Of a stretch of DNA of 64,000 nt, positions 1 through 64,000 are shown in pieces (the stretch's first letter is position 1; the number at the start of each line of letters is the position of its first letter). Below the pieces are notes generated by a model that was not told the DNA's origin, ran no database searches, and saw nothing but the letters and a program-made list of their open reading frames with translations. The position numbers and the translations under genes were made by a program. The DNA comes from Rhodovibrio salinarum DSM 9154 (GTDB taxonomy: Bacteria > Pseudomonadota > Alphaproteobacteria > Kiloniellales > Rhodovibrionaceae). The stretch lies in assembly GCF_000515255.1 (NCBI RefSeq), contig NZ_KI911559.1, positions 3,828,693-3,892,692 of the forward strand, read 5' to 3'.

Positions 1-313
1 CAATAAGCCGCCTATCGGCAACAATCGCGCCATCTCCTTTCGTATATGTTCGTTTTTGCATGTGCGAAGGCGCGTAAATTTTCACTTTCGAACGGCATTC
101 GGTTGCACCCCCATGACAAATCACCTACGGTGCGACGAACAATCGCGCCACGGGACGTCCGGCTGAGCCGCCGCCCGGGCACGTGCCGCCGCAACCAACG
201 GCGGGGATCACAAGGGCGGGGCGAACCCGTCCGGCGCGCCAGTGCCCAAGCGGGTCAGCCGCTTTTTGCAATGACGCGGCCAAACGGGGACCGACACCCC
301 GTGGGGAGGCAAC
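1..313 (+). promoter_or_regulatory. Upstream region of the glp operon
   Basis: No credible gene is visible here; the short reading frames lack family features. The stretch is AT-richer around 40-90 than the coding DNA, as expected of a promoter, but I cannot place a convincing -35/-10 pair. It contains an exact 13-bp direct repeat (20-32 and 138-150). In rhizobia a DeoR-type regulator glpR lies just upstream of glpD; if present here it is outside the window. Confidence 0.4.
20..150. repeat. Exact 13-bp direct repeat upstream of glpD
   Basis: The sequence AACAATCGCGCCA occurs at 20-32 and again, identically, at 138-150, both in the non-coding region ahead of glpD. Position and exactness would fit a pair of regulator sites, but no known GlpR consensus is matched, so the role is inference. 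Confidence 0.35.
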
Positions 314-1999
314 GTGAGTGACGCTCCGAACGCGCGTCCCGGACGCGCGCCCGCCAGCGCTGATGATACCACCTCGGCCAACCCGCGCGCCGAGGAGATG
401 CCGGTTGACCTGCTGGTGATCGGGGGCGGGATCAATGGGGCTGGAATCGCTCGCGATGCTGCTGGGCGCGGTCTGTCGGTCGTCCTGTGTGAGCAGGCGG
501 ACCTGGCGCAAGCGACCTCGTCGGCCAGCACGAAGCTGATCCACGGCGGTCTGCGCTACCTCGAACAGTACGAGTTCCGGCTGGTCCGCGAGGCGTTGAT
601 CGAGCGCGAGGTGCTACTCGCCGCCGCGCCGCACATCATCTGGCCACTTACCTTCGTGCTGCCGCACGTCTCCAAGCTGCGCCCGGCGTGGCTGGTACGT
701 CTTGGGCTGTTCCTCTACGACCACCTGGGTGGGCGCAAGCGCCTGCCGGGCTCGCGCGGGGTCGATTTCACCAAGGATCCCTACGGCGCGCCGCTGAAAC
801 CCGAGATCACCAAGGGCTTCGCCTATTCCGACTGCTGGGTCGAGGACAGCCGTCTGGTCGTCCTCAACGCGCAGGACGCGCGCGAGCGCGGCGCGGACGT
901 GCTGACCCGCACCGCCTGCCGACGTGCGCGGCGCGGCGCGGATGGACTGTGGCACGTCACGCTGGAAGCGACGGGTCCCGGCGGCGAAAACCGAGACTTC
1001 AAGGCACGCGCGGTGGTCAACGCAGCCGGCCCCTGGGTAACCCAGGTGCTGGGCCAGGTCACCGGACTGAACCGACCGGTCGGGCTGCGGTTGGTCAAGG
1101 GCAGCCACCTCGTCGTCCCCAAACTGTACGAGGGCGACCAAGCCTACATCCTGCAGAACGACGACCGGCGGATCGTCTTCGCGATTCCGTATGAACGCGA
1201 TTACACGCTGCTCGGGACCACCGACAAACTGTTCGAAGCCGACCCCGCGCAGGTCGAGATCGACACTGACGAGATCGAATACATCTGTCGCGCGGCGAAC
1301 CGGTACTTCAGACAGCAAGTCACACCGGCGGACGCGATCTGGCACTATTCCGGCGTGCGGCCGCTGTACGACGATGCCAACGAGAACGTCTCGGCCGTCA
1401 CCCGCGACTACGTGTTCGACGTCGACGGCGGCCTCCAGACAGACGCCGAGGGCGACGGCGGCGATGGCACCCCGCCGCTGCTCTCCGTGTTCGGCGGCAA
1501 GATCACGACCTATCGCAAGCTGGCCGAACACGCCCTGGACAAGCTGCTGCCGCTGTTGGGCGACCATGGTCAGTCCGCTGGGGCGTCCTGGACCCACGAC
1601 GCGCCGCTCCCCGGCGGCGACATCGCGGATGCCGACTTTGACGCCTACCTCGCCGACCTGCAGCGCCGCCATGCCTGGCTGCCGGATTATCTGGCGCGGC
1701 GCTACGCCCGCGCCTACGGTACCCGGACGGAACGCATTCTGGCGGGGGCACAGAGCCTGGACGACCTGGGACCGCATATCGGCGACGAGCTGTACGGGGC
1801 GGAAGTGCGTTACCTGCAGGAGCAGGAATGGGCCCGCACCGCCGACGACATCCTGTGGCGGCGCTCCAAGCTGGGCCTGCATTTGTCCGCGGCGACCCAG
1901 GACGCGCTGGCCGCCCACCTCGGCGAAACCGGTGGCGCCAGGACCGGCGACGGCGCCCGCCTGAAATCCGCGCGCAGCCAGGGGATGGCCGCGAAATGA
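314..1999 (+). CDS. glpD: Aerobic glycerol-3-phosphate dehydrogenase
   Basis: FAD-dependent, membrane-associated enzyme oxidising glycerol 3-phosphate to dihydroxyacetone phosphate and feeding electrons to quinone. The 561-residue protein has the FAD-binding Rossmann motif GGGINGAGIARDA near residues 35-47, followed by the DAO-fold substrate domain and the C-terminal helical domain of the family. The start is GTG, four bases after GGGGAGG at 303-309. It overlaps the next gene by 4 bases (ATGA). First gene of a glycerol operon ordered as in Rhizobium leguminosarum (glpD-STPQUV), so it consumes the product of the downstream transporter plus a glycerol kinase that is not in this window. Family assignment is secure. 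Confidence 0.95.
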   Translation: MSDAPNARPGRAPASADDTTSANPRAEEMPVDLLVIGGGINGAGIARDAAGRGLSVVLCEQADLAQATSSASTKLIHGGLRYLEQYEFRLVREALIEREVLLAAAPHIIWPLTFVLPHVSKLRPAWLVRLGLFLYDHLGGRKRLPGSRGVDFTKDPYGAPLKPEITKGFAYSDCWVEDSRLVVLNAQDARERGADVLTRTACRRARRGADGLWHVTLEATGPGGENRDFKARAVVNAAGPWVTQVLGQVTGLNRPVGLRLVKGSHLVVPKLYEGDQAYILQNDDRRIVFAIPYERDYTLLGTTDKLFEADPAQVEIDTDEIEYICRAANRYFRQQVTPADAIWHYSGVRPLYDDANENVSAVTRDYVFDVDGGLQTDAEGDGGDGTPPLLSVFGGKITTYRKLAEHALDKLLPLLGDHGQSAGASWTHDAPLPGGDIADADFDAYLADLQRRHAWLPDYLARRYARAYGTRTERILAGAQSLDDLGPHIGDELYGAEVRYLQEQEWARTADDILWRRSKLGLHLSAATQDALAAHLGETGGARTGDGARLKSARSQGMAAK

Positions 2000-3114
2000 C
2001 GCTGACGCTGACAAACGTCACCAAGACCGTCGCCGGCGAGACCCACCTCGCTGACATCTCGACGGAACTGCACCCTGGCGGGTTCTACATCCTGCTGGGA
2101 CCGACGCTGGCCGGGAAAACCTCGCTGATGCGGCTGATGGCCGGCCTCGACCGCCCGAGCGACGGGCGGATCGAGATGGACGGCCAGGACGTGACCAAAA
2201 CGCCCGTGCGCAAGCGCAACGTGGCGATGGTCTACCAGCAGTTCATCAACTACCCCTCGTTCACGGTCTACGACAACATCGCCTCGCCGCTGCGCCGCTC
2301 CGGCGTGCCGGCCGATCAGGTCGACCAAAAGGTGCGCGAGGCGGCCGAAACGCTGAAAATGAGCCACCTGCTGGACCGCCTGCCGGGCGAACTGTCGGGC
2401 GGCCAGCAACAGCGCACCGCGCTCGCCCGCGCGATGGTCAAGGATAGCGACCTGCTGCTGCTCGACGAGCCGCTGGTCAACCTGGACTACAAGCTGCGCG
2501 AAGAACTGCGCGTCGAGCTGCGCGAGATCTTCGCCCGGCGCAGCGCGATCGTCGTGTACGCCACGACCGAGCCGGAAGAGGCGCTGATCATGGGCGGCAA
2601 CACCCTGGTCCTGGACCAGGGCCGGGTGCTGCAGCAGGGCCCGACGACGGAGGTGTTCCGGCATCCGGCCTCGATGCAGGTCGGCCGCTCCTTCTCCGAC
2701 CCGCCGATGAACTACGCGCTGGGCGAGGTACAGCAGGACGGCAACGGCAACCGCGAGGCCGTGCTGGCCGGCGGCATCCGGCTGCCACTGCAGGATCACC
2801 TGTCGAAGCTGCGGCCCGGGCGCTATTACTTCGGCGCGCGCGCCAGCCATCTCTACGTCCAACGCAACCGCAACGACGACCTGTCGTTCAAGGCCTCGGT
2901 CACGCTGTCCGAGATCTCCGGCTCGGAGACCTTCATCCACGTCGATTTCGGCGAAGACCAGGACTGGGTCTGCCAGGAGGAAGGCGTGCACAGCTTCGAG
3001 CTGGGCCAGCAGATCGACGTCTTCGTGAACCCGCGCGACGTCTACGCGTTCGACACCGATGGCTGGCTGGTCGCCTCGCCCGAGCGCGAGAAGACCCGCC
3101 AGGCCGCGCAGTAG
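1996..3114 (+). CDS. glpS: Glycerol ABC transporter ATPase (GlpS-type)
   Basis: Cytoplasmic ATP-binding subunit of the glycerol importer, 372 residues. An ABC domain fills residues 1-235 and a TOBE-type regulatory domain the remainder. The Walker A segment reads GPTLAGKTS, unusual in having TLA where most have SGC or NGA. The signature is LSGGQQQR and Walker B is LLLLDEP. The H-loop position reads YATTEPEEAL, with Thr where most ABC ATPases carry His. These departures are, to my knowledge, typical of the GlpS member of this family. The start at 1996 is chosen because it overlaps the glpD stop and gives the canonical N-terminus; longer upstream frames lie inside glpD. It likely pairs with GlpT as a heterodimer. 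Confidence 0.9.
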   Translation: MTLTLTNVTKTVAGETHLADISTELHPGGFYILLGPTLAGKTSLMRLMAGLDRPSDGRIEMDGQDVTKTPVRKRNVAMVYQQFINYPSFTVYDNIASPLRRSGVPADQVDQKVREAAETLKMSHLLDRLPGELSGGQQQRTALARAMVKDSDLLLLDEPLVNLDYKLREELRVELREIFARRSAIVVYATTEPEEALIMGGNTLVLDQGRVLQQGPTTEVFRHPASMQVGRSFSDPPMNYALGEVQQDGNGNREAVLAGGIRLPLQDHLSKLRPGRYYFGARASHLYVQRNRNDDLSFKASVTLSEISGSETFIHVDFGEDQDWVCQEEGVHSFELGQQIDVFVNPRDVYAFDTDGWLVASPEREKTRQAAQ

Positions 3115-3127
3115 GAAAGGCCCATCG

Positions 3128-4210
<1,083 letters not shown>

Positions 4211-4329
4211 CGACATGAAGGCCGGTCGGCCGCCGGCCGGCAAGGGATGCACGCGACGTCGCCAACGCGCCCGGACAAACCGGTGCCGTACCCAAAAAGC
4301 GACGCGCCAGGGAGGAGAGACGAGACGCC

Positions 4330-4389
4330 ATGGATAGATGGCCCGATAACAGGGCGTGGTTCCCCCGCTTTTCTCACCAGGGCTTCTGA
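4330..4389 (+). pseudogene. glpP: 5' stub of glpP cut off by the IS
   Basis: Ten native codons starting at ATG 4330 (MDRWPDNRAW) plus the Phe codon shared with the target duplication are followed directly by IS sequence, which adds eight foreign codons and a TGA at 4387-4389. A good ribosome site (GGGAGGAGAG, about 4310-4319) precedes the ATG. Removing the IS and one copy of TTCC joins this stub in frame to Leu-Val-Leu-Pro at 6017 onward, restoring a normal permease N-terminus. The stub can only make a 19-residue peptide. Confidence 0.8.
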
Positions 4390-4535
4390 GCCGTCGTCGT
4401 GGGGTGCAGTCGACGGTTGCTGTGTGATCCAGAGCGACGCAGGCATGCCTGATCCTTGCGCCGCGTGGGCGCTACCAGGTCAGTTCGGGTCCAGCGTTGT
4501 TGATTGGCGGGTGACGGTAGCGCGGGTCGCGCGGA

Positions 4536-5918
4536 TCAACGGCACAATCGGGCGTGCGCCAGGGCGAACTCCTCAGCATAGGGGCAGGCGGAGGCCATGG
4601 CGACGCGGATGCGACGAACGGTGACCGTTACCTGCGCGCCGATCTTCATGAGCTTCAGGCGCAGCGACCCGCAGGTCGCCTTCTCCAGCTGGGTGTGCGC
4701 GAGTGCGATCCGGCGCAGGGCCGCGAGCAGGACGTAGGCGATCGACGCGAACCATAGGCGGAGCTGGTTGGCCTTCATGGTCGCCGCGCTGGTGCGGTCG
4801 GCGAACATATCCAGCTGACATTCCTTGATCCGGTTCTCCATCTCGCCGCGCGCACAGTAGACCCGCTCGTAGAGCGTCCGGGCATCGACCTCTTTCGCCG
4901 GCAGGGACGTCACGACGAACCGCGGGTTGGCGCCGTTCTCGTCGCGGTTCGGCATCCACTCGGCCTTGGCTACCACTCGCCGGCGCCGGGTCCAGCTGTT
5001 CAGCGTGGTCCAGCGGAAGTCGGCAAACCGGCGGGCCGGCTTACCGGTCCGCTCCGCCTCATCCTCGGCCCAGGCCAGATCGATGTGGATCTGGTCGACC
5101 AGCCTGGCGTTGCGTGCGAGACCGAACAGGAAGTCGACCTTGTTTGTTTCGCACCACGCCATCAGCGCCTCGCGCGTAAACCCGCTGTCACCGCGCAGCA
5201 GGATCTTGACCTTAGGCCAGCGCTGGCGGATGCGGCTGACGATACGCGACATCTCCTCGACCGAACCCGCGCTGGCGTCGATGTTGGACCGGCGCAGCTT
5301 CGCCGCTATGAGGTGCTCGCCGCAGAACACGTAGAGCGGCAGGTAGCAGTAACAGTCGTAGTAGCCGTGAAAGAACCGTCCTTCCTGGCGGCCGTGGATC
5401 GGGTCGTCCGTGGCGTCCAGGTCGAGCGTGATGCGTGCCGGAGGCTTGGCGTGCGCGTCCAGGAAGAGATCGACGAACAGGTGTTCGATCGCGTCCGGAT
5501 CGTGGGCGATCTTGCGGTACCGGTCGCCGTCGACCGGGGCGTGCTCCAGCCGGTTCAGCGTGCTTTTGCCGGCCAGCGGCGCGCAGCGGGCCCGGCGCGC
5601 CTCCAGCCTGCCGAGAACGGGCCCGAGCACCGGGTCACGGCGCAGGTCGTCGTGATCGTTCAGATCCTCGTAGCCGAGCGCGATGCCGAACACGCGCTGG
5701 CCGACCAGGGTGCGGACATCATGAACGACGCGACCTGCTGTCCGGCCATCCGTGAAGCAGGCGGCGAACCGGTCAACCAGGTTGATCGCCTTGTCGGTCG
5801 CGCCCAGCAGCAGCGCGCCGGCGTCCGAGGTGATCGCCCCACCGCCAAAATCCGCCACCAACTCGCGGCGATCGAGGCGTGCGAAAAGCATAGAGTCCGG
5901 GTTACACTGTGTCGGCAT
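4536..5918 (-). CDS. IS1380-family transposase
   Basis: A 460-residue DDE-type transposase matching the IS1380 family in its N-terminal segment (ADFGGGAITSDAGALLLG), in the ITLDLDATDD motif that supplies a catalytic aspartate near the middle, and in the LLRGDSGF motif with the second aspartate. It would bind the terminal repeats and cut and paste the element. No frameshift or stop is present, so the element is potentially active. Upstream of it, within the IS, there is no second gene. Confidence 0.93.
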   Translation of the reverse strand: MPTQCNPDSMLFARLDRRELVADFGGGAITSDAGALLLGATDKAINLVDRFAACFTDGRTAGRVVHDVRTLVGQRVFGIALGYEDLNDHDDLRRDPVLGPVLGRLEARRARCAPLAGKSTLNRLEHAPVDGDRYRKIAHDPDAIEHLFVDLFLDAHAKPPARITLDLDATDDPIHGRQEGRFFHGYYDCYCYLPLYVFCGEHLIAAKLRRSNIDASAGSVEEMSRIVSRIRQRWPKVKILLRGDSGFTREALMAWCETNKVDFLFGLARNARLVDQIHIDLAWAEDEAERTGKPARRFADFRWTTLNSWTRRRRVVAKAEWMPNRDENGANPRFVVTSLPAKEVDARTLYERVYCARGEMENRIKECQLDMFADRTSAATMKANQLRLWFASIAYVLLAALRRIALAHTQLEKATCGSLRLKLMKIGAQVTVTVRRIRVAMASACPYAEEFALAHARLCR

Positions 5919-5944
5919 CGGGGGCTCCGCTGAGATCGGGTTAA

Positions 5945-6850
<906 letters not shown>

Positions 6851-6853
6851 GCC

Positions 6854-7657
6854 ATGGCCGTCCGCAAACGCTCGATCGCGCTCACCGTTTATCTCGTGGT
6901 GTTGATGCTGCCGATCTACTGGCTCATCAACATGTCGCTGAAGCCCAACGCGGAAATCCTGGGCGCGCTGACGCTCTATCCGCACGACCTGACGTTCCAG
7001 AACTACATCAAGATCTTCACCACGCCCGATTGGTACCAGGGCTACATCAACTCGATCATCTACGTCGGGCTGAACACGGTGATCTCGCTGGCCACCGCGC
7101 TGCCGGCAGCCTACGCCTTCTCGCGCTACCAGTTCATCGGCGACAAGCACTTCTTCTTCTGGCTGCTGACCAACCTGATGGCACCCGCGGCGGTGTTCCT
7201 GCTGCCGTTCTTCCAGCTCTACTCCACCTTCGGGCTGATCGACACGCACATCGCGGTGGCGCTTGCGCACTGCCTGTTCAACGTGCCGCTCGCCGTGTGG
7301 ATCCTGGAAGGCTTCATGCGCGGCGTACCCAAGGAGATCGACGAGACCGCCTACATCGACGGCTACGCCTTCCCGCGGTTCTTCGTGCTGGTGTTCCTGC
7401 CGCTGATCCGCTCGGGCATCGGCGTCACGGCGTTCTTCTGCTTCATGTTCTCCTGGGTGGAACTGCTGCTCGCACGCACCCTGACCACGACCGCCGCCAA
7501 GCCGATCGGCGCGGTGATGACCCGCACGGTCTCCGCCAGCGGCATCGACTGGGGCCTGCTCGCCGCCGCGGGCGTGCTGACCATCGTGCCGGGCGCGATC
7601 GTGATCTGGTTCGTGCGCAACTACATGGCCAAAGGCTTCGCTCTCGGCCGTGTGTAA
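6854..7657 (+). CDS. glpQ: Glycerol ABC transporter permease GlpQ
   Basis: The second membrane subunit of the importer, 267 residues, with six predicted membrane helices starting at residues 9-25 (LTVYLVVLMLPIYWLIN). It has the cytoplasmic EAA-type loop around FMRGVPKEIDETAYIDGYAFPRFF in two parts (residues 155-175), where the ATPases dock. It begins 3 bases after the glpP stop, so translation is probably coupled. It would pair with GlpP to form the channel; any polar effect of the IS upstream would hit this gene too. Confidence 0.92.
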   Translation: MAVRKRSIALTVYLVVLMLPIYWLINMSLKPNAEILGALTLYPHDLTFQNYIKIFTTPDWYQGYINSIIYVGLNTVISLATALPAAYAFSRYQFIGDKHFFFWLLTNLMAPAAVFLLPFFQLYSTFGLIDTHIAVALAHCLFNVPLAVWILEGFMRGVPKEIDETAYIDGYAFPRFFVLVFLPLIRSGIGVTAFFCFMFSWVELLLARTLTTTAAKPIGAVMTRTVSASGIDWGLLAAAGVLTIVPGAIVIWFVRNYMAKGFALGRV

Positions 7658-7732
7658 CGGGGCCGCGTCCGGGCAAAACGCCCGAACGCGCGCGAGACGA
7701 CAACGCGAAAACAGGGATAAAGAGCGGACGCC

Positions 7733-8011
7733 ATGGATCTCAGTTGGATGGCCTGGACCACGCCGACGGCGATCTTCTTCGTCACCATCTTCCTGCTGTT
7801 GTGCGGGATGACGGTGTGGGAAGTCGTCCAGCCGACCGTGCCGCGCAAGGGCTTGCTGCCGATGGTGACGACCCGTGGCGACCGCTTCTTCATCAGCCTG
7901 CTGTCGGGCGCGTGGCTGCATCTGGCGTGGATGTACTTCACCGACATCACGCTATGGGTGCCGCTGGCGATCATGGCGGTGGGCATGGCCGTGATTCTGC
8001 GCTGGGGCTAG
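7733..8011 (+). CDS. DUF2160 small membrane protein of the glycerol operon
   Basis: 92 residues with two or three hydrophobic stretches (residues 12-27, about 50-65 and 72-88), matching the DUF2160 family. That family occurs almost only between glpQ and glpV in glycerol ABC operons, where it is sometimes called GlpU. Its biochemical role is unknown; by context it probably assists assembly or function of the importer. It lies 75 bases after glpQ and 177 bases before the binding protein. Confidence 0.85.
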   Translation: MDLSWMAWTTPTAIFFVTIFLLLCGMTVWEVVQPTVPRKGLLPMVTTRGDRFFISLLSGAWLHLAWMYFTDITLWVPLAIMAVGMAVILRWG

Positions 8012-8188
8012 AGGGGGCACCCACACGCCCGGGAGCAGAGACGACGGGGACACCTTCCGCCGCGGCGCGCCAAGCGCCCAGGGCGGACGCGGACGCTGCG
8101 ACGAGCAAGCCTTCCGGCGACGCAGCGCCCCCGCGGTCCCGAAACGCCAAGCACGGAAGGCGCAACGAAACCGGGGAGGTTTCAGATC

Positions 8189-9970
<1,782 letters not shown>

Positions 9971-10025
9971 GCGGCCAACTTTCCAAGACGCGCGAATAGC
10001 TTCTGCCTGAACGGCAAAGCTGGAT

Positions 10026-10062
10026 GGGGCGGGTTCAGTTCAAGGAACCCGCCCCTTCTTTA
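10026..10062 (+). terminator. Rho-independent terminator of the glp operon
   Basis: A perfect 11-bp stem (GGGGCGGGTTC at 10026-10036, GAACCCGCCCC at 10045-10055) with an 8-base loop, followed by TTCTTTAT. It lies 55 bases after glpV. Confidence 0.9.
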
Positions 10063-10067
10063 TGCAG

Positions 10068-10307
10068 CTATTGCAATGGGCCGATTAGGGGCTGGGCAAG
10101 CTGCGGGGCCGCGGTCGGCCCTGCGTGGACGGCCGCCACGAGCTGCTCAACGGCGCCCTGCAACCACGGCTCGACCGCCAGGGCCGTCCCTGCCGCCAGT
10201 CCAGCGGCAAACAGAAACGGCCAAAGATCAACGTGGCGCTCCAGCGCGGCGCCGCGGAGCGGCTGCGACCGGTAACCCGGGCGACGGCGTAGCACACGGC
10301 GGATCAT
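10068..10307 (-). CDS. Small single-pass membrane protein, unknown
   Basis: 79 residues, not recognised. The start at 10307 is supported by AGGAGG five bases upstream on the minus strand, while a longer frame upstream has no such site. It has a basic N-terminus (MIRRVLRRRPGYR), one hydrophobic segment at about residues 31-44 (WPFLFAAGLAAGTALA) and an alanine/proline-rich tail. It converges on the glp operon and stops six bases from the end of the glp terminator. The strong ribosome site makes it more credible than a chance frame. Confidence 0.5.
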   Translation of the reverse strand: MIRRVLRRRPGYRSQPLRGAALERHVDLWPFLFAAGLAAGTALAVEPWLQGAVEQLVAAVHAGPTAAPQLAQPLIGPLQ

Positions 10308-10640
10308 CGCATCCTCCTGTGTTGGACCCTGACAACTTGACTGCGATGATCCGCTCAAAGCCAGTGGCCAAGCTGTGGCCGACGTCACACCCCCGTGACC
10401 AACAACTGGCATTTTACGTGCTCTCGGTCTTATTGAGTCATTTTTGTACATACCAATGATCGCACTTAGAAGCCTTCTGGATCGCCCTTGCTGAAAACTA
10501 GAACGTGTGCAAGAAGGACCCAGGAGCCGCGAATCGACGCTCTCCTAGTCAAATTGGGGAACTCCACCGGTACTATTAACCTCCGCTGGGACAGCGGCGG
10601 TTTTGGTTAGTGTGCCCTTACCATTCGGGGAACAACAAGA
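10308..10640. other. Intergenic region between two small membrane protein genes
   Basis: No gene is apparent in these 333 bases. The DNA is clearly AT-richer than the surroundings, especially 10410-10480. A short hairpin (CCGCT at 10583-10587, AGCGG at 10593-10597) is followed by CGGTTTTGG, which might be a weak terminator or leader element for the downstream TM2 gene. It presumably holds the promoters of the flanking, divergently read genes. Confidence 0.4.
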
Positions 10641-11066
10641 ATGTCAGACCAGTCACAGTATAACACCGACACAGGAACAGATATTCAGACGCAACCGGTG
10701 CAAACCGACAGCGCAGATCAGGTTCCGGCCGGCCAACAAAGCCCGTCCGCCACGAACAATACTTCGATGGTATACTGCAACACGTGCGGCAAAGACATGG
10801 CCCGGCTTGCGGAGAGCTGCCCAAGCTGCGGCGCCCCCAACCCGCTCGCTAAGCCTAAACAATCTGAAAAAAGTATGGTCCCTGCTGCCCTGCTTTGCTT
10901 CTTCTTCGGGGCTCTAGGTTTCCATCGTTTCTACGTTGGGAAAATCATTACAGGCATCCTGATGATCCTGACATTTGGGGGACTGGGGATTTGGGCCCTG
11001 ATCGACTTTGTCATGATCATTGTCGGTTCCTTCAAAGACAGCGAAGGGCTGCCGCTCAAGCGCTGA
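10641..11066 (+). CDS. Zinc-ribbon and TM2-domain membrane protein
   Basis: 141 residues. A disordered Thr/Gln-rich N-terminus is followed by a zinc ribbon (CNTCGKD and CPSCGAPN, residues 52-71). A TM2 domain with two membrane helices follows, and the motif GFHRFYVGK joins them (about residues 94-102). TM2 proteins are widespread and their function is unknown; the ribbon presumably faces the cytoplasm. It is followed by a second gene of the same architecture. Base composition is lower in GC than the neighbouring operons. Confidence 0.75.
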   Translation: MSDQSQYNTDTGTDIQTQPVQTDSADQVPAGQQSPSATNNTSMVYCNTCGKDMARLAESCPSCGAPNPLAKPKQSEKSMVPAALLCFFFGALGFHRFYVGKIITGILMILTFGGLGIWALIDFVMIIVGSFKDSEGLPLKR

Positions 11067-11157
11067 CGCTAAGGTCGAGTGCAATTCGTGTATTTGACTC
11101 TATGCGTTTTGCGCTCGACCTGATCCACCTGCCCTCATAATTGCTGGAAACCACGTC

Positions 11158-11553
11158 GTGTATTGTCAGGAATGCGGAAAGGAAATTTCCGCGCAGGCGA
11201 TCCAGTGTCCCGGTTGCGGATCGGAGGTACGGATCAACAGCCATATTGACCCCAATCCCAGCCCGAAAAATTACGGCGTCGCCGTCGCATTGAGCGGAAT
11301 CTTCGGGGTCGTCGGCATCCACCACTTCTATCTCGGCAATATCGCCCATGGCGTGCTGGATCTGACCATGCTGATCGGCGGGATCGCCTGTCTCGAGTTC
11401 GCCGATCCAGTGCATGGCAGTGATTTATTAGCGTTTGGCGGGCTTTTGCTGTTCGCCGATATCATTCACACGCTTGTGGTCACCTACCGGCTTATTGCGG
11501 GAAAGCAACGCGATGGTCAGGGCCGGCGCGTCCTGCCCCCACAGCACGCCTGA
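11158..11553 (+). CDS. Second zinc-ribbon and TM2-like protein
   Basis: 131 residues starting at GTG. The protein opens directly with a zinc ribbon (CQECGKEI then CPGCGSE, residues 3-21), then a TM2-like pair of hydrophobic helices with the linker GIHHFYLGN (residues 58-66). It differs in sequence from the preceding paralogue, so the pair is diverged rather than a recent duplication. The GTG start has only a weak ribosome site, so an alternative start cannot be excluded, but the ribbon would be lost with any later one. Confidence 0.7.
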   Translation: MYCQECGKEISAQAIQCPGCGSEVRINSHIDPNPSPKNYGVAVALSGIFGVVGIHHFYLGNIAHGVLDLTMLIGGIACLEFADPVHGSDLLAFGGLLLFADIIHTLVVTYRLIAGKQRDGQGRRVLPPQHA

Positions 11554-11785
11554 GGGAGCTTGACGATGGGCTCCACCGTGGCTTGGTTGCTTGTGGATCG
11601 CGTGTCCCACGATCGGTGCCGCTTTCCGACCGATCGGTGTAGTCGCGGTTGGTAAAGCGGCACTGGTGCCCCCTCTCCCGCGCCCGGTTCCCGTGGTCTC
11701 GTAGTTTGGCGGACATTCCGGCTTTCGCTAGCCGCGACGACATGCCGGGCTGACGTCGCCGGCGTGCAACGGCATACTGTCCAGC

Positions 11786-11953
11786 ATGTCGATGCACATG
11801 CAGCTCACCGATTTGGTGCTGATCCTCTCGGCCGTGGTGCCGATCGTGATCGTTTTCGTCCTGTCGGTGATCGTGGCACGGCGCACTTTCTCGATGCGCA
11901 ACGCCATGCGCGCACGTAAACGCGCGGCCGGCGACGAAAGCAAGCGGGCGTAG
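11786..11953 (+). CDS. Possible 55-residue single-pass membrane protein
   Basis: A short frame with a clean hydrophobic segment (residues 9-29, LVLILSAVVPIVIVFVLSV region) and a strongly basic C-terminal tail ending DESKRA, the layout of a small inner-membrane protein with a cytoplasmic tail. No strong ribosome site precedes the ATG, and two further ATGs follow at codons 3 and 5. No family is recognised. The rest of the 456-base gap between 11553 and 12010 shows no other feature. Confidence 0.4.
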   Translation: MSMHMQLTDLVLILSAVVPIVIVFVLSVIVARRTFSMRNAMRARKRAAGDESKRA

Positions 11954-12009
11954 CCCCAAGCTTCACGTCTGGCGCAAGCAGGTCGCAAGGCGTCCCTGCC
12001 CCGCGCATC

Positions 12010-13101
12010 TCATCCCGCGTCATCGATCCGCCGCACGAGCGCCACGCCCTTGATCAGGGCGAAGATCGGCTGCCCCGCCTGGATCTCGAGCAACCGTATC
12101 GAACGTCGGGTGACCCGGGCCCACAGCGCGGCGTTGCCGATCGCGACCCGCACGTCGACAAGGGGGCCCTCGTGCTCGGCGAGCGCGGTCACGGTGCCGG
12201 CGAGTACGTTCACAAAGCTGGTGTCGGTCGGCGGGGTGCGGGCCAGCGCGACGTCGCTGGCGCGCACGCGCAGACGCACCGTGCTCTCCGGGGGATGCGG
12301 CAGGTGCGGGACGAACAGCCGATGGCCGGAAACCGCGAGTTCACTCAGCGCATCGACGGCATGCTGCGCAACCACCCGCGCCGTGAGCAGCGTACAGGCG
12401 TCCGGTTCGCCCGTTAAGGCGCGCAAGTCGGGACGCGCGACGACCTCCTCGACCGGGCCGGCGGCAACCACCCCGCCCGCCTCGATCACGACCATGCTGT
12501 CGGCAAGCCGGACGATCTCGTCCAGCGCGTGCGAGACATAAACGATCGGCACACCGGCTTGGTCGCGCAAACGCTCGATGAACGGCAGGATGCGTTGCTT
12601 GCGCTCCTGGTCGAGCGCCGCCAGCGGCTCGTCCATCAGCAACAGCCGCGGCCCGGCGAGCAGCGCCCGCCCGAGCGCGACCCGCTGACGCTCGCCGCCG
12701 GACAGGTCGTGGGGCCTGCGTGCCAACAGGGGCTCGAGGTCGAGCAGGCCGACCACATGGTCCAGCTCTTCCGACCGAACGCCCGCGGGCGCGCGCCGGC
12801 GTCCGTAGAGCAGGTTGCCGCGCACGCTGTAGTGCGGGAATAACCGGGCATCCTGGAACACCTGTCCGATCCGGCGCTTGTGCGCCGGCATGTCGATCCC
12901 ACGCGTCGTATCGAACAGGGTTGTGCCCGAAACCGCGATCCGCCCGCGCGCCGGCCGGAGCAAGCCGGCGATGGCGTGGACGATGCTGCTCTTCCCCGCC
13001 CCCGAGCGACCGTACAGCGCGGTGACCCCCCGGTCGGGACAGGCAAACGCGGCGTCCAGATCAAACCCCGGAAACCGTTTCGCGACGGCAATATCCAGCA
13101 T
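12010..13101 (-). CDS. modC: Molybdate ABC transporter ATPase
   Basis: Cytoplasmic ATPase of the molybdate importer, 363 residues. Walker A is GRSGAGKSS (residues 31-39), the signature LSGGERQR, Walker B LLLMDEP, and the H-loop YVSHALDE. The C-terminal third is a molybdate-binding TOBE domain. An upstream GTG two codons earlier exists, but GGGAGG lies five bases before the ATG at 13101, so that start is preferred. It follows modB directly and is predicted to be transcribed from the sigma-54 promoter ahead of modB, which would couple molybdate import to nitrogen fixation. modA is not adjacent. Confidence 0.92.
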   Translation of the reverse strand: MLDIAVAKRFPGFDLDAAFACPDRGVTALYGRSGAGKSSIVHAIAGLLRPARGRIAVSGTTLFDTTRGIDMPAHKRRIGQVFQDARLFPHYSVRGNLLYGRRRAPAGVRSEELDHVVGLLDLEPLLARRPHDLSGGERQRVALGRALLAGPRLLLMDEPLAALDQERKQRILPFIERLRDQAGVPIVYVSHALDEIVRLADSMVVIEAGGVVAAGPVEEVVARPDLRALTGEPDACTLLTARVVAQHAVDALSELAVSGHRLFVPHLPHPPESTVRLRVRASDVALARTPPTDTSFVNVLAGTVTALAEHEGPLVDVRVAIGNAALWARVTRRSIRLLEIQAGQPIFALIKGVALVRRIDDAG

Positions 13102-13113
13102 GTTCACCTCCCG

Positions 13114-13806
13114 TCAGCCGGTCAGCCGGCGTCGAAGACGACGGGCCAGCAGTTCAGAAGCCGCGAGCGCCAACAGCGCCAGGCCAATCGACAGCACGAC
13201 CAACCGTACCGCACCGGCTTCCCCGCCCAACTGCTGCACCAGGCTGTAGATCGCCAGCGGCAGCGTCCGGGTCTCCCCCGGGATATTCGAAACGAAGGTG
13301 ATGGTGGCGCCGAACTCGCCCAGGCTGCGCGCGAAGCCCAGGATCGCGGCGACCAGCAATCCCGGCGCCGCAAGCGGCAGGGTGATCGTCAGGAAACGAT
13401 CCAGAGGGTTGGCGCCCAGGCCATGCGCCGCGGATTCCAGCCGACTGTCGATCGCCTCGAGCGACAGCCGGATCGCACGGACCATCAGCGGGAAAGCCAT
13501 CACCCCGGCGGCCACGGCGGCGCCCTGCCAAGTAAAGGCGAGCGTGAGGCCGACCACGTCGTTCAGCCAGCCGCCGAGGGGCCCGTTCCGGCCGAAAGCC
13601 AGGAGCAGCAGATACCCGACGACGACCGGCGGCAGCACCATCGGCAGATGCACCAAGCCTTCCAAAAGGGTCTTGCCGGGGAAGCGCCGCCGCGCCAGCA
13701 GCCAGGCGGTGGCAAGTGCAAGCGGAAGCGTCACGGTGACCGCCAGCAACGCGACGCGGATGCTGAGCAGCAGGGCCTCCCGTTCAAGCGGCGTGAGATC
13801 GGGCAT
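13114..13806 (-). CDS. modB: Molybdate ABC transporter permease
   Basis: Inner-membrane channel subunit for molybdate, 230 residues with five predicted helices. The ATPase-docking loop lies around HGLGANPLDRFLTITLPLA (residues 125-143), and the typical ModB segment SLGEFGATITF follows at about 161-171. It supplies molybdenum for FeMo-cofactor. It is divergent from nifE, with a 304-base intergenic region that holds sigma-54 elements on both strands and a NifA site. The periplasmic modA is not found upstream, where it usually lies. Confidence 0.92.
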   Translation of the reverse strand: MPDLTPLEREALLLSIRVALLAVTVTLPLALATAWLLARRRFPGKTLLEGLVHLPMVLPPVVVGYLLLLAFGRNGPLGGWLNDVVGLTLAFTWQGAAVAAGVMAFPLMVRAIRLSLEAIDSRLESAAHGLGANPLDRFLTITLPLAAPGLLVAAILGFARSLGEFGATITFVSNIPGETRTLPLAIYSLVQQLGGEAGAVRLVVLSIGLALLALAASELLARRLRRRLTG

Positions 13807-13864
13807 TCGCGAAGCCTCCCCAATCCGGCTGTGACCGCGACGGCACAGCTACCGAGGACGATCA

Positions 13865-13880
13865 AGCAATGCGCGTGCCA
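13865..13880 (-). promoter_or_regulatory. Sigma-54 promoter for modBC
   Basis: On the minus strand the sequence reads TGGCACGCGCATTGCT, a near-consensus -24/-12 element with GG and GC separated by exactly 10 bases. Transcription would start near 13853, about 47 bases before the modB ATG. Confidence 0.75.
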
Positions 13881-13934
13881 GCCCTTGTCGCGCCCACCCC
13901 CAGCCGCTCGGCGCGGGTCACGGACAGAGTGCCC

Positions 13935-13950
13935 TGTCAGGCAAGCGACA
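13935..13950. promoter_or_regulatory. NifA upstream activator site between modB and nifE
   Basis: A consensus TGT-N10-ACA site. It lies about 85 bases upstream of the -24 GG of the nifE promoter and about 55 bases from the -24 element of the modB promoter, so it could serve both. A second, imperfect copy (TGT-N10-ACG) lies at 13954-13969. Confidence 0.75.
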
Positions 13951-14034
13951 CTGTGTCGGATTCCCGACGTGGCGCGCGGCGCCCGCAGCGCGGTGACCAC
14001 GGCTCGGCCGCGCCCGGCGCGCTGCAATCGAAGC

Positions 14035-14050
14035 CGGCACGCTTCTTGCT
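14035..14050 (+). promoter_or_regulatory. Sigma-54 promoter for nifENXQ
   Basis: CGGCACGCTTCTTGCT, with GG at 14036-14037 and GC at 14048-14049 separated by 10 bases. The predicted start is near 14061, about 50 bases before nifE. Confidence 0.75.
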
Positions 14051-14110
14051 GCCAGTCGCTCAGCGGTTCAGGCGACCGCGCTGACACAAGTGTGAAGCCA
14101 GGAGGCTGGC

Positions 14111-15481
14111 ATGGCGGTGGAAACGGGTGTCCAGGATACGCCTGCGACGGCACGGCCGCGCGCGCCCCGGCCCGGCTGCGGCGCGCGGACCGCGAAGCCA
14201 ACGCCGGGCGCGGCCGCCGGCGGATGCGCCTTCGACGGCGCCAAGGTTGCCCTGCAGCCGATCGTCGATGCGGCGCACGTCGTGCACGGACCGATCGGCT
14301 GCGAGGGCAACAACTGGGACAACCGCCACGCGGCTTCCTCAGGCCCGGACCTGTATCGTCGGGGCCTGACCACCGACCTCGGCGAGTTGGACGTGATCGG
14401 CGGCGGCGAGGCGAAGCTCCGCGCGGCGATCAACCAAGCCATCACGCAATTCGACCCGCCAGCGGTGTTCGTCTACCAGACCTGTGTCTCCGCCCTGATC
14501 GGCGACGATATCCAGGCGATCTGCCACGCGGCAGCGGCGCGCCATGGCCGTCCGGTGATTCCGGTCGAGGCGGCTGGTTTCTCCGGCAGCAAGAACCAGG
14601 GCAACCGGATGGCGGGGCAGGCGCTGCTGGATCACGTGATTGGCACGCGCGAGCCTGCCTATACCACGGCGACCGACATCACGTTGATCGCCGAATACAA
14701 CATCGTCGGGGAATTGTGGCAGCTGACGCCGCTGTTCGAGCGGCTCGGCATTCGCCTCTTGTCCTGCATCACCGGCGACGCGCGTTTCCAGGAGGTGGCG
14801 CAGGCGCACCGCGCCCGCGCAGCGATGGTGATCTGCGCGCAGGCGATGGGTGGGGTCGGCCGGCAGCTTCAGGAGCGCTGGGGCGTCCCCTACTTCGAAG
14901 GTTCCTTCCACGGCTTGGCCGCGACCGCGAAGGCGCTGCGCAATCTGGCCAGGCTGCTAACCGACCGCGGGGCGCCGGCGGACCTGCCAGCACGAACCGA
15001 GGACCTGATCGCCGAGCAGGAGGCCGAGGTCGCCCGACGCTTCGCCCCGCTGCGCGACCGGCTCGCCGGGCGGCGGGTGCTGCTCTACACCGGCGGGCAC
15101 AAAAGCTGGGCGCTGGTGGCCGCGCTGAAGGAAATGGGCATGGAGGTGATCGGCACCTCCGTGCGCAAGGCGACCGAGAACGACAAGGCCCGCGCCCAGG
15201 ATCTGCTGGGCAGCGACGGGACGCTGTTCGGCGCGATCCCGCAGCCGGAGATGTACCGCATGCTGCGCGCGGGCGAAGCGGACATCCTGCTGTCCGGCGG
15301 GCGGACCCAGTTCGTCGCGCTCAAGGCCCGCAAACCCTGGCTCGACACCAACCAGGAACGCCATCACGGCTATGCCGGTTATGCCGGTTTCCTGACCCTG
15401 GCCGAGCAGATCGACCGAACGCTGCACGCCCCGGTTTGGGCACAGATCAACCGCCCCGCGCCCTGGGAGGTCGAGCCATGA
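14111..15481 (+). CDS. nifE: FeMo-cofactor assembly scaffold subunit NifE
   Basis: The alpha-type subunit of the NifEN scaffold, on which NifB-cofactor is matured to FeMo-cofactor. It has 456 residues and is homologous to NifD. Recognisable elements include the cofactor/cluster Cys segments (GCGARTAKPTPGAAAGGCAF region near residues 23-42, HGPIGCEGN near 59-67, and QTCVSALIGDDI near 118-129) and the C-terminal NifD-like fold. The ribosome site CAGGAGG precedes the ATG by 6 bases. It overlaps nifN by 4 bases (ATGA), consistent with stoichiometric synthesis. It heads the nifENXQ unit under a sigma-54/NifA promoter. Confidence 0.95.
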   Translation: MAVETGVQDTPATARPRAPRPGCGARTAKPTPGAAAGGCAFDGAKVALQPIVDAAHVVHGPIGCEGNNWDNRHAASSGPDLYRRGLTTDLGELDVIGGGEAKLRAAINQAITQFDPPAVFVYQTCVSALIGDDIQAICHAAAARHGRPVIPVEAAGFSGSKNQGNRMAGQALLDHVIGTREPAYTTATDITLIAEYNIVGELWQLTPLFERLGIRLLSCITGDARFQEVAQAHRARAAMVICAQAMGGVGRQLQERWGVPYFEGSFHGLAATAKALRNLARLLTDRGAPADLPARTEDLIAEQEAEVARRFAPLRDRLAGRRVLLYTGGHKSWALVAALKEMGMEVIGTSVRKATENDKARAQDLLGSDGTLFGAIPQPEMYRMLRAGEADILLSGGRTQFVALKARKPWLDTNQERHHGYAGYAGFLTLAEQIDRTLHAPVWAQINRPAPWEVEP

Positions 15482-16896
15482 GCGCGCGCCCCACGGACGC
15501 CAAGCCGCTCACCACCGATCCGCTCAAGGTCAGCCCGCCGCTCGGCGCGGCGTTGGCGCTGCTCGGCATCGATCGCAGCATGCCGCTGCTACATGGCGCG
15601 CAAGGCTGCACCGCGTTCGCGTTGGTACTGCTGGTCCGGCACTTCCACGAGCCGATCCCGTTGCAGACGACCGCTTTGGGCGACCTCGAAGTCACGCTGG
15701 GCGGCGAAGAGAACCTGGAAGCCGCCGTGCGGACCATCGCCGAGCGCCACCGGCCGGCGGTGATCGGGGTCTGCCCGACCGCGCTCGCCACCACCCGCGG
15801 CGAAGACCTCGCCGGCGCGCTGACCCGCATCCGCGAGACCCACGCTGAGCTGTTGAGCGACACGCGGCTGCTCCACATCCCCGCACCGGACTACCTGGGC
15901 GGCCTGCAGGAAGGCTGGGCGGCGACCGTGACCAGCCTGATCGACAGCGTCGCGTCGCCCGGAAGCCAACGGGCCCGGCGAGTCAACGTGCTGGCCGGCA
16001 GTCAGTTGACGGTGGCGGACCTGGACGACCTGCGGACCACGGTCGAAAGCTTCGGCCTCGATTGTGCCCTGATCCCCGACCTCGCAAGCTCGCTTGACGG
16101 CCACATGCCGACGGCCTGGAGCCCGGTGAGCGCGGGCGGCACACCGCAGGCGACGCTGGACACGCTCGGGGACGCGATGGCGACGCTTGCCGTCGGCGCG
16201 CAGATGCGCCCGGCGGCCGAACTGCTGGAGGCCCGCACCGGCGTGCCGTCGACGGTGTTCAACACCCTGACCGGCCTGGACGCCTCGGACCAGTTGGTCG
16301 CATGGCTCAGCCGCGTCTCCGGCCAGCCGGCCGCGCAGACGGTGCGCCGGGCACGCTCCCGACTGCTGGATGCCCTGGCGGACAGCCATCTCGAAGCCGC
16401 CGGCGCGCGCGTGGCGATCGCGGCGGAGCCCGACCTGCTACGCGCGCTGGCCAGATTGTGCCACGACCTCGGTTGTCGCATCCCGCTTGCGGTGACGACG
16501 ACGCGCGGCCGCGGGCGTCGGACCGGTCCCGACGATGCGTGCCCGCCGGCCCTCGCCGATCTGCCGTGCGGGCACGTGCTCGTCGGCGACCTGGACGATC
16601 TGGAACGGGAGGGCACCGCGGTTGGCGGGGTCGACCTGGTGATCGGGCCGTCACCGACCTTGCGGGCCGCCCGCGCGCTCGGCGCGCCGCTGCTGCGCGT
16701 CGGCTTTCCGCAGACCGACCGGGTGGGCAGCCAGCATCAGGCCCTAGCGGGCTATTCCGGGACGCGCGCACTCGCCTGCGCCATCGCCAACACGCTGCAC
16801 GATCATCTGACGCGCGACCTGCTGGGTCCGCCAGACGGGCCGGCACGCCCGCGCGTCGGCTCGGACGCGCACGACATCGGGGCCGCCGCCGACTAG
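15478..16896 (+). CDS. nifN: FeMo-cofactor assembly scaffold subunit NifN
   Basis: The beta-type partner of NifE, 472 residues and related to NifK. The N-terminus has the NifN pattern (DPLKVSPPLGAALALLGI, then PLLHGAQGCTAF with a cluster-ligating Cys at about residue 42), followed by the GVCPTALATTRGEDL segment. The start is fixed by the ATGA overlap with nifE; the very long open frame reaching far upstream through nifE and antisense to modBC is a composition artefact. It acts in the cytoplasm in the NifEN tetramer. Confidence 0.95.
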   Translation: MSARPTDAKPLTTDPLKVSPPLGAALALLGIDRSMPLLHGAQGCTAFALVLLVRHFHEPIPLQTTALGDLEVTLGGEENLEAAVRTIAERHRPAVIGVCPTALATTRGEDLAGALTRIRETHAELLSDTRLLHIPAPDYLGGLQEGWAATVTSLIDSVASPGSQRARRVNVLAGSQLTVADLDDLRTTVESFGLDCALIPDLASSLDGHMPTAWSPVSAGGTPQATLDTLGDAMATLAVGAQMRPAAELLEARTGVPSTVFNTLTGLDASDQLVAWLSRVSGQPAAQTVRRARSRLLDALADSHLEAAGARVAIAAEPDLLRALARLCHDLGCRIPLAVTTTRGRGRRTGPDDACPPALADLPCGHVLVGDLDDLEREGTAVGGVDLVIGPSPTLRAARALGAPLLRVGFPQTDRVGSQHQALAGYSGTRALACAIANTLHDHLTRDLLGPPDGPARPRVGSDAHDIGAAAD

Positions 16897-16927
16897 CGGC
16901 CCATCGAGCAAACCAAGGAGGCTAGCC

Positions 16928-17335
16928 ATGAAGGTCGCATTGGCAAGCGAGACCCTGACGGCCGTCGACGCGCACTTCGCGAAGGCAGCGAACCTGGCCA
17001 TCTACGACGTGACCCCGGCGGGCTGGACCTTCGTCACCGCCATCCCGTTCGATCAAGCGAATACGGCGACGGATGTCGACCGTGTGGCCGCCCGCATCGC
17101 CGCCCTGGACGGCTGCGTGCTGCTGTTCGTCAAGGGCATCGGCGGCCCGGCGGCCGCGCGTGTGGTGAAGGCGCGCGTTCACCCGATCGCGGTGCAGCAG
17201 GACACGGCTGCTGACGCGGTATTGGAGCGCGTGCGCGGCATGTTGGCGGACGGCCCCCCACCCTGGCTGGCCAAACGCCTAACCGCTGACGCACCCCAGA
17301 CCGCGGCGACCAATCCCCCCGTCGCCGGAGCATAA
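16928..17335 (+). CDS. nifX: FeMo-cofactor trafficking protein NifX
   Basis: 135 residues forming one NifX/NafY-type cofactor-binding domain (VALASETLTAVDAHFAKAANLAIYDV at the N-terminus in the family pattern, residues 3-28). It binds NifB-co or VK-cluster intermediates and passes them to NifEN. It lies 31 bases after nifN with an AAGGAGG site six bases before the ATG. The last ~25 residues are Ala/Pro/Thr-rich and probably disordered. A second NifX-family gene lies 15 kb away behind nifA. Confidence 0.93.
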   Translation: MKVALASETLTAVDAHFAKAANLAIYDVTPAGWTFVTAIPFDQANTATDVDRVAARIAALDGCVLLFVKGIGGPAAARVVKARVHPIAVQQDTAADAVLERVRGMLADGPPPWLAKRLTADAPQTAATNPPVAGA

Positions 17336-17383
17336 TGGACCTAGTGTGATGTCCTGGACGTGGGGGGTCCGAAGGAGGCGAAA

Positions 17384-17989
17384 ATGACGAACGCCCTCTA
17401 CACTGACCTGATCTCTGGCGGCACGGGCGAAGCCTTCGACCGCCACGTTTTCGCCGCGGTGATCGCGACCGGGTTCGCGCCGCCGGAGCGGCTGCTGACG
17501 GATACGCTCGCTCTGTCGCTGCCGGACCTGACGCGGCTGTTCACCGCCTACTTCCCGCACCGGCTGGACCTTCTGGACGTGCACCCCCGCTGGTCCGGCG
17601 AACAGGCAGACGAGTTGGAGGAGCCGTCGCTGCGCGCGCTGCTCTACAACAATCACAGCCCCGAAACGAACGCGGACCACGCCCGCTGGCTGGCGCGCAT
17701 CATCGCGCGGCGCAGCCTGGGCACGCGCCACTTGTGGGAGGATCTCGGGCTGACCCGCCGGGCCGAGATCGGCGATCTGATGCGCCGCCACTTCGCCCCG
17801 CTCGCGGCGCGGAACCCCGGCATGCGTTGGAAGAAATTCTTCTACCGCACGCTGTGCGAGCAGGAAGGCGTGCTGCTGTGCAAGGCGCCGAACTGCCAGG
17901 ACTGCGCGGACTACCGGCTCTGCTTCCCGCCGCCGGAGGTCCTGGCGGCCGAGGACGCCGCCCGGTCTGCCAATCCAGGCGGCGTTTGA
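17384..17989 (+). CDS. nifQ: Molybdenum donor protein NifQ
   Basis: An iron-sulfur protein that supplies molybdenum for FeMo-cofactor synthesis; 201 residues. The diagnostic C-terminal motif Cys-x4-Cys-x2-Cys-x5-Cys is complete (Cys166, 171, 174 and 180). The start at 17384 is chosen because AAGGAGG lies 6 bases upstream; an in-frame start eight codons earlier lacks a site. It is the last gene of the nifENXQ unit and converges on the sufT-like gene, 34 bases away, with no clear terminator between. With modBC on the other side of nifE, it makes this end of the island a molybdenum module. Confidence 0.93.
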   Translation: MTNALYTDLISGGTGEAFDRHVFAAVIATGFAPPERLLTDTLALSLPDLTRLFTAYFPHRLDLLDVHPRWSGEQADELEEPSLRALLYNNHSPETNADHARWLARIIARRSLGTRHLWEDLGLTRRAEIGDLMRRHFAPLAARNPGMRWKKFFYRTLCEQEGVLLCKAPNCQDCADYRLCFPPPEVLAAEDAARSANPGGV

Positions 17990-18023
17990 CCCCGAGACCT
18001 CCGCCCGAAACATCCGGAAAACG

Positions 18024-18431
18024 TCAGAACCCGAGTGCCAGCAGGGCGTCCTCGCTCATCATCTCCTTGGTCCAGGGCGGCTGCCAGGTCATGGTGACGG
18101 AGACCGCGCGAACGCCCGCGAGCTGGGCCACGGTGCGGGCGACCCATTTGGGCATGATCTCGGCCACCGGGCAGCCGGGGGCGGTCAGAGTCATGGTGAT
18201 CCCGACGTCGCCGGTCTCGGAGACCTCCAGCGCGTAGATCAGTCCCAGATCGTAGATGTTGACCGGCAGTTCGGGGTCATAACAGTCCCGCAGCTTTTCG
18301 ATCAGCGCCGCGCGGCTGGGCGGCGGCGCCGTCGCGTCCTGCCCGTCGACGCGGGCCGTCAGCCCTTCGGTTTCGGCGGGGTCCTCGGGACCGGCGACGA
18401 TCGGGCCCGGAATCCGCGGTCGCTTGCTCAT
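18024..18431 (-). CDS. DUF59/SufT-like iron-sulfur maturation protein
   Basis: 135 residues. After a variable N-terminal 50 residues comes a DUF59 (MIP18) domain with the conserved DPELPVNIYDLGLIY region and TAPGCPVAE, whose Cys is the family's characteristic residue. SufT-type proteins help mature Fe-S enzymes. The start at 18431 follows GGAGAGG. It is the last gene of the leftward iscA-nifV-nifW-fixABC unit, 48 bases after fixC, in the place where fixX normally sits. A role in maturing FixC/FixX or nitrogenase Fe-S centres is inferred from context only. Confidence 0.8.
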   Translation of the reverse strand: MSKRPRIPGPIVAGPEDPAETEGLTARVDGQDATAPPPSRAALIEKLRDCYDPELPVNIYDLGLIYALEVSETGDVGITMTLTAPGCPVAEIMPKWVARTVAQLAGVRAVSVTMTWQPPWTKEMMSEDALLALGF

Positions 18432-18479
18432 CGTACCTCTCCGCCTAGTGAACGGCTGGGAAGCGTACGGCCACACCGC

Positions 18480-19781
18480 TCAGCGCCAGGCCCGGCCCAG
18501 CTTCAGCATGTCGCCGACCAGTCCCCGCAACCGGCGCGTCTCGCGGAACGTGCCGGCGATCTCGCGTTCCTTCTGGCGCTTGGGCGTGCCGTCGACGCGG
18601 AACCAGGTATCGGCCGCGCGGGTCAGCAGCTTGGGATAGTCGGTGAAGAAGTGCTTATTGCCTTCCAACAGACGCGGCAAACGCCTGTATTTCTTCAGGT
18701 CCGACAGCACGAAGCTGTCTTCCAGGGCCTTGCGGTAGGCTTTGAGGGTCTTGGCTGTGAGCGGCTTGCCAGCGGCCTTGGCGGCAACGACCGTCTCGGC
18801 CGCCAGCCGACCCGAGGTCATCGCCATGTTCGACCCCTCGCGGTGGATCGAATTCACGAACTGCGCCGCGTCGCCGGCCACGACCCAACCGTCGCCATAG
18901 AGTTGCGGGATCGCGTCGTAATAACCTTCCGGGATCATGTGGGCGGCGTATTCGCGGATCTCAGCACCCGCCAGCAGCGGCGCGATCGCCGGGTGCTGCT
19001 TGAAGCGCTCCAGCAGGAAGTGCGGACGTACGCGACTTTCCGCGAAATCGCTGACCATGCAGCCGATCCCGACCGACAGGCTATCCTCGTTGGTGTAGAT
19101 GAACCCGGTGCCCGCCATCCCGGCGGTGATCGTGCCCGCCGCCTCGATCACCACCCCCTGCCCGTTCTTCAGGTTGAAGCGCTGGTTGATCGTGTCTTCG
19201 GACAGGAACATCGTTTCCTTGACCGCAAGCGCGACCTCGCTCGGCTTCAACTCCCGGCGCAGGCCGGCACGGCGCCCCAGCAGGGCGTTCACACCGTCCG
19301 CCAGGACGACGACATCGGCGGTGACCTCGCCGTCGGCCCGGTCAGTGGCAACACCGGTGACGCGGCCCTCGGCATCGCGCAGCAGATCGGTAACCGTCGT
19401 TTCGCAGATCACCAGCGCGCCGGCTTCGCGCACCTTGGAACTGAACCACTGGTCGAACTTGGCGCGGATGATGGTGTACCGGCTGGCCTTGGCCACATTG
19501 GCGTCGGGCGCACGATAATGCGTCCCGACATAGGCGTCGTCGTCCAGCATCCACAGCCGCTGCTCAAGCACCTGGCGCTCCAGCGGCGCCTCCTCCCGGA
19601 ATTCGGGGATCAGCTTCTCCAGCGGATCGGCGTAGAGGATCGCGCCCTGAACGTTCTTCGCGCCCGGGTACTCGCCGCGCTCGATCTGCAAGACGGACAG
19701 GCCGGCACGCGCCATCACCAGGGCGGCGCTGTTGCCGGCCGGGCCGGCGCCAACCACGATGGCGTCGAAGTGTTCGCTCAT
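18480..19781 (-). CDS. fixC: Electron-bifurcating flavoprotein FixC
   Basis: Homologue of ETF-quinone oxidoreductase, 433 residues, and the membrane-facing quinone-reducing subunit of the FixABCX complex. That complex uses NADH to reduce both quinone and a low-potential ferredoxin/flavodoxin for nitrogenase. The N-terminal FAD motif is [12 protein letters not shown] (residues 9-20), and a second FAD-contact segment ([15 protein letters not shown]) lies at about residue 290. The ferredoxin-like partner FixX is not next door; it is encoded behind nifK at 30344. Confidence 0.95.
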
Positions 19782-19797
19782 GGCGAGGCTCCTCCGG

Positions 19798-20940
19798 TCA
19801 AAGATGCGCGGCGTCCGGTACGGCGACGCGCGGGTCAGATTGCAGCTGACGGGCGAACGCCCGGGTCAGGGCCGGCAGCAGTTCCAGGCAGTTGCCGACC
19901 AGGCCGTAGTGGGCGAAATCGAAGATCGGCGCGGCTTCGTCGTTGTTGATGGCGAGGATCATGTCCGCCCCCTCGCAACCGACGCGGTGCTGCACCGCGC
20001 CGGAAATGCCGGCGGCAATGTAGAGGCGCGGGCGGATCGTCTTGCCGGTCTGGCCGATCTGGCGGTCGGCGGCCATCCAGCCCTTCTGGATCAGCGGACG
20101 CGAACAGCCGTAGTCGCCGCCCAGGGTCTGGGCGAGGTCGATCACGAGTTGGATATTGTCGGGGTGCTGCAGGCCGAGCCCGCCGGCCACGACGATGTCG
20201 GCGTAGGCGAGCTGCGCCTGCGCGGTGATGTCGTCGCGGACGAAATCGAGCACCTTGGTGATCACGTCCTGCTCGCTGAGATCGACGGCCTCCCGGATCA
20301 CCGGGCCGCTGCGGGCGCGGTCGGGAGCCGCCATCTTCATCACGCGCGGCCGGACGGTGGCCATCTGCGGGCGGGCGCTCAGCGTCTGGATCGTGCACAA
20401 CAGCGAGCCCCCGAAGGTCGGCCGCGTCGCCGCCAGCGCCCGCCCCTGGTCGATCGCGAGTTCCGTACAGTCCGCCGTCAGTCCGGTGCCCAGCCGGGTC
20501 GCCACCGCACCGGCCAGGTCACGGCCGAGCACCGTGGCGCCCAACAGCAGAATCTCCGGCGTGTACGCATCGATCAGGGCGCAGAGCGCCGAGGTGTAGG
20601 GCTCCGTTCGGTACTGGGCAAGCACGGGGTCGGTCGCCAGGCGCACCGTATCCGCGCCATAATGGAAGGCCTCAGCGGCCGTGGTTTCACTCGCGTGGTC
20701 GGCCGGGCCCAGCACCACGGCGGTCAGATCGGTGCCCAGGCTATCGGCGAGCTTGCGGCCTTCCGACAGCAGTTCCCAACTCACCGGATGGACGCGACCA
20801 TGCTCCTGTTCGACGAAGACCCAGACGCCTGCGTAGGCCTTGAGCACCTCCGGCAACTCCTGGCCGCGCCGAACCCCCTTGCCGGCGGCGTTGGCGGCGG
20901 CGGTGCGGCTGCCCGCGCGCTGATTCGTGACCTCGGTCAT
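19798..20940 (-). CDS. fixB: Electron transfer flavoprotein alpha-type subunit FixB
   Basis: The large ETF subunit of FixABCX, 380 residues. The C-terminal FAD-binding domain carries the ETF-alpha signature (around [16 protein letters not shown], residues 310-325, and the Asn-Asn-Asp motif after it). The N-terminal ~25 residues before [12 protein letters not shown] are an Arg/Ala-rich extension. AAGGAG lies 8 bases before the ATG. It lies 24 bases after fixA and 16 before fixC. With FixA it forms the bifurcating ETF core. Confidence 0.95.
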
Positions 20941-20964
20941 GGAGCATCTCCTTACGCTTGAGGC

Positions 20965-21825
20965 TCAAGCTTGCGGCTGGCGCGCGATCGTGCCCCACAG
21001 GTCCGGATCGGCGGCCAGCAGGGTGGACACGGCCGCATCGGCGCGGGCGTCCGCGGCGTCGCCATCGGCTTCGATGAACTGCGCCTTCTCCGAGCGCGGC
21101 TGCGGCGCGAACATCTTCACCACCTTGGTGGCGGAGCCACGCAGGCCGCAGGTCGCCGTGTCCTCGATTCCCACGGCGGCAGCGTTCCAGGTCGGGATCT
21201 CCGTACGCGCCGCACGCAGCACGTCGGGCAGCGCGCCGCGGCGCAGGGTGAAATGACCATCCAGCACCGTGACCAGGCACGGCAGGCGGGTGGCCAGCAC
21301 CTGCAAGCCCCCCTCCGCCCGGCGGTGAGCCGTGAGCGTCCCGGCGGCCAGATCGATCTCCGGAATCTCGGCGACATAGGTCAATTGATTGAGGCCCAGG
21401 CGCTGCGCGATGCCCGGCCCGACCTGGGCGGTATCGCCGTCGATCGTCTGCTTGCCGGTGAGCACGAGATCGACCGGCCGCTCGCGGCCGATCCGACGGA
21501 TCGCGGCGGTCAGGGTGTAGGAGGTCGCCAACGTGTCCGAGCCGGCGAAGAAACGGTCGCTCATCAGCACCGCCGCATCCGCCCCGTGCCCCAGCGCCTT
21601 GCGCAGGGACTCCGCAGCCATCGGCGGGCCCATGGTCAGCACCGTGACCGTGCCGCCGACCCGATCGCGCAGCGACAGGCCGGCTTCCAGCGCTTCCAGG
21701 TCGTAGGGATTGATGATGCTGGGCACGCCCTGGCGCATGATCGTATTGGTCTTCGGATCGACGCCGATCTGTGCGCTATCGGGCACCTGCTTGATGCAGA
21801 CGACGATGTTGAGGCCGTCGGTCAT
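20965..21825 (-). CDS. fixA: Electron transfer flavoprotein beta-type subunit FixA
   Basis: The small ETF subunit, 286 residues, with the family opening NIVVCIKQVPDSAQIGVDP (residues 5-23) and the ETF-beta signature around LPCLVTVLDG. It binds NADH-side flavin in the FixABCX complex. It starts 3 bases after nifW, so the fix genes are embedded in a nif operon and should be co-induced with iscA and nifV from the sigma-54 promoter at 23759-23774. Confidence 0.95.
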   Translation of the reverse strand: MTDGLNIVVCIKQVPDSAQIGVDPKTNTIMRQGVPSIINPYDLEALEAGLSLRDRVGGTVTVLTMGPPMAAESLRKALGHGADAAVLMSDRFFAGSDTLATSYTLTAAIRRIGRERPVDLVLTGKQTIDGDTAQVGPGIAQRLGLNQLTYVAEIPEIDLAAGTLTAHRRAEGGLQVLATRLPCLVTVLDGHFTLRRGALPDVLRAARTEIPTWNAAAVGIEDTATCGLRGSATKVVKMFAPQPRSEKAQFIEADGDAADARADAAVSTLLAADPDLWGTIARQPQA

Positions 21826-21828
21826 GGC

Positions 21829-22146
21829 TCAATCTCCACGGGTCGGATCGCTAATGGCATCGAGCGGGACGAAGGTGCGCCCGGCGCCGTCCGTGTCCTG
21901 GCGAAACACGGCGAAGACGCGCTCCCGCTGCGGGGTCGAGAGCTGGAAATCACGATGTGCCGCAGCCAGGCAGACTTGCATCGTGGCTCTGTCTGGCGCG
22001 TTATGGGCGGCCAGATAATCGTGGAATCGCTGCAGCACGTGCAGCCGACTCACCCGCAAGACCTTGGGGTCATAGGGGACCTGCAGCGCGTCGAAGAAAT
22101 CCTCCGCCGTGGTCAGGCCGGCCAACTGGTCGTGCACGCTGGTCAT
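21829..22146 (-). CDS. nifW: Nitrogenase stabilising protein NifW
   Basis: 105 residues matching NifW across its length (SAEDFF-like segment TTAEDFFDALQVPYDP, residues 12-27, and the LSTPQRERVF region). NifW interacts with MoFe protein and helps protect it from oxygen or helps its assembly. The start overlaps the nifV stop by 4 bases (ATGA). It sits between nifV and fixA in one transcription unit. Confidence 0.9.
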   Translation of the reverse strand: MTSVHDQLAGLTTAEDFFDALQVPYDPKVLRVSRLHVLQRFHDYLAAHNAPDRATMQVCLAAAHRDFQLSTPQRERVFAVFRQDTDGAGRTFVPLDAISDPTRGD

Positions 22147-23357
22147 CGCACCGGATCCTTCGCCAGAGACCGGTCGGCCGTGGCCGGCGCGAGTGCGACG
22201 GGACCGCCTGTGGTTAGGGCGTGCCAGCGACGCAACTCCTCGCCCCCCGGCGCCTGCTTGCTATAGCGGTAATGCGCCCGCAGCAGCGCCAGGATGCGCT
22301 GCGCCTGTCCCGGTTCGAGCGGCAGGCCGAGTTCGGTACAGGCATGCACCACGCCGGCGGTCCCGGAATGCTTGCCGAGCACCAGCGTGTGCTGCCGGCC
22401 AAGACGTGCCGGATCGAGCCCGGTATAGGTGGCGGGATCGCGCAGCAGGCCGTGAACGTGGGTGCCGCTTTCATGGCTGAACACATGCTTGCCGACCACC
22501 GCCTTGTCCGGCGGGACCGCCCGGTTGGCGGTGCCGGCGACCAGGTCGGCGATACCGGTCAGGCAGGTCAGATCGATCCCGGTGGGGTGGCCGAAGGTGG
22601 TCGCCAGGGCGACCGCGACCTCTTCCAGGGCGGCGTTGCCGGCGCGCTCGCCCAGGCCGAGTACGGTGACACTGGCGTAGTCCGCCCCGCCGGCGATCGC
22701 CGCCAGGGTATTGGCGGTCGCCAGTCCCAGATCGTCGTGGGCATGGATTTCCAGACCGATATCGCTATGCCCACGCAACCAACCGAACAGCTCGCGGGTC
22801 CGGAACGGCTCCAGGACGCCCAGGGTATCGGCGACACGGAACCGGATGGCGCCGGCGCCCTGAGCCGCCTCCAGCACCCGAGCGAGGAACGCGGGGTCGG
22901 CGCGGGAGGCATCCTCGCCGCCGACGCTGACGAGCATCCCCAGATCGCAGGCGCGCCGCACGAAGTCGGGCAGAGTCGCCAAGACCCAGTCGCGGGTCGC
23001 CCCCAGCTTCGCCTTTAATTGCCGGTCCGACACCGGGACCGAGATGTGAACGCGGTCCACGCCGGTCGCCTGCGCGCTGTCGAGATCTTCCCGGCGAAGC
23101 CGGCACCAGGCGACGCACGGCGCGGTCAGGCCGAGTTCGCAAAGCGCCCGGATGTCGTCGACCTGATCCGCGCCCATCACCGGGATGCCCGCCTCGATCT
23201 CCGCCACGCCGGCCCGATCGAGGGCACTGGCGATCGCCAGCTTGTCGGTGCGCGTGAAGGACACGCCGACGGCCTGCTCGCCGTCGCGCAACGTGGTATC
23301 CGCGAGCAGCACCGGCTCCGGAATGGCCGTCGCGCTCGGATGGACGGCGGAGCGCAT
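22143..23357 (-). CDS. nifV: Homocitrate synthase NifV
   Basis: Condenses acetyl-CoA with 2-oxoglutarate to homocitrate, the organic ligand of FeMo-cofactor. 404 residues; an HMGL-like TIM barrel with the DTTLRDGEQ metal/substrate motif at about residues 16-24 and the HAHDDLGLATAN metal-binding motif (about 195-206). The start at 23357 has GGGAGG five bases upstream; the longer frame upstream overlaps iscA and lacks a site. It lies 14 bases after the IscA gene. Distinguished from isopropylmalate synthase by context and its short length. Confidence 0.94.
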   Translation of the reverse strand: MRSAVHPSATAIPEPVLLADTTLRDGEQAVGVSFTRTDKLAIASALDRAGVAEIEAGIPVMGADQVDDIRALCELGLTAPCVAWCRLRREDLDSAQATGVDRVHISVPVSDRQLKAKLGATRDWVLATLPDFVRRACDLGMLVSVGGEDASRADPAFLARVLEAAQGAGAIRFRVADTLGVLEPFRTRELFGWLRGHSDIGLEIHAHDDLGLATANTLAAIAGGADYASVTVLGLGERAGNAALEEVAVALATTFGHPTGIDLTCLTGIADLVAGTANRAVPPDKAVVGKHVFSHESGTHVHGLLRDPATYTGLDPARLGRQHTLVLGKHSGTAGVVHACTELGLPLEPGQAQRILALLRAHYRYSKQAPGGEELRRWHALTTGGPVALAPATADRSLAKDPVR

Positions 23358-23371
23358 CGCAACCTCCCCCC

Positions 23372-23689
23372 TCATTGGGCTGGTGCCGCACAGCTGCACA
23401 GGCCGGCAGCGTTCGGGTTGTCGAAAACGAAGCCCGCCCCGCGCGCATCCTGAACGAAGTCGATCATGGCCCCCCGAAGGAGGCCGGCGCTGTCCGGGTC
23501 GAGGTAGATCTCCAGCGCGCCGAAGGTTGCGACGGTATCCTCCGCCTCGGGCCCGATATCGAGACCGAGCCGGTATTGCATGCCAATGCAGCCGCCGGTC
23601 CGGGCGACGATGCGCAGGCCCCGCGCGCGCTGCGATTTCGCGACGAACGCTTCAAGCGTCTCCCGTGCGGCGTCGGTCAGGGTGAGCAT
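23372..23689 (-). CDS. Nif-associated IscA/HesB-type Fe-S carrier
   Basis: A-type iron-sulfur carrier of 105 residues with the three conserved cysteines (GGCIG at about residues 35-39 and CSC at about 99-101). The start at 23689 has GGAG eight bases upstream. First gene of the leftward unit, divergent from nifB. No nifU or nifS is present in the window, so this carrier probably delivers clusters to NifB, NifH or FixX using a general ISC/SUF assembly system elsewhere; that is an inference. Confidence 0.9.
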   Translation of the reverse strand: MLTLTDAARETLEAFVAKSQRARGLRIVARTGGCIGMQYRLGLDIGPEAEDTVATFGALEIYLDPDSAGLLRGAMIDFVQDARGAGFVFDNPNAAGLCSCAAPAQ

Positions 23690-23758
23690 GCCGGGTCTCC
23701 TTGTCGTCACCATGCATGGGCGGCTTGGCTCGGCCACCGCCTGGGCATGCCCTCCCTG

Positions 23759-23774
23759 AGCAAGCGGCGTGCCA
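23759..23774 (-). promoter_or_regulatory. Sigma-54 promoter for the iscA-nifVW-fixABC unit
   Basis: The minus strand reads TGGCACGCCGCTTGCT, a near-consensus -24/-12 with 10 bases between GG and GC. The predicted start is near 23748, about 60 bases before the iscA ATG. Confidence 0.8.
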
Positions 23775-23839
23775 GACGGCGTCAGCCGGCGCTGCGCCGC
23801 AGCAAACGGCGCGTGGGACCGCACGTGTCGCCCACGACA

Positions 23840-23886
23840 TGTCAGGATTGCGACATACGCCCCGCCGCTGTGTCGGGGGTGCGACA
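23840..23886. promoter_or_regulatory. Pair of NifA sites between iscA and nifB
   Basis: Two exact TGT-N10-ACA sites at 23840-23855 and 23871-23886, 31 bases apart (about three helical turns, so on the same DNA face). They lie 45-90 bases upstream of the nifB -24 element and 66-112 bases upstream of the iscA one, and so can activate both directions. Confidence 0.85.
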
Positions 23887-23929
23887 GGCCGACGCGTCGC
23901 GGCGGGGGCTGAGCCTGATGTCCCGGCGT

Positions 23930-23945
23930 TGGCATCGGCTTTGCT
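23930..23945 (+). promoter_or_regulatory. Sigma-54 promoter for nifB-fdxN-nifZ
   Basis: TGGCATCGGCTTTGCT with GG at 23931-23932 and GC at 23943-23944. The predicted start is near 23956, about 23 bases before the nifB ATG. Confidence 0.85.
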
Positions 23946-23978
23946 TGCAGGTCGTGGTGGCAACACGAGGAGGCCGCC

Positions 23979-25547
23979 ATGACCCTGCGCGACAGACTGA
24001 CCCGCGACGCGGCCGATACGGCCAGTTCCCTGCGGTCTCCCACCCCCGGCCCCTGCGCCTTGATGTCAGGGGGCAAGAGCCGGTGCGCGCCCAGTCTGCA
24101 AGCGCCACAGCAGGGCGCGACCCACGACCCGGCGGTCTGGGACAAGATCAAGGAGCACCCCTGCTACTCAGCCGAGGCGCACCACTACTTCGCGCGCATG
24201 CATGTCGCCGTCGCGCCGCGCTGCAACATCAAGTGCAACTACTGCAACCGGAAGTTCGACTGCGTGAACGAAAGCCGGCCCGGCGTGGTCTCCAAGCGCT
24301 GGAGCCCGGAGGAGGCGGCCGAGAAGGTCGCCGTCGTGGCCGCCCGGGTGCCGCAGCTCTCGGTGGTCGGCGTCGCCGGTCCCGGAGACGCGGTGTTCGA
24401 CGCCCGCAAGACGCTGGAGACCTTCGATCTGATCCGCCGGCGCCTGCCGGACATCCGCCTGTGCGTCTCGACCAACGGGCTGGCATTGCCCGAGCAGGTC
24501 GAGGCCCTGAAGGAACGCGACGTCGACCACCTGACGATCACCATCAACTACCTCGACCCCGAGGTGGGCGCCGAGATCCATCCCTGGATCGTCCATAACC
24601 GCCGCAAATGGGTCGGCCGCGAAGCCGTGCGCATCCTGCACGAGCGGCAGATGGAGGGGCTCGAACGCGCCGTCGCCGCCGGCATGCTGGTCAAGGTCAA
24701 TTCCGTCCTGATCCCCGGGATCAACGACGGGGCCGAGATCGCGGCCGTAAACCAAGCCGTGCGGGCGCGCGGCGTGTTCCTGCACAACGTGATGCCGCTG
24801 ATCTCCGATCCGTCGCACGGCACGGTGTTCGGGCTGGAAGGGCGGCGCGCGCCCACGCCGGCGGAACTCGACGCCGCACGCGAGGCCCTGGGCGGCGACG
24901 GCGCGCGGATGATGCGGCATTGCCGGCAATGCCGCGCCGATGCGGTGGGCATGCTGGGCGCCGACCTGCGCGACGAGTTGGACCTGGAGAACGCGGCGCC
25001 GGTGCCGGAGGCCGGCAGCGATGCAGCCGACACGACCGCGCACGCCCGCGAAGCCTACCGCGTCCGGGTCGCACAGGCGCGCAACACCCGCACGGCGACC
25101 GCATTGCGGGCCAACCGCGCGATCATGGCCGCCGCGCCGAGCGGGGGCGAGCGCCTTGTCGCGGTCTGCACACGCGGCGAAGGGCAGGTGAACCTGCACT
25201 TCGGCAAGGCCAAGGAATTCCACGTCTACAAGCTCGGCGCCGCGGGGATCCGCTTCACAGGCGTGCGGCGAGCCGACAACTACTGCCTCGGCGGCACGGG
25301 CGATCCCGAGGCGATGACGGAGATCCTGCGCGTGCTCGAGGACGTGGATGGAGTCGTGTGCGTGAAGATCGGCAAGGGTCCGCGCACGCGTCTCGAAGCG
25401 AACGGGATGACCGTGCGCGAGGTGCGCCACGGCGTCTTCATCGAAGCCGGTCTCGCCGCCTGGTACGGCGCGCAGCTTCCCGCCGCTGCGACGGCGAGCC
25501 CGACCGGCGCCCCGACAAATACCGAAGCCGAAAAAGGAGCGGTGTAA
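23979..25547 (+). CDS. nifB: Radical SAM FeMo-cofactor core synthase NifB
   Basis: Fuses two 4Fe-4S clusters and inserts carbide and sulfur to make NifB-co. 522 residues: the radical SAM domain has Cys82-x3-Cys86-x2-Cys89 (CNIKCNYC), with further cluster Cys around residues 26, 36, 62 and 95. A NifX-type cofactor-binding domain starts near residue 387 ([21 protein letters not shown]). The GAGGAGG ribosome site is 5 bases before the ATG. It overlaps fdxN by one base (TAATG). An Ala/Thr-rich tail follows the NifX domain. Confidence 0.96.
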
Positions 25548-25741
25548 TGGCCTACAAGATCCTCAAGTCTCAATGCATCCTGTGTGGCGATTGCGAATTC
25601 GAGTGCCCGAACAGCGCGATCCGCTTCAAGGGCGACTCCTATATCATCGATCAGGACAAGTGCTCGGAGTGCGAAGGCCACTTCGACACCCCCCGGTGCG
25701 CCGAGGTGTGCCCGGTCCCGGGCACCTGCGTGCCGGCGTGA
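25547..25741 (+). CDS. fdxN: Nif-associated 2[4Fe-4S] ferredoxin FdxN
   Basis: 64 residues with two cluster motifs: Cys-x2-Cys-x2-Cys-x3-Cys-Pro ([12 protein letters not shown], residues 10-21) and Cys-x2-Cys-x8-Cys-x3-Cys-Pro (about residues 40-57). The 8-residue spacing in the second motif is typical of FdxN. It donates electrons to NifB and/or dinitrogenase reductase. AAAGGAG precedes the ATG by about 8 bases and translation is coupled to nifB. Confidence 0.93.
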
Positions 25742-25757
25742 ACCAGGACTTACGACG

Positions 25758-26021
25758 GTGACGTCGCCGGCCGGCCCCGAGGATCTGGACGCCCCGCCCC
25801 GCTTCGTCTTGGGAAGCAAGGTGCGGGCCCGCGCCGCCGTCCGCAATGACGGGTCGGTGCCGCATGTCCCGGTCGGCGACCTCCTCGTCGAGCCGGGCGA
25901 TCTTGGTTACGTCCGGGACATCGGCAGCTTCCTGCAGCGTTTCCGGATTTACGAGATCGACTTCATCCGCAGCGGCCGGATCATCGGCATGCGGGCCGGG
26001 GAGCTCGAGCCGGCCGACTGA
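25758..26021 (+). CDS. nifZ: NifZ, P-cluster maturation protein
   Basis: 87 residues matching NifZ (PPRFVLGSKVRARAAVRNDG, then GDLGYVRDIGSFLQRFRIYE with an SGRIIGMR end). NifZ helps P-cluster formation in the MoFe protein. The start is GTG with AGGA nine bases upstream; a longer frame reaches into fdxN but adds no family sequence. It ends 40 bases before a strong terminator, closing the nifB unit. Confidence 0.88.
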   Translation: MTSPAGPEDLDAPPRFVLGSKVRARAAVRNDGSVPHVPVGDLLVEPGDLGYVRDIGSFLQRFRIYEIDFIRSGRIIGMRAGELEPAD

Positions 26022-26060
26022 CCGAGCGGGCCGCAAGGCTCCCAACGATCCGCCGATCAG

Positions 26061-26096
26061 GGGCGGCGGCGTCTTCGAGGCGCTGCCGCCCTTTTT
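26061..26096 (+). terminator. Rho-independent terminator after nifZ
   Basis: An 11-bp GC-rich stem (26061-26071 with 26081-26091, one G-T wobble), a 9-base loop and five Ts (26092-26096). It isolates the nifB unit from nifH. Confidence 0.92.
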
Positions 26097-26128
26097 GCGT
26101 CCCGATGGAAGCCGAACGGACGCAGCCG

Positions 26129-26176
26129 TGTTGGCCTCCCGACACAGTCAGGGACGCCTTTGTCACGTTTCGAACA
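26129..26176. promoter_or_regulatory. Pair of NifA sites upstream of nifH
   Basis: Two exact TGT-N10-ACA sites at 26129-26144 and 26161-26176, 32 bases apart and about 80-127 bases upstream of the -24 element, the classical distance for NifA activation through a DNA loop. Confidence 0.88.
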
Positions 26177-26245
26177 GGTACATGCATCGCACCGGTCGGC
26201 AAGCCCAGGCCCGAAGGGGTGGAATACCGCCGCATACCGACATGA

Positions 26246-27220
<975 letters not shown>

Positions 27221-27281
27221 CCGGCCCGCAGCCCCGCCCGCCATCAGCGGCTCATCCCCCTTACACGGCTGGGAGTCTCCC

Positions 27282-28739
27282 ATGACCTACGATGCGCCCC
27301 CGGAGAGCATGACCGGCGAAGACCTGATCGCCGAGGTGCTCCAGGCCTATCCCGAGAAGGCGGCCAAGCGCCGCAACAAGCACATGGGCGTCGCGCGCGC
27401 CCCGGAGGATGGCGGGACGCCGCAATGCGTGCCGCGGTCCAACAAGCGTTCAATCCCGGGCGTGATGACGGCCCGCGGCTGCGCCTACGCCGGCTCCAAG
27501 GGCGTGGTCTGGGGCCCGGTGAAGGACGCCGTGCACCTGTCCCATGGCCCGGTCGGCTGCGGCCATTACTCCTGGTCGCAGCGGCGCAACTACTACACCG
27601 GCACCACCGGCATCGACAGCTTCGTGGCGATGCAGTTCACCTCCGACTTCCAGGAGAACGACATCGTCTTCGGCGGCGACAAGAAGCTCGACCGGATCAT
27701 CGACGAGGTCGAGACGCTGTTCCCGCTGAACAAGGCCGTGACCGTGCAATCCGAATGCCCGATCGGCCTGATCGGCGACGACATCAACGCGGTCGCCCGG
27801 CGCAAGATGAAGGAGATCCACAAGCCGGTCGTGCCGGTGCAGTGCGAGGGCTTCCGCGGCGTCTCCCAGTCGCTCGGCCACCACATCGCCAACGACACGA
27901 TCCGCGACTGGATTCTGCCGGAGGCGGACGCCGAGGGCGGCACCGACTACGACGTCAATATCATCGGCGACTATAACATCGGCGGCGATGGCTGGGCCTC
28001 CCGCCGGCTGCTGGAGGAGATGGGGCTGCGCGTCGTCGCCATGTGGACCGGCGACTGCACGATCTCCGAGATCCGGCATACGCCCAAGGTCAAGCTGAAC
28101 CTCGTCCACTGCTACCGCTCGATGAACTACATCTGCGAGTACATGGAGGAGACCTGGGGCGTGCCCTGGATGGAGTTCAACTTCTTCGGGCCGACCCAGA
28201 TCGCCCAGTCGCTGCGCGCCATCGCCAAGAACTTCGACGCGACGATCCAGGCCAACGCCGAGAAGGTGATCGCCAACCACCATGCGATGGTGGAGCAGGT
28301 GATCGCCAAGTACCGCCCGCGGCTCGAGGGCAAGCGCGTCATGCTCTATGTCGGCGGGCTGCGGCCGCGTCACATGGTCAACGCCTATGCCGATCTGGGC
28401 ATGGAGGTCGTCGCCACCGGCTACGAGTTCGGCCACCAGGACGACTACGAGCGCACCGGCAAGTACGTCAAAGACGGCACGCTGATCTACGACGATATCA
28501 CCGGCTACGAGATGGAGGCCTTCATCCGCCGCCTGCGCCCCGACCTGGTCGGCTCGGGCATCAAGGAGAAGTACGCCATCCAGAAGATGGGCGTGCCGAT
28601 GCGCCAGATGCACTCCTGGGACTACTCCGGTCCCTACCACGGCTACGACGGCTTCCCCGTGTTCGCCCGCGACATGGACATCGCGGTGAACAGTCCGGTG
28701 CAGGGCCTGATCCAGGCGCCGTGGAAGCAAGCTGCCTGA
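27282..28739 (+). CDS. nifD: Nitrogenase MoFe protein alpha subunit NifD
   Basis: Catalytic subunit holding FeMo-cofactor, 485 residues. P-cluster ligands Cys67, Cys93 and Cys159 are present, as are the two cofactor ligands, Cys277 ([10 protein letters not shown]) and His444 ([10 protein letters not shown]). This marks it as a molybdenum, not vanadium or iron-only, enzyme. GGGAG precedes the ATG. It lies 61 bases after nifH and 31 before nifK. Confidence 0.98.
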
Positions 28740-28770
28740 TTCACCGACCCTGATCCGGGAGGCCCGAGCC

Positions 28771-30306
28771 ATGCCCCAAACGACCGACCGCGAATGCGAT
28801 CACGCCACCCTGTTCCGTGACCCCGACTATCAGCAGATGTTCGAGGCGAAGCGGAACGCCTTCGAATGCCCGCACAGCCAGGAGCGGGTGCAGGAAATCT
28901 CCGACTGGACCAAGTCCTGGGACTACCGGGAGAAGAACCTGGCCCGCACGGCCCTGGTGGTGAACCCGGCGAAGGCCTGCCAACCCTTGGGCGCGGTGTT
29001 CGCCGCCGCCGGCTTCGACGGCTGCCTGCCGCTGGTGCACGGCTCCCAAGGCTGCGTCGCCTACTTCCGCTCCCACCTGGCACGCCATTTCAAGGAGCCC
29101 TCCTCCGCCGTCTCCACCTCGATGACGGAAGACGCGGCCGTGTTCGGCGGCCACAACAACTTCCTCGACGGCATCCAGAACGCCCGCGAACTCTACAGCC
29201 CCAAGATGATCGCGGTGTCGACCACCTGCATGGCCGAGGTGATCGGCGACGACCTCAACTCCTATATCCAGACCGCCCGGTCGAAGGGCGCCGTGCCGGA
29301 GGACTTCCCGGTCCCCTACGCCCATACGCCGTCGTTCTACGGCAGCCACGTCACCGGCTACGACGTGATGCTCAAGGGCGTGCTGGAGGAAGCCTGGGAC
29401 GGGATCGAGGACGCCCCCTCCCCCGGCAGTGCGATCAACCTGATTCCGGGCTTCGATGGCTATGCGGTCGGCAACAACCGCGAGCTGCGCCGGATGCTCG
29501 ATCTGATGGGCGTGTCCTACACGCTGCTGGGCGACGTCTCGGAGGTGTTCGACACGCCGACCGACGGTGAGTTCCGCATGTATGCCGGCGGCACCACGCT
29601 GGAGGAGGTGCGCCAGGCCCGCGATGCCAAGGCGACGCTGTCGCTGCAGCAGTGGTGCACGGAGAAGACGCTGGCCCTGCCCAAGGGGGTCGGCCAGGAG
29701 ACGCGGTCGTTCCACTATCCCATGGGGGTTTCCGCGACCGACGCGTTCCTGATGGCAGTCTCGGAGATCACCGGCCAACCGATCCCGGAGGCACTGGAAC
29801 TGGAACGCGGGCGGCTGGTCGACGCCATGACCGATAGCCAGCATTGGCTGCACGGCAAGCGGATGGCGGTCTATGGCGACCCCGACTTCGTCTACGGCAT
29901 GACCCGCTTCCTGCTGGAACTCGGGATCGAACCGGTGCACTGCCTGTCGACCAACGCCAACAAGAAATGGGCGAAGGAGATGCGGGCACTGCTGGCGGGG
30001 TCGTCGTTCGGTCAAGCCACGCAGGTTTGGGCCGGGCGGGACCTCTGGCACCTACGCTCCCTGCTGGCGACCGAGCCGGCGGACTTCCTGATCGGCAATT
30101 CGCACGGCAAGTCGATCCAGCAGGACCTCGGCATTCCGCTGATCCGTCTGACCTTCCCGATCTTCGACCGGCATCACCATCACCGCTTCCCGACGCTCGG
30201 CTACCAGGGAGGCCTGCGGGTTCTGGTGACGCTGCTGGATGCCGTCCTGGACGAGGTGGACCGGAAAACGGCGGACAACTCGATCAGCTACGACCTAACC
30301 CGCTGA
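28771..30306 (+). CDS. nifK: Nitrogenase MoFe protein beta subunit NifK
   Basis: The beta subunit of MoFe protein, 511 residues. The three P-cluster cysteines are Cys70, Cys95 and Cys153, at the same numbering as in Azotobacter vinelandii. An N-terminal extension of about 50 residues before the core matches the long NifK class. It is followed 37 bases later by fixX rather than by nifT or nifE. Confidence 0.98.
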
Positions 30307-30343
30307 CGCCGATTGCAGCACCGTCCGATGGAGGAGATGCGCC

Positions 30344-30640
30344 ATGCGCAAGGATCCCCTGATCAAGGTCGAGGACAAGCTCGCCATCAATCGCTACCGG
30401 GTCGACGAGGGGCGGCCGCACGTACGGATCAAGCGTCACGAAGACCCCTCGCCGCAACTGCTCGCCATGACCAAGATCTGTCCGGCCGGCTGCTACGAGC
30501 TGACCGAAGACGGCGCGGTCGAGGTCAGTCCGGCGGGCTGCATGGAGTGCGGTACCTGCCGCGTGGTGACGTCCGAAACCGGAGAAATTGAATGGGCCTA
30601 TCCGATCGGCGGATACGGCATCCAGTTCAAGTTCGGCTGA
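30344..30640 (+). CDS. fixX: Ferredoxin-like FixX, relocated behind nifK
   Basis: 98 residues, matching FixX from [16 protein letters not shown] at the N-terminus to [13 protein letters not shown] at the C-terminus. The cluster motifs are CPAGCY and CMECGTC, as in the ETF-QO ferredoxin domain. It completes the FixABCX bifurcating complex with FixC but is encoded 10 kb from fixABC, in the nifHDK unit and on the opposite strand. A strong GGAGGAG ribosome site lies about 8 bases before the ATG. Confidence 0.93.
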
Positions 30641-30655
30641 GCCCGGTGCTGCGGC

Positions 30656-30701
30656 GCACTATCGGCCTTGCGCCGGACGCGCGACACGCGCACGATAGTG
30701 C
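30656..30701. repeat. Inverted repeat between fixX and nifA
   Basis: Perfect 9-bp arms GCACTATCG (30656-30664) and CGATAGTGC (30693-30701) separated by 28 bases. There is no T-tract after it, so it is either a weak terminator for nifHDK-fixX or an operator ahead of nifA. Confidence 0.5.
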
Positions 30702-30742
30702 AGCGCACACATGCCAAACGTGTTGGTGCGCAGGTCCTTAAT

Positions 30743-30758
30743 GGGTGCTTACGTTGCA
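30743..30758 (+). promoter_or_regulatory. Possible sigma-54 promoter of nifA
   Basis: GGGTGCTTACGTTGCA has GG and GC separated by 10 bases and a perfect TTGCA -12 half, but the -24 half is GGTGC rather than GGCAC. The start would fall near 30769, about 20 bases before the nifA ATG. I see no TGT-N10-ACA site nearby, so this is weaker than the other nif promoters. Confidence 0.4.
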
Positions 30759-30788
30759 ATGCAGCGGCCCATCGTTGGAGGAGGGGCC

Positions 30789-32489
30789 ATGCTTTCCAAA
30801 ACGCATGACACGGTTGCCGCGAGTCTCCCGCCGGCGACGCCGACGGCTTCAGGCGCCCGCCGGCTCAGTGCCTTGTACGAGGTCAGCAAGATCCTGTCGG
30901 GCGCGCAGGACCTCAACACCACCCTGCGTGAGGTGCTGACCGTCGTCGCCGCCTACGTCGAACTGCGCCGGGTGACGGTCGCGCTCCGCGACCGAAGCGG
31001 CAAGGTCTATGTCGCCGGTTCGACCGACCCGAGCCTGGAGGCCGGCCGAACGGCCGCCAACGCGTATCCGCTCGAAGCCGCCCAGGACGTGCTGCGCGCG
31101 AACATGCCAGCGATCATGGCCGTGACCCGCGACGACCCACGGTGCGCGCGCTATTGCGAACACATCGCCGGCGGCGAAGAGCACCGGGTCACGTTCATCT
31201 GCGTGCCGGTCCGGCTGGCGGGAGGGCCGATCGGAACCCTGTCGGCGGAACGCGTGAACGACGGCGGCGTAGCCCCCTTCGACGACGATCTTAGTTTCCT
31301 GCGGATGATCGGCAACCTGGTCGCGCAGGCGTTGCGGCTCCATGGGTTTCCCGGCACCCAGACAGCAGGCGATCGTCGCGCCCAGCTTGCCGAGCGCCCG
31401 GAGGCCGCGCGTCCCACAAGATCCCGAAACCGAACGCCCCAGCCAGGAGAATTTGGCGAAATTGTTGGCGAAAGCCCGGCCATGACCGGCGTCTTGGAGC
31501 AGGTCCGTCACGTCGCCCGCACCCGCGCGCCGGTGATGCTGCGCGGGGAAAGCGGCACCGGCAAGGAGATGATCGCGCAGTTGATCCACCGGTTCAGCCC
31601 GCGCCGGGACAAGCCGATGATCTGCGTCAATTGCGCGGCGCTGCCGGAAAACCTGCTGGAATCGGAGTTGTTCGGGCACGACAAGGGTGCCTTCACCGGC
31701 GCCAACAGCGAACGCAAGGGCCGCTTCGAGGCGGCCCATGGCGGCACGCTGTTTCTGGACGAGATCGGGGATATCCCACACACCTTCCAGACGAAACTCC
31801 TGCGCGTGCTGCAGGAAGGCCAGTTCGAGCGGCTCGGCTCGTCACGCACGCGTTCGGTCGACGTGCGGATCATCGCCGCGACCAACCGCAACCTGGAACA
31901 GGCGGTCGTCGACGGTGACTTCCGCGCCGACCTGTATTACCGGATCAACGTGGTCTCGATCATCATCCCGCCGTTACGCCAGCGGGTCGAGGACATCGCG
32001 CCCCTGGCCGAGCACTTCCTCGCACGCTTCAACCAGGAAAACGGCGACGATCTCGGCTTTGCGCAAGAAGCCCTGGACACGCTGGAGCGCTGCCCCTTTC
32101 CAGGCAACGTCCGCGAACTGGAGAACTGCATCACCCGGGTAGCCACGATGGCCCGGGGCGAGCGCATCCAGGCCTGGGATTTCCCGTGCGGTACTAACGG
32201 ATGCCTGGCCTCGGCCCTATGGCCCGACAGCGCAGCGCACCCGCACGGGGGCGAAACGCCAGCGATCCCATCTCACCCCGCACCGCCTGCGGTGCGCGAG
32301 GCGGGCGACACCTCAGGGTCGGAATCGGCGGACAGTTCGGGCGGCCGGCTGATCGAGCGCACACGGCTGGTCACGGCGATGGAAAAGGCCGGCTGGGTAC
32401 AGGCCAAGGCGGCCCGATTGCTCGGCATGACACCGCGCCAGGTCCGCTACGCGCTGCACAAGCATGGGATCGAAGTCAAACGGTTATAG
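30789..32489 (+). CDS. nifA: Nif-specific transcription activator NifA
   Basis: Sigma-54-dependent activator of the nif genes, 566 residues. An N-terminal GAF domain (about 20-185) is followed by a linker and an AAA+ domain with GESGTGKE (Walker A) and the sigma-54-contacting GAFTGA loop at residues 300-305. Last comes a C-terminal helix-turn-helix (AAGWVQAKAARLLGMTPRQVRYAL-type segment, about 535-557). Cys435-x11-Cys447-x19-Cys467-x4-Cys472 at the end of the AAA+ domain and in the linker is the signature of oxygen-sensitive NifA. The start at 30789 is chosen for GGAGGAGGGG just upstream; an earlier ATG at 30711 lies before the candidate promoter. Confidence 0.95.
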   Translation: MLSKTHDTVAASLPPATPTASGARRLSALYEVSKILSGAQDLNTTLREVLTVVAAYVELRRVTVALRDRSGKVYVAGSTDPSLEAGRTAANAYPLEAAQDVLRANMPAIMAVTRDDPRCARYCEHIAGGEEHRVTFICVPVRLAGGPIGTLSAERVNDGGVAPFDDDLSFLRMIGNLVAQALRLHGFPGTQTAGDRRAQLAERPEAARPTRSRNRTPQPGEFGEIVGESPAMTGVLEQVRHVARTRAPVMLRGESGTGKEMIAQLIHRFSPRRDKPMICVNCAALPENLLESELFGHDKGAFTGANSERKGRFEAAHGGTLFLDEIGDIPHTFQTKLLRVLQEGQFERLGSSRTRSVDVRIIAATNRNLEQAVVDGDFRADLYYRINVVSIIIPPLRQRVEDIAPLAEHFLARFNQENGDDLGFAQEALDTLERCPFPGNVRELENCITRVATMARGERIQAWDFPCGTNGCLASALWPDSAAHPHGGETPAIPSHPAPPAVREAGDTSGSESADSSGGRLIERTRLVTAMEKAGWVQAKAARLLGMTPRQVRYALHKHGIEVKRL

Positions 32490-32526
32490 CTATCGGCTAC
32501 GACGGGCCGGACTTGCGGGGAAGGTT

Positions 32527-32958
32527 ATGACGACATTCGCGGTCACCAGCGACGACTTCCGACGGATCACCGGTCATGCCGGCCGCAGCCGGCGGTTTCT
32601 GATCTACCACGCGGCAAACGGGCATGCGGCGGACGAGCATGTGGGGGATGGGCACGCGGCGAGCGCGCCAACGCCCCGAATGACGCAAAAACTCGACCTG
32701 CCGGCGGACTATGCGCTGCACGACTGGGGCGATCGGGACGGCCATCCGGTGTTCGACGTCGACGTCCTGCTATCCGGCAGCGCCGGCAGCAGTTTCGTGC
32801 GCAAGCTGGAAGACCGCGGGATCGAGGTGGTGCTGACCAGCGAAACCGATCCGATCCGCGCGATCCGCGCCTACACCACGGGCACCCTGACCCGTGCCGG
32901 CGCGCATCACTGCCTCACGCAGGGCATCCGGCGCGCCGTATCGAGCGTGCTTCGCTGA
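32527..32958 (+). CDS. Second NifX-family cofactor-binding protein
   Basis: 143 residues. After a variable His/Ala-rich segment (residues 25-50) the C-terminal ~90 residues match the NifX/NafY dinitrogenase iron-molybdenum cofactor-binding fold (FDVDVLLSGSAGSSFVRKLEDRG, then IRAIRAYTTGTL). Homologues often sit beside nifA or nif operons in alphaproteobacteria. It starts 37 bases after nifA and may be co-transcribed. The His-rich linker and location set it apart from nifX at 16928; it could hold cofactor or respond to its status, which is speculative. Confidence 0.75.
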   Translation: MTTFAVTSDDFRRITGHAGRSRRFLIYHAANGHAADEHVGDGHAASAPTPRMTQKLDLPADYALHDWGDRDGHPVFDVDVLLSGSAGSSFVRKLEDRGIEVVLTSETDPIRAIRAYTTGTLTRAGAHHCLTQGIRRAVSSVLR

Positions 32959-33038
32959 GATGACCAAGCCGACCAGTTAACGCGCGCCGTCTGGACAGCG
33001 CACCTTAAGTGAAGTGCCCCCAAACCGGAGACCCAATA

Positions 33039-33509
33039 ATGACCCCACCGAACAGCGCGTTTTCCGCGGAGGACCGGAAGAAGCTGGCAGATGGACTCGC
33101 CCGCGTGCTCGCGGGGAGCTACACCCTCTACCTCAAGACCCACAACTATCACTGGAACGTGGAAGGGCCGAACTTCAAAGGCCTGCACGACCTTTTCGAA
33201 GAACAGTACACCGACCTCGCCGAGGCGGTCGATGAGGTCGCGGAGCGTATCCGCGCCCTCGGCCACTACGCACCCGGGAGCTTTGCGGAATTCGCCCAAC
33301 TGAGCGTGATTAGCGAGGAAACCGGTCAACCCGACGCGATGACGATGGTGCGCCAGCTCGCCGACGATCAGGACAGCATCGCCAACACCTGCCGTCAGGT
33401 GCTGCAGACCGCCGAAGACGCGGGCGACGCGGCAACGGACGACCTGCTGGCAACCCGCGTGCAGACGCACGAGAAGAATGCCTGGATGCTCCGGGCCTAT
33501 CTCGCCTGA
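33039..33509 (+). CDS. dps: Dps-family DNA-protection ferritin
   Basis: 156 residues with the Dps/bacterioferritin fold: the ferroxidase segment KTHNYHWNVEGPNF (residues 29-42) and the LHDLFEEQY(T)DLAEAVDEVAERI stretch that completes the intersubunit di-iron site. It oxidises ferrous iron with peroxide and stores it in a 12-mer. It starts 80 bases after the second NifX-like gene, with GGAG eight bases upstream of the ATG. Its placement at the end of the nif island suggests iron storage or peroxide defence during diazotrophy, an inference. Confidence 0.9.
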   Translation: MTPPNSAFSAEDRKKLADGLARVLAGSYTLYLKTHNYHWNVEGPNFKGLHDLFEEQYTDLAEAVDEVAERIRALGHYAPGSFAEFAQLSVISEETGQPDAMTMVRQLADDQDSIANTCRQVLQTAEDAGDAATDDLLATRVQTHEKNAWMLRAYLA

Positions 33510-33517
33510 CCCGCTAC

Positions 33518-33551
33518 GTCCGGCGGGCGTGCCCAGCATGGCCCGTCGGAC
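33518..33551. terminator. Hairpin between dps and the converging gene
   Basis: An 11-bp stem (33518-33528 with 33541-33551, one G-T wobble) and 12-base loop, without a T-tract, between two converging genes. Probably a shared bidirectional terminator. Confidence 0.5.
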
Positions 33552-33597
33552 GCACGGCACATCGCCCCTGCATAACGCCCGGACCGTAGCGCCTTGT

Positions 33598-33843
33598 TTA
33601 CGCCGTCAGCACCGCGAGCGAGCCGTCCGGGTTTTCGACGATGCGCACGTCATCGACCATCGGCGCGATATTGTCGACCGCCTGTTTGATATCCGCGGGC
33701 CATTGGCTGCGCGGAACTTCCGGACGGTCGTAGGCGTCGACGACCTTCTTCTTGCCGTCGCTGCCGCCCTGTGCCTGATCGGCGTCCGAAGACTCCAGGC
33801 CCATCTGCTCGCGATAGCGCTTGCGCCGCTTCGCCTCGCCCAT
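33598..33843 (-). CDS. Small conserved hypothetical protein, MGEAKRRK type
   Basis: 81 residues, soluble and highly charged, opening with MGEAKRRKRYREQMGL, a short basic start seen in several small bacterial proteins. The C-terminal half (QWPADIKQAVDNIAPMVDDVRIVENPDG, residues 47-74) looks folded. No function is known. It lies 92 bases downstream of the antiporter gene on the same strand. Confidence 0.55.
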   Translation of the reverse strand: MGEAKRRKRYREQMGLESSDADQAQGGSDGKKKVVDAYDRPEVPRSQWPADIKQAVDNIAPMVDDVRIVENPDGSLAVLTA

Positions 33844-33934
33844 GACACGATCCTCCCGATACTCGTTCGTTGTGTCGTTACCTTCTGCCTACCCGACTCA
33901 CCTTCCGACATTCAACGATCGGACCCAGCCTCGG

Positions 33935-35806
33935 CTAGCGGCCCCCGGTCGCGTTCGCCGCCCTCGCGGCCTTGTTGGCCGCGCGCTGCTCGGCGCGCTG
34001 GGCCCGCGCGCTCTTCGGCTTGCCGCACGGCTCCAACGTCGCTGCCACGTCCGGGGGCGCGAACAGGATCACGGTATCGCCGGTGCCCGGGCGGAAGCCG
34101 CGCTCCTTGGCGCGGAACCAGACCTCGCCGCTTGGCTCCAGCACCGCGACCGGCACGGCCTGCTCCGGCAGCTTGATGACCGCCCCGCGCGCTAGACGCA
34201 GGCAGCGGAACTGCCACCCCTCGCGCAGCCGGGTGTCCAGCCAGTCACTATCGTATCCGTCGCCCACCAGCACCCGACCGCGCGCTTCCGGCCGCAACTG
34301 CGAGGGGGCGGCTTCCGGGTGGCTGGCCAACTGGAAGGTTCGGTCGATTCCCTGCTCAAGCGCGAACTGCGAAGCGACCAGAGCGTTGTAACTGTCGCTG
34401 TCCGTCGCCGCGATCACATGCTCGAAGCGGGCGAGGTCGAGCCGCTGTTCCGCCTGCTCCGACAAAATCTCGCCGGCAAAGGTCGGCACATGGGTTTCCA
34501 CGATCGTCAGATGGTGCGGGTTCGGATCGGCCAGCACGACCGGCAACCCGATCCGATGCAACGCATCCGCGAGCGCCGCCGACCAGGGCGTGGCCCCGAC
34601 GATCAGTACGTCGTGCTCCGGCCCGGCCGCCAGGCCCAACCGGCGCCCCAGCCAGCCAACCGTACTGCCGTGCAGAACGACCGTGACGAACACCACCAGG
34701 AAGGCGAGCGGCACCAACGCATCCGCCTGCGGATAGCCCTGCTCCACCAGCCGCGGGCCGAACACGCCGGCCACGGCCACACACACGATGCCGCGCGGCG
34801 CGATCCAGCCGAGGAACAGCCGACGCTTGAAGCTGATCCCCAGCCCCACCGTGGCCAGCATCACCGCAACCGGGCGGATGACGACCAGCAGCACCGCGAC
34901 GAAGGCCGCCAGCCCCCAATCGACCTGCCGTACCATCGACGGCTCCAGCGTCGCCGCCAGCACCACGAACAGCCCGGAGATCAGCAATACGCCGACGTAT
35001 TCCTTGAAGCGGCGCAGTTGGTCGAGATTGGCCAATCCCAGGTTGGCAAGGCCGGCGCCGAACAGCGTCACCGCGATCAAGCCGCCTTCGGCCTGCAGCC
35101 AGTTGCCGGCGGCGTAGACCACACCGACCAGGCCAGTCAGGACGGGCGCCTTCAGGAATTCCGCAATTTCCCCACGCCGTGTCGCCCAGGCAAACCCCCA
35201 GGCAACCGCCAGACCGAGCCCGGCCGCGGCGAGCACACCGCCCACCGCGTGCAGCAGGAAGGCGCCCGGCGAGGTTGCCTGCTGCACCAGGTATTCGAAC
35301 ACCAGCACCGCCAGAATGGCGCCCAAGGGATCGTTCAGAATGCCTTCCCACTTGAGCGACCGCGCGGTTTCCCGGTCCAGCTTGGCCTGGCGCAGCAGCG
35401 GGATCACCACGGTCGGCCCGGTGATCACCAGGAGCGCCCCGACGACGAAGGCGACCGGCCAGGAAAAGCCCGCCAGCAGATGCGCCGCGAGCGCGGCCAG
35501 CAGGCCGGTGATCGGCACCCCCAGAAGCAGGATGCGCTTGACCGTGCTGCCGACCTGCTTGAGTTCCTCGCGTTCCAGGGACAAGCCGCCTTCGAACAGA
35601 ATCACGGCCACCGCCAGACCGACCAGCGGGCGCAGCAGCTCGCCGAAATCCGCGTGCGGCTGCACCACACCGGCGACCGGTCCGATCAGCACGCCCCCCG
35701 CGGTCAGCAGGATCACCGCGGGCAGATGCAGACGCCAGGCCAGCCACTGCGCAGTGATACCAACCGCGCCGATCAGCGCCAGCTTGCCGAGCAGCAGGTG
35801 TTCCAA
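33935..35806 (-). CDS. NhaP-type cation/proton antiporter with TrkA-N domain
   Basis: Membrane antiporter of the CPA1/CPA2 type, 623 residues. About 12 membrane helices occupy residues 1-390, with the substrate-site region GALLVITGPTVVIPLLRQ (about 122-139) and the LFEGGLSLE motif (about 70-78). The cytoplasmic part from about residue 395 is a TrkA-N (RCK) domain that would bind nucleotides (DVLIVGATPWSAALADAL). It ends with a basic Ala/Arg-rich tail. It exports Na+ or K+ for protons; ion choice cannot be told from the sequence. It fits salt or pH adaptation. Confidence 0.88.
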   Translation of the reverse strand: MEHLLLGKLALIGAVGITAQWLAWRLHLPAVILLTAGGVLIGPVAGVVQPHADFGELLRPLVGLAVAVILFEGGLSLEREELKQVGSTVKRILLLGVPITGLLAALAAHLLAGFSWPVAFVVGALLVITGPTVVIPLLRQAKLDRETARSLKWEGILNDPLGAILAVLVFEYLVQQATSPGAFLLHAVGGVLAAAGLGLAVAWGFAWATRRGEIAEFLKAPVLTGLVGVVYAAGNWLQAEGGLIAVTLFGAGLANLGLANLDQLRRFKEYVGVLLISGLFVVLAATLEPSMVRQVDWGLAAFVAVLLVVIRPVAVMLATVGLGISFKRRLFLGWIAPRGIVCVAVAGVFGPRLVEQGYPQADALVPLAFLVVFVTVVLHGSTVGWLGRRLGLAAGPEHDVLIVGATPWSAALADALHRIGLPVVLADPNPHHLTIVETHVPTFAGEILSEQAEQRLDLARFEHVIAATDSDSYNALVASQFALEQGIDRTFQLASHPEAAPSQLRPEARGRVLVGDGYDSDWLDTRLREGWQFRCLRLARGAVIKLPEQAVPVAVLEPSGEVWFRAKERGFRPGTGDTVILFAPPDVAATLEPCGKPKSARAQRAEQRAANKAARAANATGGR

Positions 35807-36141
35807 AAGCCGCGCGCTCCCTATCGATATCGGGCGACCATCCGTTCGGGCCGCCGGTGGATTCTAAATGTGCCGTTACGTCTGGCGACCGTTCGCCTAA
35901 TCGAGCCCCGAACCGCCATTCGGTGCCTGCCGCAGGGCAACACCCGCGCCTAAATGGCACCAAGCCGACGCAGGGGAAAGGGCATGCCGCCACTCCACGC
36001 CGACCTGTGGCGCCCGGTACGACGCGATTTGACACATTTCATAGCCTTGAAGCCTTTCGAATGGGTGTGTTCCTTTCTTCGGTCGTGATCGTTCGGGGGA
36101 GCTACAACCTCTGGACGTCGAACCAACAGGGAGAAAGATGA
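35807..36141. other. Intergenic region upstream of the peptide ABC operon
   Basis: 335 bases between divergent genes, with no gene. A perfect -35-like TTGACA lies at 36029-36034 in an AT-rich patch, but no good -10 follows at the right distance. A GGGAG ribosome site sits just before the binding-protein gene. Nothing else stands out. Confidence 0.4.
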
Positions 36142-37716
36142 ATGAATAACGCGTACAGCCTAAAGCGCGTGGCGCTTGGCGGCAGTTGCGCTTTGGCGAT
36201 AGCGCTCAGCGCCGGCACGGCCGCCGCGCAGGAGGTGGATCCGAACGCGACCTGGGTGCTCGGCACAACCGACCAGCCGACCACCTACGACCCGGCGGGC
36301 GCCTACGACCTGCCGTCCTGGAACATCATGTGGAACGTCTACAGCTTCCTCATGCGGATTCCGCCTGGTGAGACGACGCCGGTGCTGGACGCCGCCAAAT
36401 CCTGTGAATGGTCGGCGGAAACCAAGTACAAGTGCGTGCTGAAGGAGGGGATCACCTTCACCAACGGGCAGGAGTTGACGGCCGAGGACGTCAAGTTCTC
36501 CTTCGAGCGCATGATCGAGATGGACAAGCCGGCCGGCCCCTCCAGCCTGTTCTCGCCGATCCAGTCGATCTCCACGCCCGACGAGTACACGGTCGTCTTC
36601 GATCTGAAGCAGCACAACGCGACCTGGCCGTACGTGCTCACCACCGGCGCGGGCGCGATCGTACCCAAGGGCGTCTATCCGGCGGACGAGCTGCAGCCGA
36701 GCGACGAGATCGTTGGCTCCGGCCACTATAAGCTCGCTGCCTACAAGCCGAACGTCCAGACGGTGCTGGAAGAGAACGAGGACTATTACGGCGACCCCGC
36801 CCGGAACCAGCGGGTGATCATCCAGTATTTCTCGAACTCCTCCTCGCTGAAGCTGGCGATCCAGCAAGGCAACGTCGACGTCGCCTACCGCAAGCTGACG
36901 CCGACCGACGTGCAATCGCTGCGCGAGATGGCCAAAGACCAGCCATTCCGCCTGGTCGAGGGTAAGGGCACCGCGATCCGCTACCTGGTGTTCAACCTCG
37001 ACCTGGAGCCCGGCCAGCAGCAAGCCGTGCGTCAGGCCGCGGCCTACCTGATGGACCGTGAGGCGGTTGCCCAGAACGTCTATAACGGCACGGTCGAGCC
37101 GCTTTATTCCATGATCCCGGCCGGCCTGAAGGGCCATACGGACGCCTTCAAGTCGATCTACGGCGTGGGCACCAACGCCGAGAAGGCGAAGCAGGTGCTG
37201 AGCGAGGCCGGGATCGAGACACCGGTCGAGCTGCAGCTCTGGTACACGCCGACCCACTACGGCGACAGCTCGGCGGACGAGTACGCCGAGATCCAGCGGG
37301 CGTTCGAGACCGACGACATCTTCGATGTCACGCTGAAGTCCACTGAGTGGGCGCGCTACGTCGAGGCGGCGACGACTGACCAGTACCCGGCCTTCCAGAT
37401 GGGCTGGTTCCCGGACTTCCCGGACGCGGACAACTACACCGCGCCCTTCTACGGTTCCGAAACCTCGTGGCTGAACACCCACTACGAGAACGCACGGGTC
37501 GACGAGCTGATCGGCAAGCAGCGCGCGGCGGAAGATTCCGAAGCACGCGTCGAGGCGTTCGAGGAGATTCAGCAGATCGCCGCGGAGGAGGTCCCGATCA
37601 TCCCGGTCTTCCAGGCCAAGCAGATCGCGACGGTCGGCGATCAGATGACCGGTGTGTCGGATACGCTCGATGCCTCCTACATCTTCCGCTACTGGCTGGT
37701 CGGAAAGACGCAGTAG
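36142..37716 (+). CDS. Dipeptide-type ABC transporter binding protein
   Basis: Periplasmic family-5 solute-binding protein, 524 residues. It has a signal peptide (basic start MNNAYSLKR, hydrophobic core about 11-24, cleavage near AAAQE at 26-30). The SBP_bac_5 core includes the GITFTNGQELTAEDVKFSFER segment in two parts (about 107-127). The substrate is probably peptides, but nickel chelates, opines or glutathione-type ligands use the same family. First gene of a five-gene importer operon; a hairpin follows it, which usually gives excess binding protein over membrane parts. Confidence 0.88.
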   Translation: MNNAYSLKRVALGGSCALAIALSAGTAAAQEVDPNATWVLGTTDQPTTYDPAGAYDLPSWNIMWNVYSFLMRIPPGETTPVLDAAKSCEWSAETKYKCVLKEGITFTNGQELTAEDVKFSFERMIEMDKPAGPSSLFSPIQSISTPDEYTVVFDLKQHNATWPYVLTTGAGAIVPKGVYPADELQPSDEIVGSGHYKLAAYKPNVQTVLEENEDYYGDPARNQRVIIQYFSNSSSLKLAIQQGNVDVAYRKLTPTDVQSLREMAKDQPFRLVEGKGTAIRYLVFNLDLEPGQQQAVRQAAAYLMDREAVAQNVYNGTVEPLYSMIPAGLKGHTDAFKSIYGVGTNAEKAKQVLSEAGIETPVELQLWYTPTHYGDSSADEYAEIQRAFETDDIFDVTLKSTEWARYVEAATTDQYPAFQMGWFPDFPDADNYTAPFYGSETSWLNTHYENARVDELIGKQRAAEDSEARVEAFEEIQQIAAEEVPIIPVFQAKQIATVGDQMTGVSDTLDASYIFRYWLVGKTQ

Positions 37717-37731
37717 CTAACATTTGACTAT

Positions 37732-37761
37732 GGGCCCCCGACGCGCTAAGCGCCGGGGGCC
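37732..37761 (+). terminator. Attenuating hairpin after the binding-protein gene
   Basis: Stem GGCCCCCG (37733-37740) with CGGGGGCC (37754-37761), with additional GCGC pairing inside the loop, followed by GTTGCCTTTT. It is likely to stabilise the upstream mRNA or reduce read-through into the permease genes. Confidence 0.65.
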
Positions 37762-37808
37762 GTTGCCTTTTCGGCCCTTGTGTTCCTTCCAGATTCGGTT
37801 GTCCGACC

Positions 37809-38837
37809 ATGGCCTCGCAGACAACATCGCTGCGCGCCTATGCGCTTACCCGCCTCGTGTTGGCGGTACCAATGATCTTGGTGCTTCTGTCGTTCGTCTT
37901 CCTGCTGATGCGCGTGGCGCCCGGTGACCCGGTCGCGGCCGCGCTGGGCGGCAAGGTCAGCGACGAGGTGCTGCAACGCAAACGCGAGGCGATGGGCCTC
38001 GACGACCCGGTGTACGTCCAGTTTGCGGACTACATCGCCGATGTCTTCAGTTTCGACTTCGGCATGACGATCACCGACAGCCGGCCGGTGCTGGAGGTGA
38101 TCCTGAACAACGGCGCGGCGACCCTGGAGCTGGTCTTCTTCGGCATGGTGATCGCGACCACGCTCGGCATTCTGCTGGGCCTGATCACCGGGCGCCTGCG
38201 CGACACGCCGATCGACGTCACCGGCCGGTTGTTCGGCATCTTCATCTACGCCACGCCGGTCTTCTTCCTCGGCTTTCTGGGCCAGCTGATCTTCGGCGCC
38301 GAACTGAACTGGCTGCCGGCCAGCGGCCGCGCGAGCCCGATCGTGCAGTACACCCTGGAACGCACCACCAACCTTCTGGTGCTGGACGCGATCATCGCCG
38401 GCAACTGGAGCGCGCTGTGGGACGTGATCCGTCACTTGATCATGCCGGCGATGACGCTGGGCTTGCTGATCACCGGCGTGCTGCTGCGCATGGTCCGCGT
38501 CAATCTGCTGCAGACGCTGCAGGGCGACTACGTCGAAGCCGCGCGCGCTCGCGGGGTGCGTGAATGGCGGGTGGTGTTCCGCCACGCCTTCCGCAACGCG
38601 CTGGTGCCCGTGGTGACCATGATCGGCCTGCAGTTCGCGCTCCTGATGTCGGGCGCGATCCTGACCGAAACGACCTTTAACTGGCCCGGACTGGGCAACC
38701 AGCTGGTCCGCTACCTGAACAACCGTGATTACACCGGGGTCCAGGGGATCATCACCTTCTTCGCCTTGGTGGTGGTGCTGATCTCGGTGGTGATCGACTT
38801 CGTCAACGCCTGGATCGACCCGCGGGTGAGGTACTGA
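37809..38837 (+). CDS. Dipeptide-type ABC permease, DppB family
   Basis: 342 residues, six predicted membrane helices; the first is residues 13-33. The long periplasmic loop after helix 1 and the EAA-type docking loop (YVEAARARGVREWRVVFRHAFRNAL in two parts, about 239-263) identify the DppB/OppB family. It shares one base with the next gene (TGATG), so translation is coupled. Confidence 0.9.
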   Translation: MASQTTSLRAYALTRLVLAVPMILVLLSFVFLLMRVAPGDPVAAALGGKVSDEVLQRKREAMGLDDPVYVQFADYIADVFSFDFGMTITDSRPVLEVILNNGAATLELVFFGMVIATTLGILLGLITGRLRDTPIDVTGRLFGIFIYATPVFFLGFLGQLIFGAELNWLPASGRASPIVQYTLERTTNLLVLDAIIAGNWSALWDVIRHLIMPAMTLGLLITGVLLRMVRVNLLQTLQGDYVEAARARGVREWRVVFRHAFRNALVPVVTMIGLQFALLMSGAILTETTFNWPGLGNQLVRYLNNRDYTGVQGIITFFALVVVLISVVIDFVNAWIDPRVRY

Positions 38838-39835
38838 TGAGCGCACGCGACGACAGCCAGGCCCCCCGGCGTCCCGGCCTGCTCGCCCGGCAATTCCGCC
38901 GCGTTTCCGGGCCGATCAAGGAAAGCCGCGGCCTGCCCCGCGTGGTGCTGTGGATCGGCACGGCGATCACCGGTTTCTGGATCCTGGTCGCGCTCTTCGC
39001 GCCCTGGATCGCGCCTTACGGCTACTCCCAATATCAGAACGACGCCGGCGAGCGGTTCGGCAAGCACATCGCCCCCAACATGGACTACCTGCTGGGCACC
39101 ACCGTGCAGTCGACCGACGTGCTGTCGCGGATCGTCTGGGGCGCGCGCACCGAGGTCGAGGTGGTGATCCTGGCGGTGGTCTTCTCGCTTGCGATCGGGC
39201 TGCCGATCGGCCTGATCTCAGGCTTCAAGGGCGGCTGGCTGGACCGTGTCCTGGTGTTGATCATGGATGCGCTGTTCGCCTTCCCCTACCTGCTGCTGGC
39301 CATCGTGATCGCCTTCCTGCTATCGGACGTGCTGGCAAGCGGCGTTCTGACGGCGGCAATCGCCATTTCCGTCGTCTACGTGCCGCAGTACTTCCGCGTG
39401 GTCCGCAACCATACGATCTCCGTGCGCGAGGAGCCGTTCGTCGAGGCCGCGCGGGCGATGGGCGCGCGGCCGCGCTGGATCGTGACCAAGTACGTGCTGG
39501 CGAACGTCGTGCAGTCGGTCCCCGTCGTCGCCACCCTGAACGCGGCGGACTCCATCCTCACCCTCGCCGGCCTGGGCTTCCTCGGCTACGGCATTCAGCC
39601 GACCCAAGGGGCCGAGTGGGGCTATGACCTGCAGCGGGCGATCGCGGATGCGGGTGCGGGCATCTGGTGGACCGGCTTGTTCCCCGGCATCGCGATCGTC
39701 TCGCTCGTGACCGGCCTGACGCTCCTGGGCGAGGGGCTGAACGATGTGCTCAACCCGCTGCTGCGCCCGCGCCGGACCGAGCCGGTCAAGTTCCCCGACA
39801 AGGACAGCGAGGCCCCGGAAGGAGAGCGGACATGA
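38837..39835 (+). CDS. Dipeptide-type ABC permease, DppC family
   Basis: 332 residues. An N-terminal cytoplasmic segment and first helix (about 36-55) are followed by five more helices; the docking loop EEPFVEAARAMGARPRWIVTKYVL (about 197-220) is typical of DppC/OppC. It overlaps the following ATPase gene by 4 bases (ATGA). It forms the channel with the DppB-type subunit. Confidence 0.9.
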   Translation: MSARDDSQAPRRPGLLARQFRRVSGPIKESRGLPRVVLWIGTAITGFWILVALFAPWIAPYGYSQYQNDAGERFGKHIAPNMDYLLGTTVQSTDVLSRIVWGARTEVEVVILAVVFSLAIGLPIGLISGFKGGWLDRVLVLIMDALFAFPYLLLAIVIAFLLSDVLASGVLTAAIAISVVYVPQYFRVVRNHTISVREEPFVEAARAMGARPRWIVTKYVLANVVQSVPVVATLNAADSILTLAGLGFLGYGIQPTQGAEWGYDLQRAIADAGAGIWWTGLFPGIAIVSLVTGLTLLGEGLNDVLNPLLRPRRTEPVKFPDKDSEAPEGERT

Positions 39836-40862
39836 ACGAACGCGAACCGATCCTGTCCGTGCGCGACCTGCGGGTCTGGTACGGCACGGCCAAGGGGGCG
39901 GCGCAGGCGGTCGACCGGGTCTCGCTCGACATCGCAGCCGGAGAGGCCGTCGGCCTGGTCGGTGAAAGCGGCTGCGGCAAGTCGACCCTGGGGCGCGCGC
40001 TGATGGGCCTGACCCCGAACTCGGCGGCGCACGACGGGCAGATTCTGTACCGCGGGCAGGACGTGCTGCAGATGACCAAGCGCCAGCACCATGCCCTGCG
40101 GGGCCCGGAGATCGGCCTGATCTTCCAGGAGCCGATGACCCGGCTGAGAACCCGCTGATGCGCATCAACGACCATTTCGAGGAAACGCTGCGCGCCCACG
40201 AGCCGAACCTGGGCCGCGAGGAGATCAAGCGCCGGTCGTTGGAAACGCTGGGTCACGTGGGCATCCCGCCCACCCGCTTCCACCAGTATCCGCACGAGTT
40301 CTCCGGCGGCATGCGTCAGCGGATTATGATCGCGCTGGCTTTGGTGCTGAAACCCAAGCTCTTGATCGCCGACGAGCCGACCACCTCGCTTGACGTGCTG
40401 GTGGAGGCGCAGATCCTGCGTCTGCTCAAGGACCTGCAAAGCGAGTTCGGCACCGCCCTGCTGATGATCACCCACAACCTCGGCATCGTCGCGGAGGCGT
40501 GCGACCGGATGGCGGTGATGTACGCCGGCCGGGTCGCCGAGGACGGCGACGTCGGCAGCGTGTTCGCCAACCCGGGCCACCCCTATACGCGCGAGCTGCT
40601 GCACTCGACGATCTCGCTGTCGACCCGGGAGTTGAGCCATATCCCGGGCTCGCCCCCGAACTTGGTCACACCACCGCAAGGCTGCCGTTTCCATCCGCGC
40701 TGCCCAGACGCCATGCAGATCTGCACCCAGAAAGTGCCGGTGACGACCCATCCGCAGCCGGGCCAACGCGTCCACTGCTGGCGCCACGGCCCCGACGAGC
40801 TGATCCCCGAGGGCGGCAAGGCCCCGCTGCAGCAGGAGTTCGACCATGTCGACGAAGCCTGA
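39832..40862 (+). pseudogene. Dipeptide ABC ATPase DppD, split by a 2-nt frameshift
   Basis: The first of two ATPases of the importer. The frame from 39832 encodes the N-terminal part with Walker A (GESGCGKST, about residues 41-49) and ends after the Q-loop (IFQEPMTRL) at TGA 40156-40158. The family reads MTSLNPLMRI at this point; here two extra bases (within CTGAGAACCCG near 40147-40149) shift the frame. The remaining domain continues from ATG 40158 in the correct frame with signature and Walker B. Together they make a full-length DppD. It could be a true inactivating mutation, a sequencing error, or two chains made by stop-start coupling (TGATG). Confidence 0.8.
40158..40862 (+). CDS. DppD C-terminal part (signature and Walker B half)
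   Basis: 234 residues starting at the ATG that overlaps the premature stop. It contains the ABC signature (FSGGMRQR), Walker B (LLIADEP), the H-loop (MITHNLG) and the oligopeptide transporter C-terminal domain with the Cys-rich segment CRFHPRCPDAMQIC. Alone it lacks Walker A and could not hydrolyse ATP. There is no independent ribosome site, so it would be made only by re-initiation at TGATG. It overlaps dppF by 17 bases. Confidence 0.6.
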   Translation: MRINDHFEETLRAHEPNLGREEIKRRSLETLGHVGIPPTRFHQYPHEFSGGMRQRIMIALALVLKPKLLIADEPTTSLDVLVEAQILRLLKDLQSEFGTALLMITHNLGIVAEACDRMAVMYAGRVAEDGDVGSVFANPGHPYTRELLHSTISLSTRELSHIPGSPPNLVTPPQGCRFHPRCPDAMQICTQKVPVTTHPQPGQRVHCWRHGPDELIPEGGKAPLQQEFDHVDEA

Positions 40863-42207
40863 GGCCGCGTCCGACGCGCCCGCGGCGACCGAGCGGCCAG
40901 ACGGAGATACCCGGCGGCCGCTGCTGAAGCTTGAGAGTCTGAAGACCTACTTCCCGTTGCGCGGCAACTTCCTGGACCGGCTGATCGGTCGCGAGTCCGG
41001 CTGGATCAAGGCGGTCGACGGGGTTTCGCTCGACGTCAAACGCGGGGAAGTCGTCGGCATCGTGGGCGAGTCCGGCAGCGGCAAGTCCACCCTCGGCCGC
41101 ACGCTTCTCGGGCTGGCCCCGGCAACCAGCGGTGCGGTCACGTTCGACGGGCAGAACGTCGCCGGCCTGAGCGAGCCGCAGCTCCGCAAACTGCGGCTGC
41201 GCATGCAGCTCGTCTTCCAGGACCCGCACGCTTCCCTCAACCCGGCGATGGATTTGCGCACGGCGATCGCCGACCCGCTGAAGATCCACGGCATCACCAG
41301 CGATCCCGACGAGTTGGACCGTCGGGTGCGCGAGATCCTGGAGGTGGTCGGCCTGAGCCCGCCGGAGCGCTTCCTGGACAATTATCCAGGCGAGCTGTCG
41401 GGCGGACAGAAGCAGCGCGCCGTGCTGGCGCGCGCGCTGATCCTGAACCCGGACCTGCTGGTCCTGGACGAGCCCGTGTCGATGCTGGACATGAGCGTGC
41501 GCGCCAAGATCCTGAGCCTGCTCGGCCGCCTGAAGAACGAACTGGGCCTGACCTACGTCTACATCACGCACGACCTCGCCACGGCCAAGTTCTTCTGCGA
41601 CCGCATCGCGATCATGTACCTGGGCCGGGTGGTGGAAACGGGTCCGCCCTCGGCGATCTACGAGGATCCCAAGCACCCCTACACCCGGGCGCTGCTGCGC
41701 GCGATCCCGGACCCGGATCCGTCGCGCCACGTGCCGCGCGACCTGCCGCGTGGGGAGGTGCCGGATGCGGCCAACCCGCCGCTCGGCTGCTCGTTCCACC
41801 CGCGCTGTTCGATGGCCTACGGCCCTTGCGGCTGGGAGGGGCGCGATCTGCGCGAACTGTTGGAGCGGCGCTGGACCCAACTTCCCGAGGCGCAGTACGA
41901 GCGCGAACGCGCCATGATCGGCGATCTGGAACAGGTCGGCAAACCGGCAACTACGGTCCAGGTCCCCGCTGGCAAGGGCTACCAGGGACGTGACGTCGTG
42001 GACCTGCTGGAGACGATCCGCGCCGATGCCCCCGACGACCCCTTCTGGCGCGGCGTGCAGAACATCCAGGCGGCCGAGGGTCATGCCCAGGTGGACTTCT
42101 ACCCCGCCCATGATCCCAGGCTGAAACAGCAGGGCCGCGTTCAGGTCGCCTGCCATCTCTGGGACCCGGAACTGGCACCGGAATCGCAGGCGTCATCCCT
42201 CTCGTAG
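40846..42207 (+). CDS. Dipeptide-type ABC ATPase, DppF family, long C-terminus
   Basis: 453 residues. The ABC domain has Walker A GESGSGKST (about 76-84), signature LSGGQKQR, Walker B LLVLDEP and H-loop YITHDLA. The oligopeptide-transporter C-terminal domain carries CSFHPRC (Cys315 onward). About 110 residues then follow beyond the usual end of the family, including FWRGVQNIQAAEGHAQVDFYP in two parts; this tail looks folded but is not recognised. It would pair with DppD; if DppD is dead, a DppF homodimer is the only alternative. Confidence 0.88.
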   Translation: MSTKPEAASDAPAATERPDGDTRRPLLKLESLKTYFPLRGNFLDRLIGRESGWIKAVDGVSLDVKRGEVVGIVGESGSGKSTLGRTLLGLAPATSGAVTFDGQNVAGLSEPQLRKLRLRMQLVFQDPHASLNPAMDLRTAIADPLKIHGITSDPDELDRRVREILEVVGLSPPERFLDNYPGELSGGQKQRAVLARALILNPDLLVLDEPVSMLDMSVRAKILSLLGRLKNELGLTYVYITHDLATAKFFCDRIAIMYLGRVVETGPPSAIYEDPKHPYTRALLRAIPDPDPSRHVPRDLPRGEVPDAANPPLGCSFHPRCSMAYGPCGWEGRDLRELLERRWTQLPEAQYERERAMIGDLEQVGKPATTVQVPAGKGYQGRDVVDLLETIRADAPDDPFWRGVQNIQAAEGHAQVDFYPAHDPRLKQQGRVQVACHLWDPELAPESQASSLS

Positions 42208-42246
42208 GGCGTGCCCCGCGCACGGCTCACCTTATACTTTGGCAAT

Positions 42247-42286
42247 GGGCCGGATCGCCGGGCGTATTTCCCTGGCGATCCGGCCC
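42247..42286. terminator. Perfect 13-bp hairpin between converging genes
   Basis: Arms GGGCCGGATCGCC (42247-42259) and GGCGATCCGGCCC (42274-42286) with a 14-base loop. There is no T-tract on either side, but the location between the dpp operon and cynS, which run toward each other, fits a shared terminator. Confidence 0.65.
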
Positions 42287-42315
42287 ACGCGTGAGCGGCG
42301 GGCGCGCCTGCCCTA

Positions 42316-42786
42316 CTACCAGGTGCGGTAGGGGAGGAACTTCCCGGACATCACGACTTCGACGCGGTCGCCCTTCGGATCTTGCTTCCGGTTGACGTAC
42401 ATCTCGAAGTCGATCGCCGACATGATCCCATCACCGAATTTTTCGTGGATCAGCGCCTTCATGCTCGCCCCGTAGACGCCCATGATTTCGTACAGGCGAT
42501 AGATGCACGGATCGGTCGGGACGGTCTGATCCCAGGTCTTGGTCGGACACTCCGCCAGCACGGAGACGGCTTCTTCCGGCAGGTCGCACGTCCGAACCAG
42601 CGTGCGCGCCTGCTCCTCGGGCATCGACACCATGCCCATGCAGGCCGCGTGGGTCCAGACCGGCGACATCCCAAGGGTTTCCGCCAGCCCTTCCCAGGTC
42701 ATGCCGCTCTTCTTCTTTGCGGCGAGCACCATGGCGGCAACATCGTCCTTGGTCATCATCGGCTCGACGAACTGCGATTGTACCAT
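42316..42786 (-). CDS. cynS: Cyanate hydratase (cyanase)
   Basis: Converts cyanate and bicarbonate to ammonia and carbon dioxide (via carbamate). 156 residues, the same length as E. coli CynS, with the family segments AKKKSGMTWEGLAETLGMSPVW in two parts (about 24-45) and the catalytic-site region IYRLYEIMGVYG with Arg, Glu and the later Ser of the decamer active site. The ATG at 42786 has AAGGAG about 9 bases upstream; the longer frame upstream is non-homologous. Transcribed away from the nitrite reductase genes, and stands alone without cynT or a cyanate transporter. Confidence 0.96.
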   Translation of the reverse strand: MVQSQFVEPMMTKDDVAAMVLAAKKKSGMTWEGLAETLGMSPVWTHAACMGMVSMPEEQARTLVRTCDLPEEAVSVLAECPTKTWDQTVPTDPCIYRLYEIMGVYGASMKALIHEKFGDGIMSAIDFEMYVNRKQDPKGDRVEVVMSGKFLPYRTW

Positions 42787-42820
42787 CCGAGGACTCCTTG
42801 GTCTGATCGTTGGCAAACAA

Positions 42821-42839
42821 CTGTCGGGAAACACGACAG
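42821..42839. promoter_or_regulatory. Palindrome upstream of cynS
   Basis: CTGTCG-N7-CGACAG, with perfect 6-bp arms, centred 44 bases upstream of the cynS ATG. Size and place fit a dimeric regulator's operator; the regulator is unknown. Confidence 0.5.
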
Positions 42840-43059
42840 CGCCTGGACACACCCTGGGCATGCGACTTGCTTGGCGGAGAAGTGCGGCCGGTATGCCAAA
42901 CACCGCAAATTCCATGCCGGGGTCCACACCCCCGGGCGTCGTGACGCTTGGGCATGACAGGCTGACACTGCTGGACGGCTGGAATCGCGGTGATCTGGCG
43001 GATGCCGCGATCTCCTGATCCGCATACCCATCGACACGTCGAACCGACCATGTCGGATT

Positions 43060-43117
43060 GCGCTCTGCACAATGTTTAACCATATCAGCGCATAGCAGTT
43101 TTGCGCAGCGCACAATG
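43060..43117. repeat. Direct repeat upstream of the nitrite reductase operon
   Basis: GCGCTCTGCACAATG (43060-43074) and GCGCAGCGCACAATG (43103-43117) match at 12 of 15 positions and are 43 bases apart, about four helical turns. Candidate tandem regulator sites. Confidence 0.4.
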
Positions 43118-43420
43118 CGAGTGCAGATCTCCCGAGTTCTTTAAGTTAAACAATACGCCGCAGACCGGCTCGACAGTCTATATGTAGTAGATCTAGCGGT
43201 TTGGTGCGGTTTGGCATGGTTTCTGCACCGCAGCGATCAGGTATTCCTGGCATGTCGAGCCGGAGGAACATGGCGCTACCGCCTCGCCATCCACGCACGC
43301 GGTATCCAGCGGCAGCGATGTCCGCGGCTTCCTCACCACGGCTGCGGACGTTCTTCCGCCCCTGGTTCGGGGCAAAGGCAAACGACGTGTCGGGTCCGTC
43401 ATGCGAGAGGAGGGCCTGCC

Positions 43421-45214
43421 ATGGCCGGATCGTCTGACGACAACGCCACAGACGCCCCCTTCACCGCCGAGCAGAAGGAATACATCGCCGGGTTCGCAGC
43501 CGGAACTGCGGCCCGCGGCCTGTTCGCCGGCCACACGCCCGCAGGACAGGTCACCAACGACCCCGCGGCCGCCGGGGCCAACCTTGCCGAGGTCGGTGGC
43601 GAGGAAACCTATTACGGGGTCCCGGTCGACGAACTGGCCAAGGAGGAGCAGCTCAAGCGCGCGGAAAATCCGCTGGACATCTGGGACAAGCTGCTCGCGC
43701 ACGCCAACGCCGATCAGCCGCCAGAGGGCGGCGACGTCTTCCGGTTCAAGTTCCACGGTCTGTTCTACGTCGCGCCGGCACAGGACTCCTTCATGGTGCG
43801 CCTGCGCACCCCGGGCGCGGTGCTGACGGCCCCGCAAGTCCGCGGCATCGCCGGGCTCGCGCGCGACTGGGGCGGCGGCTACGCCGACGTCACCACGCGC
43901 AGCAACCTGCAGGTCCGCGAACTGCCGCCCAGCAGCATCGTCGAGGTGCTGATGACCCTGGACGAGATCGGACTGGGCGCACGCGGGGCCGGGGCGGATA
44001 ACATCCGCAACATCACCGCCCCGCCGACCAGCGGCTTCGATCCCCAGGAGATCGTCGACGTCCGCCCGCTGTGCCGGGCGCTACAGCACTACCTCTACAA
44101 CAACCGCGACATGTATGGCCTGCCGCGGAAGTTCAACATCGCATTCGATTCCGGGGGCGCGGTCAGCGTCCTGTCCGACACCAACGACATCGGCTTCGTC
44201 GCGACCCGGGTCGAGGACGGCCAGGGGGTCGAGCCCGGCGTCTACTTCCGGGTGCTGCTGTGCGGGATCACCGGTCACGAGCGCATCGCGTTCGAGTCCG
44301 GCCTGCTGGTCCGGCCGGACGAGTGCGTGCCGCTCGCCGCCGCGATCGTGCGCGCGTTCAACGAGACCGGCGACCGCACCAACCGCAAGAAGGCGCGGCT
44401 CTGCTACGTGCTCGACCGCCTAGGCCTGGACGCCTTCCTGGAGCGGGTGCAGGCGCATCTCGGCTTCGAACTGCGTTTCCTGGACGCAGAAAAGTGTACG
44501 CCGCGCCCGCCGGAGGTGCGCCACGCACATCTGGGCGTGCACCCGCAAAGCACCCCCGGACTCAACTACATCGGCATCGACGTACCGGTCGGCCGAATGA
44601 CGGCCGAGCAGATGGACGCCCTGGCCGCCCTGTCGGAGGAGCTGGGCGGCGGCGAACTGCGGCTCACCGTCTGGCAGAACGTGCTGCTGCCGCACGTCCC
44701 CGACGACAAGGTGGATGAGGCGCTGGCGCGGATCTCGGAACTCGGCTTCAGCCACGAGCCGCACGCGATCATGGGGGGCCTCGTCGCCTGCACCGGCAAC
44801 ACCGGCTGCCGCTACGCTTCGACCAATACCAAGGGGCAGGCGATCGCGCTCGGCCAGCATCTGCGCGACACGGTCGGCCTGGACGAGCCGCTGAACATCC
44901 ACCTGACCGGCTGCCCGAACTCCTGCGCCCAGCACTACATCGGCGACATCGGCCTCTTGGGCGCGCTGGTGACCCGCGCGGGCGAACTGGTGGAGGCCTA
45001 TCACGTCTATGTCGGCGGCGGTGCGGGCCAGGACGCCGGCATCGCCCGCGAGTTTGCCAAGGGCGTGCCGTTCGACGAACTGCCGCCAATCCTCGAACGC
45101 CTGTTGGCGAGCTACCGCGACCGCGCGGAGCCGGACGACAGCTTCGTCGCCTTCGCGCGGCGGCACGACGTCGGCGCGCTACGCCAAATGGCCGGACTGG
45201 AGGAGAGCCCATGA
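43421..45214 (+). CDS. Siroheme [4Fe-4S] assimilatory nitrite reductase, NirA family
   Basis: Six-electron reduction of nitrite to ammonium. 597 residues with two ferredoxin-like and two siroheme/4Fe-4S domains. The cluster ligands are Cys457-x5-Cys463 and Cys498-x3-Cys502, and the HLTGCPNSCAQHYIGDIG segment resembles plant and cyanobacterial nitrite reductase more than sulfite reductase CysI. The start at 43421 has GAGGAGGG upstream. Residues 11-28 (DAPFTAEQKEYIAGFAAG) recur almost unchanged at the N-terminus of the next protein. It overlaps that gene by 4 bases (ATGA). Sulfite as an alternative substrate cannot be excluded. Confidence 0.88.
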   Translation: MAGSSDDNATDAPFTAEQKEYIAGFAAGTAARGLFAGHTPAGQVTNDPAAAGANLAEVGGEETYYGVPVDELAKEEQLKRAENPLDIWDKLLAHANADQPPEGGDVFRFKFHGLFYVAPAQDSFMVRLRTPGAVLTAPQVRGIAGLARDWGGGYADVTTRSNLQVRELPPSSIVEVLMTLDEIGLGARGAGADNIRNITAPPTSGFDPQEIVDVRPLCRALQHYLYNNRDMYGLPRKFNIAFDSGGAVSVLSDTNDIGFVATRVEDGQGVEPGVYFRVLLCGITGHERIAFESGLLVRPDECVPLAAAIVRAFNETGDRTNRKKARLCYVLDRLGLDAFLERVQAHLGFELRFLDAEKCTPRPPEVRHAHLGVHPQSTPGLNYIGIDVPVGRMTAEQMDALAALSEELGGGELRLTVWQNVLLPHVPDDKVDEALARISELGFSHEPHAIMGGLVACTGNTGCRYASTNTKGQAIALGQHLRDTVGLDEPLNIHLTGCPNSCAQHYIGDIGLLGALVTRAGELVEAYHVYVGGGAGQDAGIAREFAKGVPFDELPPILERLLASYRDRAEPDDSFVAFARRHDVGALRQMAGLEESP

Positions 45215-46998
45215 CCGCCGATCAGCTTCCCTTGTCCCGGGCGCTTCCGTCGGATGCGCCGTTCACCCCGTCGCAGCGGGCGTGGCTGGAAGGCTTTCTG
45301 GCTGGCTTCATGAGTCCGCAGGCGGGCGCGACCGCACCACAGGAACAGTCCGCAAAGGCCGGGCTGCAGGTGCTGTTCGCCTCCCAAACCGGAACGGCGG
45401 AAAGCGTGGCCAAAAAGCTCGCCAAAGCCGCCAAGGCCGACGGGCGCCCCGCCCAGGCGGTCGATATCGAGGACATGGACCTCGACACTCTCGCACAGGC
45501 CGAACGGATCGCCGTGATCGCCAGCACGACCGGAGAAGGCGAAGCGCCGGATTCCGCCAAGGGCCTGATCAAGGCGCTGGAACAGGCCGACAGCGGCGCG
45601 CTCAGCGGCATGTCCTACGCCGTGCTGGCGCTCGGCGACAGCAACTACGAGCAGTTCTGCGCCTTCGGCCGCTACCTGGACGAAACCTTCCAGGCGCTCG
45701 GTGCCACGCCGCTCGTCGAACGGGTCGATGTCGACGGCAACCCGGATGCCCCGATGGCCGAGTTCCGCAGCGGTCTGCTCGAAGCCCTGCAGGAGCACGA
45801 CGGCATGGCGGACACCGCCGCAGGCGCGCTGCCGACCACCGCGACGGCGACCCTGGACGATGGGGACGACGAGGACCGCTGGACACGGGCGCATCCCTTC
45901 CAGGCGACCCTGATCGCGAACACGCGGCTGAACCCGGAGTCCGACAAGGAGACCCGACACATCGAGCTGGCGCTCGGCCGCAACGGGCCGACCTACGAAC
46001 CAGGCGACGCGTTGGGCGTGGTTGCACCGAACGATCCCGAACTGGTGCAGGCCGTGCTTGCCGAAGCCGGCCTCGACGGCAGCGAAGAGGTCTCCGCAGC
46101 CAAGGGCACGACCGCGCGCCTGGACGAGGTCCTGACCCACCGCGCCGTGATCACGGAGCTCGCCCCCGCCACCGTGCGCAAGTTCCAGGAACGCGCCGAC
46201 AGCCAGGATCTGGCCCGGCTGCTGGCCGACGACGCCGGCGACGAACTGACCGCGTGGCTGTACGGGAGGGACCTGTTGGACCTGCTGCGCGCTCATCCCG
46301 GAGTGATTGAGCGCGGCGAGGACTTGGCAAGCCTGCTGCCGACCCTGCAGCCCCGGCTCTATTCAATCGCGTCCTCCCCGCGCGCACACCCGGAGGAAGT
46401 GCACCTGACCGTCGGCATCGTCCGCTACGACGCGTGTGGCCGCAGCAAGGCCGGCGTCACGACCGGTCACCTGGCCGACCGGCTACAGCCGGGCGACACG
46501 GTGGGCGTCTATCGCAGCCCGAACAAGCGCTTCAGCCTGCCCGAGGATCCGGACACGCCAGTCATCATGATCGGCCCCGGCACCGGGATCGCCCCTTTCC
46601 GCGCGTTTCTGGAGGAACGGCAGGCCACCCGCGCCGGCGGGGCGAACTGGCTGTTCTTCGGCGAACGGCGGGAAGCCTGCGATTACCTGTATCGCCGGGA
46701 GCTGGAGGCGTTTCACCGCGCGGGCCTCCTTACCCGGCTCGACACCGCCTTTTCCCGAGACGGCGCGGAAAAGCTCTACGTCCAGCATCAGCTCGCGCGC
46801 AACGGGCAGGAAATCTGGCGCTGGCTGCAGGCGGGCGCCCACCTGTTCGTCTGCGGCGACGCCAAGCATATGGCGCGCGACGTCGAGGCCGCGCTGGTCG
46901 ATCTGATCGCGGCCCATGGCGCGATGGGCGCGGACGCCGCGCGCGAGCACCTCGACGAACTGATCGCGCACAAACGCTACAAGAAGGACGTCTACTAA
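45211..46998 (+). CDS. CysJ-like NADPH diflavin reductase
   Basis: 595 residues. A flavodoxin domain (about 52-190; FASQTGTAESVA is the FMN phosphate loop) is followed by an FAD-binding domain with a connecting insert (RLYSIASS, about residues 382-389). An NADPH-binding domain (GPGTGIAPFRAFLEER, about 454-469) ends with the usual C-terminal YKKDVY. It would pass electrons from NADPH to the siroheme enzyme encoded just before it, as CysJ does for CysI. The residues 15-32 motif (DAPFTPSQRAWLEGFLAG) matches that of the nitrite reductase. The start is fixed by the ATGA overlap. Confidence 0.88.
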   Translation: MTADQLPLSRALPSDAPFTPSQRAWLEGFLAGFMSPQAGATAPQEQSAKAGLQVLFASQTGTAESVAKKLAKAAKADGRPAQAVDIEDMDLDTLAQAERIAVIASTTGEGEAPDSAKGLIKALEQADSGALSGMSYAVLALGDSNYEQFCAFGRYLDETFQALGATPLVERVDVDGNPDAPMAEFRSGLLEALQEHDGMADTAAGALPTTATATLDDGDDEDRWTRAHPFQATLIANTRLNPESDKETRHIELALGRNGPTYEPGDALGVVAPNDPELVQAVLAEAGLDGSEEVSAAKGTTARLDEVLTHRAVITELAPATVRKFQERADSQDLARLLADDAGDELTAWLYGRDLLDLLRAHPGVIERGEDLASLLPTLQPRLYSIASSPRAHPEEVHLTVGIVRYDACGRSKAGVTTGHLADRLQPGDTVGVYRSPNKRFSLPEDPDTPVIMIGPGTGIAPFRAFLEERQATRAGGANWLFFGERREACDYLYRRELEAFHRAGLLTRLDTAFSRDGAEKLYVQHQLARNGQEIWRWLQAGAHLFVCGDAKHMARDVEAALVDLIAAHGAMGADAAREHLDELIAHKRYKKDVY

Positions 46999-47101
46999 GA
47001 ACGTTCCGACCCCTGGGGAAACCGTGAAGGAGCGCCGCCGCCACGCATGCCCCGTCCCGCGGGCACGCGGGAGACGTCCACGTCGAACCTAGGAGGTCAG
47101 A

Positions 47102-47950
47102 ATGGTGGACTACGTAACGCCGACCAGCTTCGTGAAGGAAATGGTCGACGCCGGTGAGCAGAAGTTGAAGATGGCCTGGCGCGACAGCTTTATCCGCGCC
47201 TACATGGCCGGCGCCATCCTCGCGCTGGCCGCCGCGTTCGCGGTGTCGATCGCGGTCCAGACGGGCTCCTTTATTCTCGGTGCCGTCCTGTTCCCGGTCG
47301 GCTTCTGTATGATCTACCTGATGGGCTACGATCTCTTGACCGGCGTCTTCGTGCTGACGCCGCTGGCCTATATCGACAAGCGTCCGGGCGTCACCATCGA
47401 CGCGATTCTGCGTCACTGGGGGGTGGTCTTCCTGGGTAACCTCGCCGGCGCGTTGACGGTGGCGGTCATGATGGCGGTCTCGTTCACCTACGGCTTCCAG
47501 GCCGAAGCCAACGCGGTGGGCCAGAAACTCGCCAGCATCGGCGTTTCTCGGACGATCGGCTACAGCGAGTACGGCCTGGCCGGCTGGATCACCATCTTCG
47601 TGCGCGGCATGATGTGCAACTGGATGGTCTCCACCGGCGTCGTCGGGGCGATGCTGTCGCGCTCCGTCCCGGGCAAGGTGCTCGCGATGTGGATGCCCAT
47701 CCTGGTGTTCTTCTACATGGGCTTCGAGCACTCGGTGGTGAACATGTTCCTGTTCCCCTCCGGCCTGATCATGGGCGGCGCGTTCTCCGTGATGGACTAC
47801 GTCTGGTGGAACGAGATCCCGACCATCCTGGGCAACCTGGTGGGCGGCCTCGCCTTCACCGGACTGATGCTCTACATGACCCACCTCCGGATGGGCGACG
47901 CCACCATCCAGGCGAAAAAGGATAGCGCGGCCGCAGCACCCGCCGAATAG
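47102..47950 (+). CDS. Formate/nitrite transporter family channel (NirC-like)
   Basis: 282 residues with six predicted membrane helices (first about 34-52). The family opening YVTPTSFVKEMVDAGEQK is followed by the pore-region segments FPVGFCMIYLMGYDLLTG and GLAGWITIFVRGMMCNWMV in parts. Context (nitrite reductase and its reductase) argues for nitrite uptake rather than formate. An AGGAGG site precedes the ATG. The 103-base gap from the reductase is gene-free; the unit closes with a terminator. Confidence 0.88.
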   Translation: MVDYVTPTSFVKEMVDAGEQKLKMAWRDSFIRAYMAGAILALAAAFAVSIAVQTGSFILGAVLFPVGFCMIYLMGYDLLTGVFVLTPLAYIDKRPGVTIDAILRHWGVVFLGNLAGALTVAVMMAVSFTYGFQAEANAVGQKLASIGVSRTIGYSEYGLAGWITIFVRGMMCNWMVSTGVVGAMLSRSVPGKVLAMWMPILVFFYMGFEHSVVNMFLFPSGLIMGGAFSVMDYVWWNEIPTILGNLVGGLAFTGLMLYMTHLRMGDATIQAKKDSAAAAPAE

Positions 47951-47957
47951 CATCCAA

Positions 47958-47998
47958 GGCCGGAGGCCTGGAACGTACCTCCAAGCCTCCGGCCCTTT
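47958..47998 (+). terminator. Terminator of the nitrite assimilation operon
   Basis: 10-bp arms GGCCGGAGGC (47958-47967) and GCCTCCGGCC (47985-47994) followed by CTTTG, 8 bases after the channel gene. Confidence 0.75.
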
Positions 47999-48132
47999 GC
48001 CGCGACACCGGATCATGGGCGCAACCAGCCCAAGGGATAACGCGCATCAGGCTGCACTTCAATACAGTACTCGCGCAATCAGTGTAACCACGCTAAACTC
48101 ATGCTCGACGGGGTTGGACGGGGGTTGCGCGC

Positions 48133-49083
48133 GTGCGCTGGCTGGTGACGGGCGGTTGCGGTTTCATCGGCGCGAACCTGGTCGCAGACCTCCTGGCGAC
48201 CGGCGGACAACAGATCCGCGTATTAGACGATGGCAGCGCCGGCGCGAGCAGCCTGCCGGACCTCGGCGTCGAGTTGCGATCCCTGGAGTTCCACCGCGCG
48301 GACGTCCGTGCCCCGGATGCTGTCCGCCAGGCCGCGCACGGGGTCGACGCGATCGTGCATCTGGCGGGCGCGACGGGGGTCATGGGCTCGCTCGCCGATC
48401 CGCGCGGCGATGCGACAGCCAACGTACTTGGCACGCTCAACGTGCTGGAAGCGGCCCGGAACACCGACGCGCGGGTCGTTCTCGCGTCCACCACCGGTCC
48501 CCTGGTCGGCGACACCCCACGGATCGACGAACGCATCCTGCCGGTCCCCCGCGTGCCCTACGGCGCCAGCAAGCTGGCCGCCGAGGCCTACTGCCAGGCC
48601 TATGCAAGCGCCTTTGGCGTCGCGACCTGCGTGCTTCGGTTGACCAACGTCTACGGCCCGGGAAGCGGTCACAAGGCCGACGCGGTCGGCCGTTTCCTGA
48701 CCGACGGGCTGGCGGGTCGCGCGCTCACGATCACCGGGGACGGGCATCAGACGCGCGACTTCCTCTATGTCGGCGACGTCGTGCAGGCCCTACGCCTGGC
48801 CGCCACGCACCCGGGAGCGGTCGGCCAGCTGTTCCAGATCGCCACCGCCCGCGCGACCTCGATCACGGCACTGGCCACAGCGGTGCAATCCCTGCTGCGC
48901 ACCCATGACCATCGGATCCCGGCTCTGACCTACGCGCCCGCCCGTCCGGCGGAAGTGCGCGCAACCGTGGCCGATCCGGCGAAGGCACGAGATACACTCG
49001 GCTGGACGGCCGACACCGACCTCTCGGACGGCCTGGAGCGCTACTACAGCCACCTGACCCATCAGGTCACCTGCCCGTCCTAG
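48133..49083 (+). CDS. NAD-dependent sugar epimerase/dehydratase
   Basis: Extended short-chain dehydrogenase of 316 residues with the Rossmann motif TGGCGFIG (residues 6-13) and the catalytic YGASK (Tyr-x3-Lys, about 141-145). It resembles nucleotide-sugar 4-epimerases and reductases; the exact substrate cannot be told. The start is GTG with no strong ribosome site. Convergent with the carbamoyltransferase gene, with which it shares a CTAG whose two strands form both stop codons. Likely to make a surface-polysaccharide precursor. Confidence 0.82.
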   Translation: MRWLVTGGCGFIGANLVADLLATGGQQIRVLDDGSAGASSLPDLGVELRSLEFHRADVRAPDAVRQAAHGVDAIVHLAGATGVMGSLADPRGDATANVLGTLNVLEAARNTDARVVLASTTGPLVGDTPRIDERILPVPRVPYGASKLAAEAYCQAYASAFGVATCVLRLTNVYGPGSGHKADAVGRFLTDGLAGRALTITGDGHQTRDFLYVGDVVQALRLAATHPGAVGQLFQIATARATSITALATAVQSLLRTHDHRIPALTYAPARPAEVRATVADPAKARDTLGWTADTDLSDGLERYYSHLTHQVTCPS

Positions 49084-50831
49084 GGCTCACGGACGATCAT
49101 TGCGCCACCCAAACACAAGCGGTGCAGCCCCGTCTCCAGGAACAGCCGCAGCGCGTCACCGGCGGTGCAGACGATCGGCGCTTGCCGGTTAAGCGAGGTG
49201 TTAAGCAGCAGCGGCACGCCGGTGCGTTCTTCGAAGCGACGGATCAGGTCATGGAACTGCGGCGTCTGGCTGGCCGAAACGGTCTGCGGCCGGCTGGTGC
49301 CATCGACGTGCACGATCGCGGGGACCAGGGCCCGTCGGTCGGCCCGCACCGGCACCGCTTGGCTCATCCACGGCAGGTCGAGATCGGCCTCGAACCAATC
49401 GGCCATCCGCTCCCGCAGGACCGCGGCGGCGAACGGGCGGAATGCCTCCCGCCGCTTGATCCGCTGGTTCAGGCGTTCGCGCACGTCCCACCGCCGCGGA
49501 TCGGCGAGCAGCGACCGGCTGCCCAGGGCGCGCGGTCCCCACTCCATGCGCCCTTGCGCCCAACCGACCAGTTCACCGTCCGCCAACGCTTGCGCCACCG
49601 CTTCCATCATCGCGTCTGCGGACGGCCAGGTAACCCGGCAGCCGGCTGCACGCAGCGCGGCCGCCTGTGCGGCGAGCGCGGCGGCGGCCTGCGCGTCCGT
49701 CACCTCCGGCCCCAGATAGGCGCCGTGGCCGACCGGTCGCGGTGCCGTGCCGGTCAGGCGGCGGTGGGCGACCAGCGCGGCCCCGACCGCCCCACCTGCA
49801 TCGCCCGGCGCCGGCGGTACGAAGACCCGCTGGAACCGCGTGTAGGCCGAGATTCTGGCATTCGCCACGACGTTGTGGGCGCAGCCGCCGGCCAGGGCCA
49901 GGTCGCGCACCCCCTCCACAGTCCGCGCCGCGTGGCGCAGCACGTGCCAGAGCGTGCGCTCATAGACCACCTGCAAACTGGCCGCCAGATCGGCATGGGC
50001 CTCGTCGATCGCGTCGTCCGGCCCGCGCGGCGACCCCAGCAAGGTGGTGACCCGTGGGGCGAACAGCGTGCCAACCTTGGGCGCGCCGCCTTGCCAACGG
50101 TAGGTGAAGCCGGGACGCGTATGGCGGAAATAGCGCAGGTCGAGCGCGAAACGCCCGCCGGACCGCAGGCGGATTAACTGCGCGACCGCGTCCATCCGGG
50201 TTGGCCGGCCGTAAGCGGCCAGACCCATCACCTTGTACTCGTCCCCAAAGGCCCCGAAGCCCAGGTGCTGCGTCACCGCCTGGTAGAGCACGCCGAGGGA
50301 ATGGGGAAATGTCACCCGACCGGTCGGGATCAGGGCATCGCCCTCCCCACGCGCCGTCAACGTACTCAGAAAATCGCCGAAGCCATCGACCGACACCACC
50401 GCCGCCGCTTCGAAGGGGGAGCTGTAATACGCACTGGCCAGATGCGCTTCATGGTGGGGCACCGCGATCCGCCGCACGCTTTGGGGCGCGCGTCCCAGCC
50501 CCTCTGCGATCTCTTCGGGCGCATTGGCGAATGCCCGCCGATTGGCACGTCGGCCGGGCAGCCTGGCCAGTGCTTCCGGGTGGGCAAGCAGGAACAGCAG
50601 CTTCGCAAGCCATTCCGCGCCCGAACGGCGGTTAACCGCGATCGCGTCGAGATCGCCCGCCTCGGCCCCCACGCTTGCCAGGCACGCCTGCGCCGCCTGG
50701 ACCGGCAGGCCGGCCCAATGCTTGATGCGCCGCAGCCGCTCATCCTCCACCGCCGCGACGAGTTGGCCGTCCTGCAGCAAGGCCGCCGAGGCATCGGCGT
50801 GATAGGCGTTCAATCCCAGGATGAGCGGCAT
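49080..50831 (-). CDS. Carbamoyltransferase, NodU/CmcH family
   Basis: 583 residues. The N-terminal Kae1-like ASKHA domain has the metal-binding HHEAHLASAYYSS motif (about 124-136), and the ATP-site SVDGFGDFLS follows at about 145-154. A C-terminal YrdC-like domain contains the MEWGPRALGSRS motif (about 426-437). These enzymes place a carbamoyl group from carbamoyl phosphate on sugars of nodulation factors, antibiotics or surface glycans. With the neighbouring sugar genes a carbamoylated polysaccharide is a fair inference. Confidence 0.87.
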   Translation of the reverse strand: MPLILGLNAYHADASAALLQDGQLVAAVEDERLRRIKHWAGLPVQAAQACLASVGAEAGDLDAIAVNRRSGAEWLAKLLFLLAHPEALARLPGRRANRRAFANAPEEIAEGLGRAPQSVRRIAVPHHEAHLASAYYSSPFEAAAVVSVDGFGDFLSTLTARGEGDALIPTGRVTFPHSLGVLYQAVTQHLGFGAFGDEYKVMGLAAYGRPTRMDAVAQLIRLRSGGRFALDLRYFRHTRPGFTYRWQGGAPKVGTLFAPRVTTLLGSPRGPDDAIDEAHADLAASLQVVYERTLWHVLRHAARTVEGVRDLALAGGCAHNVVANARISAYTRFQRVFVPPAPGDAGGAVGAALVAHRRLTGTAPRPVGHGAYLGPEVTDAQAAAALAAQAAALRAAGCRVTWPSADAMMEAVAQALADGELVGWAQGRMEWGPRALGSRSLLADPRRWDVRERLNQRIKRREAFRPFAAAVLRERMADWFEADLDLPWMSQAVPVRADRRALVPAIVHVDGTSRPQTVSASQTPQFHDLIRRFEERTGVPLLLNTSLNRQAPIVCTAGDALRLFLETGLHRLCLGGAMIVREP

Positions 50832-50940
50832 CCAAACCCCGACCGACCACGCTTAGCGATGCAAAGCGGCTACGGGTAATCGTATCGCGTGTATTCGGGG
50901 CGGCAAACGGCCAGTATCCGAACTGTGGCCTTGTGTTACG

Positions 50941-51405
50941 TCATGCCACGCGCTGGTCGAGCGCTTTGGCGAAGCGTTTGAAGAACTTGTCCGACAGCTT
51001 GCCGGCCGCACGGCGCAACAGACGGTCACCCAGACGCGCGAGTACGCTGTCCGGCTCTCCGGCCGCCGCGTAGGTCAGCACCGTGGTTTCACGGCCGTCC
51101 GGACGCAGCGTGATATCGGAGTGCCCCGCGGCGAGCCCGAGGGCCCCCTCCCCGCGCGCGCTCAGCCGATAGCTGTCGGGATAGCCATCCTCTAGTCCCT
51201 GCACGTCCTCGATCCGCACATGGACGTGGAAGTGCGCGCGGATCGGGCCCCAGGTGCCCTCCAGATCCATCCGGTAATCGTGCGCGCTTTCGACATGCAC
51301 GGCCTTGCAGCCCGGCACGCTCGCCTTCAGCACCTCGGGATCGCGCATCGCCGTCCAAACGACGTGCGGCGGCGCGTTGAGACGGATATCACCGGTCGCT
51401 TCCAT
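50941..51405 (-). CDS. CoxG-like SRPBCC-fold protein
   Basis: 154 residues matching the CO dehydrogenase subunit G family (CoxG): GDIRLNAPPHVVWTAMRDPEVLKASVPGCK in parts at the N-terminus and the GxGxLG-like stretch GEGALGLAAG in the middle. CoxG anchors or carries a quinone/cofactor for CO dehydrogenase, but no cox structural genes are in the window, so its role here is unknown. The start at 51405 is the most family-like; a longer frame upstream adds 35 unrelated residues. Confidence 0.72.
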   Translation of the reverse strand: MEATGDIRLNAPPHVVWTAMRDPEVLKASVPGCKAVHVESAHDYRMDLEGTWGPIRAHFHVHVRIEDVQGLEDGYPDSYRLSARGEGALGLAAGHSDITLRPDGRETTVLTYAAAGEPDSVLARLGDRLLRRAAGKLSDKFFKRFAKALDQRVA

Positions 51406-51548
51406 GGCCTTGAACGCACGCTCCCAAACGTCACGGACCGCTTTCCGCCAAACAGATAGACCCGGACGTGCGCCACACCAGGGCCGACAGCGGTATACGG
51501 ACGGCTGCAAGCAAGAGCAAGCCTAACCAGGACATCCGCCGTCGAATG

Positions 51549-51609
51549 AAAAGAGCCGCCGCTCCAAACCGCCGACCCCAAGCGGTCGGCAATCCGGGAG
51601 CGGCGGCTC
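51549..51609 (-). terminator. Terminator of the BCCT transporter gene
   Basis: Read on the minus strand, 13-bp arms (51597-51609 with 51553-51565) enclose a loop that itself can pair (GCCGACC with GGTCGGC), followed by TTTT at 51552-51549. It lies 35 bases after the transporter stop. Confidence 0.88.
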
Positions 51610-51643
51610 GCGCCTCTCAAGCGTCCAGGCAAGACGCGGTCAG

Positions 51644-53215
51644 CTAGCGCACCAGGCCCTGTTCCTGGGCCATCTGATAGGCCGCGCGCGGACCCAGCCA
51701 CAGCGACGGCAGGATCACCAGCGACACCGGGATCGCGGTGATCACGATGAACTGCTGCAGCGCCGACACCTGGCCGGAGCCCATGAACAGCAGGATCGCC
51801 GCCATCACGGCCATCATCACGCCCCAGAAGGCGCGCACCAGGCGCGATGGCTGGTCATGGCCGGTGGCGACCATGGAGATGGTGTAGCTCATGGAATCAC
51901 CGGTAGTGGCGACGAAGATCGTGGTCAGCACCAGGATGGCCACCGCCATCAATGTGCCCAGCGGTAATGCCTGGGCCACCGTCAGCGTGGCGACGTCGAA
52001 CTGGAAGTTGGTCAGTGCCTCCTTCAGGTCGATCGCACCGGCAAGCTGATAGTGAATGCCCGAGCCGCCCAGCAGCGTGAACCAGATCGTCGACGCGATC
52101 GGCGCCAGGATGGCCACCGCCACGATCATCTCCCGGATCGTCCGGCCGCGGGAGATGCGTGCGACGAACAGCGCCATCAACGGCCCATAGCCCAGGAACC
52201 AGGCGAAGAAGAACACCGTCCACCACTTCATCCACCAATCCGGCGCGGTCTGCGCGGTCATGGTCGCCATCTGGAAGAAGTTGCTGACGTAGGCGCCGAA
52301 GCCCTGCAGGTAGGCGTTCATCAGGAACAGCGTCGGGCCGAAGATGAAGATCACCGCCCCGATCGCGAGCGCCAGGTAGACGTTCATTCGGCTCAAGAAC
52401 TGGATGCCGCGGTGGATACCGGTCATCGCGCTGGTGACGTAGATCGCGCCCAGCACGACCAGCACCGCCAACTGGGTCCCGTAGGTGTCGGGGACATCGA
52501 ACAGCACGTTCAGGCCGTAGGCCACCTGGGTCGCCAAGAAGCCGATCGGGCCGACCGTGCCAGCCACCACCGCGATCACGCAGACCGCGTCGACCAGGCC
52601 ACCGAACGCCCCGCGCATCACCCGCTCGCCGAAGATCGGGAACAGCAGCGTGCGCGGCTGCAGCGGCTTGCCGTGGGTGTAGTGGGCGTGCACCAGCACC
52701 AGCGAGGTCAGCGAGCCCAGAATCGCCCAGGCGAGGAATCCCCAGTGCATGAAGGACTGCGCGAGCGCCCCGTGCACCGCCGCTGCCGTTCCGGTCTCCG
52801 CACTGAAGGCGGGCGGCGACTGGGCGATGAAGTGGTAGACCGGCCCGCCCGCAGCGAAGAACACGCCGCCGCCAGCGAGCAGCGTGCACATGATAATGGA
52901 CACCCACTTGAAGGTGCTCATCTCCGGCTGGTCCAGGTTGCCCATCTTGGCGCTCGCCGCCGGCGTAGCCGCCACGGCGATCGCGATGAAGAAGGTGAGC
53001 AGCAGGATCAGCTGGAAGAAGGAGCCCAAATATTTCGCCGTCCAGGCGAAGCCGTCGCTGACCAGCGCGGACAGCAGATTCACGTCGTAGATCGATAGTG
53101 CCACGAAAGCGATCACAAACCCGGCGCTGATCCCCAGAACCCAAGGATCGCCCAAGCCGGCGTTCATGCCGATCCGTTCTTCACGCGGCGCCCTGTCCGC
53201 AGTGCGCTCTGCCAT
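51644..53215 (-). CDS. BCCT-family osmolyte transporter
   Basis: Betaine/choline/carnitine transporter, 523 residues with about 12 membrane helices. Recognisable BCCT segments are GGGVFFAAGGPVYHF near residue 100 and WTVFFFAWFLGYGPLMALFVARISRGRT in parts (about 330-360). It imports glycine betaine, choline or a related solute with Na+ or H+. The start at 53215 has AGGA eight bases upstream and avoids a non-homologous N-terminal extension. An upstream palindrome and a LysR gene just upstream suggest regulation. It fits life at raised or changing salinity. Confidence 0.9.
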   Translation of the reverse strand: MAERTADRAPREERIGMNAGLGDPWVLGISAGFVIAFVALSIYDVNLLSALVSDGFAWTAKYLGSFFQLILLLTFFIAIAVAATPAASAKMGNLDQPEMSTFKWVSIIMCTLLAGGGVFFAAGGPVYHFIAQSPPAFSAETGTAAAVHGALAQSFMHWGFLAWAILGSLTSLVLVHAHYTHGKPLQPRTLLFPIFGERVMRGAFGGLVDAVCVIAVVAGTVGPIGFLATQVAYGLNVLFDVPDTYGTQLAVLVVLGAIYVTSAMTGIHRGIQFLSRMNVYLALAIGAVIFIFGPTLFLMNAYLQGFGAYVSNFFQMATMTAQTAPDWWMKWWTVFFFAWFLGYGPLMALFVARISRGRTIREMIVAVAILAPIASTIWFTLLGGSGIHYQLAGAIDLKEALTNFQFDVATLTVAQALPLGTLMAVAILVLTTIFVATTGDSMSYTISMVATGHDQPSRLVRAFWGVMMAVMAAILLFMGSGQVSALQQFIVITAIPVSLVILPSLWLGPRAAYQMAQEQGLVR

Positions 53216-53325
53216 TGATGCATTCCTGATTGCTATTTGTTGGCTTTTCGGGAGATGCGCCTGGATACGCCCAACCAAACCTGCAACGCCGTTTCCGGCG
53301 CAGGTCCGTCCAGACATCCCGATTG

Positions 53326-53340
53326 ACTGATTAGGTCAGT
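53326..53340. promoter_or_regulatory. Palindrome upstream of the BCCT gene
   Basis: ACTGA-TTAGG-TCAGT, with perfect 5-bp arms, 111 bases upstream of the BCCT ATG in an unusually AT-rich patch (53320-53400). A candidate operator or promoter element; no known consensus is matched. Confidence 0.4.
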
Positions 53341-53438
53341 AAAATGACTCAGGCGGCTCATAAGCAAATCAAAAAAATAAAAGGATCTATCGTGCCCGCT
53401 TATAAACTACCCTGGGGGCGATAGCGTCTCATAACCGG

Positions 53439-54356
53439 TTACACGTTTGGATACGCAACCGGTCCGTCGGCCAGACGACTGACGATCAGGTCCCGCAAGC
53501 TTTGCGCCGCTGGCGACAGTGAACGGCCCCGCCGGGTGATCAGGCACAACGCGCGCGACACGGAAGGCCCTTGCAGCGGACGCGCGATCAGGCGTCCCTC
53601 CGGATCTTCCGGCAACGCCAACTCAGGCAGCACGGTGATTCCCAGCCCGGCGATCAGCATGCCCTCGAGCGTGGCGATGTTCGACACCTCGACCGGCGGC
53701 TGGCGCACGTTAGCCGGCAGGTCGGGCACGCTTTCGATCAGCGGGCGGATGCCGGTATCGGGCGCCAGTCCCAGAAACTCCTGCCCCGCAAGATCGTCCC
53801 AGCTTAGCGTCCCCGTTGCCTGCGCCAGCGGATGGTCGCGTCGACACACCACGTGGAAGGGGTCGCGCATCACCGTCTCGAAGTTCAGATCATCGTCCGG
53901 CGTCCAGCGCGAAGCGATGCCGAAATCGACTTCCTTGCGCCGGACGCGCGCCTGCACGCCGCTCGCGTTGGCGTCCACAAGCTGGACGGAGACGCCTGGA
54001 TAGTCCTGACGGAAGGCGGCAACCATCTGCGGCATCAGTTTGACCGAGACCGACGGCAGCGTCGCCACCCCTACCCGGCCGCGCCGGCGCGCGGCGACGT
54101 CACGCACCTCCGCAATCGCGCTGTTCACGTCCTCCAGCAGACGTCGCGCGGTCGGCAGAAATTCGGCGCCGTTGTCGGTGAGCAGTACCCGTCGGGTCGT
54201 CCGGTCGAACAAGCGAACGCCCAGCTCCTCCTCGAACTGGGTGATCTGGATGGTGAGCGCCGGCTGCGATAGAGCGAGACGCCGGGCGGCGCGGGTGAAG
54301 CTGCCTTCCTCCGCGACCGCAACGAAGGCGTGCAGGTGTTTGAACGTCACATTCAC
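53439..54356 (-). CDS. LysR-family transcription regulator
   Basis: 305 residues. The N-terminal winged helix-turn-helix (FKHLHAFVAVAEEGSFTRAARRLALSQPALT in parts, residues 4-34) and a substrate-binding domain of the LysR type follow. The most likely start is GTG at 54356; a frame 11 codons longer exists, and a second GTG lies two codons inside. It precedes the BCCT gene on the same strand by 223 bases and may regulate it, though LysR targets are usually divergent. Ligand unknown. Confidence 0.87.
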   Translation of the reverse strand: MNVTFKHLHAFVAVAEEGSFTRAARRLALSQPALTIQITQFEEELGVRLFDRTTRRVLLTDNGAEFLPTARRLLEDVNSAIAEVRDVAARRRGRVGVATLPSVSVKLMPQMVAAFRQDYPGVSVQLVDANASGVQARVRRKEVDFGIASRWTPDDDLNFETVMRDPFHVVCRRDHPLAQATGTLSWDDLAGQEFLGLAPDTGIRPLIESVPDLPANVRQPPVEVSNIATLEGMLIAGLGITVLPELALPEDPEGRLIARPLQGPSVSRALCLITRRGRSLSPAAQSLRDLIVSRLADGPVAYPNV

Positions 54357-54498
54357 CGTGCTGCAGCGCCTCCCCGCGCGAACCAGCAATCAACGCCAAC
54401 CATCAACTCATTCAGGGAACGCCGCGATCCAGCCATCTGGCAGCGGGTCTATGCGCTGGGAACCCGCTCCCTGGTGCGCGAGGAGATATAGGCGCCGC

Positions 54499-55095
54499 CT
54501 ACCGCGACGCCCGACCCAACTCGGCCTCGATAAGCTGGCACAGGGCGTGGCCGATCCCGATGTGCAGTTCCTGGACCCGCGCGGTTTCGTCCGCGGGTGC
54601 CTGGATCACGTGGTCGCACAGAGCCGGCAGCGCGCCCTCGCGCCGGCCGGTCAGGCCGATCGTGCCGGCGCCGAGCGCGCGGGCGCTCTCCAATGCCTTG
54701 ATCACGTTGGGGCTGCTGCCGCTGGTGGTGATGCCGATCAAGACGTCGTCGGGGCCGGCGAATGCACGCAACTCGCGGGCGAACACCTCGTCGAACGCAT
54801 AGTCGTTGGTCACCGCCGTTGCCGTCGAGATGTTCTGGCCTAGCGCCACGGCACGCATCGGCTGGCGTTCGGCCTGGAAGCGGCCGACCAGTTCGGCGGC
54901 GATGTGCTGGGCGTCGGCCGCCGATCCGCCGTTGCCGCACAGCATCAAGGTGCCGCCCCGGCGCAAACGCTCGATCACGAAGCCCGCCACCTCGGCAACC
55001 GTCTCCGACATCTCCGCCAGACGGGCGTAGTTGGATGCCGTCGTTTCGAACGCGGCGCGGACGGTGGCGGCGGGATCGCGGGCAGGCTCGCGCAT
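54499..55095 (-). CDS. gmhA: Phosphoheptose isomerase (GmhA)
   Basis: Sedoheptulose 7-phosphate isomerase, the first step to ADP/GDP-heptose for LPS core or other glycans. 198 residues, a SIS-domain protein with CGNGGSAADAQHIAAELVGRF in parts (about 53-73), the GITTSGSSPNV phosphate site (about 121-131) and the zinc-site HIGIGHALCQLIE segment near the C-terminus. No other heptose genes (gmhB, hldE) are adjacent. It stands 157 bases downstream of gmd on the same strand. Confidence 0.93.
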   Translation of the reverse strand: MREPARDPAATVRAAFETTASNYARLAEMSETVAEVAGFVIERLRRGGTLMLCGNGGSAADAQHIAAELVGRFQAERQPMRAVALGQNISTATAVTNDYAFDEVFARELRAFAGPDDVLIGITTSGSSPNVIKALESARALGAGTIGLTGRREGALPALCDHVIQAPADETARVQELHIGIGHALCQLIEAELGRASR

Positions 55096-55251
55096 GGTGG
55101 GACTCGTGCTGATCGACAGTCGGAGGACAGAAGGGGCGAGGCGGTCTGGAAACCGCCACCGTCACTCGTAAGTCTTCCAGCGCCCGGTTTCCAGGGCCGT
55201 CTGCACCAACCAACCGACCGCAGCCAGTCGCACGCTGATTTAGCACGCAGA

Positions 55252-56301
55252 TCAACGGCCCGCATTGTGGGTCCGGCGGAGCTCACCCCGATCACTCTCC
55301 ACCATCTCCCGCACCAGCTCATCGAACGTGTAGTGCGGCTGCCAGCCGAGCCGTTCGCGTGCGCGGCGCGAATCGCCTTGCAGATGCGCAACCTCCGTCG
55401 GGCGCACGTAGCGTGGATCGACGCGCACCAGGGTGCGTCCACTCACCCGGTCCACACCGACCTCAGAGGGGCCCACGCCGTCCCAGCCGAGCTGCACGCC
55501 GATCTGCGCAAACGCCCGCTCGACGAAGTCGCGCACGCTGTAGGCCTGCCCCGTGGCCAGCACATAGTCGCCCGGCGCGTCCTGTTGCAGGATGCGCCAC
55601 ATCCCTTCCACATAGTCGCGCGCGTGCCCCCAATCGCGCTTGGCATCCAGATTGCCGAGGTAGACGCAGTCTTGAATGCCGGCCTCGATCGCCGCGACCG
55701 CCCGCGTGATCTTGCGGGTCACGAAAGTCTCGCCGCGGGTCGGCCCCTCGTGATTGAACAAGATGCCGTTGGACGCGTGTAAGCCGTAGGCATCCCGGTA
55801 GGTGACAGTGATCCAGTAGGCGTACAGCTTGGCCGCGGCGTAGGGACTGCACGGCTGGAACGGCGTGTCCTCGTTCTGCGGCGGCGGGGCGTTGCCGTAA
55901 AGCTCGCTGGTCGAGGCCTGGTAGAAGCGCGTGTGCATCAACCCCAGAACCCGCATTGCCTCCAACAAACGCAGCGTGCCAAGCGCATCGGCGTTGGCGG
56001 TGTACTCCGGCGTCTCGAAGGAGACCTGAACGTGGCTCTGGGCAGCCAGATTGTAGATCTCGTCCGGGCGCACCTCCTGCAGGATCCGGATCAGGTTGGT
56101 GGCGTCCGTTAGGTCGCCGTAGTGCAGGAGGAACCGCCGATTGCACGCGTGCGGGTCCTGGTACAGATGCTCGACACGCCCGGTGTTGAACGAGGACGCG
56201 CGGCGCTTGATGCCGTGGACAACATAGCCCTTGCCCAGGAGCAGTTCGGCCAGATAGCCCCCATCCTGCCCCGTCACGCCGGTGATAAGTGCGGTCTTCA
56301 C
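55252..56301 (-). CDS. gmd: GDP-mannose 4,6-dehydratase
   Basis: Converts GDP-mannose to GDP-4-keto-6-deoxymannose, the precursor of GDP-fucose, GDP-rhamnose and GDP-perosamine. 349 residues, extended SDR fold with [13 protein letters not shown] (residues 8-20), the catalytic YAAAK Tyr-x3-Lys (about 154-158) and the SELYG motif. The start is GTG 56301, giving the standard opening KTALITG; a longer frame adds only non-homologous residues. No fcl, rmd or per gene lies next to it, so the final sugar is unknown. Confidence 0.94.
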
Positions 56302-56424
56302 GCCCCAGCCAACCCGCCAAGTGCCAATCGGCGTGGGAAGGACACACAACGCCCCACGCGTCAGGCGCGAGTATGGTCGCGCAAATAATCGCGACCGGCA
56401 AGCCCGATCGCGTCGCGCGCGGCT

Positions 56425-57222
56425 TCAGACGATACCGAGGTCGCGCAGCACGGCTTCGATGCGTGGCTTGTCGTCGTAGTTATTGAGTTCGTGCACCGGC
56501 GCGCCGCCAAGCGCTACCTCGCAACACTGCACGCGGTGCCCGTTCTCCAGGAAGCGGAGCTGCTCCAACCCCTCGTGCATCTCCAGCGGCCCCGCCGGCC
56601 AGTCGCCGTAACGTGTCAGCGCCTCCGTGCGGTAGGCGTAGATGCCCATGTGCTGGAACACCGGCGTGCCGAGATCCGCCGCATCGGTCCGGCGTGTGGG
56701 CAGGATCTCCTTGGAGAAATAGAGCGCCCGTCCCTGCCGGTCGAACACCGCCGAAGTCTCCCCCACCCGGCCCTGCCGACGGGTCTCCTCGAACGCCGCC
56801 AGCATGGTCGCATCGCAGCGCACGACCGGGGTGGCGACCGAAATATCGGGATCGGCGCGCATCGCCTGCAACAGCAGATCGATCACATGCGGCGGGGTCA
56901 GCAGGGCGTCGCCCTGGAAGTTCACCACCACCTCCGGCGCGGGGTCGAGGCTGACGGCCGCTTGCGCGCAACGTTCGGTGCCGTTGGCGCAGTCCGGTGC
57001 GGTCATCGCCACATCCGCCCCGAAGCTCCGACAATGCTCAGCGATCCGGTCGTCGTCGGTGGCGACCACGACGTGGTCGGCGCCGGCGACCTGACGCGCA
57101 CGCTCCCAGCTACGCTGGATCAGCGTTTTCGCCATACCGGTCGCACCGGTCAGTTCGGCCAGCGGCTTGCCGGGGTAGCGCTTGGACTCGTAGCGGGCGG
57201 GAATCAGGATCGCGGTATGCAA
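56425..57222 (-). CDS. kdsB: CMP-Kdo synthetase-type cytidylyltransferase
   Basis: Activates Kdo with CTP for LPS or capsule synthesis. 265 residues; IPARYESKRYPGKPLAEL (residues 7-24) is the nucleotide-binding N-terminus, and HVVVATDDDRIAEHC follows at about 50-64. The usual NxQGDEP motif reads NFQGDALL here (residues 101-108), a variant at a conserved substrate/metal site that may mean a modified acceptor sugar. It lies 27 bases downstream of kdsD and is probably co-transcribed with it. Confidence 0.88.
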   Translation of the reverse strand: MHTAILIPARYESKRYPGKPLAELTGATGMAKTLIQRSWERARQVAGADHVVVATDDDRIAEHCRSFGADVAMTAPDCANGTERCAQAAVSLDPAPEVVVNFQGDALLTPPHVIDLLLQAMRADPDISVATPVVRCDATMLAAFEETRRQGRVGETSAVFDRQGRALYFSKEILPTRRTDAADLGTPVFQHMGIYAYRTEALTRYGDWPAGPLEMHEGLEQLRFLENGHRVQCCEVALGGAPVHELNNYDDKPRIEAVLRDLGIV

Positions 57223-57249
57223 GGCTGTCCCTAAAGATCGCGGGTCGGG

Positions 57250-58323
57250 CTAGACGGCACCCAGCTGCAGCAGGTGCATGAAGGTGATGATGCCGCGCGG
57301 CTGCGGGTGGCCGAGCGCGCGCGTGTCCGTGCCAATCTGTTCCGGATCGGCCACGAACACGGCAGAGATCTTCTTTTCCTGCATCACCGCGAGCACGGAC
57401 GCGACCATCGTGTCGGTACCGACCATCACCGGCTGGCGGGTCATGATGTCGGCGGCGCGTACGCTGTTGAGCGCATCGTCCACCGTCTGCTCGGCGCGCG
57501 CCTGCATGTAGCGGCGCAGGTCGCCGTCGGTGATCACCCCCATCAGGCCGCCATCCGCGTCCAGGATGCCGACAATGCCAAAGCCGTTCGAACTGATCTT
57601 CTCGATCGCCGCGGCGACCGTGCTGTCCGCCGGCACGGTGGGCAGCATCTCGCCGGTCACCATCACCGACGAGACGGCCTGCAACGACACCCCCAGCTTG
57701 CCGCCGGGATGGAACTCCTGGAAGTTGCTGGCGGTGAAGCCGCGCGCGTCCAGCAGCGCCATCGCCAGCGCGTCGCCCAGCGCCAGCTGCATCATCGTCG
57801 AGGTTGTGGGCGCCAGATTGAGCGGGCAGGCCTCGCGCGCCTTGGGCAGGATCAGCGCGGTGTCGGAAGCCTTGGCCAACATGCTGTCGGCACCACTGGT
57901 GATCGACAGCAGGGTCACCCGCTGGCGCTTGGCGTAGCCGACCAGGTCGCGCAGCTCGGCGGTCTGCCCCGACCAGGAAAGCGCCAGGATGATGTCCTTG
58001 GTGGAGATCATGCCGAGGTCGCCGTGGCTGGCCTCGGACGGGTGGACGAAGAACGCCGGCGTGCCGGTGGAGGCGAAGGTCGCGGCGAGCTTGCTGCCGA
58101 TGTGCCCGCTCTTGCCGACGCCGACCACGATCAGCCGGCCCTCCATCCCCAAGATCGTCTCGACCGCCTGGGCGAAAGCACCGCGCAGCGGCGCGTCCTG
58201 CAGCGCGGCACGAAGCTGGCGCACACCGTCAAGCCCGTGGTCCAGCGCTTCGGTGCCGGTGCGAATATAGCTGTCCGCCTGCTGGATCGCGTCTGTCTGC
58301 GCTTGGGTGGCTTGCTCGTTCAT
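57250..58323 (-). CDS. kdsD: Arabinose-5-phosphate isomerase, KpsF/GutQ family
   Basis: Interconverts ribulose 5-phosphate and arabinose 5-phosphate, the first committed step to Kdo. 357 residues: a SIS domain (IVVGVGKSGHIGSKLAATFASTGT in parts, about 65-88, with the SHGDLGM segment) and two CBS domains in the C-terminal third (about 225-350). The start at 58323 gives the family-like N-terminus; an earlier one 17 codons upstream is unsupported. Paired with kdsB. Confidence 0.92.
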   Translation of the reverse strand: MNEQATQAQTDAIQQADSYIRTGTEALDHGLDGVRQLRAALQDAPLRGAFAQAVETILGMEGRLIVVGVGKSGHIGSKLAATFASTGTPAFFVHPSEASHGDLGMISTKDIILALSWSGQTAELRDLVGYAKRQRVTLLSITSGADSMLAKASDTALILPKAREACPLNLAPTTSTMMQLALGDALAMALLDARGFTASNFQEFHPGGKLGVSLQAVSSVMVTGEMLPTVPADSTVAAAIEKISSNGFGIVGILDADGGLMGVITDGDLRRYMQARAEQTVDDALNSVRAADIMTRQPVMVGTDTMVASVLAVMQEKKISAVFVADPEQIGTDTRALGHPQPRGIITFMHLLQLGAV

Positions 58324-58471
58324 GAACCGCTCAAAAAACCGGAAAGGACGGACATCCGCGCCCGCCTGAATCACGAAACCTCGACTCGGAAGTGCCTAAC
58401 AGGGCGGCTACATGGGCACAAGTGCGACGCCGCGCCGCCATCCAGCTAGCGACGCTGCCCTATCCGGCGCG

Positions 58472-59629
58472 CTACCAGCGGGAAACGCAGGGAATCTTGC
58501 CGGTATCGATCCGGTCGCGGTAACGCTGAGCGATCTCCGTGACCTCGCTGAGCAAGCCATCGTCAAGCCGGATCGGGTCCAGACCGAGCCGCAGCAGCGT
58601 ATCGTTGCGCACGTAGAGGTCGTTGGTCTCGGCCTCCTTGCGCGGGTTATCCAGATAGGCGATCGGCGTTCCGGTCAACGCGGACACCTTCTCGGCAAGC
58701 GCCTTGACCTGGTGCGTCTCGGTCATCTGGTTGACGATGCGCACCCGTTCGCCAGTCTGGGGCGGGTTTTCCGCGGCCATCGCGATACAGCGCACCGTAT
58801 CCTGGATATGGATGAACGCACGCGTCTGCCCGCCGGTTCCGTGGACCGTCAACGGATAGTTCACGGCTGCCTGCATCAGGAAGCGGTTGAGCACCGTGCC
58901 GTAGTCGCCGTCGTAATCGAAGCGGTTGATCAGCCGATCGTCGCGCGCGGTCTGGTCGGTCTGGGTGCCCCAGACGATACCCTGGTGCAGGTCGGTTACC
59001 TTGACGCCATCATTCTTGTTGTAGAAGGCGAAGAACAGCTGATCCTGGGTCTTGGTCAGGTGGTAGATGCTGCCCGGGTTCGGCGGGTAGAGGATCTCCT
59101 GCGTGACCTCGCGGCCATCCTCCAGCGCGACCTTCACCTCCAGATAGCCCTCTGGGATGCGCACGCCGGCCGTGCCATAGCCGTAAACGCCCATCGTGCC
59201 GAGATGGATCAGATGCGCGTCAACGCCGGATTCGACGATCGCCGCCAGCACGTTGTTGGTGGCGTTCAGGTTGTTCCCCACCGTGTAGCGTTTGTGCCAG
59301 GAGGATTTCATCGAATAGGGCGCGGCACGCTGCTCGGCGAAATGTACGATCGCCTCCGGCTGCCAGGCGCGCAGCAGCGTGAGCAGCCGATGGTAGTGCT
59401 CGGCGACATCGAAGCGCACGAAGTCGATCTCGCGTCCGGAGACTTGCGTCCAGGCCTGCAGTCGCGTGCCCATCGGGCAGATTGGAGTGAGCGAGCCAGC
59501 CTCCAGCTCGTTGTCGATGTTCCGCCGCGACAGGTTGTCGACGATCGTCACCTCATGCCCGCGCGCCGACAGTTCGAGGACGGTCGGCCAGCCGCAGAAT
59601 CCATCGCCACCCAAAACCAGGATGCGCAC
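58472..59629 (-). CDS. UDP-sulfoquinovose synthase-like (SqdB family)
   Basis: 385 residues matching the SQD1/SqdB family along its length. The NAD motif is GGDGFCGWPT (residues 8-17), followed by HFAEQRAAPYSM, LGTMGVYG, YHLTKTQ (catalytic Tyr-x3-Lys), LHQGIVWGTQT, the GTALNRF-like GTVLNRF and TRAFIHIQDTVRC. SqdB makes UDP-sulfoquinovose from UDP-glucose and sulfite, the head group of the sulfolipid SQDG. No sqdD/sqdX transferase is next door, so the sugar might instead enter a surface glycan. It lies 149 bases upstream of kdsD. Confidence 0.85.
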   Translation of the reverse strand: MRILVLGGDGFCGWPTVLELSARGHEVTIVDNLSRRNIDNELEAGSLTPICPMGTRLQAWTQVSGREIDFVRFDVAEHYHRLLTLLRAWQPEAIVHFAEQRAAPYSMKSSWHKRYTVGNNLNATNNVLAAIVESGVDAHLIHLGTMGVYGYGTAGVRIPEGYLEVKVALEDGREVTQEILYPPNPGSIYHLTKTQDQLFFAFYNKNDGVKVTDLHQGIVWGTQTDQTARDDRLINRFDYDGDYGTVLNRFLMQAAVNYPLTVHGTGGQTRAFIHIQDTVRCIAMAAENPPQTGERVRIVNQMTETHQVKALAEKVSALTGTPIAYLDNPRKEAETNDLYVRNDTLLRLGLDPIRLDDGLLSEVTEIAQRYRDRIDTGKIPCVSRW

Positions 59630-59835
59630 GCGTTACCCCTCCAACCTCGGCCGAGGTGGCCGTATTGCACCTCGAATACAGGCCAGAGGGCGCTACGCGT
59701 GACAAGTGAAAGCGGGATGACACATTCGCTTCAGTTTCTTGACGGGGACGGCGACTTATCAAAACCCGCGCATGCCGACCGCCCCGGCCAACCGCCATCC
59801 ATCCGGTCGAGGCGCAACCGCGCGCCCCGCATGCT

Positions 59836-60618
59836 TTAGGTGGTTGTATCGTCGGGCATGAAACGGCTGTCGCGGCGCTCGGCTGGAATTGGACAGTTGC
59901 CGCAGTACGGGAAGCCGCTCAGCTTGTAGCGCAAACAGCAGGAGCTTCGGACTTGGCCCTGTGGCGTCTCCCGCATCGCCACCGCCAACGGATTGGGGCC
60001 TCCGTTCAGGCCATCCCGGGTATCGAAAAGCGCGCGCACCGGTGCCAACTGCGCCGGCGGCAGCTTGTCGGCCAGTTGCTCGAGCGTCCAGTTCAGGACC
60101 GTCGCCGCATTGCTCCAGGGCACGCCCTTCGGCAGCCGGCTGGCCCGCATCACCGCCTCCAGGAGCGGAGCGGCCTGCGCGAACACCAGCTCGTCCAACC
60201 GGTGCTCGACGGGGGCGCGCCGGGTGGGCCCGCGCACTTCCAGACCAGCCGGGCAGCCTTCGGCATCGGTGACCAGCGCGACCGCGTCGACGCCCAGCGG
60301 CGGCAGCTCGTCGAAAAGGAGCGTAGCTCCGATCAGGACCGGCCAGGTGGTGGCCAGATACCACTGGCTCCAAACCGACGCGGTTGCGCGCAGGTCCTGA
60401 CTACCCTGCGCGGCGTGGAAGCGCATCAGCAGCCGATCGACGTCGCGATCTGCCAGCAGGGTTTGCAGATTCTGACCGCCGGGGCCCCCGGACGGCCCGA
60501 CGATCCGGCCGCGACCAAGCGGCCAGTGGGTGGCAAGCAAGGCATCCAGTTGATCGGCGAACCGATCCGCGGAACTGGGGTCGGCACTGGCCGTCATGGT
60601 GCCGGCTTCAGACGACAT
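59836..60618 (-). CDS. FhuF-type siderophore-iron reductase
   Basis: Cytoplasmic reductase that releases iron from imported ferric siderophores. 260 residues; the 2Fe-2S signature Cys-Cys-x10-Cys-x2-Cys is complete near the C-terminus (SSCCLRYKLSGFPYCGNC). The start at 60618 lies inside the end of the ATPase gene, an 11-base overlap that suggests translational coupling; no clear ribosome site is visible and an ATG seven codons later is possible. Last gene of the receptor-ATPase-reductase unit. Confidence 0.87.
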   Translation of the reverse strand: MSSEAGTMTASADPSSADRFADQLDALLATHWPLGRGRIVGPSGGPGGQNLQTLLADRDVDRLLMRFHAAQGSQDLRATASVWSQWYLATTWPVLIGATLLFDELPPLGVDAVALVTDAEGCPAGLEVRGPTRRAPVEHRLDELVFAQAAPLLEAVMRASRLPKGVPWSNAATVLNWTLEQLADKLPPAQLAPVRALFDTRDGLNGGPNPLAVAMRETPQGQVRSSCCLRYKLSGFPYCGNCPIPAERRDSRFMPDDTTT

Positions 60619-61438
60619 AGCAGAGCGGGATCGCCTTCTCCGGATGATCGATAACCCCCATCTGCACCCCGTAGACCCGTTCCAGCACCTGCGGCTGGAC
60701 CACGTCGTCAGGCGGCCCTTGCGCGACCAGCCGGCCGCTGTGCAGCGCGATCAACTGATCGCAGAAGCGCGCGGCCAGATTGATGTCGTGCATGACCACC
60801 ACGACGGTCAGCTGGCGCTGACGGCACAGCTGTACCACCAGTTGCATGACCTCGACCTGATGGGCCACGTCGAGCGCCGCGATGGGCTCGTCCAGCAGGA
60901 TACAGCGGCTGTCCTGGGCCAGCAGCATCGCCAGCCAGGCCCGCTGACGCTCGCCGCCCGACAAAGTATCCACCAGCCGGTCCGCCAGACTGTCCATGTG
61001 AGTCAGCGTCAGAGCTTCCTGCACCCGCTCGCGGTCGCCCTGTTCGAAGCGGCCGAGGGCACCGTGCCAGGGATAGCGACCGAGCGCGGCCAGTTCCGAG
61101 ACCGTCAGGCCGGTCGCATCCGGAAGCCGCTGGGCCATGTAGGCGACCTCGCGGGCGAAGGTACGTTGCGGCCATGCGGCAAGATCGCGGTCGGCGAACG
61201 CGATCTTGCCCTCGCTAGGCGTGTTCTGCCGGGCGAGCAGCTTCATCAGCGTGGTTTTTCCGGAGCCATTGTGACCGATCAGGCCGTACACCTGAGCGTG
61301 CTCCAGCCCGACACTGATGTCCCGGAGCAGCTCGTGTTCGCCGATGCGGAAACCGACATTGCGCAGATTGAAGCCGGCCGGCGCACCCGCGTGCGCTGGC
61401 CGGCCGCCGGGAAGTACGTTTGTAAGCGTTGCTACCAT
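60608..61438 (-). CDS. Ferric siderophore ABC ATPase, FhuC-type
   Basis: 276 residues with Walker A GHNGSGKTT (about 54-62), signature LSGGERQR, Walker B CILLDEP and H-loop VVMHDIN, closest to FhuC/FecE-type ATPases. The start ATG 61438 overlaps the receptor's stop (ATGGTAG), so translation is coupled; frames starting earlier run through the receptor's 3' end. Its permease and binding-protein partners are not in the window. Confidence 0.9.
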   Translation of the reverse strand: MVATLTNVLPGGRPAHAGAPAGFNLRNVGFRIGEHELLRDISVGLEHAQVYGLIGHNGSGKTTLMKLLARQNTPSEGKIAFADRDLAAWPQRTFAREVAYMAQRLPDATGLTVSELAALGRYPWHGALGRFEQGDRERVQEALTLTHMDSLADRLVDTLSGGERQRAWLAMLLAQDSRCILLDEPIAALDVAHQVEVMQLVVQLCRQRQLTVVVVMHDINLAARFCDQLIALHSGRLVAQGPPDDVVQPQVLERVYGVQMGVIDHPEKAIPLCYVV

Positions 61439-63834
61439 TTGACCGAATAGGTGATTGAAGCCGTCCGTCCCTGGCCGGCATTGAAGTAGTCCGGGTTTGC
61501 CGCAGCTTGATGCAACACCGGGAAATAATCCTCGTTCAAGAGGTTCTGGATCCCCAGTTCCAACGTTCCATAGCCGGTATCGAAGCTGGCGAACAGGTCG
61601 AACAGAACGTAGGAATCGACGTCGCCACCGCCGTATTGCGAGGAGTCCGGGTTGCGGTGACCGGAATAGAGCCCCTGCAGGCGCAACGAGGCCCAATCGG
61701 TAGGATCGTATTCGACGTAGGAGGTGAGCTTGATCGGCGGCACCCGCGTGCTCGGCAGGTCCTCCTCATAGTCGTCGTCGCCGTCGATATCGACCTCGCC
61801 TTCCATCCAGGTGAAGGTACTGCCGACGCGGACCTGCTGCGTTACCTGCAGGTTGCCGGAGAGCTCAAGGCCATAGATGCGCTCCGGCTCCTTGGCGATG
61901 CTCAGGTCGGTGTAGCTGTAAGTGGTGCCCTTGTCGGACTGGCTGTAGAAGCCGGTGATCGAACCGTCCCACCGACCGTAGTTGCCGCGCAGGCCGATCT
62001 CGTAGTTGTCGACCTTCTGCGCTTCGGATTCCAGGTTCTCGGCGTCGGTCTGGCTGGTGTAGGCGATCGCCGCACCCATGTCGGCGAGCGAAAAGCCCTG
62101 CGAATAGCCACCGAACAACTCAACGCGATCGGTGACGAACACGACGGCACTGGCGTTGAACAGCGTCTCGTTGAAAGTCAGCTCCCCGCCATCGACGTCG
62201 ACGCCGTAATAGTTGGTCACGTCGCCGACATCGAGGGTGATGTACTCATGCCGCACCCCGCCGCGCAGCATGGCGATCTCGCCCACCGGCACCTCGGCCT
62301 GGACGAAGCCGGCATAGGCGTTTTGTTCCTGGTCCGGGGTGATCACCGAACCATCGACCCGGTTCGACACGGTCTTGTCGTGCAGGTAGTCGGTCCCCCA
62401 GACGAGGTTGAACGGCAGGGCGTCGAAATCGACCGGCGTATCCACCGTCAAACGTCCGCCGAGCTTCTCGGAACTGTATGAATCCTGGGGGTAGCCCGGC
62501 CATTTGGCGAGCTGGGTCGCGAGGTCGCTGTAGTAGACCTTCGATTTCACCTCGCTGCCGAACACGTCGCGGTTCCGGTACGACAGACTGCCGACAGTGC
62601 TCTCGGTGAACATGTTCTCGCCACCCTGATCGCCGCGCACCGCCGGCGTCTTGATGTCCTCGCTAGGCACGCCGGTACCGATGCCGGCCCAGTTGGTGTC
62701 CTGCTCGATGTCGTAGTGGTTGACGGTGACTTCGAGCCGCTGATCGCCGCCATCGAACTCGTACCCCAGCTTGCCCAGCATGTCGTACTCATCCGTATCG
62801 GCGAGGCCGCCCTGGGCCCCGAAGCCGTAGGCCGGGATCCGGTCGCCGTCCGCATCGAAGCGGCTGTTGCGCTGCACGAACGTGCCGCTGAACAGGTAAT
62901 CGATCTTCCCGGTCCGCCCCGAGACACGGTGGTTGGTGTGCCATTCCAGCGACTCGTCGGGATGCGTGGTCGAGAGTTTGAAACCGCCTTCGGAATGGCC
63001 GTTGATCGCCCCATCCTCGGGACGGCGCGTGATCACGTTGACCAGACCGCCGGTCGCCCCGAAGCCATAGGCCGCCGTGCCGCCGCGCACCACTTCAACG
63101 CGCTCGATCGCATCGGCGTCGATCGTGTTCAGCGCACGGCCGCTGTCACGCAGGCTCATCGTTTGCGGCACGCCGTCGATCATGGTGAGGAACTTGCGCC
63201 CCCGGATCGTCTGGCCATAGTTGGTCAGCGCTTCGGTACTCTGGCTGAAGCCGGGCACGGTCTTGGACAGGATATCGCCAAGATTCCGGCCGGTGCGCTT
63301 CTGCTTGCTGATTTCCTCCTGGTCGACCACCGTCACCGAGCGGGTGAGCTTGGACGCGGGGGTATCGGTGCGCGTGGCCGAGACGACCACGGGGCCCAGT
63401 TCCTCGCCGCCTATGCTTGCCTCCGCCGGGGCGATCCGTTCCAGCGTCACCGTTTGTGCGCCCGTCTTGCTGTAGCTGAGTCCGCTGCCGGCAAGCAGTT
63501 GACGCAACGCCGACGCGGCGGTGTATTGACCTGACACGCCGTCCGTCGTAGCCCCATCGGCGACCTCCGAACGATACCCGACCTGCCACCCGGTCACGTC
63601 GCTGAACGCGTTCAACGCGGAAGCCAGAGATTGCGGGCCGATGTCGAACGCATAGGTCTGCTGCACCTGTTGGCTGGGCTCCTGCCCGCTCTCCTGTGCC
63701 CAGGCCGGGACGGCCAGGGTGCTAATCAGAGCCGTGACGGCCAAGGCGGCGGCCAGTCGCTGGCGCGGTGCCGGGTTGTCTTCACGCGATACTGCCGCCG
63801 CACCTTCGCTGTGCGCGGCCCCCCATTCGGTCAT
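61432..63834 (-). CDS. TonB-dependent ferric siderophore receptor with STN domain
   Basis: Outer-membrane receptor, 800 residues. A signal peptide with a long charged N-region ends near AWAQE (about residue 46). An STN domain (about 60-112, ALNAFSDVTGWQVGYRSEV in parts) implies sigma/anti-sigma signalling or FecA-like control. The plug domain (about 150-265) contains the VEVVRGGTAAYGFGATGG segment, and a 22-strand barrel ends in the terminal aromatic residue (TYSVKW). No fecIR-type sigma/anti-sigma pair is in the window. A Fur-like palindrome lies 41 bases upstream. Confidence 0.92.
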   Translation of the reverse strand: MTEWGAAHSEGAAAVSREDNPAPRQRLAAALAVTALISTLAVPAWAQESGQEPSQQVQQTYAFDIGPQSLASALNAFSDVTGWQVGYRSEVADGATTDGVSGQYTAASALRQLLAGSGLSYSKTGAQTVTLERIAPAEASIGGEELGPVVVSATRTDTPASKLTRSVTVVDQEEISKQKRTGRNLGDILSKTVPGFSQSTEALTNYGQTIRGRKFLTMIDGVPQTMSLRDSGRALNTIDADAIERVEVVRGGTAAYGFGATGGLVNVITRRPEDGAINGHSEGGFKLSTTHPDESLEWHTNHRVSGRTGKIDYLFSGTFVQRNSRFDADGDRIPAYGFGAQGGLADTDEYDMLGKLGYEFDGGDQRLEVTVNHYDIEQDTNWAGIGTGVPSEDIKTPAVRGDQGGENMFTESTVGSLSYRNRDVFGSEVKSKVYYSDLATQLAKWPGYPQDSYSSEKLGGRLTVDTPVDFDALPFNLVWGTDYLHDKTVSNRVDGSVITPDQEQNAYAGFVQAEVPVGEIAMLRGGVRHEYITLDVGDVTNYYGVDVDGGELTFNETLFNASAVVFVTDRVELFGGYSQGFSLADMGAAIAYTSQTDAENLESEAQKVDNYEIGLRGNYGRWDGSITGFYSQSDKGTTYSYTDLSIAKEPERIYGLELSGNLQVTQQVRVGSTFTWMEGEVDIDGDDDYEEDLPSTRVPPIKLTSYVEYDPTDWASLRLQGLYSGHRNPDSSQYGGGDVDSYVLFDLFASFDTGYGTLELGIQNLLNEDYFPVLHQAAANPDYFNAGQGRTASITYSVKW

Positions 63835-63874
63835 GCTGCCCCCATTGTCTTAGCGCGGTCGCACAAGGTCAATT

Positions 63875-63893
63875 GCGAATGCACCTCATTCGC
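63875..63893. promoter_or_regulatory. Fur-like palindrome upstream of the receptor
   Basis: GCGAATG-N5-CATTCGC, a perfect 7-bp inverted repeat, 41-59 bases upstream of the receptor ATG. It resembles iron-responsive Fur-type operators (GAAT/ATTC half-sites), so iron repression of the siderophore unit is likely. Confidence 0.65.
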
Positions 63894-64000
63894 ATCCCTG
63901 CCCTTGACGACTGGGCCGCACGGATCGCGTAAAATTTTTCTACTCCCCGGCGCGGGGCCAGACAGGGCCGCTTGGCGGCCTAGTAGAGGATGAGGAGACG
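63894..64000. other. Window end, probable promoter of a gene beyond it
   Basis: No complete gene. A short hairpin (GGCCGC 63966-63971, GCGGCC 63975-63980) is followed by a purine-rich AGAGGATGAGGAG at the very end that could be the ribosome site of a rightward gene outside the window. The AT-rich patch TAAAATTTTT at about 63929-63938 could be a promoter element for either direction. Confidence 0.35.

Follow-up and report, generated by a model that had tools for sequence, protein, structure and literature searches.

A modA-less modBC pair divergent from nifE in Rhodovibrio salinarum is a predicted NifA/sigma-54 target that may share the ModA of a distant modABC operon

The modBC/nifE locus and its control region

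The window, meaning the whole stretch of DNA that was analysed, comprises 64,000 nt of the genome of Rhodovibrio salinarum DSM 9154 (C1:3828693-3892692), which is a single contig of 4,176,524 bases. On its minus strand lie modB (13114..13806, -), encoding a permease of 230 aa, and modC (12010..13107, -), encoding an ATPase of 365 aa. The modB stop and the modC start are 6 bp apart, and the latter is a GTG at 13107 with an alternative ATG two codons inside. Across an intergenic gap of 304 bp, nifE (14111..15481, +) runs divergently from modB and scored 561 bits against TIGR01283 (cut-off 505). Two of the features that define a ModABC importer are present in the pair. ModB belongs to the molybdate equivalogs (NF006939, 334 bits, cut-off 262; TIGR02141, 229 bits, cut-off 182.6), with the molybdate/tungstate permease 2onk_C as its best solved relative. 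ModC carries the C-terminal TOBE domain (PF03459) behind ABC_tran (PF00005) in Pfam, and scored 424 bits against TIGR02142 (cut-off 285) while staying below the stricter NF008355 (379 against 434). The third feature, a ModA in the same operon, is absent beside modB according to a whole-genome TIGR01256 search, as the sequence-only reading had noticed. Between modC and a solute-binding gene farther off (8189-9970, general SBP_bac_1 in Pfam) sit two neighbouring small membrane proteins (10641-11066 and 11158-11553, both +) with N-termini that look zinc-ribbon-like by eye; the first of them matches Pfam TM2.

The sequence-only reading had placed near-consensus -24/-12 elements on both strands of the gap around a TGT-N10-ACA site, and all three are indeed found there. 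The predicted sigma-54 element of modB, TGGCACGCGCATTGC (13866..13880, -), has no mismatch to TGGCAC-N5-TTGC, and that of nifE, CGGCACGCTTCTTGC (14035..14049, +), has one. Between the two promoters and common to both genes lies the putative NifA-type upstream activator site TGTCAGGCAAGCGACA (13935..13950), 54 bp from the modB promoter. When the nominal start was taken 11 nt past the -12 GC, modB would start at about 13855 with a leader of about 49 nt, a plausible distance from its start codon, and nifE would have a leader of 51 nt; GGGGAGG precedes the modB ATG. The centre of the activator site would then lie about 88 bp upstream of the modB start and about 118 bp upstream of the nifE start. 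TGT-N10-ACA usually stands roughly 80-150 bp from the start, which puts modB at the near end of the range. A distance of at least 100 bp is given as usual for NifA sites in the accessible text on Pseudomonas stutzeri (PMC2820453).

Other signals were looked for in the same region. Neither a sigma-70-like promoter nor a terminator was detected in 11900-14200, although for the former the absence is weak evidence, with only 0.1 expected by chance. The best match to a Mo-box in the gap has 10 mismatches, which gives no sign of membership in a ModE/Mo-box regulon, and the 64-kb window as a whole has no Mo-box with up to 5 mismatches. No IHF-like site in the gap comes closer than 3 mismatches, and two benchmark nif regions were no better in this respect. 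The closest match to an NtrC-type site there has 6 mismatches.

Chance expectations and benchmark nif promoters

Individually, the motifs occur about as often as chance predicts. In the window, the promoter motif with up to 1 mismatch occurs 9 times against 4.59 expected, a number reached in 6 of 100 shuffles. TGT-N10-ACA, a short motif that is common singly, also occurs 9 times where 5.50 were expected, and 7 of 100 shuffles had at least as many. Genome-wide, the bare perfect promoter was found 16 times against 9 in the control. The combination of promoter and activator site at modB/nifE, by contrast, is far above chance. With TGT-N10-ACA required 30-150 bp upstream, the window holds three perfect promoters and five with up to 1 mismatch, whereas 60 window shuffles gave means of 0.017 and 0.10 respectively. 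When the 304-bp gap itself was shuffled, any pair with up to 1 mismatch appeared in 1 of 5000 shuffles and the perfect modB pair in 0 of 5000. In the 4.18-Mb genome, a perfect promoter with TGT-N10-ACA at a gap of 40-100 bp is present in three places, namely at modB, at the operon upstream of nifV and at nifH; the reversed-pattern control for the perfect pair returned 0.

Two nif regions of the window served as benchmarks. The first lies before nifB and has the same divergent layout as modB/nifE. A perfect sigma-54 element (23760..23774, -) faces nifV and, as the first frame behind it, one that looks HesB/IscA-like by eye; an element with 1 mismatch (23930..23944, +) faces nifB; and the two TGT-N10-ACA sites common to both (23840-23855 and 23871-23886) lie between them. 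The second is the perfect element of nifHDK (26255..26269, +) with TGT-N10-ACA at 26129-26144 and 26161-26176. Behind the promoter at 23760-23774, a fixC-like gene, two electron-transfer-flavoprotein-like genes, a nifW-like gene and nifV stand in a row (18480-23399, -). Shortly past the nif cluster, 36142-39835 encodes an SBP_bac_5 (family-5) binding protein and two Opp/Nik-type permeases whose best matches are named nickel permease but fall below cut-off, possibly a nickel or peptide importer.

The regulator and the sigma factor that such promoters call for are both encoded in the genome. The product of nifA (30711..32489, +) scored 616 bits against TIGR01817 (cut-off 529) and has GAF, sigma-54 activator AAA+ and Fis-type HTH domains in Pfam, and rpoN is present in one copy. 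Since modB and two nif operons are the only places in the genome with the composite site, and nifA and rpoN are present, modBC looks like a NifA-type target, so that the sequence-only proposal of NifA/sigma-54 control is supported at the level of sequence. The modB-facing site might instead be real but driven by another activator, such as NtrC, or it might be a by-product of the nifE control region. Below its cut-off, the NifA model has six more matches, of which five cover the central AAA+; these are probably other sigma-54 activators that could play this part. Nevertheless, the poor NtrC-type match in the gap, the NifA-type site at 54 bp and the layout shared with the region before nifB all speak for NifA, and a perfect modB-facing site is unlikely to arise as a by-product given its absence from the 5000 gap shuffles. 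We regard both versions of this alternative as highly improbable.

The separate modABC operon and the two modBC copies

The missing modA beside modB was followed through the whole genome. A search for modA and for a second modABC copy, as the sequence-only reading had suggested, found a complete modABC operon about 1.7 Mb from the window modBC (about C1:2142285-2144897; L162:2286-4898 in the extracted locus), with modA as its first gene. That modA (C1:2144148-2144798) is the only TIGR01256 match over cut-off in the genome (197 bits against 62.5) and is just under the stricter NF007958 (250.7 against a cut-off of 253). A second candidate at C1:1740921 was rejected, with 28.7 bits against the same cut-off of 62.5 and the appearance, by eye, of another binding-protein type. 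Only two modC matches exceed the TIGR02142 cut-off, one in each copy, among 121 matches.

Regulatory signals differ between the copies. Upstream of the modA of modABC lies CGCTATATATGACGGAATATAGCC, which has 2 mismatches to the Mo-box palindrome. Among 29 relatives, 28 from the same order and one from the same class, a Mo-box with up to 4 mismatches stands upstream of modA in 10, where three of the ten sites are near-identical, and is absent at this level from the other 19; in 600 mononucleotide shuffles a motif of this quality appeared 0 times. A gene for a ModE-like HTH protein lies near modABC (C1:2146170-2146418; L162:6105-6467, -), scoring 91.5 bits, under the cut-off of 98.5. The regulator has 120 aa, and Pfam at E 1e-5 recognised the HTH alone and no molybdate-binding domain. 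Because of the Mo-box and the ModE-like gene nearby, modABC is probably repressed by molybdate, and this control is itself a prediction. In the 9.5 kb around modABC we found neither TGT-N10-ACA nor a sigma-54 site with at most 1 mismatch. The two modBC copies therefore appear to answer to different signals, as the Mo-box is found only at modABC and the sigma-54/TGT-N10-ACA combination only at the nif copy. The earlier suggestion that molybdate import is tied to nitrogen fixation is thus supported by sequence for the nif-linked modBC, but its implication that this replaces the usual control by ModE and molybdate does not, as the modABC preceded by a Mo-box persists. The nif-linked pair is an extra translocator. 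An ordinary modABC, which appears to be Mo-controlled, exists beside it, and no sole importer has been rewired.

The sequence-only reading had left two possibilities, that the importer borrows a ModA encoded elsewhere or that it works differently. The former is favoured because a single modA exceeds the cut-off genome-wide and belongs to a full modABC, and the nif-linked modBC most likely borrows that ModA. A version of the latter would pair the nif-linked ModBC with a solute-binding protein other than ModA, perhaps to carry another oxyanion. No modA adjoins the pair, and the 121 ModC-model matches, two over cut-off, reflect the many ABC systems from which a partner could come. Nevertheless, ModB scores over the cut-offs of two molybdate equivalogs and ModC over that of one, while sulfate, phosphonate and tungstate models stayed under their cut-offs among the best 25 matches listed for each. 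The nearby binding-protein gene is of the general SBP_bac_1 type, and the weak modA-like match looks by eye like another type of binding protein. The permease surface points the same way. Among ModB columns conserved at 95% or more in 27 relatives with modB beside modA (two of the 29, which in the tree set were without a full adjacent modC, were left out), the nif ModB retains all 28 that fall within the predicted periplasmic loops and 73 of the 79 outside them; the ModB of modABC retains 28 of 28 and 78 of 79. The contrast between loops and the rest in the nif ModB does not reach significance (Fisher p 0.34), and the loop limits come from our own topology estimate. Docking to the same ModA would be consistent with these data but is not proved by them. 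We consider a different partner or substrate quite unlikely.

The two copies are 75% identical in ModB and 57% in ModC, with pairwise dN/dS of 0.17 and 0.39, respectively. In a quick tree of 68 rows they stand apart, whereas a careful tree of 36 rows joins them with weak support (86/37), and AU tests favoured a tree with the copies together by 25 log units and one with the order together by 19 (p-AU 0.84 and 0.88). A recent tandem-type duplication is not shown, given only 57% identity in ModC against 75% in ModB and the disagreement of the trees. Duplication within the host lineage, of whatever age, is likely, with horizontal arrival together with the nif cluster as the alternative.

These divergences could also mean that the nif-linked modBC is a duplicate heading to loss, inconsequential whether or not it is transcribed from nif signals. 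Its branch is longer (0.62 against 0.35), 43% of ModC residues differ between the copies at the higher dN/dS, and six otherwise conserved ModB columns are broken (16, 56, 128, 129, 137 and 153), three of them in the presumed ATPase-coupling region. It has no modA beside it, and a precedent exists in Rhodobacter capsulatus, where, according to the accessible text of PMC6925177, a second Mod-type (ModABC-like) transporter, MorABC, needs NifA; its deletion left Mo-nitrogenase activity unaffected, and the authors infer a negligible contribution under the tested conditions. NifA-controlled copies may therefore matter little. On the other hand, both R. salinarum frames are intact, full length and over family cut-offs, dN/dS is below 1, and a perfect promoter element has been kept. 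Overall, we find decay unlikely.

We consider it probable that the nif-linked modBC is an extra NifA/sigma-54-controlled translocator that docks with the ModA of the distant modABC; from the genome we infer NifA binding, transcription, ModA sharing and a physiological role alike. A second copy of the membrane and ATPase parts of the importer would have been put under NifA/sigma-54 control. Active NifA would bind 13935-13950 and drive RpoN-dependent transcription both ways, toward nifE, whose product is the FeMo-cofactor scaffold, on the right and modBC on the left. The ModBC translocator made in this way would dock with ModA from the operon about 1.7 Mb away, and the outcome would be extra molybdate translocation capacity during the making of FeMo-cofactor, while the Mo-regulated operon would provide the capture protein. 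A diazotroph may thus link the uptake of a metal to cofactor assembly by duplicating the translocator alone and leaving capture to a common ModA. Whether two ModBC pairs share one ModA could be tested here by simple genetics. For annotators, the lack of modA at a nif locus is no sure sign that the importer is broken or unusual.

Known systems and distribution in other genomes

NifA control of molybdate import is already known, and what the R. salinarum locus adds, the missing modA and the control region common with nifE, is a modest variant. The closest precedents were compared as far as their accessible texts go. The R. capsulatus Mor system is likewise a ModABC-like transporter in the NifA regulon, but it has its own binding protein MorA and is Mo-repressed by MopA/MopB, whereas the R. 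salinarum modBC has neither a modA beside it nor a Mo-box; the Mor genes also lie apart from nitrogen fixation clusters A-D, whereas modBC shares its control region with nifE (PMC6925177, including its table). In P. stutzeri A1501, PST1345-1348 are mod genes that lie within the nif island and follow a predicted NifA/sigma-54 promoter, as in R. salinarum, and differ in that modA is present; 11 predicted operons are described as nifA- and rpoN-dependent there, with data not shown (PMC2820453). Induction of modE and modA1B1C1 under nitrogen fixation is reported for Azoarcus BH72 (PMC8467165, PMC3916325), mod genes near nif clusters in variable order for Bacteroidetes (PMC4356463), and an induced modABC beside nif, together with extra modA genes, for a methanogen (PMC9765008), each in the accessible part of the source. 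The accessible part of a molybdenum-use survey (PMC6147048) has nothing on a modA-less modBC. Our literature search, which covered few subscription papers, brought up no recognisable description of a modA-less, NifA-type modBC.

Relatives seldom share the arrangement. A search at E 1e-50 detected ModB in 46 of 78 genomes, our own among them, and two matches occur in our own genome only; the two other members of its family have no ModB match at this threshold. The nif-linked copy was found in no close relative among these 78. Loci were retrieved for 29 of the 45 ModB matches in other genomes, and modA stands beside modB in all 29. In 80 contig loci, the best 80 of at least 579 relatives, 6 are without modA in the stretch examined, so that a modA-less modBC is uncommon but not unique. 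At these best 80 loci, tblastn with seven window nif proteins (E 1e-8, flanks up to 10 kb) detected no nif genes. Plasmid records gave 24 ModB matches at the threshold used.

We then considered the genomes that carry nifE, which was found in 13 of the 385 genomes searched in the class and in 41 of the 398 searched in the phylum, our own included. ModB is present in 42 of the 47 other nifE-bearing genomes (9 of 12 in the class at E 1e-40, 33 of 35 in the phylum at E 1e-30) and lies within 30 kb of nifE in at least 10 of them, a lower bound as many assemblies are fragmented. The presence of modA was judged by a profile built from those matches to the R. salinarum modA at E 1e-20 that lay in the loci examined, so that its absence means none by this profile in the stretch. 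The profile was positive in 26 of 30 ModB loci from the phylum's nifE-bearing genomes (E 1e-30 search) and negative in six distant loci. Eight of the 10 nif-linked loci have modA next to modB. None was found in the other two (G445 and G537), which belong to the same phylum as R. salinarum and whose ModB is over the TIGR02141 cut-off and under NF006939. G537 has nifE-N-X-modB-modC-nifV on one strand (L196) with no modA in the stretch and modABC elsewhere (L182); G445 has nifE-N-X..nifV..modBC (L195), again with no modA in the stretch examined. Both differ from R. salinarum in that modB is on the same strand as nifE with no promoter/activator pair immediately upstream, and their ModB is 36-37% identical to it. 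The alphaproteobacterial G384 resembles R. salinarum in that its nif-linked mod genes, which come after nifB, follow a NifA-type promoter on their own strand (L159) and in that there is a second modABC (L163), but modA is present in its nif-linked operon.

The recurrence of orphan modBC in the nif clusters of R. salinarum, G445 and G537 could hint at a recurrent design, an idea we advance tentatively and with more doubt than conviction. The translocator would be made on NifA's order and ModA under molybdate control, molybdate flux to FeMo-cofactor would need both a nitrogen-starvation and a molybdate-scarcity signal, and two ModBC pairs would compete for one ModA.

One further alphaproteobacterial genome (G102) has two nifE over cut-off, on contigs C106 and C115. 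On another of its contigs (C97, locus L149), a NifX-like match of 31% identity lies beside modABC, so modABC may be linked to nif more often than our count indicates.
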